Positions 1-22,924 of a stretch of DNA of 22,924 bases are shown piece after piece. How positions within the stretch are numbered: the stretch's first letter is position 1; every line of letters begins with the position of its first letter. Source of the stretch: a virus; IMG/VR virus record IMGVR_UViG_3300027906_000163, positions 1 to 22,924 of that record. One strand, 5' to 3'. Position numbers and translations under genes: made by a program. The notes under the pieces were generated by a model. It searched no databases. It saw nothing but the letters and a program-made list of their open reading frames with translations, and was not told the origin of the DNA.

Positions 1-336
1 GCACTTACAAAATCTGGAAACACATTGAATGTTGGAGTTGATGACTCTTCTATAGAAGTTAGTTCAGATGCACTAAGAGTAAAAGCATCTGGTATTACAA
101 ATGCAATGTTAGCTGGTTCTATTGACTTAACTGCAAAAGTTACTGGTGCATTACCAGTTGGAAACGGTGGTACTGGTTTAGCTTCAATTGCAAAAGGTTC
201 AGTTCTAGTCGCAAACTCTGCTAACACACTTAGTGCGTTAGATGGGGGTGGTTCAAATGATGGTATCTTGACATATACTGCAAGTTCTGATACTCTTGCG
301 TTTGCAACAGCGGTGGACGGCGGAACATTCAGTTAG
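1..336 (+). CDS. Phage fibre-like structural protein, C-terminal part (5' end outside window)
   Basis: The reading frame is open from the first base and ends with TAG, so this is the C-terminal ~111 residues of a longer protein. The visible part contains the segment VGNGGTGLASIAKGSVLVAN followed by a second Asn/Thr/Leu-rich strand ending in LDGG. This pattern recurs in tail-fibre and whisker-like proteins of marine T4-like phages. The rest is Ser/Thr/Gly/Ala-rich and looks beta-structured. It lies directly upstream of another fibre gene and the neck genes, where T4 carries its fibre and whisker genes. The role as a virion fibre component is inferred. Its receptor and exact attachment site cannot be read from this fragment. 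Confidence 0.7.
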   Translation, partial: ALTKSGNTLNVGVDDSSIEVSSDALRVKASGITNAMLAGSIDLTAKVTGALPVGNGGTGLASIAKGSVLVANSANTLSALDGGGSNDGILTYTASSDTLAFATAVDGGTFS

Positions 337-356
337 TAGTCTAGGGAGATTGCCTA

Positions 357-1652
357 ATGGCTACAACACCAATAAAACTTAAACGCAGTCACACAATATC
401 GGTTATACCAGATACCTCAGACTTAATTGCTGGTGAAGTTGCGTTAAATACCGTAGACAAAAAGTTCTATGTTCGTGATGGTTCTAGTCAAGTTATCACA
501 CTTGCAAACCATTATGCAACGGACTTTGATGTTAATGTTGTTACGTTTAAAGTAACAGTTGCAACATCTTCTTCTGCACATCCATATCACGGTACTGGTT
601 CTAGTAGCAAGTATAAAATTAACGGTGTATTCTCTCCATATCTAAAACTTATCCCAAAAATTACCTATCGGTTTGACCAGAGTGATTCAAGTAATTCTAC
701 ACACCCACTTCTTTTCTATTATGATTCTGGCAAAACAACTGCTTTTACAACTGGTGTTACAACAAATGGAACGCCTGGAAGTGCTGGAGCATATACCCAG
801 ATTATTATTTCAGATACAACTCCACAAGTTTTACATTACCAATGTTCTTCACACGCAAATATGGGTTGGGCATTAACAACTAGTACAAGAAACTTAACTG
901 GTTTTGTTACAGATGATTTATCAGAAGGTTCTACTAATCTTTACTTTACTAATGCAAGAGCTGATGCAAGAATTAGTAATGCAATTAAAGATGAAGATAA
1001 TATGGCATCAAACAGTGCAACTCATGTTCCATCTCAACAATCAGTAAAAGCGTATGTTGATGCTACAGTAGAAGCAACAAACGAATTAGTAGAAGATGGT
1101 TCTCCTCAGTTGGGAGCTAACCTTGACTTGAACTCAAATAATATTACTGGTACTGGTGACATTTCTACTACTGGTAATATTACACTTACCTCAACAGATG
1201 CTGGTTCAAGTGCAGCTCCAATAGTCAGTTTAGTTCGTGATAGTTCAAGTCCTGCTGATGCAGATTATCTTGGACAACTTGCATTTAAAGGTGATGATGA
1301 TGGTGGTAGTTCTCATACATATGCAAAGATTACTGGTAAGATTGGTGACGCATCTGCTGGTAGTGAAGACGGTTTATTAGAATTTGCAGTCGTATCTGGT
1401 GGTTCAAATGAGATTGTTGCAAGAATAAAAACTGATGGTATTTTATTAAACACTGGAAATACACTTCGATTTGAAGGTGCAACTGCTGATGCACACGAAA
1501 CTACACTAACAGTCACAGACCCAACAGCAGATAGAACAATCACATTACCAAATGCATCTGGTACAGTTCTTCTTGCAGATGGAGATGGTTCTAATTTAAC
1601 TGGTATAGCAACTGCTGGGTTTTCAATTGCAATGGCTACAGCACTTGGATAA
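357..1652 (+). CDS. Modular tail-fibre/whisker-like protein with cupredoxin-like domain
   Basis: A 431-residue protein starting at ATG after an AGGGAG ribosome-binding site. Residues 5-50 form a fibre N-terminal module of the GEVALNTVDKKFYVRDG type. Residues about 62-172 resemble a cupredoxin-like beta sandwich, with KYKINGV, YRFDQSDSSNSTHP and HYQCSSHANMG. His116, Cys163, His166 and Met169 are arranged like type-1 copper ligands. Residues 183-236 carry two common marine-phage fibre linkers (EGSTNLYFTNARADARI and SATHVPSQQSVKAYVD). The C-terminal half has beta repeats ending in ADRTITLPNASGTV, a standard fibre strand. It sits between another fibre gene and gp13, the position of fibre and fibritin genes in T4. 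A structural or receptor-binding role is likely. Copper binding is inferred from residue pattern only. Confidence 0.75.
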   Translation: MATTPIKLKRSHTISVIPDTSDLIAGEVALNTVDKKFYVRDGSSQVITLANHYATDFDVNVVTFKVTVATSSSAHPYHGTGSSSKYKINGVFSPYLKLIPKITYRFDQSDSSNSTHPLLFYYDSGKTTAFTTGVTTNGTPGSAGAYTQIIISDTTPQVLHYQCSSHANMGWALTTSTRNLTGFVTDDLSEGSTNLYFTNARADARISNAIKDEDNMASNSATHVPSQQSVKAYVDATVEATNELVEDGSPQLGANLDLNSNNITGTGDISTTGNITLTSTDAGSSAAPIVSLVRDSSSPADADYLGQLAFKGDDDGGSSHTYAKITGKIGDASAGSEDGLLEFAVVSGGSNEIVARIKTDGILLNTGNTLRFEGATADAHETTLTVTDPTADRTITLPNASGTVLLADGDGSNLTGIATAGFSIAMATALG

Positions 1653-1653
1653 C

Positions 1654-1660
1654 CTAAATA
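1654..1660 (+). promoter_or_regulatory. Late-promoter-like CTAAATA before gp13
   Basis: CTAAATA lies 18 bases before the gp13 ATG, just after the stop codon of the fibre gene. It matches the T4-type late -10 element (TATAAATA), in the CTAAATA form I also see before gp18 and gp20. No -35 element is expected for this class. Start of the neck operon gp13-gp14-gp15 is inferred. Confidence 0.55.
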
Positions 1661-1678
1661 ATAACAAAGGAAAATGAT

Positions 1679-2494
1679 ATGGCCACCCCAAACACAAAAG
1701 CATCTCTAAAAGAACATTGTCTGAGAACTCTTGGTAAGCCTGTAATTGACATTAATGTTGATGATGACCAAGTAGATGATAGAATAGATGACGCATTACA
1801 ATACTTTGCACAATATCATTATGATGGTATTGAGAGAGTTTACTTAAAACATAAAATTACACAAGCAGAGATAGACAGAGCTGCAACAAATACTACTGAG
1901 ACTGCAACTGATAAAGTGGACGGTTCAATTACAGCCGCTTGGTTAGATGGAAAAGGTTTTATACCAGTACCAGAAAGTGTATTATCAGTTGTAAGAATAT
2001 TTGATTTTACAGATAAGAATACTGTAAATATGTTTGATGTACGATACCAATTACGTCTAAATGATTTGTATGACTTTAGTAGTGAATCTATTATTCACTA
2101 TGAAATGACTATGCAACATCTAGATTTCTTAGACCATATTCTTGTTGGTGAAAAACCTATTCGTTTTAATCAACATCAAAATAGATTATACATAGATATG
2201 GATTGGTCACAAGATGTAAATGTTGATGATTACATTATTATTGAATGTTATCGTAAGTTAGACCCAACAACATACACAGATGTTTACAATGATATTTACT
2301 TAAAAAGATATACTACTGCACTAATTAAAAGACAATGGGGTGCAAATCTTTCTAAGTTTGAAGGTGTACAAATGTTAGGTGGTGTAACTCTAAATGGTGC
2401 GAAACTATTTGAGGAGGCTCAGGCAGACATAGAAAAGTTAGAGGAACAAATTCAACTTGCGTATGAACTACCACCCAACTACATGATAGGATAA
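1679..2494 (+). CDS. 13: Neck protein gp13 (head completion)
   Basis: A 271-residue homologue of T4 gp13, which with gp14 forms the neck that closes the filled head and joins it to the tail. The clearest feature is the acidic N-terminal signature INVDDDQVDDRIDDALQYF at residues 25-43, followed by YHYDGIERVYLKHKI. This is typical of gp13 in marine T4-like phages, where the protein is shorter than the 309 residues of T4. The start is ATG after AAAGGAAAA, with a late-promoter-like element just upstream. gp14 follows almost without a gap, and gp13-gp14-gp15 is the T4 order. Assignment rests on recalled family similarity and synteny. Confidence 0.88.
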   Translation: MATPNTKASLKEHCLRTLGKPVIDINVDDDQVDDRIDDALQYFAQYHYDGIERVYLKHKITQAEIDRAATNTTETATDKVDGSITAAWLDGKGFIPVPESVLSVVRIFDFTDKNTVNMFDVRYQLRLNDLYDFSSESIIHYEMTMQHLDFLDHILVGEKPIRFNQHQNRLYIDMDWSQDVNVDDYIIIECYRKLDPTTYTDVYNDIYLKRYTTALIKRQWGANLSKFEGVQMLGGVTLNGAKLFEEAQADIEKLEEQIQLAYELPPNYMIG

Positions 2495-2498
2495 TTTG

Positions 2499-3230
2499 AT
2501 GCCGACAAATGTATATTTCGATACTGGAACTAAACCAGAACAACATCTCTATGAAGATTTAATGATAGAACAATTAAGGATTTATGGACAAGATGTTTTC
2601 TATATTCCAAGAACTTTAGTAAAAGAAGATGAACTCTTTGGAGAGGACACTCTTTCTAAGTTTGATGACGCATATCAAATCGAAATGTATTTTGAAAATG
2701 TAGAAGGTTATGAAGGTGAAAAAGAAATCATGTCTAAGTTCGGTTTACAGATGAACGAGGACGTTACCTTTGTAGTTGCAAGAAGAAGATTTGAACAATT
2801 AGTATCTCACGATTCTAATTTGATTGTGAAGACAAGACCGAATGAAGGTGACTTGGTTTACTTTCCAAAAGTAAAGAAGATATTTGAAATATCTTTCGTA
2901 GACCATGATGACCCATTCTATCAAGTCCACAATGTTCCAGCTTTTAAATTAAAGTGTAAGACTTTTGAATACAGTGGAGAAGATATTGATACTGGTATTA
3001 CAGAAATTGATGCAATTGAAACTGCAAACTCTCTAGACCAGTTAGTATATCAAGTTTCTTTGGAAGATGGAACTGGTTCACTACTCACTGAAACTGGTGA
3101 CTATATAATACAAGAGGCATTTGTTGTTGATACAATTGATGAAAATGCAATGAACGACTTCTTTGAAACACAAGATGATAATATCATAGACTTTTCGGAG
3201 TCAAATCCGTTTGGTGATATTGGAAAATAA
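2499..3230 (+). CDS. 14: Neck protein gp14
   Basis: A 243-residue homologue of T4 gp14 (256 residues), partner of gp13 in the head-tail neck. The N-terminus MPTNVYFDTGTKPEQ and the segment LMIEQLRIYGQDVFYIPR are characteristic, followed by DELFGEDTLSKFDDAY and ARRRFEQL. I chose the ATG at 2499 rather than the in-frame TTG at 2496. AGGA at 2488-2491 is well placed for the ATG, and homologues begin with this Met. The gene begins four bases after the gp13 stop, so translational coupling is likely. The C-terminus is acidic (FFETQDDNIIDFSESNPFGD), as in relatives. Confidence 0.9.
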   Translation: MPTNVYFDTGTKPEQHLYEDLMIEQLRIYGQDVFYIPRTLVKEDELFGEDTLSKFDDAYQIEMYFENVEGYEGEKEIMSKFGLQMNEDVTFVVARRRFEQLVSHDSNLIVKTRPNEGDLVYFPKVKKIFEISFVDHDDPFYQVHNVPAFKLKCKTFEYSGEDIDTGITEIDAIETANSLDQLVYQVSLEDGTGSLLTETGDYIIQEAFVVDTIDENAMNDFFETQDDNIIDFSESNPFGDIGK

Positions 3231-3242
3231 TAGGATAATAAT

Positions 3243-4055
3243 ATGTTAGGACAACAATTTTACCATGAAACTATGCGAAAGGTGGTTGTCGCCTTTGGTA
3301 CTATTTTCAATAATATTAATATAATAAGAACGAATAGTTCTGGTGCAACTGTGCAAAGTATGAAAGTTCCTCTTGCATACGGCCCAAAACAAAAGTTTTT
3401 GACAAGACTTAGAGAAGACCCAACCCTTAGTAAGAAGGTTGCGTTGACTTTACCACGAATAGGTTTTGAAATATCTGGTATTTCTTATGACCCATCTCGT
3501 AAACTAAACTCTGTTCAAAAAGTTAAAAAAACAAATGATTCAACAGATGGAAAGACATTATCATCACAGTTTATGCCTGTACCATATAATATGGATTTTG
3601 AATTAGTGGTTATGGCAAAACAATCTGATGATGCACTTCAAATTGTAGAACAGATTTTACCTTTCTTCCAACCAGATTACACGATTACACTAAATGATAA
3701 TTCTTCAATGGGAACAACAAGAGATGTTCCAATCATTTTAAGTAACGTAACTTATGCAGATGAGTATGAAGGTTCATTTGAAGATAGAAGAGTAATTACA
3801 TATACATTATCGTTTACTGCAAAATTCTATCTATACGGCCCAGTTACAGACCAGAAAGTTATTAAGTCTGTACAAGTTGACCAGTACACAGATATGCCTA
3901 TCAATGCACCTAAGAGAGAACAAAGATATAATGTTACTCCAAGTCCAGCAAGTGCAGATGCAGATGATAACTTTGGATTTAATGAGACAACTTCATTCTT
4001 TGAAGACGCAAAAAATTATGATGAGGTTACTGGTACGGATACAGAAGATGCATAA
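3243..4055 (+). CDS. 15: Tail completion / sheath stabiliser protein gp15
   Basis: A 270-residue homologue of T4 gp15 (272 residues), the hexameric tail terminator that caps the sheath and tube and docks to gp13/gp14. The N-terminus (FYHETMRKVVVAFGTIFNNI), the PLAYGPKQKFLTRL segment at 43-56, LPRIGFEISGISYDP at 70-84 and QIVEQILPFFQPDYTITL at 133-150 correspond to T4 segments including EQILPYFQP. The C-terminal ~45 residues are acidic and low in complexity and may be disordered. It ends with a TAA that lies inside a late-promoter-like ATAAATA. The neck operon probably ends here, because the next genes belong to the fibre cassette. Confidence 0.93.
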   Translation: MLGQQFYHETMRKVVVAFGTIFNNINIIRTNSSGATVQSMKVPLAYGPKQKFLTRLREDPTLSKKVALTLPRIGFEISGISYDPSRKLNSVQKVKKTNDSTDGKTLSSQFMPVPYNMDFELVVMAKQSDDALQIVEQILPFFQPDYTITLNDNSSMGTTRDVPIILSNVTYADEYEGSFEDRRVITYTLSFTAKFYLYGPVTDQKVIKSVQVDQYTDMPINAPKREQRYNVTPSPASADADDNFGFNETTSFFEDAKNYDEVTGTDTEDA

Positions 4056-4058
4056 ATA
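4052..4058 (+). promoter_or_regulatory. Late-promoter-like ATAAATA overlapping the gp15 stop codon
   Basis: ATAAATA at 4052-4058 contains the gp15 stop codon TAA (4053-4055) and lies 18 bases before the next ATG. The spacing to the following gene equals that seen before gp13. It probably drives the fibre cassette. Confidence 0.55.
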
Positions 4059-4076
4059 ATAAAAAAGGATTAAGAC

Positions 4077-4361
4077 ATGGCAATTAGACAAATCGTTTCT
4101 CGAGCTATCAAAGATGGTGAGCTCACAGATGCAGATGTAAACACTGCTTCCTTTAGTAGTGGTTCTGGTTATTTCCAAGGAGAGAATGGTAACACTACTA
4201 CTGCATCAAAGAAGGGTGACATCTTTCGTACAAACGAATCAACTCTAAACACTAGTGTGACTATCGCATCTGGTGACAACTCATCATGTGCTGGGCCTTT
4301 GACTGTATCCACATCTGGAACTGTAAACCTTACAGTTCTTGGAAATCTTACGATTGTATAG
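4077..4361 (+). CDS. Small virion-associated protein, paralogue of the 6767-7099 gene
   Basis: A 94-residue protein starting at ATG after AAAAAAGGA. I do not recognise a named family. The C-terminal half (GDIFRTNESTLNTSV, then AGPLTVSTSGTVNLTVLGNL) matches the C-terminal half of the 110-residue product of 6767-7099 (GDIIRVHENELNTSV, AGPLTIASGVTLTVNGEL), so the two are paralogues with different N-termini. Repeated strands of the TLTVNG type suggest a short beta-helix or beta-prism end. Similar short proteins occur in the structural regions of marine phages. A minor fibre or decoration role is inferred from the fibre genes around it. Confidence 0.7.
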   Translation: MAIRQIVSRAIKDGELTDADVNTASFSSGSGYFQGENGNTTTASKKGDIFRTNESTLNTSVTIASGDNSSCAGPLTVSTSGTVNLTVLGNLTIV

Positions 4362-4371
4362 GGGATAAGAA

Positions 4372-4863
4372 ATGGGTTCAACATTAACAGTAGATAATAT
4401 CGTAGGTGCAACCACAGCTGCAAATGTTAAGTTGCCTGCTGGGAGTATTGTGCAAGTTGCACAAGATAAAGTAGCAGGAGATGTTTCTGGAACTGGAACA
4501 AGTTATACTGACACTGGACTGTCGATAGCTTTTACTCCAAAGTTTGCATCTAGTGTATTAGAATTATGTGTTCTTGGTGGTAGAAGTTACATTCAAGCAA
4601 CCCAACAGCTTGATGTTAGAATCAACGATTCAAGTAATAATGCAGTTGGTACTCTCACCAACCAAAGAATGTCAAGTCATTACACTAATAGCGGTACATC
4701 TTTGCATTTTGGAAATTACTGTGGATATTTACAAATTCCAGCAAGTAATACATCTGCAAGAACATATAAGGTTGTGTTTTCTGCTGGAGGGTCTACTGCA
4801 GCTTACTTTAATAATGGTGCTGTATTTGAATGTTACTTTGTTATTAGGGAGATTGCACAATGA
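4372..4863 (+). CDS. Small fibre/adhesin-like protein (adaptor plus jelly-roll-like domain)
   Basis: A 163-residue protein with an N-terminal motif STLTVDNI and a PAGSIVQV strand (residues 3-30) shared with five other products of this cassette. The rest looks like a compact beta domain. The segment TDTGLSIAFTPKFASSVLEL is also recognisable in the products of 4860-5423 and 8581-9243. The C-terminus is CYFVIREIAQ. The final codons form the ribosome-binding site and overlap the next start in an ATGA junction. Probably a receptor-binding or virion-decorating protein. No enzyme motif is visible. Confidence 0.72.
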   Translation: MGSTLTVDNIVGATTAANVKLPAGSIVQVAQDKVAGDVSGTGTSYTDTGLSIAFTPKFASSVLELCVLGGRSYIQATQQLDVRINDSSNNAVGTLTNQRMSSHYTNSGTSLHFGNYCGYLQIPASNTSARTYKVVFSAGGSTAAYFNNGAVFECYFVIREIAQ

Positions 4864-5423
4864 GTACTTTATTCGTAAACAATCTAAACACTGCAAGTGG
4901 TACAGACATTACAGTTGCATCTGGTAAAACAATTAAAGCGCCTGGGTCAGTAGTTCAATTTGCATATCGTGACCCAACTGCTGCTATGATTACTCAAGCA
5001 TCAGCAGCTAGTGATTCCTATGTCAACAGTAATATTACTGTTACAATAACACCAAAATATGCAAATAGTGTTATTTTAATTGATGGGGATTTTCAATTCG
5101 GTCTGTCTAATAATTTTAATAATTATGCGTATATAACATTGAAAAGAGTTATAAGTGGTGGTGCAACAACAGATTTAGGTCATCAAACTTCTGGTGGAGT
5201 AAATTATGGTATTCTTCAAAGAGGTGGTACAAATGCTTATGAATGGTATAGTCAAACATTTACTTTTCCAGATAAACCAAATACTACAAGTGCTGTAACA
5301 TACGAGGTATGGTTTAGACGCAACGGTGGTTCTGGAACTATGTACATGGGTTGGACAAGTTCATCTAATGGCACATTCCCTCATAATGGCATATTTTTAA
5401 ATGCAATAGAAATAGCACAGTAA
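4860..5423 (+). CDS. Small fibre/adhesin-like protein, paralogue of neighbours
   Basis: A 187-residue protein that starts inside the stop of the previous gene (ATGA). The N-terminal motif is STLFVNNLNTASGTDITVAS, leading into KTIKAPGSVVQF. The middle contains SNITVTITPKYANSVILIDG, equivalent to the FTPK..SS strand of its neighbours. The aromatic-rich second half includes YEVWFRRNGGSG. The protein ends in NAIEIAQ, the same C-terminal signature as the previous gene. This layout fits a conserved attachment end and a variable outer beta domain. A fibre or adhesin function is inferred; the ligand is unknown. Confidence 0.72.
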   Translation: MSTLFVNNLNTASGTDITVASGKTIKAPGSVVQFAYRDPTAAMITQASAASDSYVNSNITVTITPKYANSVILIDGDFQFGLSNNFNNYAYITLKRVISGGATTDLGHQTSGGVNYGILQRGGTNAYEWYSQTFTFPDKPNTTSAVTYEVWFRRNGGSGTMYMGWTSSSNGTFPHNGIFLNAIEIAQ

Positions 5424-5433
5424 GGGATAGGAT

Positions 5434-5922
5434 ATGGCATCAACATTAAAAGTAAACACAATTCAACATACTGGTGGAACGTCTGCACTGACGATTGATA
5501 GTGGTGGTAGAATTTTACAACCAGAAAAACCCCATTTTCATGTAGGTAAAACAAATGGTCATGTAGGAGCATCTACAACTATTCTTTGGAACAGTGTTAT
5601 TAGAGACACAGAAAGTGCTTACAATACTTCTACTGGAAAATATACAATCCCAACTGGTTTAACTGGAGTTTGGTGGTTTAGTGTTCAAGCATTAGCTAAT
5701 GATACTGAATTTCTAGAAATTAATATGAAAGATGGTAGTACTAGTATTGCAAATGCAAGAAACCGTAGTGATTCTGGTGCAAACATAAATGCCAGTACTT
5801 CTATTAATATTGCTTATTATGCAACTGCTGGTGCAGAGATAGCACTTAACACACAAGCTAGTTCAAGTGTGTACGGTACTGGAAGTGCGTACTCTTACTG
5901 GACAGGCTACTTTGTCGGATAA
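5434..5922 (+). CDS. Fibre-like protein with C1q/TNF-like C-terminal domain
   Basis: A 162-residue protein starting at ATG after AAGGGATAGG. Residues 2-30 are the cassette adaptor (ASTLKVNTI, then LTIDSGGRIL). From about residue 32 the pattern fits a C1q/TNF-like jelly roll. HFHVGKTNG opens the domain, AYNTSTGKYTIPTGLTGVWW matches the typical strand in which a Gly-containing turn precedes aromatic residues, and SAYSYWTGYFVG closes it like the C1q terminal strand. Such domains trimerise and bind ligands at phage fibre tips. It lacks the EIAQ ending of its two upstream neighbours. Role as a receptor-binding protein is inferred. Confidence 0.72.
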   Translation: MASTLKVNTIQHTGGTSALTIDSGGRILQPEKPHFHVGKTNGHVGASTTILWNSVIRDTESAYNTSTGKYTIPTGLTGVWWFSVQALANDTEFLEINMKDGSTSIANARNRSDSGANINASTSINIAYYATAGAEIALNTQASSSVYGTGSAYSYWTGYFVG

Positions 5923-5930
5923 ACAACAGT

Positions 5931-5938
5931 TATAAATA
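5931..5938 (+). promoter_or_regulatory. Late promoter-like TATAAATA
   Basis: A perfect T4-type late octamer lies in the 46-base gap after the C1q-like gene, 30 bases before the ATG of the tail-assembly-chaperone-like gene. AAGGAG follows at a normal position. It probably drives that gene and the small terminase gp16. Confidence 0.65.
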
Positions 5939-5968
5939 TAGAAAAGAATTAACTAAGGAGAAATTAAA

Positions 5969-6385
5969 ATGGCAACAGCTTCAGAAGCATTAAGTGAACT
6001 TGGTATTACTGAGTGGGTTATGCGTGGCGAACCTACAGACGAATCTCAGTTCAAGTCAATGTTCAGAAAAGTTACTGGTGCAGACTCAAGTGGTACTGCA
6101 ATCGAATCTGCTGACACTTCAGATTGGGGTGTAACTTGGAAACAAGTATCAGACAAGATGACCGCTATTGATTCAGCTGCACCTATGAAAGAACTTCGTA
6201 AACAAAGAGATGCAAAACTCGCTGAAACAGATTGGACTGCTAATTCTGACGTAACAATGTCTGCTGATATGAAAACTTATCGTCAAGAACTTCGTGATTT
6301 ACCAGCACACAATAATGGTAAAAACGCAGCTCTAAATGATGATGGTACATTGAAAAACGTATCATGGCCCAAGAAACCAGCGTAA
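5969..6385 (+). CDS. Tail-assembly-chaperone-like protein (Phage_tail_APC type)
   Basis: A 138-residue protein with a strong AAGGAG ribosome-binding site. Residues 75-113 (ELRKQRDAKLAETDWTANSD, followed by MKTYRQELRDLPA) match the family pattern LR..RD.LL..TDWT..........YR..LRD.P, known from small tail-fibre/tail assembly chaperone proteins of many phages (Pfam Phage_tail_APC). The first ~70 residues are less typical and may be a separate domain. It sits at the centre of a fibre gene cassette, which fits a role in folding or assembling fibres. The 3' end overlaps the gp16 start by 22 bases. Functional assignment is by motif and context. Confidence 0.72.
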   Translation: MATASEALSELGITEWVMRGEPTDESQFKSMFRKVTGADSSGTAIESADTSDWGVTWKQVSDKMTAIDSAAPMKELRKQRDAKLAETDWTANSDVTMSADMKTYRQELRDLPAHNNGKNAALNDDGTLKNVSWPKKPA

Positions 6386-6765
6386 ACGTATTAGATAATG
6401 TTTTAGGTATTACTGATGTTGTGGAAACATCAACCTCTACAGTAACTTTACCAGAGGTCAAAGTTCCAAAAGAGGTAGACAATGATTATGAGTACCAACG
6501 TAGAAATTTCTATCAGTTGGTCGAAAGAGGACAAGATGCGATAGATGGTATTCTTGAACTTGCAAAGGAAAGTGAACACCCACGGTCTTATGAGGTTGCT
6601 GGTCAATTGATTAAGAATGTTGCAGACGTAACAGAGAAGTTGGGTGAGTTACAACTGAAAATGCAAAAGTTAAAAGAAGTACCAAGTAACGCACCTAAGA
6701 ATGTTACTAACGCATTGTTTGTTGGTTCTACGTCTGAATTACAAAAGATGTTAAAAGGAAAATAA
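6364..6765 (+). CDS. 16: Terminase small subunit gp16
   Basis: A 133-residue homologue of T4 gp16 (164 residues), the DNA-recognition subunit that regulates the gp17 motor. The segment EVDNDYEYQRRNFYQLVERG and the following KESEHPRSYEVAGQLIKNVAD are typical of gp16 in marine T4-like phages. Residues about 74-108 form the expected coiled coil (VTEKLGELQLKMQKL). NALFVGSTSELQKMLK near the C-terminus is also a familiar family ending. The gene starts within the end of the upstream gene, so translational coupling is likely. Unlike in T4, it is separated from gp17 by about 3.4 kb of fibre-type genes. Confidence 0.88.
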   Translation: MAQETSVNVLDNVLGITDVVETSTSTVTLPEVKVPKEVDNDYEYQRRNFYQLVERGQDAIDGILELAKESEHPRSYEVAGQLIKNVADVTEKLGELQLKMQKLKEVPSNAPKNVTNALFVGSTSELQKMLKGK

Positions 6766-6766
6766 A

Positions 6767-7099
6767 ATGGCATTATTAACTACAGTAGGAAACGGTGCAA
6801 TTCAAGGTTCTGCAACTACACTTGCAAATGCTGATGTAGACAAGTCTGCATCTGGAGATAAACTTGTTATCTTTGATACATCTGCAAGTTCTTTTAAAAG
6901 AGTTAGTGCATCTGGTTTAGGTGGTGGTAAGTTTCTTGGAGAAACATCTGGTGGTGCTGGAGATATTATTCGTGTTCACGAAAATGAATTAAACACAAGT
7001 GTTGCTATAGATGCAAATAATAATGGATTAGCAGCCGGCCCGTTGACGATTGCAAGTGGAGTAACACTTACAGTTAACGGTGAACTTTCGGTGGTATAA
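6767..7099 (+). CDS. Small virion-associated protein, paralogue of the 4077-4361 gene
   Basis: A 110-residue protein whose ATG follows the gp16 stop by one base. The ribosome-binding site AAAGGAAA lies inside the end of gp16. The first ~55 residues contain ANADVDKSASGDKLVIFD, a strand found in many phage fibre-like proteins. The last 50 (GDIIRVHENELNTSV, AGPLTIASGVTLTVNGELSVV) are the module shared with 4077-4361. The C-terminal repeat TLTVNG suggests a beta-helical cap. No enzymatic motif is seen. A minor fibre or decoration protein is the best guess. Confidence 0.7.
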   Translation: MALLTTVGNGAIQGSATTLANADVDKSASGDKLVIFDTSASSFKRVSASGLGGGKFLGETSGGAGDIIRVHENELNTSVAIDANNNGLAAGPLTIASGVTLTVNGELSVV

Positions 7100-7102
7100 G
7101 AT

Positions 7103-8221
7103 ATGAGTAAGATTTCAGTAACAACAATAGCAGGACTTACATCTGGTGGAGATGCAAACACAGTCAAGATTGAATCTGGTGATGCATTTAATGTTGTAAG
7201 TGGTGCAACTACATTAGGTGGAACACTTACTACTACTGGTGCTGCTACATTTCAAGATGATATTAATGTAGGAAATACTACAAACCTTCTTAGTAATGGT
7301 GATTTTACTACTAATACTACTGGTTGGGCTGCAACTGGTTCAGCTCTTGCGATTAGTTCTGGAGCACTTCAAATAACACCTAACGGTGGTGTTAATGGTT
7401 TTGCTAACCAACAAGTCGATAATCTTGTCGTTGGTAAAAGTTATATTGCATCTGTTGTTGTCACACAAGATGCTGGTAATTATACTAGACTATACATAGG
7501 TACATCTGCAAACGGAAACCAAACTGTTACTAATTCAGGCTTAGGCACTGGTACTCACTCTTTTACTTTTGTAGCAACTGCAACTACCCATCACTTTGCA
7601 CTTGTTGTCGGTGGTGGTACTGGTCAAGTTACAAAATTTGATGCCGCTAGACTTACTGAAGCAAGTAGAATTGTTTTTCCAGCGGTAACTGGAACTTCCC
7701 CAGAAATAAAACAAGGTACTACAGTTAATGATTTAGCTCTTGCCACCAATCAAGTTAATAGATTAAACATAGATGCAAATGGTCATGTAACTATGCCTAG
7801 TCAACCAGCAGTTCAAGCAAAAGTTACTTCAACAGTTTCAAATATCACAGCAGGCGCTTTATATACTATTCCATTTGCTACAGAAATATTTGACCAAAAT
7901 GCAGATTTTAATAATTCTACTTACGTTTTTACTGCCCCAGTTACTGGCAAGTATTATATAGGTGTAGGTGCTACGTTAGGTGGATTACCAACTGCTGCAG
8001 CTTATTTTCAATATTCCGTTCAAACATCAAATAGAAATTATAATGTAACAACAGACCCAGACGCTTTTGACTCTTCACCAGTTTATTTTGGTTTTAATTT
8101 TAATGTTTTAGCAGACATGGACGCTAATGATACATTTATTGTAAAACTTCTTGTTGAAGGTTCTTCTAATACAACAGATGTTTATCCAGAAACTTACTTA
8201 TCAATATTTCTAGCCTGCTAA
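7103..8221 (+). CDS. Fibre-like adhesin with CBM-like and C1q-like domains
   Basis: A 372-residue modular protein. Residues 1-30 are a variant of the cassette adaptor (SKISVTTIAGLTSGG). Residues 35-60 are a TTLGGTLTTTGAATF linker typical of fibres. Residues about 61-186 begin NLLSNGDFTTNTTGW and include GKSYIASVVV and THSFTFVATATTHHFALVV, the pattern of a CBM4/9-type carbohydrate-binding module. Residues 220-236 hold the fibre linker RLNIDANGHVTMPSQPA. Residues about 237-372 form a C1q-like jelly roll (YTIPFATEIFDQNADFN, YVFTAPVTGKYYIGVG). The start is four bases after the previous stop, with no strong ribosome-binding site, so coupling is likely. Glycan binding on the host surface is inferred from the domains. 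Confidence 0.75.
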   Translation: MSKISVTTIAGLTSGGDANTVKIESGDAFNVVSGATTLGGTLTTTGAATFQDDINVGNTTNLLSNGDFTTNTTGWAATGSALAISSGALQITPNGGVNGFANQQVDNLVVGKSYIASVVVTQDAGNYTRLYIGTSANGNQTVTNSGLGTGTHSFTFVATATTHHFALVVGGGTGQVTKFDAARLTEASRIVFPAVTGTSPEIKQGTTVNDLALATNQVNRLNIDANGHVTMPSQPAVQAKVTSTVSNITAGALYTIPFATEIFDQNADFNNSTYVFTAPVTGKYYIGVGATLGGLPTAAAYFQYSVQTSNRNYNVTTDPDAFDSSPVYFGFNFNVLADMDANDTFIVKLLVEGSSNTTDVYPETYLSIFLAC

Positions 8222-8260
8222 TATGCCAATGCGAAATAACATATCTTAAAGGAGATTAAA

Positions 8261-8557
8261 ATGGCAAATCATACAAAAACAATTACATTGACAGATGTAC
8301 AACAACAAATACTATCTAACGACTTATATAATGGTTCAGACAATAGTGGTCTAGATTCATGGGTACAAGGTGCAGTAGATGGTAAAATAAACAACTCTTG
8401 GAAACGTATGCAACAAGAGTGGACAACAAAGTTAATGAATGATGAATCTTTCACTGACCCAATTCCATCAAACCAAGCAGATTTTGTAAAGCTCGTACTT
8501 TCCAGAAGTGATTATAAAAATCGTAAAGCAAGAGATGACGCAGCTGCGTTATCATAA
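8261..8557 (+). CDS. Conserved small phage protein of unknown function
   Basis: A 98-residue protein with a very good ribosome-binding site (AAAGGAG). It starts with a strand-forming MANHTKTITLTDVQQQIL. The rest is predicted helical and charged, with WVQGAVDGKINNSWKRM in the middle and FVKLVLSRSDYKNRKARDDA at the end. I recall similar proteins beside fibre genes of marine myo- and podophages but no established function. The lack of beta repeats shows it is not itself a fibre; it could be an assembly factor. Its stop codon lies inside an ATAAATA late-promoter-like motif. Confidence 0.7.
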   Translation: MANHTKTITLTDVQQQILSNDLYNGSDNSGLDSWVQGAVDGKINNSWKRMQQEWTTKLMNDESFTDPIPSNQADFVKLVLSRSDYKNRKARDDAAALS

Positions 8558-8560
8558 ATA
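8554..8560 (+). promoter_or_regulatory. Late-promoter-like ATAAATA overlapping a stop codon
   Basis: The stop TAA at 8555-8557 is part of ATAAATA, 20 bases before the next ATG. AAGGAAAG follows as ribosome-binding site. It probably starts the transcript for the last two fibre genes of the cassette. Confidence 0.5.
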
Positions 8561-8580
8561 GTTATAATAAGGAAAGTTAA

Positions 8581-9243
8581 ATGTCATCCAAGATTAAAGT
8601 AGATACAATAGAAAATGTTGCTGGTTCTGGAAATGTAAGTCTGGGGTCTGGACACAATCTTGTGGTGCCTGGAACATTAAATATTACTGGTGCATCAACT
8701 TTAACTGGTGCTCTTACTGCAAGTGGTGGTATTGCAAACGCTGGTACTATTACTGCTGGAACAGTTGGTTCTAGTGTAGTTTTTCCTGCTGGTCATTTAA
8801 TTCAAAAAGTGTCTACTAAATTTAATACTGCATTTACTAGTAGTTCACAGTCTTTTACTGATGTAACTGGTGCCTCAATAACTTTTACTCCAAAGTCAGC
8901 ATCAAGTCTTTTATATATAATGTTTAATTGTAGTATGAATGTCTATACTTCAGGCACAAATACTAATGCTGGTGGTATTGTAAGAATAGTACATGACGGA
9001 AGTGCTCTAGACTATCATTCTTCTGGAAACTATGAATATTATTTTCAAAATGATGCTGGTGCTGGAACTGGCCCTAATAACTATACTAGACAAGTTAAAA
9101 TAGCAACGGTTGCTGCTGGTGACACTGATGCTAGGGTGATAAAAGTAGAAGGAAGAATGTATGCTTCTCCAACTGTTGCCATGCGTATTAACCAAGCTAG
9201 TTATTACTACTCATACTTTGTGGTTGAGGAGATAATGCAATGA
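8581..9243 (+). CDS. Small fibre/adhesin-like protein, paralogue of the 4372 and 4860 products
   Basis: A 220-residue protein. The adaptor region SSKIKVDTIENVAGSGNVSL leads to HNLVVPGTLNITG. A Gly/Ala/Thr-rich linker (TLTGALTASGGIANAGTITA) follows. The outer part has FTDVTGASITFTPKSASSLL, the same strand as in the 4372 and 4860 products, and ends in YYSYFVVEEIMQ. This is the same organisation as the earlier pair but with a longer linker. The last codons (GAGGAGATAATGCAATGA) carry the ribosome-binding site and start codon of the next gene. A variable adhesin role is inferred. Confidence 0.72.
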   Translation: MSSKIKVDTIENVAGSGNVSLGSGHNLVVPGTLNITGASTLTGALTASGGIANAGTITAGTVGSSVVFPAGHLIQKVSTKFNTAFTSSSQSFTDVTGASITFTPKSASSLLYIMFNCSMNVYTSGTNTNAGGIVRIVHDGSALDYHSSGNYEYYFQNDAGAGTGPNNYTRQVKIATVAAGDTDARVIKVEGRMYASPTVAMRINQASYYYSYFVVEEIMQ

Positions 9244-9878
9244 GTACATTAAAAGTAGATACAATCGCAACAAGAAGTGGTTCTGGCAATATTACTGCAA
9301 GTAATACTATTGTTGGTAACTTAACTGGAAATGTAACTGGAAATGTAACTGGTAACTTAACTGGAAATGTAACTGGAAACCCATCATTTGGTGGTACTCT
9401 TGCTGTTACTGGAAAAATTACATCTACTGCTGGTATTACATTTGGTTCTGATACTGCGGCTGAAAATGTTCTTGATGATTATGAAGAAGGCACCCACACT
9501 ATGACATTTACTATGACAGGCAGTGGTACAGCATCTGCTGGAAGAAACAAAATGGGTTATACTAAAATTGGGAATATGGTTACTTGTACTTCTGAAATGC
9601 AGATTGGTTCAGTAAGTAGTCCAGTTGGTTCTTTGAGAATATCACTACCATATGTTATTAAAAACAATACTGGTGATAGAGAAAACTTTTTTGGATTTTC
9701 ACCAGTTCCTTATAATGCCGCTCTGGCAAACGGACACAATATTGTGCCAATATGTATAGGAAATGCTAATGTAAGTTATGTCACATTTCTATATCCTACA
9801 AGTAATGGTGCTTTTGCTGATTTTACACCAACGGCTAATGATGTATTTAATTTTACTTTTAGTTATTTTACTAACTAA
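9240..9878 (+). CDS. Fibre-like protein with GN[VL]T repeats
   Basis: A 212-residue protein starting in the ATGA overlap with the previous gene. The adaptor STLKVDTIATRSGSGNI is followed by a tandem GN[VL]T repeat (residues 26-45), a common phage fibre stalk. FGGTLAVTGKITSTAGITFG is the usual linker after it. Residues from about 77 carry VLDDYEEGTHTMTFTM and YTKIGNMVTC. This globular module is frequent in phage fibres, where it usually reads LDDYEEGTWTP and YTKIGN.V. The C-terminus is aromatic (FNFTFSYFTN). Likely a virion fibre or receptor-binding protein. It is the last member of the cassette carrying the adaptor motif. Confidence 0.74.
   Translation: MSTLKVDTIATRSGSGNITASNTIVGNLTGNVTGNVTGNLTGNVTGNPSFGGTLAVTGKITSTAGITFGSDTAAENVLDDYEEGTHTMTFTMTGSGTASAGRNKMGYTKIGNMVTCTSEMQIGSVSSPVGSLRISLPYVIKNNTGDRENFFGFSPVPYNAALANGHNIVPICIGNANVSYVTFLYPTSNGAFADFTPTANDVFNFTFSYFTN
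9315..9374 (+). repeat. Five tandem 12-bp units encoding GN[VL]T
   Basis: Units in order are A B B A B, where A is GGTAACTTAACT (GNLT) and B is GGAAATGTAACT (GNVT). They end in a partial sixth unit (GGAAAC). The period of 12 keeps the reading frame. The order suggests duplication of an AB pair by slippage or unequal recombination in the fibre stalk. Confidence 0.9.
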
Positions 9879-9929
9879 AAAACTTTATACCTTTAGTGGA
9901 TACTAGAGGCGGACAAAAGGAGAAAAATA

Positions 9930-10190
9930 ATGGCGATTACAAAACGTACAGAACAAGATAAAATTGAAGTAGTAGGTGTGCATAAGCACATTCAAGTGAG
10001 AACTGCTACTGTGATTGAAGAAGATGGTGTAGAACTTTCAAGAAGTTTCTCACGCCATGTTGTTGCACCAGACTCAGACTCATCTAAGGAAAGTGCAGAT
10101 GTAAAAGCAATGGTTGCACAGTTTCATACAAGTGATGTCAAAGCTGCATATAAAAAAGAACAAGAAGAAGCCGCTAAGAAAATTGGATAA
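9930..10190 (+). CDS. Conserved small phage protein of unknown function
   Basis: An 86-residue protein starting at ATG after AAAAGGAGAAAA. The N-terminal half (MAITKRTEQDKIEVVG, HKHIQVRTATVIEEDGVEL) looks like a small beta sheet and ends in SRSFSRHVVAPDSD. The C-terminal third is helical and highly charged (AAYKKEQEEAAKKIG). Similar proteins occur next to structural genes in many marine phages; I know no proven function. A 51-base gap separates it from the fibre cassette. Its TAA is inside the ATAAATA in front of gp17. Confidence 0.7.
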   Translation: MAITKRTEQDKIEVVGVHKHIQVRTATVIEEDGVELSRSFSRHVVAPDSDSSKESADVKAMVAQFHTSDVKAAYKKEQEEAAKKIG

Positions 10191-10193
10191 ATA
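10187..10193 (+). promoter_or_regulatory. Late-promoter-like ATAAATA right before gp17
   Basis: ATAAATA includes the stop TAA of the previous gene (10188-10190) and ends only eight bases before the gp17 ATG. If used as a T4-type late promoter, transcription would start at or within a few bases of the start codon. No Shine-Dalgarno sequence is visible in front of gp17. Confidence 0.4.
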
Positions 10194-10201
10194 TATCTGT
10201 T

Positions 10202-11848
10202 ATGACAGATATTAATCATTACTTAGGTAATCCACTTCTAAAAAAAGCAAATGTTCCAGTAGAGTGGACAAAAGAGAATATTCTTGAATACCAAAAGTGT
10301 ATGCAAGACCCTCTGTATTTTTGTCAGAAATACATTAAAATTGTATCTCTGGATGAAGGTCTTGTTCCTTTTGATGTATACCCATTTCAAAAAGAAATAC
10401 TAGGAACGATTCATAATAATCGTTTTACTATATGTAAACTTCCCAGACAATCTGGTAAGACAACCACAATTATATCTTATATCTTACATTATGTTCTATT
10501 CAACGAACAAATGAGAGTAGCGATACTTGCAAACAAAGCTGCAACTGCAAGAGATATTCTTTCCAGATTACAACTTGCATACGAAAACCTACCCAAATGG
10601 TTACAACAAGGAGTAATGTCTTGGAATAAAGGTTCTCTGGACTTAGAGAACGGTTCTAAAATAGTTGCATCATCTACATCTTCAAGTGCAGTTCGTGGTG
10701 GTTCTTACAATATGATATTCTTAGATGAGTTCGCTTTCGTACCACACAATGTCGCAGAGGATTTTTTCAGTTCTGTGTATCCTACAATATCATCTGGTAA
10801 AAATACAAAGGTTGTTATCGTATCAACTCCAAATGGTATGAACTTATTTTACAAACTCTGGTCTGATGCAGAGAGTGGTAAAAACTCTTATAACCCAATT
10901 GATGTTCACTGGAGTGAAATCCCAGGCAGAGATGAAAAGTGGAAAGTAGAAACTATAGCAAATACATCACAAGAACAATTTAATCGTGAATTTGAGTGTG
11001 AATTCTTAGGGTCTATCAATACCCTTATACACCCAACAAAGATTAAATCTATGGTGTTTGATGACCCTATACAACGTAATGCTGGATTGGAGTTATACAA
11101 GAAACCAGAGAAAGATAGATTATATACAATTGTGTGTGATGTTGCAAGAGGAACAGAACAAGACTATTCTGCATTTCTTGTATTTGATGTATCGGAGCTC
11201 CCATATCGTATTGTTGCAAAATATCGTAACAATCAAATTAAACCCCTACTGTTTCCAAATATAATCTATGATGTTGCAAAAGCATATAACAACGCATATG
11301 TTATGATTGAGGTAAATGATATTGGTGAACAAGTTGCAACTGCAATGCAGTATGACTTAGAGTTTGATAATCTAATTATGGCATCTATGCGTGGTAGAGC
11401 TGGTCAGATACTTGGTTCTGGTTTCTCTGGGGGTAAGGTGCAGTTAGGTGTAAGAACAACCAAAGCAGTAAAGATGTTAGGGTGTTCAAACCTCAAACAA
11501 CTGATAGAAACAGATAAGTTAATCATAAATGATTATGACCTTATAACAGAATTTTCTACATTTGTCAAGCATGGACAATCATTTCAAGCAGAAGAAGGAC
11601 ATACTGATGACCTTGCAATGTGTTGTGTATTGTTTGCGTGGATGACAAATCAAACATATTTCAAAGAATTAACAAACGTAGATATAAGAGAAAGAATGTT
11701 CTTAGAACAACAAGACCAATTAGAACAAGATATGGCTCCATTTGGATTTATGGACAATGGTATTGATGACCCAATGGGGGAAAATGTTATAGATGAATAC
11801 GGTCAGAGATGGTCACCAGTTGTAAGGAATTATGAAGACAATTGGTAG
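10202..11848 (+). CDS. 17: Terminase large subunit gp17 (packaging ATPase/nuclease)
   Basis: A 548-residue homologue of T4 gp17 (610 residues), the motor that cuts concatemeric DNA and pumps it through the gp20 portal. The ATPase domain has Walker A LPRQSGKTT (80-88), Walker B MIFLDEFAF (171-179) and coupling motif VSTPNG (207-212). The RNase-H-like nuclease domain has acidic residues Asp313 (VCDVARGTEQDYSA), Glu370 (VMIEVND) and Asp469/470 (GHTDDLAMC), matching T4 Asp401, Glu458 and Asp542. All key residues are present, so it should be active. The N-terminus (NHYLGNPLLKKANVP) agrees with relatives, which supports this ATG although no ribosome-binding site precedes it. Confidence 0.96.
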   Translation: MTDINHYLGNPLLKKANVPVEWTKENILEYQKCMQDPLYFCQKYIKIVSLDEGLVPFDVYPFQKEILGTIHNNRFTICKLPRQSGKTTTIISYILHYVLFNEQMRVAILANKAATARDILSRLQLAYENLPKWLQQGVMSWNKGSLDLENGSKIVASSTSSSAVRGGSYNMIFLDEFAFVPHNVAEDFFSSVYPTISSGKNTKVVIVSTPNGMNLFYKLWSDAESGKNSYNPIDVHWSEIPGRDEKWKVETIANTSQEQFNREFECEFLGSINTLIHPTKIKSMVFDDPIQRNAGLELYKKPEKDRLYTIVCDVARGTEQDYSAFLVFDVSELPYRIVAKYRNNQIKPLLFPNIIYDVAKAYNNAYVMIEVNDIGEQVATAMQYDLEFDNLIMASMRGRAGQILGSGFSGGKVQLGVRTTKAVKMLGCSNLKQLIETDKLIINDYDLITEFSTFVKHGQSFQAEEGHTDDLAMCCVLFAWMTNQTYFKELTNVDIRERMFLEQQDQLEQDMAPFGFMDNGIDDPMGENVIDEYGQRWSPVVRNYEDNW

Positions 11849-12009
11849 TAGAAAGTCCATGCATTAAAGTATGTACACTTGAAGGTAATATCTGTATTGG
11901 GTGTTACAGAACTCAGGATGAAATCAGGGAATGGATGATATTTTCTGATGAACAGAAAAAAGAAACCTTAGAAAAAATAAAACTTAGAAAACACCAAATT
12001 CCTACATAA
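11842..12009 (+). CDS. DUF1289-like small Cys-rich protein (TTG start)
   Basis: A 55-residue ORF that overlaps the gp17 stop by seven bases. The sequence ESPCIKVCTL, then CIGCYRTQDEIREW and SDEQKK, is the DUF1289 signature (SPC..VC......C.GC.RT.DEI..W). Its four Cys residues (7, 11, 18, 21) could bind a metal or Fe-S cluster. The function of the family is not established. An in-frame TGA at 11833-11835 limits the start to the TTG at 11842, which gives a start just before the conserved SPC. The ribosome-binding site is weak, so expression probably depends on coupling to gp17. Its 3' end overlaps the 3' end of the opposite-strand gene by eight bases. Confidence 0.72.
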   Translation: MVVESPCIKVCTLEGNICIGCYRTQDEIREWMIFSDEQKKETLEKIKLRKHQIPT

Positions 12010-12298
12010 TATCAATAATGTCGTGTTCGTATTTAATATAACAATTGGAACAAACTACTTTAGATTTTTCTATGAGATTGACTACTTCTTTTCTAGATTC
12101 TTCATTTAGACCCAATCGTTTAGATTTAAAACGAATTTCTTTATCGTAGGGGTAAAATTTAAGACAAGCTGTCTCTGGTTCACCACAATGATGACAAGAG
12201 TGAGATGCAAGATATTCATTCAACCAGATAATTCTTAGGTTATAGTTTTTCTTTGCAACTTCTTTTATGGTTTTTTGGTATCGTTTATAGTATGACAT
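12002..12298 (-). CDS. Degenerate HNH-like zinc protein
   Basis: The only minus-strand gene I support. The 98-residue product has two knuckles, CHHCGE (Cys35, Cys38) and CSNC (Cys83, Cys86), with spacing and flanks of the phage HNH endonuclease family (W...YL..H.C..CGE....CL.F........CVVCANCH). The His residues expected after the F in the first motif and after the second knuckle are missing: FYPYD replaces FHH/FDH, and CYIKYEH replaces CH..R. It may therefore have lost nuclease activity and remain as a zinc-ribbon DNA-binding protein, or be a decaying homing-type element. It sits between gp17 and gp18, transcribed against all neighbours. Confidence 0.65.
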   Translation of the reverse strand: MSYYKRYQKTIKEVAKKNYNLRIIWLNEYLASHSCHHCGEPETACLKFYPYDKEIRFKSKRLGLNEESRKEVVNLIEKSKVVCSNCYIKYEHDIIDIM

Positions 12299-12303
12299 GG
12301 TAT

Positions 12304-12311
12304 TATTTATA
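12304..12311 (-). promoter_or_regulatory. Late promoter-like TATAAATA on the minus strand
   Basis: Read on the minus strand this is a perfect TATAAATA, five bases before the start codon of the HNH-like gene. There is no ribosome-binding site between them. If active, it would give a leaderless or nearly leaderless mRNA. Confidence 0.45.
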
Positions 12312-12312
12312 G

Positions 12313-12373
12313 ATTCTTGTGCATATAAAAATGGGTTTTTAGAAACTCAATTTTACTAAATATACACAAGAAT
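12313..12373. repeat. 14-bp inverted repeat between divergent genes
   Basis: The left arm at 12313-12326 (ATTCTTGTGCATAT) and right arm at 12360-12373 (ATATACACAAGAAT) are complementary at 13 of 14 positions (one C.A mismatch), with a 33-base spacer. The right arm overlaps the CTAAATA element before gp18. The left arm lies just upstream of the minus-strand TATAAATA. It could be an operator, an RNA hairpin, or the edge of an inserted element. Confidence 0.75.
12356..12362 (+). promoter_or_regulatory. Late-promoter-like CTAAATA before gp18
   Basis: CTAAATA followed by TA lies 43 bases before the gp18 ATG, in the 107-base gap between the divergent HNH-like gene and gp18. AAGGAGAAAA is the ribosome-binding site downstream. 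It should drive gp18-gp19. Confidence 0.6.
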
Positions 12374-12405
12374 GATTTATTTGACAAAGAATAAGGAGAA
12401 AAAAT

Positions 12406-14418
12406 ATGCCTTTTCAAGTATCGCCTGGGGTTCTTGTCAAAGAGGTTGACTTAACCAATGTAGTTCCTGCCGTATCGACATCTATCGGTGCGATTGCTGG
12501 TGCCTTTGAGAAAGGCCCAGTTTCAGAGATTACAGCGGTTTCTTCGGAAGAAGATTTAGTCAGACTGTTTGGTAAACCTAACGGAAGTAACTTTGAGACA
12601 TTCTTTACTGCTTCTAACTTCCTTCAGTACGGAAACGCACTGAGAGTTGTAAGAGCACAAAGTGCTGTCTTAAATGCAATGAGTGGTGGTTCTGGTCTTT
12701 TGATTAAGTCCGACACTCATTATCAAGATAATTACGCCGCTGGACAAGCTTCTAGTGGTGAGTGGGGTGCTAGAAGTGCTGGTACTCACGGAAATAGTTT
12801 AGGTGTGTCCATGTGTTTGGGGCCACTTGCATACGAACAAACTTTTGCTGGAAACGCTAATACACTTGGTGTAACAACTGGTACTCCTGCTGTTGGTGCA
12901 ACTACTGTTGGAGTTGACACTGGTGGTGGTTCTGCTGGTGCTGGTGGAGCTGCATACAATGTAGGTGATATTATTCACTTCCATGAAGCAGACGGACAAG
13001 AGTATGAAGTAACTGCTATTTCTACAGACAATTTAACAATCAGACGTAAAGATGACCCAAATGGTGGTGGTCTTAAAACTGCACTTGCAGCTGCAACTAA
13101 TGTTCGCAGACGTTGGGCTTTCTATGATTTATTCGATAGTGCGCCTGGCACATCAACATATGCAACTGGTAAAAACCTTACTGATGATGAAATGCACATT
13201 GTTGTATTTGACACAACTGGTAATATATCTGGTTTCAGAAAAGATACTGCTGGTGAAAGAACAAACGCTGTTCTGGAAACATTTGCATTTGTATCAAAAG
13301 CATTTGGTGCTAAAACTGCACAAGGTGGAACTAACTACTACCCAGATGTGGTTTTCAAACAATCACAATTTGTATATTGGTTAGACCATCATTCAGTGCT
13401 TGGTGCTGGTGGTGGTAAGATTGCCGCTGGTACTGCTGGAACATCTGGTCAAGCATACGGAGTTGGTACTGGTACTACTGGTGAAATTTCTTTCACACTT
13501 GGTGGTGGTACAGACGATTATGCATTAACAGTTGGTGAACTTGACAGTGCATACACTGAATTTGAAGATGCAGAAACAGTTGATGTAAACCTCATTATGG
13601 CTGGTACAGCACCAGCATCTACAGATGGTGTTACACACGCAACCAATCTGATTGACATTGCAGAGAAAAGAAAAGACGTTGTTGTTTTCATCTCACCAAG
13701 AAGAGATGATGTGGTTAATGTTGCAAACTCTACCACACAAGCATCAAATGTCAAGGGTTTCTTTGATAACCTTGCAAGTTCTTCATACGCAGTCTTTGAT
13801 AGTGGATACAAGTACCAATTTGATAAGTTCAATGACGTATTCAGATTTGTACCACTAAATGGTGATATGGCTGGTCTTTGTGCAAACGTAGACACAGTTG
13901 CAGACCCATTCTTCTCGCCTGGCGGTTTTAATAGAGGACAAATTCGTGGTGCAGTTAAACTTGCGTTTAACCCAACCAAAGCACAGAGAGATATTCTCTA
14001 TCCTGCTCGAGTGAATCCAGTTGTCGCCTTCCCAGGCCAAGGAACGGTTCTTTTCGGTGATAAAACTGCACTAAGTAAACCAAGTGCATTTGACCGAATT
14101 AATGTTCGTAGATTGTTTATCTTACTAGAGAAAGCGATTGCAACTGCTGCTAAATTCCAGTTGTTTGAGTTCAATGACGCATTTACTCAAGCACAATTTA
14201 GAAACTTAGTTGAACCTTTCTTGAGAGACATTCAAGGTAGGAGGGGTATCACAGACTTTAGTGTTGTTGCAGACGGAACTAACAATACTGGAGAAGTAAT
14301 TGACCGAAACGAGTTTGTTGCAGACATCTTCATCAAACCAGCAAGGTCTATTAACTTCATTCAGTTGAACTTCATTGCAGTGAGAACTGGTGTCGCATTT
14401 TCAGAGATAGGGGGATAG
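12406..14418 (+). CDS. 18: Tail sheath protein gp18
   Basis: A 670-residue homologue of T4 gp18 (659 residues), the contractile sheath subunit. The N-terminus FQVSPGVLVKEVDLTNVVPA is the standard opening, followed by GAIAGAFEKGPV. The region about 150-215 is Gly/Ala-rich and contains YNVGDIIHFHEADGQEYEV, probably the outward-facing insertion domain. The C-terminal core has RNLVEPFLRDIQGRRGI, NEFVADIFIKPARSINFIQL and ends TGVAFSEIGG, the family handshake region. A strong AAGGAG precedes the ATG. gp19 follows four bases after the stop, so the two tail shaft genes are co-transcribed. Confidence 0.96.
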   Translation: MPFQVSPGVLVKEVDLTNVVPAVSTSIGAIAGAFEKGPVSEITAVSSEEDLVRLFGKPNGSNFETFFTASNFLQYGNALRVVRAQSAVLNAMSGGSGLLIKSDTHYQDNYAAGQASSGEWGARSAGTHGNSLGVSMCLGPLAYEQTFAGNANTLGVTTGTPAVGATTVGVDTGGGSAGAGGAAYNVGDIIHFHEADGQEYEVTAISTDNLTIRRKDDPNGGGLKTALAAATNVRRRWAFYDLFDSAPGTSTYATGKNLTDDEMHIVVFDTTGNISGFRKDTAGERTNAVLETFAFVSKAFGAKTAQGGTNYYPDVVFKQSQFVYWLDHHSVLGAGGGKIAAGTAGTSGQAYGVGTGTTGEISFTLGGGTDDYALTVGELDSAYTEFEDAETVDVNLIMAGTAPASTDGVTHATNLIDIAEKRKDVVVFISPRRDDVVNVANSTTQASNVKGFFDNLASSSYAVFDSGYKYQFDKFNDVFRFVPLNGDMAGLCANVDTVADPFFSPGGFNRGQIRGAVKLAFNPTKAQRDILYPARVNPVVAFPGQGTVLFGDKTALSKPSAFDRINVRRLFILLEKAIATAAKFQLFEFNDAFTQAQFRNLVEPFLRDIQGRRGITDFSVVADGTNNTGEVIDRNEFVADIFIKPARSINFIQLNFIAVRTGVAFSEIGG

Positions 14419-14422
14419 TTAA

Positions 14423-14953
14423 ATGGCTACGTTAGACGAATTTAAAGCAAACCTTATTGGTGGTGGTGCGAGAGCAAACCAGTTTAGAGTAACTTTCAAC
14501 ACGCCTGGCGCAATTGCAACTGGTCTTGATGTAAGAAAAGCATCTTTTCTAATCAAAGCAGCTTCATTGCCTGGACAAACAATGGGTGAGATTACAGTTC
14601 CATTTAGAGGTCGTACTCTTTATGTTGCTGGAGACAGAGAATTTGAAGCTTGGGAAACCACAGTTATCAATGATACTGACTTCAACATTAGAAATGCAAT
14701 CGAAAGATGGTTGAACTCTATCAATGATACAGTAACAAATACTGGTCTATCAAATGTTGCAGATTATACTGCTGATTTGACTGTAGAACAGTTGGATAGA
14801 GATGACACAGTTCTTAAATCTTACATTCTAAGAAACTGTCAACCTACTGGTACTGGTGCGATTGAGTTAAGTTATGAAACTGCAAATGCTATTGAAGAGT
14901 TCTCAGTAACTTGGAGATACACGCACTTTGAAGCCTCTTCAGTTAACTTCTAA
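14423..14953 (+). CDS. 19: Tail tube protein gp19
   Basis: A 176-residue homologue of T4 gp19 (163 residues), whose hexameric rings form the inner tail tube. Recognisable are NQFRVTFNTPG, IKAASLPGQTMGEITVPFRG and FEAWETTVINDTDFNIRNAI. Together they define the two-sheet tube fold with the helix before the NSIND loop. The start is ATG after AGGGGGAT at the very end of gp18. Codon style and compact spacing match gp18. Length and motifs are complete. Confidence 0.94.
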   Translation: MATLDEFKANLIGGGARANQFRVTFNTPGAIATGLDVRKASFLIKAASLPGQTMGEITVPFRGRTLYVAGDREFEAWETTVINDTDFNIRNAIERWLNSINDTVTNTGLSNVADYTADLTVEQLDRDDTVLKSYILRNCQPTGTGAIELSYETANAIEEFSVTWRYTHFEASSVNF

Positions 14954-14961
14954 TAAACGTA

Positions 14962-14968
14962 CTAAATA
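14962..14968 (+). promoter_or_regulatory. Late-promoter-like CTAAATA before gp20
   Basis: CTAAATA lies 21 bases before the portal ATG in the 36-base gp19-gp20 gap. AAAAGGAG follows. It probably starts the head operon gp20-gp67-gp21. Confidence 0.6.
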
Positions 14969-14989
14969 GTAGTACGAAAAGGAGTTATT

Positions 14990-16528
14990 ATGGCTGAATT
15001 GTTTGGTTTCACAATCACTCGTAAAAAAGAAGAAGGGGGAGCGACATTTACGCTCCCTACTTCTGATGATGGTGCAGAAGATATTGCACAAGGTGGTTTC
15101 TATTCTTCTTCCTATGATATAGAAGGAAAGGATAGAACACAATACGATTTGATTAGAAGGTATCGTAACATATCACAACAACCAGAGTGTGATAGTGCGA
15201 TAGAAGATATTATTAGTGAAGCGGTTGCATCTAATGAATTTGATGCACCTATTTCGTTAGCCCTAGATGGGTTAAATCAATCCGATAAAGTTAAGAGAAG
15301 AATACGAGAAGAATTCGATAGAGTTCTTCAATTGTTATCTTTTCAAGAAAAGGGTCACGACATATTCAGAAGATGGTATGTTGATGGTCGTTTATTCTAT
15401 CATAAAGTTATTGATACAAAAGACACAAGAAAAGGTATTACCGAATTAAGATATATTGACCCACAAAAAGTTAAGAAGGTCAGAGAAAAAATTGCTGGTA
15501 GACCCAATCCTATTACACAAGTAGAAGAAAAACAAAAAGCAGTTGAGTTTTACATCTACAATGAAAACGGCATTACAACTGGTGGTTCTGTTAATAATGG
15601 ACTAAAGATTTCAAAAGACGCTATTGCATATTGTCCTTCTGGTATTATTGACCAGAATAGGGGTTCAGTATTATCTTATCTACATAAAGCAATCAAACCA
15701 GTTAATCAACTGCGAATGATTGAAGACAGTCTTGTTATTTACAGAATATCAAGAGCTCCAGAAAGAAGAATATTCTACATTGATGTTGGTAATCTACCAA
15801 AGATTAAAGCAGAACAATACCTAAAAGATGTTATGAATCGTTATCGAAACAAACTGGTATATGATGCATCTACTGGTGAGATTAAAGATGACAGAAATCA
15901 TATGTCAATGTTGGAAGACTTTTGGTTACCAAGAAGAGAAGGTGGTAGAGGTACAGAAATTACTACACTGCCTGGCGGTTCTAATCTTGGTGAGATTGAC
16001 GATATTGTCTATTTCCAAAGAAAACTTTATAGGTCACTGAATGTTCCTATCTCTAGAATGGAAGCTGAACAAAACTTTTCCATTGGTAGGTCTACAGAGA
16101 TTACTAGAGATGAACTTAAATTTACTAAGTTCGTACAAAGACTAAGAAAGAAATTTACAACATTATTCCACGATTTACTTCATACACAACTAGTTCTTAC
16201 TGGTGTAATTGCAGAAGAAGAGTGGGATATGATGAAAGAACATATCGCATATGATTGGATGCAAGATGGACATTTTGCAGAACTTCGTGATGCAGAAATC
16301 TTGAGAGAAAGATTAGATATGTTAGGAACAGTAGAACCATACCTTGGAAACTTCTTCTCAAAAAGATGGATTCAAAAGAACGTACTTCGTCAATCAGATG
16401 AAGAGATTGAATCAATGAATAAAGAGATAGAAGATGAAGGTGGTGGTGAAGAAGATGATGACATGATGATGAGTCATACACCAGAAGGTGAAAAACAAAT
16501 AACTGAAATGAAGGTAGTTAAAAAATGA
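14990..16528 (+). CDS. 20: Portal vertex protein gp20
   Basis: A 512-residue homologue of T4 gp20 (524 residues), the dodecameric ring at one capsid vertex through which gp17 packages DNA. Conserved blocks include YRNISQQPECDSAIEDIISE, FRRWYVDGRLFYHKVID, YLHKAIKPVNQLRMIEDSLV, ISRAPERRIFYIDVGNLPK and NFSIGRSTEITRDELKFTKF. These are the most conserved gp20 segments, also used as a marker for T4-like marine phages. The C-terminus is acidic (DEGGGEEDDDMMM). It overlaps gp67 by four bases (ATGA). Confidence 0.97.
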   Translation: MAELFGFTITRKKEEGGATFTLPTSDDGAEDIAQGGFYSSSYDIEGKDRTQYDLIRRYRNISQQPECDSAIEDIISEAVASNEFDAPISLALDGLNQSDKVKRRIREEFDRVLQLLSFQEKGHDIFRRWYVDGRLFYHKVIDTKDTRKGITELRYIDPQKVKKVREKIAGRPNPITQVEEKQKAVEFYIYNENGITTGGSVNNGLKISKDAIAYCPSGIIDQNRGSVLSYLHKAIKPVNQLRMIEDSLVIYRISRAPERRIFYIDVGNLPKIKAEQYLKDVMNRYRNKLVYDASTGEIKDDRNHMSMLEDFWLPRREGGRGTEITTLPGGSNLGEIDDIVYFQRKLYRSLNVPISRMEAEQNFSIGRSTEITRDELKFTKFVQRLRKKFTTLFHDLLHTQLVLTGVIAEEEWDMMKEHIAYDWMQDGHFAELRDAEILRERLDMLGTVEPYLGNFFSKRWIQKNVLRQSDEEIESMNKEIEDEGGGEEDDDMMMSHTPEGEKQITEMKVVKK

Positions 16529-16713
16529 GTAAAGATATAATTGACGCAATTGCATCTGGTGATAACCTTGGTGCAGAATCACAATTTAAAAATGCAATCT
16601 CAGCTAAGGTTGGAGATGCATTAGAGAAAAGAAGAGAAGAAGTTGCGAATACAATGGTAACGCAACATATCCCAGAAGTAGAGGAAAATGAAGAAGAAGT
16701 TCCAGCAACTTAA
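16525..16713 (+). CDS. 67: Prohead core protein gp67-like
   Basis: A 62-residue protein overlapping the portal stop. The N-terminus (DIIDAIASGDNLGAESQFKN) and the following VGDALEKRREEVANTMV resemble the start of T4 gp67 (80 residues), an internal prohead core protein degraded by gp21. The acidic tail EVEENEEEVPAT is also as expected. The position directly after gp20 matches T4. The sequence is short, so the call relies on both similarity and synteny. Confidence 0.8.
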   Translation: MSKDIIDAIASGDNLGAESQFKNAISAKVGDALEKRREEVANTMVTQHIPEVEENEEEVPAT

Positions 16714-16942
16714 CTTGCCTGAAAAGGATGAGCATAAGAAATCTAAAGAGTATAAGAAACTATCGCCTGCAATGCGTAAGGCAGTAGACCATATCTTTAG
16801 CATTATGGATGCGAAACCTTCAGATTTCCTAAATAGTTTTGAGAAAACTATAAAAGATGCCGCTCGTAAGTTTAAAGTGCGTGAAAATGAACTTATGAAG
16901 TATTTTGAACGAGAAATGTTAGGAGAATATCAATGGCAGTAA
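16688..16942 (+). CDS. Small helical protein in the prohead-core position (gp68 place)
   Basis: An 84-residue protein overlapping gp67 by 26 bases, with GAGGAAA before the ATG. It is lysine-rich at the N-terminus and helical, with LSPAMRKAVDHIFSIMDAK and FEKTIKDAARKFKV as the clearest segments, ending in LMKYFEREMLGEYQWQ. Similar small proteins occur at this place in marine T4-like phages, where T4 has gp68 (141 residues). I cannot show homology to gp68, so no symbol is given. A core or scaffold role is inferred from position only. It overlaps the next gene by 10 bases. Confidence 0.72.
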   Translation: MKKKFQQLNLPEKDEHKKSKEYKKLSPAMRKAVDHIFSIMDAKPSDFLNSFEKTIKDAARKFKVRENELMKYFEREMLGEYQWQ

Positions 16943-17316
16943 GTGCAGTTATCCTAAAGGATACGGACTTTGAGACAGTTGTTAAGGTAACAACAACTGG
17001 AACAAACAGTGCAGCCAGTATTGTTGATGCATCTGCACTTGATGGTGCGGCTTCAGACCCTAGACTTGCGATTGTCGCTTGTCAATGGACTACTGGTTCA
17101 CAAACGAATATTTTATTTGATGCAAGTTCTAATGATGTTGCATTATCACTAAACGGAAATGGTGCATATAATACTGCATCTCAGGCTATGCCTTCCATTG
17201 CAAACCCAGGCAGTGGTGGTGCAACTGGTGATATATTGTTAACAAATGGAAGTGCATCTGTAGGAACAGTATGGTTGAAGTTAAGAAAAACTTCTGGATA
17301 CGATAATCTACAATAG
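16933..17316 (+). CDS. Conserved virion-associated protein of unknown function
   Basis: A 127-residue beta-rich protein whose ATG overlaps the upstream gene, with AGGAGAA as ribosome-binding site. Segments include LKDTDFETVVKVTTTG, DPRLAIVACQWTT, LSLNGNGAYNT and GGATGDILLTNGSA, ending in WLKLRKTSGYDNLQ. I recall this type of protein in the structural regions of many marine myo- and podophages but know no demonstrated function. Its place between the core genes and the protease suggests it is made with the prohead. A decoration or minor capsid role is possible. Confidence 0.7.
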   Translation: MAVSAVILKDTDFETVVKVTTTGTNSAASIVDASALDGAASDPRLAIVACQWTTGSQTNILFDASSNDVALSLNGNGAYNTASQAMPSIANPGSGGATGDILLTNGSASVGTVWLKLRKTSGYDNLQ

Positions 17317-17327
17317 GGAGTGATGAC

Positions 17328-17978
17328 ATGAAATTAATATCAGAACACTTTAGTGATGACGTAGAATACATTACGGAACAAAATGATGATGGTAAGAAGA
17401 ATTACAAATTAAAAGGTGTATTCTTGCAAGCCGAAATCAAAAACCGTAATGGTCGTGTCTACCCTATGGACGTTCTGGAAAAAGAGGTAAAAAGGTACAA
17501 TGAAGAGTTTATTGAACAAAATCGTGCATACGGTGAGTTAGGTCATCCAGACGGCCCAACAGTAAACTTAGATAAAGTATCACATATGGTAACATCTTTA
17601 GAACCAGACGGAAAAAACTTTATTGGTGAAGCAAAAGTTATGTCAACACCAATGGGTAAAATTGTACAAAGTATTATGGAAGACGGTGGTAAACTCGCTG
17701 TATCCTCAAGGGGTATGGGTAGTTTGTCCAAAAAGAATGGTGCAAACTATGTGAATGATGATTTCTACCTTGCGACTGCGGCTGACATTGTTGCAGACCC
17801 TTCCGCTCCAAATGCTTTCGTTGAAGGTATTATGGAAGGAAAAGAATGGGTATGGAACAATGGATTGTTACAAGAACAAGAAGTTGCAGCTCTCAAGGAC
17901 GAAATGGAACGTAATGTGCGTTCTAGAAAAGCGAATTACCAAGCACTCGCTTTCGCTAAATTCCTCAAGAAATTATAA
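17328..17978 (+). CDS. 21: Prohead core protease gp21
   Basis: A 216-residue homologue of T4 gp21 (212 residues), a serine protease that cleaves the scaffold, core proteins and gp23 during head maturation. The N-terminal VFLQAEIKNRNGRVYP is typical. The catalytic His is His73 in GELGHP (69-74). The catalytic Ser lies in VSSRG (125-129, probably Ser127). A conserved acidic segment follows (ADPSAPNAFV, Asp157). All elements needed for activity are present. The start is ATG after AGGGAGTGA. It lies directly before the scaffold gene, as in T4. Confidence 0.94.
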   Translation: MKLISEHFSDDVEYITEQNDDGKKNYKLKGVFLQAEIKNRNGRVYPMDVLEKEVKRYNEEFIEQNRAYGELGHPDGPTVNLDKVSHMVTSLEPDGKNFIGEAKVMSTPMGKIVQSIMEDGGKLAVSSRGMGSLSKKNGANYVNDDFYLATAADIVADPSAPNAFVEGIMEGKEWVWNNGLLQEQEVAALKDEMERNVRSRKANYQALAFAKFLKKL

Positions 17979-17980
17979 GT

Positions 17981-17988
17981 TATAAATA
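17981..17988 (+). promoter_or_regulatory. Late promoter TATAAATA before gp22
   Basis: A perfect late octamer begins three bases after the gp21 stop and lies 39 bases before the gp22 ATG. AAGGAG follows. It would allow the scaffold and capsid genes to be transcribed more strongly than the upstream operon. Confidence 0.68.
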
Positions 17989-18027
17989 TAGTATAAGAGG
18001 ATTATTAATATTAATAAGGAGACTCAA

Positions 18028-19317
18028 ATGTCAGAAATTGATAAGTCAATAGAGGAACTTGAACAAGAAGTTCTTGCTGACTTGAATGAGGCCGAATCTA
18101 AGAAAGATTCTTCCGCTGCTGGAAAGGGTGCTGTTGCAGCCGAACCTATGAAAAAGGTTGATGCAGAAGAAGATGAAATTGAGGATTTAGGTGCTCCAGT
18201 AGTTAAGGGTGACGAAAAGAAAGCCGATGCTGCTAAGAAAGTCAAACAAGATGGTTCTGTAAAAAGTTCTAATAAAGGCGACCAGAAAGCTGATTCAGTG
18301 AAGGAAGAAACCGAAACTGATGCAGAAGAGGTTGTCGCAGAAGCTAAACTCAAAGAAGAAGAAAAACCAATGAAAGCAAGTTATAAGTCTAAAACTGAAG
18401 CTATAGACGCTATGGTAGAGAAAATGAAAAAAATGTCTGCCTCTAATGTTAAAGACCTTGTTTCTGGTTATATGGAAGCTGATTCTAAAACAGATGAAGA
18501 AGTAGAATTGGAAGGTCTTTCAAAAGCTAAAGAAGCGATTGAAAAGAGACTTGCATCTATCACTGTTGCTGAAGATGTTGACGCACTTGTGGAAGGTGAA
18601 GACCTTTCTGAAGAGTTCAAACAAAAAGCATCTACTATCTTTGAAGCTGCTGTAAAATCAAAAATTCGACCAGAAGTTGAAAGAATTGAATCTGAAAAGA
18701 CTCAAGAAATTGCAGAGGAAATGGAAACATTTAAATCTGAACTCGCAGAAAAGGTAGACGGATACCTTGACTACGTTGTTGCAGAGTGGATGAAAGACAA
18801 CGAACTTGCAATTGAAAGAGGACTTAAAGGTGAGATTGCAGAAGACTTTATCACTGGTCTAAAAGCATTGTTTGAAGAACATTACATTGATGTTCCAGAC
18901 GAAAAATATGATATACTTGAATCACAAGCACAAAAGATTGAAGAACTAGAAGGTAAGTTGAATGAGACTATCGGTAAACTTACTGAAAAGAAACAATCTG
19001 AAGATTCACTTGTGCGTGAGTCAGTAATCAAAGAAGTTTCTTCTGACCTTGCAGATACTCAATCTGAGAAATTTGCTAGTTTGGTTGAAGATGTTGAGTT
19101 CACCGACAAAGATTCTTTTGTTGAAAAACTTAACACGCTTAAGGAAAATTATTTCCCTAAGTCAACTCCAAGTCAATCTCTAACTGAAGAGAATGATGAG
19201 GGAACTCAAGAGATTGACATAAGTGACGCTATGGCTGCGTATACTAGTGCAATTAAGAGGTCTGCACCTTACATGGATAGTGTAAATGCTGAACCTTTTA
19301 AGAATGTCAAGAATTAA
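18028..19317 (+). CDS. 22: Prohead scaffold protein gp22
   Basis: A 429-residue homologue of T4 gp22 (269 residues), the main scaffold around which gp23 assembles. The C-terminal two thirds carry the family block VDGYLDYVVAEWMKDNELAI, GLKGEIAEDFITGLKALFEE, HYIDVPDEKYDILE, then a coiled coil (KIEELEGKLNETIGKL) and MAAYTSAIKRSAP near the end. The first ~115 residues are an extra acidic, Lys/Glu/Ala-rich, probably disordered extension (ELEQEVLADLNEAESKK and onward) that T4 lacks. Several I/L-x-E tripeptides offer gp21 cleavage sites. A strong AAGGAG precedes the ATG. Confidence 0.92.
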   Translation: MSEIDKSIEELEQEVLADLNEAESKKDSSAAGKGAVAAEPMKKVDAEEDEIEDLGAPVVKGDEKKADAAKKVKQDGSVKSSNKGDQKADSVKEETETDAEEVVAEAKLKEEEKPMKASYKSKTEAIDAMVEKMKKMSASNVKDLVSGYMEADSKTDEEVELEGLSKAKEAIEKRLASITVAEDVDALVEGEDLSEEFKQKASTIFEAAVKSKIRPEVERIESEKTQEIAEEMETFKSELAEKVDGYLDYVVAEWMKDNELAIERGLKGEIAEDFITGLKALFEEHYIDVPDEKYDILESQAQKIEELEGKLNETIGKLTEKKQSEDSLVRESVIKEVSSDLADTQSEKFASLVEDVEFTDKDSFVEKLNTLKENYFPKSTPSQSLTEENDEGTQEIDISDAMAAYTSAIKRSAPYMDSVNAEPFKNVKN

Positions 19318-19322
19318 ATTAT

Positions 19323-19330
19323 GATAAATA
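19323..19330 (+). promoter_or_regulatory. Late-promoter-like GATAAATA before gp23
   Basis: GATAAATA lies 31 bases before the gp23 ATG in the 44-base gap after gp22. AAAAGGGGA follows as ribosome-binding site. A separate promoter for the capsid gene fits its need for very high expression, as known for T4. Confidence 0.6.
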
Positions 19331-19361
19331 ATACTAATATAGTTAAAAGGGGATAATACAA

Positions 19362-20693
19362 ATGTATAATTCAGAAAACTTACAAGAGAAGTGGCAGCCA
19401 GTCCTCCAACATCCAGATTTGCCTGAGATTAAGGATAACTACAAAAAAGCCGTTACTTCAATCATCTTGGAAAACCAAGAAAAAGCAATGAAAGAAGATG
19501 CAGCTTTCCTTTCGGAAGCAGCACCTACTAACTCAACTGCTGGTACTGTACAGAATTACGACCCAATTCTGATTTCACTAGTAAGACGAGCAATGCCAAA
19601 CTTGATTGCATATGACGTATGTTCAGTGCAACCAATGACTGGCCCAACTGGTCTTATCTTTGCAATGAAGTCAAGATTAGGTTCTTCTGGTGGTACAGAA
19701 GCACTATTCAACGAACCAGATACAACTCATTCTGCTGATGACGCTGCTGGTGACTTGAACTCACTAACAATGACTGGTACTAACCCTGCTGTTCTAAACA
19801 ACGCATCTGCTGGTACATATATCACTGGTGGTGCAGATTACGGTTCAACAACTGGTGGTGGTATGACTACTGCTGAAGGTGAAGCGTTAGGTGATGCAGC
19901 TGCAAACTCATTCGCAGAAATGGCATTCTCAATCGAGAAGTCAACTGTGACTGCAAAATCAAGAGCATTAAAAGCAGAATACACTATGGAACTTGCACAA
20001 GACCTTAAAGCAATTCACGGTCTTGACGCAGAAACAGAATTGTCAAACATTCTGTCTTCAGAAATCCTTGCTGAAATTAACAGAGAAGTAATTAGAACAA
20101 TCTATATCTCTGCTAAGAAAGGTGCTTCTGTAAACACAACTACTGCTGGTATCTTCGATTTAGATACTGACTCAAACGGTAGATGGTCTGTTGAGAAGTT
20201 CAAAGGACTTATGTTCCAAATCGAAAGAGATGCTAACGTAATTGCACAAGAAACTCGTAGAGGAAAAGGTAACATGATTATCACTTCTTCAGATGTTGCT
20301 TCTGCATTGCAAATGGCTGGTGTATTAGATTACGCTCCTGCTCTTAACAACAACCTACAAGTTGACGATACTGGAAACACTTTCGCTGGTGTTCTTAACG
20401 GTAGATACAAAGTGTATATTGACCCATATGCTGCTAACAACGCTGCTTCACAGTACTATGTTGTTGGTTATAAGGGAACTTCACCATATGACGCTGGTAT
20501 CTTCTACTGCCCATACGTTCCACTACAAATGGTTCGTGCAGTTGGTGAGAATACTTTCCAACCGAAAATCGGTTTCAAAACTCGTTACGGTGTTGCACAA
20601 AACCCATTCGCTACTTCATCTGCTACAGATGTTGTGCCTGGTGCAAACGACAACACTTACTACAGACGAGTACAAGTCGCAAACATTATGTAA
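19362..20693 (+). CDS. 23: Major capsid protein gp23
   Basis: A 443-residue homologue of T4 gp23 (521 residues) with an HK97-type fold. Landmarks are LISLVRRAMPNLIAYDVC, VQPMTGPTGLIFAMKSR, SRALKAEYTMELAQDLKAIH, ETELSNILSSEILAEINREV and, near the end, FQPKIGFKTRYGVAQNPF. A likely gp21 cleavage site is after Glu52 in FLSE|AAPTN, fitting the known [I/L]-x-E rule and removing an N-terminal prohead segment of 52 residues. Codons differ from its neighbours: more GGT, GCT, AAC and TTC, as expected for a very highly expressed gene. An intrinsic terminator follows 31 bases after the stop. Confidence 0.97.
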   Translation: MYNSENLQEKWQPVLQHPDLPEIKDNYKKAVTSIILENQEKAMKEDAAFLSEAAPTNSTAGTVQNYDPILISLVRRAMPNLIAYDVCSVQPMTGPTGLIFAMKSRLGSSGGTEALFNEPDTTHSADDAAGDLNSLTMTGTNPAVLNNASAGTYITGGADYGSTTGGGMTTAEGEALGDAAANSFAEMAFSIEKSTVTAKSRALKAEYTMELAQDLKAIHGLDAETELSNILSSEILAEINREVIRTIYISAKKGASVNTTTAGIFDLDTDSNGRWSVEKFKGLMFQIERDANVIAQETRRGKGNMIITSSDVASALQMAGVLDYAPALNNNLQVDDTGNTFAGVLNGRYKVYIDPYAANNAASQYYVVGYKGTSPYDAGIFYCPYVPLQMVRAVGENTFQPKIGFKTRYGVAQNPFATSSATDVVPGANDNTYYRRVQVANIM

Positions 20694-20724
20694 TCATAAT
20701 AAAGAACGACTTAAATCGGAACTT

Positions 20725-20752
20725 AGGGGGGGTTTTTACTCCCCCTTTTTTT
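20725..20752 (+). terminator. Strong intrinsic terminator after gp23
   Basis: A stem of seven G (20726-20732) pairs with CTCCCCC (20739-20745), with one G-T wobble and a TTTTTA loop. A run of seven T follows directly. This is the strongest terminator in the window and closes the capsid transcript. Confidence 0.93.
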
Positions 20753-20763
20753 AGGAGCAAAAA

Positions 20764-20838
20764 ATGACTAAAGAAGAACACAAAAAATATATTGAGTGGT
20801 TATGTAAAATTTGGAATATAAAGTATAATAACAAATAG
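20764..20838 (+). CDS. 24-residue mini-protein between two terminators
   Basis: ATG at 20764 after TAGGAGCAAAAA, giving MTKEEHKKYIEWLCKIWNIK and four more residues, then TAG. The peptide is basic and amphipathic with two Trp and one Cys. It has a very good ribosome-binding site and lies between the gp23 terminator and a second terminator that overlaps its stop codon. I do not recognise it. It may be a real micropeptide expressed by readthrough, or chance. No separate promoter is evident between the two terminators. Confidence 0.45.
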   Translation: MTKEEHKKYIEWLCKIWNIKYNNK

Positions 20839-20858
20839 ACCTTCATTGGTCTTTTTTT
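20837..20858 (+). terminator. Second intrinsic terminator
   Basis: Stem AGACC (20837-20841) pairs with GGTCT (20848-20852) around a TTCATT loop. Together with the last T of the stem, a run of seven T follows (20852-20858). It overlaps the stop codon of the 24-codon ORF and precedes the next late promoter. Confidence 0.8.
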
Positions 20859-20866
20859 ATGTGCAT

Positions 20867-20874
20867 TATAAATA
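20867..20874 (+). promoter_or_regulatory. Late promoter TATAAATA after the double terminator
   Basis: A perfect late octamer ends 16 bases before the ATG at 20891, with GTAGGAGAA as ribosome-binding site. It restarts transcription just after the second terminator. Confidence 0.65.
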
Positions 20875-20890
20875 ATAGTAGGAGAATAAC

Positions 20891-21463
20891 ATGGCTACTA
20901 CTACAAATATGCTTGCTAGACAACCCACAGAGTTTGACTATGCAGACCCAACAAAGTTTAAATTCAGTATACAGAAACTTCCAAAGGTAGAATTCTTTAC
21001 CACGGCTGCAAATTTGCCTGGCATAAATCTTGGTGAATCTATATTCCCTACACCCTTTAAAGCTATTCCAGTACAAGGTGATGACCTTACGTTTGATAAT
21101 TTGGAAATTGAATTTATTGTTGACGCACAATTAGAAAACTATAGAGAACTTCATCAATGGTTAGTGGGTATTGGATTTCCAAAAGCACGAACACAGTTTA
21201 GTTCATTTAGAAAAGATGAATCACAAACATTCCCAACACAAGATGCAACTAATAACAATCCAACTGGTGTACAAGCGATGTATGGTGATGCAACACTTAC
21301 AGTAATGTCTGCAAAGAACAATCCAGTAATGGAAGTTAGATTTTCAGATATGTATCCAGTTGCACTAAGTGGACTTTCATTTAATCAACAAGAAACAGAT
21401 GTGTCATATTTGACTGCAACTGCAACATTCACTTATAAACTATATGAGATGTTTACTATATAA
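20891..21463 (+). CDS. Tail-tube-fold structural protein (gp19-like; possibly in the gp3 position)
   Basis: A 190-residue protein. The core FKFSIQKLPKVEFFTTAANL, PGINLGESIFPTPF, GDDLTFDNLEIEFIVDAQL and NYRELHQWLVGIGFP shows the layout of the T4 tail-tube family (compare LPGQTMGEITVPFRG in gp19 here). It therefore probably belongs to the tube/tube-initiator superfamily. In related marine T4-like phages the gene before uvsY is often a tail completion protein annotated as gp3, which this could correspond to. I cannot choose between a second tube protein, a baseplate tube-initiator-like protein and gp3. It has its own late promoter and ribosome-binding site. Confidence 0.72.
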   Translation: MATTTNMLARQPTEFDYADPTKFKFSIQKLPKVEFFTTAANLPGINLGESIFPTPFKAIPVQGDDLTFDNLEIEFIVDAQLENYRELHQWLVGIGFPKARTQFSSFRKDESQTFPTQDATNNNPTGVQAMYGDATLTVMSAKNNPVMEVRFSDMYPVALSGLSFNQQETDVSYLTATATFTYKLYEMFTI

Positions 21464-21470
21464 TACAAGG

Positions 21471-21549
21471 TGGTGGATATATCTTGAACAACAATTTTTT
21501 ATATTGAAACTAGATTTCATTAATATAGAAAAAGTAAGACAATCCACCA
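21471..21549. repeat. 8-bp inverted repeat spanning the gap before uvsY
   Basis: TGGTGGAT (21471-21478) and ATCCACCA (21542-21549) are perfectly complementary with a 63-base AT-rich spacer. They frame most of the 109-base gap, the longest without a recognised late promoter. It may form a long-range stem in RNA, or be chance. Confidence 0.45.
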
Positions 21550-21572
21550 TCGCTTGAATTGAGGATTATAAT

Positions 21573-22001
21573 ATGGATTTAGAACAACTGCAAAAAGAAG
21601 CAGAAAAAGACCTTAAAATAGATAAAGACCAGCTGGATATTGAATCACTTAAAACTCCAGAACTCTATGGTAAATACCTCAAAATCTTTACTCGTTGGAA
21701 CTTGTTATCAAAACAAGCAGACGCAGAATATAAAAAACTTCTAAGACATAAATGGGAATACTACTCTGGTAAATCAGACCCAAAGATTTATCAAGAAAAA
21801 CCATTTGACCTAAAAGTTCTCAAACAAGACATTCCTACCTACCTTGAGAGTGATGAGGACTTAATACAAGCCAAACATAAAGTAGACTATCACAATGCAA
21901 TGTGTGACTATGCAGAAAGTGTTTGCAAGATGATGAACAATCGTGGATTTCAAATTAAAAATGCGATTGATTGGAAAAGGTTTATGGAAGGTTCACTTTG
22001 A
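21573..22001 (+). CDS. uvsY: Recombination mediator UvsY
   Basis: A 142-residue homologue of T4 UvsY (137 residues), which loads the UvsX recombinase onto gp32-coated single-stranded DNA. Matching segments are MDLEQLQKEAEKDLKID at the start, ELYGKYLKIFTRWNLLSKQA, LRHKWEYYSGKSDP (T4 has ARLDYYSGRGD) and NRGFQIKNAIDWKRF near the C-terminus (T4 has SRGFAIKHIQDMRAF). ATG follows TTGAGGATT. It is followed by uvsW with a stop/start overlap, as in T4. No late promoter is seen in front of it, which fits an early or middle class gene. Confidence 0.9.
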   Translation: MDLEQLQKEAEKDLKIDKDQLDIESLKTPELYGKYLKIFTRWNLLSKQADAEYKKLLRHKWEYYSGKSDPKIYQEKPFDLKVLKQDIPTYLESDEDLIQAKHKVDYHNAMCDYAESVCKMMNNRGFQIKNAIDWKRFMEGSL

Positions 22002-22924
22002 TAATTTCAAAGAAAAATGACGTATATGTAAAAGTAGATACTGAACCGAATATTGGAAGAGAACTTGTAGATTTCTTTACCTTTGAAGTTCCAGGCGCTA
22101 AGTTTATGCCCACATACAAAAGTCGTGTATGGGATGGAAAGATTCGTTTATACAATCAAATGACAGGCGAAATTTATTTCGGTCTTGTACCTTATATTGA
22201 AGAGTTTGCAAAACGTAATGACATAAGTATTGAATATGGAGAAGGAGTAAAAGATGAAGGAGAACATAGAGATGCAGTCTTGGGTGGATTTATTAGAAGA
22301 GTGTCACCTAAGTCTAAGGGGAAGAACTTACAACTTCGTGATTACCAGATGGCCGCATTTACTCATGCAGTCAGAAACAATCGGAGCCTGTCTCTTAGTC
22401 CTACTGCTTCAGGCAAGTCACTTATAATTTACTTACTGAGTAGATGGTATGAGTCTAACAGAGTCCTTATACTTGTTCCTACAACATCTCTTGTGGAACA
22501 AATGTACTCCGATTTTCTTGATTATGGTTATTTGGAAGCAAAGATGCAAAAGATATATCAAGGACACTCTAGAGAAATTACAAAAGAAGTAACTATCTCT
22601 ACATGGCAGTCTTTGTACAAAATGCCTAGAAAATACTTTGAACAGTTTGGTTGTATACTTGGAGATGAAGTACATCTATTCAAAGCAAAATCTCTTACAA
22701 ACATAATGAACAAAATGCACCAGACCCAGTATCGACATGGGTTTACTGGTACACTTGATGGTATGCAAACACACAGATTAGTATTAGAAGGTCTATTTGG
22801 TTCTGTCAATAAAGTTACATCCACAAAAGAATTAATGGATAAAAATACACTTGCAAAATTAAATATTAAGTGTATAGTGTTACAATATCCAGATGCAGAT
22901 AAAAAGTTTATGAAGGGTCAGAAC
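21998..22924 (+). CDS. uvsW: Recombination DNA helicase UvsW, N-terminal part (3' end outside window)
   Basis: The 309 visible residues of an SF2 helicase, T4 UvsW homologue (503 residues), which unwinds branched DNA, R-loops and stalled forks. The N-terminal substrate-binding domain shows YKSRVWDGKIRLYNQ (T4 has RYGNWDGRIRL). Helicase motifs are LRDYQ (113-117), Walker A SPTASGKS (134-141), LILVPTTSLVEQM, STWQSL (201-206), DEVH (223-226) and GFTGTLD (248-254). The start must be TTG at 21998, inside the UvsY stop. GGAAGG lies seven bases upstream, and the frame has no better start before the conserved N-terminus. Confidence 0.93.
   Translation, partial: MIISKKNDVYVKVDTEPNIGRELVDFFTFEVPGAKFMPTYKSRVWDGKIRLYNQMTGEIYFGLVPYIEEFAKRNDISIEYGEGVKDEGEHRDAVLGGFIRRVSPKSKGKNLQLRDYQMAAFTHAVRNNRSLSLSPTASGKSLIIYLLSRWYESNRVLILVPTTSLVEQMYSDFLDYGYLEAKMQKIYQGHSREITKEVTISTWQSLYKMPRKYFEQFGCILGDEVHLFKAKSLTNIMNKMHQTQYRHGFTGTLDGMQTHRLVLEGLFGSVNKVTSTKELMDKNTLAKLNIKCIVLQYPDADKKFMKGQN

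Follow-up and report, generated by a model that had tools for sequence, protein, structure and literature searches.

The locus and its fiber gene

The window, by which is meant the whole 22.9-kb stretch of DNA that was analyzed (22,924 nucleotides), is DNA of a T4-like marine phage, and its major capsid protein was closest, among those of isolates, to the proteins of Methylophilales phage Melnitz (74.8%), Pelagibacter phage Mosig (73.6%), and HTVC008M (71.6%). A tail fiber gene lies directly upstream of neck and sheath-stabilizer genes resembling gp13, gp14, and gp15, and a similar gene order is found in the Melnitz phages. The features of this gene are listed in Table 1. In close relatives the same N-terminal segment precedes the cupredoxin domain; from its profile matches, this segment probably provides attachment to the baseplate or to an adaptor. 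Re-reading of the sequence and its translation yielded the open reading frame, residue numbers, and motifs that the first-pass annotation had reported. That annotation had set the domain at positions 357 to 875; the location of the motifs was correct, while the end was placed too early, as the domain reaches ~890.

Two other regions of the window were noted. About ten short fiber-like open reading frames, several of which have N termini that are alike (of the "MSxLKVDTI..." type), occupy positions 4077 to 9878, with the gp15-like gene on one side and the terminase gene on the other. A 98-aa open reading frame on the minus strand (positions 12002 to 12298) is flanked by the genes for terminase and tail sheath, which run in the opposite direction; it contains two CxxC pairs, resembles HNH endonucleases, and is possibly a homing endonuclease.

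Table 1. Features of the fiber gene in the window, with predicted roles where these are given
Feature	Positions	Strand	Codon	Evidence or remark
Tail fiber protein	357..1652	+		ATG at 357, 431 aa; PHROG tail fiber protein, E 1.2e-37
N-terminal segment, residues 1-59, "TPIKLKRS...GEVALNT" type	357..533	+		phrog_32294 baseplate wedge subunit, 6.8e-13; phrog_29752
Cupredoxin domain (predicted), residues ~60-178	534..890	+		AF2 model, fold matches, hhalign
His116, predicted first equatorial copper ligand, in an HP motif just before a strand	702..704	+	CAC	Invariant in A2
Cys163, predicted copper ligand, sole Cys of the fiber protein	843..845	+	TGT	Invariant in A2; kept across copies
His166, predicted second equatorial His ligand	852..854	+	CAC	Invariant in A2; kept across copies
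Met169, probable axial ligand, amicyanin-like spacing	861..863	+	ATG	Invariant in A2; kept across copies
Fiber shaft (presumed role) and C-terminal part, residues 179-431	891..1652	+		PHROG tail-fiber profile matches

Predicted fold of the domain

An AlphaFold model of residues 50 to 185, for which an alignment of 56 relatives (A2) was the input, contained eight strands and had a pLDDT of 91.7 and a pTM of 0.83. When this model was compared with the PDB using Foldseek, cupredoxins filled almost all of the first 50 ranks, among them rusticyanin, three-domain nitrite reductase, laccases, pseudoazurin, and the purple cupredoxin of Nitrosopumilus, at modest E values of ~1e-3 (none below 1.3e-3) and with TM-scores of 0.4 to 0.5. 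Realignment with VIA, which covered the structures on Foldseek's list, gave Z scores of up to 8.9, with cupredoxins in nearly all of the top rows. A second model, made for a distant relative (L148; alignment A5), had a pLDDT of 94.2 and again detected cupredoxins, besides which its Foldseek list held a few unrelated sandwiches; its alignment with the cupredoxin domain of 2dv6 had a Z score of 9.7 and an rmsd of 2.4 over 97 residues. Structural matches in BFVD included small proteins labeled "beta-sandwich" from Pithovirus LCPAC and Marseillevirus LCMAC.

In the numbering of the window model, the Cys ends strand E109-114, the following His and Met precede strand E122-125, and the first His (H67) precedes strand E69-72; the ligands of the L148 model were placed in the same way relative to its strands. 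A first His beside a strand, a Cys at a strand end, and a His and Met in the next loop match the layout of cupredoxins. The Greek-key sandwich on which the first-pass annotation had staked its reading was consistent with the eight strands of both models and with best solved matches that were nearly all cupredoxins, the topology being judged from the strand count and fold matches of the two models. A cupredoxin fold for residues ~60 to 178 is, hence, well supported by modeling, though not proven.

Sequence link to known cupredoxins

Used as a single query, the window protein matched no family in Pfam, NCBIfam, or the PDB sequences; PF00127 (Copper-bind) gave no hit to it, and a search of the window record with this model found nothing. 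The cupredoxin link of the window fiber was seen only at the profile level. Alignment of A2 by hhalign with an alignment of seven cupredoxins from marine genomes gave a probability of 96.8% and an E value of 2.9e-10, and the His, Cys, His, and Met of the two families were aligned together. Sixty column-shuffled controls reached at most 1.8%, and the reversed alignment reached 0.2%. Elsewhere in the family the link extended to Pfam itself: one flavobacterial place was matched both by the phage profile (4.3e-4) and, above the cut-off, by Copper-bind (2.7e-7), and the whole proximal tail fiber PSSM2_298 of Prochlorococcus phage P-SSM2 scored 23.3 bits against a PF00127 cut-off of 21.2 bits through the second of its copies.

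PF25489 (At5g54830-like domain), a domain of a plant CYBDOM-type protein, weakly matched 12 of the 56 relatives (best 3.3e-4, below the cut-off) and scored 18.5 bits with the P-SSM2 copy against a cut-off of 27 bits; it gave no hit to the window protein, and a genome search with this model found nothing. Matches to the fimbrial adhesin 6h1x (E 0.07), SpaA, TMEM141, and other weak candidates were taken as chance.

The four putative ligands and their conservation

The fiber protein contains the pattern H-(30-60)-C-x2-H-x2-M a single time, and none of 20,000 shuffles of its residues produced it. The spacing of Cys, His, and Met had been described in the first-pass annotation as shorter than that of plastocyanin, which is true: plastocyanin has Cys-x2-His-x4-Met, as in the CEPHRGAGM of L259. 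Amicyanin, a type-1 copper protein with a functional site whose ligands are His53, Cys92, His95, and Met98 and in which Asn54 follows the first His (PMC12723479), has the spacing seen in the window, and the short spacing is therefore no argument against a copper site. The residue after the first His was Pro in 88% of clusters formed at 70% identity and is Pro117 in the window, unlike in most small cupredoxins. With Pro in the place of the Asn54 of amicyanin, hydrogen bonding around the Cys sulfur may differ from the usual arrangement. Laccases likewise have His-Pro at their type-1 site.

All four ligands, invariant in A2, were kept in 212 of 219 distinct copies (258 loci), so that the conservation on which the first-pass annotation depended was found in its homologues. 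The exceptions were two copies cut or altered at their ends, L190 (in which Asp replaces His and Leu replaces Met), and copies without the whole site. Exactly one Cys was present in 215 of the 219 copies, and as Cys163 is the only Cys of the window protein, it cannot be explained by an intrachain disulfide. When the copies were clustered at 70% identity (42 clusters), the entropy ranks of the ligands were 5th to 8th among 105 columns. In a joint set of 230 copies, His, Cys, and His were kept in 221.

Copies from isolate phages were more varied. The full pattern was present in 21 of the 32 detected; of the remainder, two kept His, Cys, and His without a Met at the usual place and most others had no site. 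None of the ligands was present in some of the related sandwiches of gp7-like proteins from cyanophages, indicating that the fold can serve a virion without metal, and all four were also lost from the degenerate first copies in L167 and L168. When the site was lost, His and Cys mostly went together and only rarely singly; such mostly all-or-none sites are as predicted by a shared metal.

Spread of the domain family

The first-pass annotation was right to place the domain in a phage fiber; it is not peculiar to this fiber and belongs instead to a large family. There were 47 close viral relatives, and more distant ones were detected in at least 582 stretches of IMG/VR (588 with a second query) and in 50 records of isolate phages with the window copy as the query or up to 278 with that of S-TIM5. 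The carriers include phages of SAR11, OM43, Prochlorococcus, and Synechococcus, with both large T4-like and small (36 to 40 kb) genomes. No clear copy was found in the 40 kb scanned of HTVC008M, a close relative by capsid protein. The proteins concerned were annotated as tail fibers, gp7 baseplate wedge, gp9/gp10-type connector, or virion structural proteins and also included proximal tail fibers; PHROGs already places the domain inside tail fiber and baseplate wedge families. Its position within these proteins ranged from before residue 50 to beyond residue 800, as would be expected of a shuffled module.

PSSM2_298 (L254:18226-21510) is a proximal tail fiber with two cupredoxin copies, and in S-ShM2, S-RIM4, and S-H35 (L272, L273, and L274) copies were present in gp9/gp10-type baseplate connector and gp7-like proteins, with the site full in some and wholly lost in others. 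Outside phages, single or double copies were found in Flavobacteriaceae genomes (G002-G004, G007, and G009; L152, L155, L158, L164, and L167) within open frames of 5,494 to 9,219 aa, which look like surface adhesins.

Interpretation

The initial reading of a cupredoxin-like domain with a complete type-1 ligand set is supported by the AlphaFold models and their structural matches, by the profile-profile comparison, and by the near-invariant ligands. Residues ~60 to 178 of the fiber are probably a type-1 copper domain carried on the virion. The role that we favor, with moderate confidence, is that of a real cupredoxin domain which binds one copper ion and serves the host-contacting tail as a structural or adhesive module stapled by the metal. 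The presence, on one fold in baseplate proteins, of copies with and without the putative metal site, and of copies in very large bacterial surface-like proteins, argues against an electron carrier and in favor of a module for structure or adhesion.

Under this proposal, the domain would lie between the baseplate-attachment segment and the fiber shaft, and its amicyanin-spaced type-1 site (His116, Cys163, and His166, with Met169 as the axial ligand) would hold a single copper ion. The apoprotein would be made and folded in the host cytoplasm, with copper being loaded at lysis or from sea water. The ion would then pin the loops together at one end of the sandwich, and the domain would either stabilize the fiber or provide a binding face. 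Marine phages would shuffle this family among fibers, baseplate proteins of the gp7, gp9, and gp10 types, and proximal tail fibers.

That the motif arose by chance or through an assembly artefact has a negligible probability; the shuffling result, the counts of viral relatives (47 close ones and a minimum of 582 that are more distant), and the presence of the domain in isolates already refute it. A metal-free sandwich, kept as a structural domain with the four residues retained for packing, would accord with the copies that lack ligands, in L167/L168 and in gp7-like proteins of cyanophages, and with the frequency of beta-sandwiches in fibers. Conservation of a single unpaired Cys together with His, His, and Met through copies of 30 to 50% identity, and their loss mostly together and rarely singly, argue against this, and we regard it as unlikely.

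A broader and more tentative proposal, possible though doubtful, is that marine phages infecting the most abundant bacteria of the ocean display cupredoxin domains loaded with copper on their fibers and baseplates and use the copper in infection, as receptor bait or as a redox trigger; virions would then also form a reservoir of copper bound to protein in sea water. As bait (a "copper Trojan horse"), the loaded domain would dock on a copper receptor of the host outer membrane or on a host copper protein and so start adsorption, by analogy with the hypothesis for iron at HxH sites of T4-like tail fibers; metal in marine phage tail fibers has been proposed, for iron, as bait for metal receptors (PMC11705849). 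Phages that infect SAR11, OM43, and marine cyanobacteria have the domain on their fibers and baseplates, which fits such a role; however, no receptor is known, the domain is near the N terminus of the window fiber and away from the distal tip, its position varies widely among proteins, and it is also found in giant bacterial proteins, so that we consider docking of this kind rather unlikely. As a redox module, the domain would cycle between Cu(II) and Cu(I) at the cell surface or in the periplasm, either sensing the redox state of the host to trigger the tail or passing electrons. The full ligand set is like that of electron-transfer cupredoxins, and cyanophages carry petE, a separate gene for soluble plastocyanin (PMC2984593), yet a fiber has no known redox partner or electron path, Pro follows the ligand His, and copies exist in phages of nonphotosynthetic hosts; this role appears quite unlikely. 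The structural or adhesive copper module is the reading retained here.

The fold and the site are known, and it is their setting that is new; a sister copy in P-SSM2 is already visible to Pfam. The open-licence PMC literature, in which absence is no proof, yielded no paper describing a phage tail with a cupredoxin domain. A complete type-1 copper site on a host-contacting part of the virion would extend a classical metalloprotein fold to a new context. The proposal makes testable both copper binding by phage particles and a dependence of ocean phage adsorption on a trace metal apart from iron. It also assigns an identity to a domain known in PHROGs solely as a component of tail fiber and baseplate families.

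Comparison with known systems

The window domain was also considered as a petE auxiliary gene, an identity ruled out by petE being a separate soluble cyanophage gene. With the plastocyanin/azurin family (PF00127) the domain shares its predicted fold and a profile-profile match, and Bacteroidetes members with HPFYIKT...YYQCSxHNGM have the HP and C-x2-H-x2-M motifs in common with it; plastocyanin itself differs in the longer interval between His and Met. PSSM2_298 has the same domain family, in two copies and likewise in a fiber, but is only distantly similar to the window copy and differs in fiber architecture, with a Peptidase_S74 chaperone near its end. The best structural matches (Z scores of 8.9 for the window model and 9.7 for the L148 model) were cupredoxin domains, those of three-domain copper nitrite reductase (2dv6) and of two-domain laccases, although these are enzymes with further copper centers and had identities of 7 to 19%. 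Metal has also been proposed in the tail fibers of T4 (gp37) and alterophages, where it is iron at His-x-His sites in a trimeric fiber; the window protein has no HxH, its His residues being at 12, 52, 75, 78, 116, 160, 166, 223, 320, and 380. The closest parallel for the site is amicyanin of Paracoccus denitrificans, to which no direct sequence match of the window domain was found. Amicyanin is a soluble periplasmic electron carrier outside virions, exchanging electrons with methylamine dehydrogenase, a role that there is no reason to look for in a fiber, with Asn54 where the window has Pro117, whereas the order and spacing of the ligands, a His followed by Cys-x2-His-x2-Met, are the same in both.

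Follow-up and report, generated by a model that had tools for sequence, protein, structure and literature searches.

A predicted divergent pair of T4-type late promoters between an HNH-like gene and the tail-sheath gene of a T4-like marine phage

The late promoters of phage T4, which depend on gp55, gp33, and gp45, carry an 8-bp box of the TATAAATA type that is reported to span positions -13 to -6 (PMC1524935). They are described as simple boxes with no conserved -35 sequence, and activation of the late complex is described as lengthening its upstream reach by 13 bp relative to the basal complex (PMC2988020). Among the nuclease-family genes of T4, the product of I-TevI is reported to repress its own late promoter (PMC2988022).

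The locus compared here with these systems lies on a virus record of 22,924 bases (the whole stretch analysed, hereafter called the window) that carries T4-like genes for terminase, tail sheath, tail tube, and portal. A 107-bp intergenic region separates the tail-sheath gene gp18 from a divergently oriented gene for an HNH-like protein. The features are listed below.

12002 to 12298, minus strand: HNH-like gene encoding a four-cysteine, HNH-derived protein of 98 aa (PHROG HNH endonuclease families, E values of 1.8e-5 and 3.2e-5)
12304 to 12311, minus strand: T4-type late box TATAAATA serving the HNH-like gene, whose ATG follows after 5 nt, with the transcript start predicted at 12298
12313 to 12326, no strand assigned: left arm of an inverted repeat, judged coincidental, with 3 variable sites of 14 in 14 close sequences
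12324 to 12330, plus strand: element E1, TATAAAA, beginning 31 bp before the start of the gp18 box
12339 to 12346, plus strand: element E2, TTAGAAAC, a weaker conserved A-rich element before the gp18 box
12355 to 12362, plus strand: late box ACTAAATA of gp18, with the transcript start predicted near 12368
12360 to 12373, no strand assigned: right arm of the inverted repeat, overlapping the gp18 box and predicted start, with 0 variable sites of 14 in 14 close sequences
12393 to 12398, plus strand: Shine-Dalgarno sequence AAGGAG of gp18
12406 to 14418, plus strand: gp18 tail sheath (PHROG tail sheath, E value of 7e-126), heading the downstream tail and head cluster, with tail tube and portal genes (PHROG) further downstream

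The best explanation, to which we give a probability of roughly 0.5 as a whole, is that the intergenic DNA forms a compact divergent control region in a T4-like marine phage, in which paired late promoters would compete with each other, the HNH-derived gene would be expressed from a leaderless message, and the zinc protein it encodes may exert control.

Promoter layout and the predicted leaderless message

Relatives were collected with a profile of the HNH-like protein, which matched 302 of 332 loci among the matches listed. It was observed that gp18 lies divergently upstream in 285 of these 302 and, by other checks, in six more (L100 and five with similar boxes), which had been missed by the gp18 pattern and do not contribute to the sequence counts below. 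With nine incomplete loci and two other phages (L131 and L132) left out of the counts, the HNH-like gene stands beside gp18 in 291 of 291 complete family loci of the phage group among the matches listed, a position that is also compatible with homing. Because loci overlap between scans, distinct sequences were counted. Among the matches listed there are 159 distinct intergenic sequences. In 158 of these, representing 36 protein clusters, late boxes lie on both strands at a distance of 30-60 bp from each other, in a box search that itself required TAAATA; the one sequence dropped, L262, has no box pair at this distance.

The two boxes are placed with considerable regularity. Typically, the gap between them is 40-43 bp (140 of the 158 sequences), and the individual gaps are 43 bp in 82 sequences, 42 in 46, 41 in 10, 40 in 2, 36 in 6, 35 in 2, 32 in 3, 31 in 5, and 54 in 2. 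The distance from the HNH-gene box to the ATG is 5 nt in 140 of 158 sequences, 7 in 12, 8 in 5, and 6 in 1; for gp18 the corresponding distance varies from 32 to 64. At the level of protein clusters, the 5-nt spacing is found in every member of 32 of the 36, and a gap of 40-43 bp in at least one member of 31 of the 36. The spacing is thus not absolute, with gaps of 31-32, 35-36, or 54 bp in 18 of 158 sequences and with L262 outside 30-60 bp. These data argue for two T4-type late promoters that are arranged back to back at a near-fixed spacing and whose starts are predicted. The phage Melnitz-2, which is included among the loci, has annotated genes for the late coactivator, the late sigma factor, and the sliding clamp.

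As a side observation, 10 of the 18 rarer gaps (31-32 bp in L242, L244, L245, L247, L252, and others; 54 bp in L254 and L258) differ by about 11 bp from the usual 42-43 bp. Such a shift corresponds to one helical turn and arises mostly in the part that separates E1 from the HNH-gene box; the eight sequences with a gap of 35-36 bp do not fit it.

A further candidate, a general -33 promoter motif in the form of a T-rich element located 20 bp before each of the boxes, was rejected. By eye, it is not seen at the other listed late promoters, whether in the window or in Melnitz-2, and in those clades whose gap differs, the element tracks gp18 and not the HNH-like gene.

With the box at -13 to -6, the 5 nt between the HNH-gene box and its ATG place the predicted transcript start at the A of the AUG. 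A Shine-Dalgarno-like motif within the 22 nt upstream was found for only 1 of 158 HNH-like genes versus 158 of 158 gp18 genes, so that 157 of the 158 HNH-like genes have the lack of a Shine-Dalgarno sequence by which leaderless genes are recognized. The message of the HNH-like gene is therefore predicted to be leaderless. A short distance between box and ATG is not unique to this gene: before the other open frames of the window and Melnitz-2, seven box-like sites are located 0-8 nt from an ATG and the rest 13-62 nt away, and two of the seven (54812, plus strand, and 62276, minus strand) lie at exactly 5 nt.

The inverted repeat and the upstream elements E1 and E2

An earlier note on this DNA had pointed out a 14-bp inverted repeat between the two promoters. 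The repeat is present as described, with 13 of 14 pairs matching between the arms at 12313-12326 and 12360-12373 and with 33 nt between them, and the flanking boxes are where the note had put them (TATAAATA on the minus strand at 12304-12311, CTAAATA at 12356-12362). Each strand of the window has one copy of the sequence CACAAGAAT, and the window holds no second repeat of that grade (at least 13 of 14 pairs, spacer of 0-60). When the 107-bp intergenic region was shuffled alone, such a repeat arose in 0.5% of 5,000 trials, and when the surrounding 301 bp were shuffled it arose in 0.75% of 2,000 trials; 60 dinucleotide shuffles of the entire window gave a mean of 0.42 such repeats and up to 4. 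The repeat is thus notable locally and unremarkable once picked from 23 kb.

The note had suggested that the repeat could be an operator, possibly bound by the adjacent zinc protein, or could have arisen by duplication when the HNH-like gene was inserted. Its good match and its rarity in the shuffled intergenic region favor this reading, but the arms are not conserved. Close relatives with both genes, counted together with the window, provide 14 distinct intergenic sequences of 107 bp. Among these, the arms pair at 13 of 14 positions in one sequence, which is that of the window, at 12 in three, and at 11 in ten; the gp18-side arm is constant and the other drifts. In the more distant sequences listed, the right arm is not seen as a motif and CACAAGAAT is absent after the gp18 box. 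Covariation of the arms, which had been proposed as the check, was thus looked for in relatives with both flanking genes, and the arms are neither kept nor covarying. Moreover, the description of the halves as two copies of one element facing opposite ways does not hold, because, with the late box taken as -13 to -6, the left arm covers -28 to -15 with respect to the HNH-gene promoter and the right arm covers -8 to +6 with respect to that of gp18, and these positions are not equivalent. Since the arms are neither kept nor covarying, the repeat is rejected both as an operator and as an insertion duplication, and we attach next to no weight to either. What stands of the earlier proposal of coordinated control is the conserved layout of divergent late promoters; the element between them for which conservation is found is a different one, E1.

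Of the 158 distinct sequences, 154 have E1 (at least 6 of 7 letters matching), at 29-32 bp before the gp18 box. E1 was absent from the gp18 promoters of 17 relatives that lack the HNH-like gene there (0 of 17; 14 contigs together with Mosig, HTVC008M, and P-HM2, which often have gp17 coding sequence at the place where E1 would be) and from the other late promoters that were compared, 29 in the window and Melnitz-2 together (0 of 29). Furthermore, in a sample of 80 loci chosen only by a gp18 box and a gp18 start, four of which had too little upstream sequence, E1 was present in 4 of 4 loci with the gene versus 2 of 72 without it among the matches listed (Fisher P of 1.2e-5; the pattern required TATAAATA, which excluded the window's own clade). 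E1 thus appears to be tied to the presence of the zinc-protein gene.

Of the 36 cluster representatives, 35 have their best E1 match at a distance of 29-32 bp from the gp18 box. The distance from E1 to the HNH-gene box is 11-12 bp in 31 of the 36 and 5, 5, 5, 1, and 22 bp in the five others. This suggests that E1 follows gp18 rather than the HNH-like gene, as judged from five clusters of which three (L084, L110, and L114) are alike, which corresponds to about three lineages. A standard deviation of 0.7 versus 3.2 bp for the E1-to-gp18 distance came from a search confined to 28-32 bp, and the free search was relied on instead.

One reading of E1 is that it constitutes a second, tandem late promoter for gp18, with TATAAAA as a degenerate TATAAATA. 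E1 is on the same strand, has the same first six letters as the late box, and reads TATAAATA itself in some sequences (e.g., L068, L077, L120, and L126). Against this, the exact TATAAAA is found within 28-32 bp in 28 of 36 representatives (mean of 0.2 and maximum of 3 in 2,000 rounds with shuffled spacers) and so departs from the box in its last letters, whereas the accepted boxes vary in the first two (the search having itself required TAAATA); a tandem promoter would also have no need for a spacing held at 29-32 bp in nearly all representatives. We regard this reading as quite improbable.

E2 is less informative. By a loose match of 5 out of 5 it is present in 129 of 158 sequences versus 1 of 17 gene-free relatives and 2 of 29 other late promoters, and in the sample of 80 loci it does not discriminate (1 of 4 with the gene versus 10 of 72 without), which downgraded E2 as an equal partner of E1. 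In a matrix scan no composite of E1 and E2 stands out elsewhere in the window, and in Melnitz-2 the phage's own site leads narrowly (17.8 versus 16.7), a scan that is circular because the matrix was built from representatives of the same lineages.

The box gap of about 43 bp would place the predicted starts about 70 bp apart. Together with the further upstream reach of the activated complex, this distance leads us to infer that two clamp-activated polymerases would be unable to load together, so that the promoters would compete. Passive competition of this kind may also be all that the layout reflects: the spacing would then be kept so that late polymerases with sliding clamps exclude each other and the output of the HNH-like gene stays low and fixed, and E1 would be an AT-rich or alpha-CTD-contacting upstream element that involves no dedicated protein. 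E1 lies near -44 to -38 of gp18, where the proximal subsites of UP elements are located. The predicted spacing of the starts and the 13 bp by which the activated T4 complex is described as exceeding the basal one upstream (PMC2988020) agree with this explanation as well. Its weak points are that E1 would be an odd general upstream element if it occurs at none of the other late promoters and none of the gene-free gp18 promoters, and that the layout persists at another distance in the clades with a gap of 31-36 bp. Competition as the sole explanation seems to us somewhat unlikely.

The HNH-like protein and the history of its gene

The zinc-type cysteine pairs of the HNH-like protein are kept, cysteines 35, 38, 83, and 86 being invariant in 47 of 47 nonredundant members. 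Both HNH histidines that were tested are lost in all 47: position 50 is proline in each, and position 87 is never histidine. At the aligned positions the reference proteins, two annotated HNH proteins from Haloarcula virus HCTV-16 and Streptomyces phage Riptide, read DFHH or DFDH and NCH. The protein is thus probably without nuclease activity. It is under purifying selection, with a median dN/dS of 0.07 in two clades, a ratio that is rough in the second because its dS of about 2 is near saturation. The first 32 residues have a net charge of at least +4 in 47 of 47 members and form mostly one long N-terminal helix in the AF2 model (pLDDT of 90).

Similarity searches gave little beyond the PHROG families. 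The structural match listed by VIA is an HNH nickase (4h9d, Z of 3.0, rmsd of 3.7, 60 aligned), Foldseek on the PDB returned no match at an E value of 0.001 (best E of 5), and the PDB sequence search with the protein gave a best E value of 0.12. In Pfam the window protein falls below the cut-off, and there are only weak matches among the members (best listed E of 0.0017). The Melnitz-2 annotation calls the gene hypothetical.

The protein might also act elsewhere (for example, in terminase function and packaging, or on RNA), its gene being merely located here and E1 being read by another factor. The HNH-like gene is close to the large terminase gene in the window and adjoins it in Melnitz-2, DNA binding by the protein is putative, and a factor other than the HNH-like protein could equally well read E1. 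The tight link between E1 and the gene would then need another cause, and we know of no T4-like headful terminase that needs an HNH partner. On these grounds we consider this explanation unlikely.

Two observations concern the neighboring genes. A 55-aa open reading frame with a TTG start (window positions 11842-12009, plus strand) matches DUF1289 (E value of 2.7e-17) and overlaps gp17 and the HNH-like gene, each at its end; no gene is annotated at the corresponding place in Melnitz-2. In the latter phage (L130), a gene for an F5/8 type C domain protein is annotated at 10990-13023, between the small and large terminase genes.

A gp18 tree was built with 68 tips, L054, L055, and L080 being left out as they had no profile match. 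The tips that bear the HNH-like gene form blocks of 32 (support of 0.992), 13 (0.999), and 5 (0.991), in addition to L120 (0.106), and the gene-free tips form two supported blocks of 5 and 11, in addition to the root P-HM2, whose position shifts between tree runs with and without L054, L055, and L080. Going by this tree, the HNH-like gene is resident within large clades; because the bearing tips fall into several blocks and the root moves, a single gain followed by vertical descent is not established.

Proposed mechanism and comparison with known systems

In the explanation that we prefer, one late promoter would drive the tail-sheath cluster from gp18 onward, and the other would drive the 98-aa HNH-derived zinc protein from a transcript starting at the AUG. 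Besides the competition between the two promoters, the zinc protein would bind the spacer that contains E1 and E2, thereby limiting its own synthesis and tuning the sheath operon. Autorepression by I-TevI makes binding of the zinc protein at the E1 spacer plausible, and we put this part of the proposal at a little under an even chance. A more far-reaching version is tentative and, on balance, doubtful: a nuclease-dead HNH endonuclease, formerly of the homing type, would have settled as a late regulator across a large group of marine T4-like phages. Made there from a leaderless late message, it would bind E1 and E2 and thereby set how much of itself is produced relative to the tail-sheath operon.

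If true, T4-type late transcription, otherwise regarded as relying on a TATA box alone, would here have a regulator that acts at a specific site. The spaced pair with an upstream element and a seemingly leaderless gene would be an exception to the simple-box T4 late promoters, and the isolated phage Melnitz carries such a pair. The locus would also provide a case of a nuclease gene that took on another role and became resident in a phage. The parts are each of a known kind, namely, T4 late promoters, HNH proteins, leaderless genes, and autorepressing phage nucleases. For their combination (a spaced divergent pair together with an element confined to the pair in the samples tested), no account was found in the literature on divergent late promoters, on HNH proteins near sheath genes, terminase genes, or late promoters, and on leaderless late genes, which was covered mostly at the level of titles and abstracts. 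The main text of the Melnitz paper contains no occurrence of HNH, homing, inverted repeat, or gp18; 15 late promoters are counted there, and, in the part of the paper available, the pair between the HNH-like gene and gp18 is not discussed. A possible parallel is the S21 ribosomal protein gene of other phages, which is described as lying on the reverse strand with its expression linked to late-stage replication (PMC9723584).

Compared with the T4 late promoters, the predicted pair has the same 8-bp type of box, at the same position relative to the start and likewise before structural genes; it differs in being divergent, in its near-fixed spacing, and in the additional upstream element. The gene segD of T4, which is antisense between 23 and 24, resembles the HNH-like gene as a nuclease-family gene on the minus strand inside a late structural cluster (PMC2988022), but for segD no promoter of its own has been identified, whereas the HNH-like gene has a conserved one. 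I-TevI is similar in that a gene of a nuclease family is driven by a late promoter that has a putative binding site next to it (PMC2988022). Unlike the HNH-like protein, which is free-standing, HNH-derived, and probably inactive and whose binding is putative, I-TevI is an active intron-encoded GIY-YIG enzyme. Finally, the mob genes of T4, which encode free-standing HNH homing endonucleases, resemble the present gene in that an HNH-family protein is encoded between other genes of a T4-like phage. The 98-aa protein differs from them in being without the separate C-terminal region of the mob type (PMC2988022), in the loss of the catalytic histidines, and in being encoded behind a conserved late promoter of its own.
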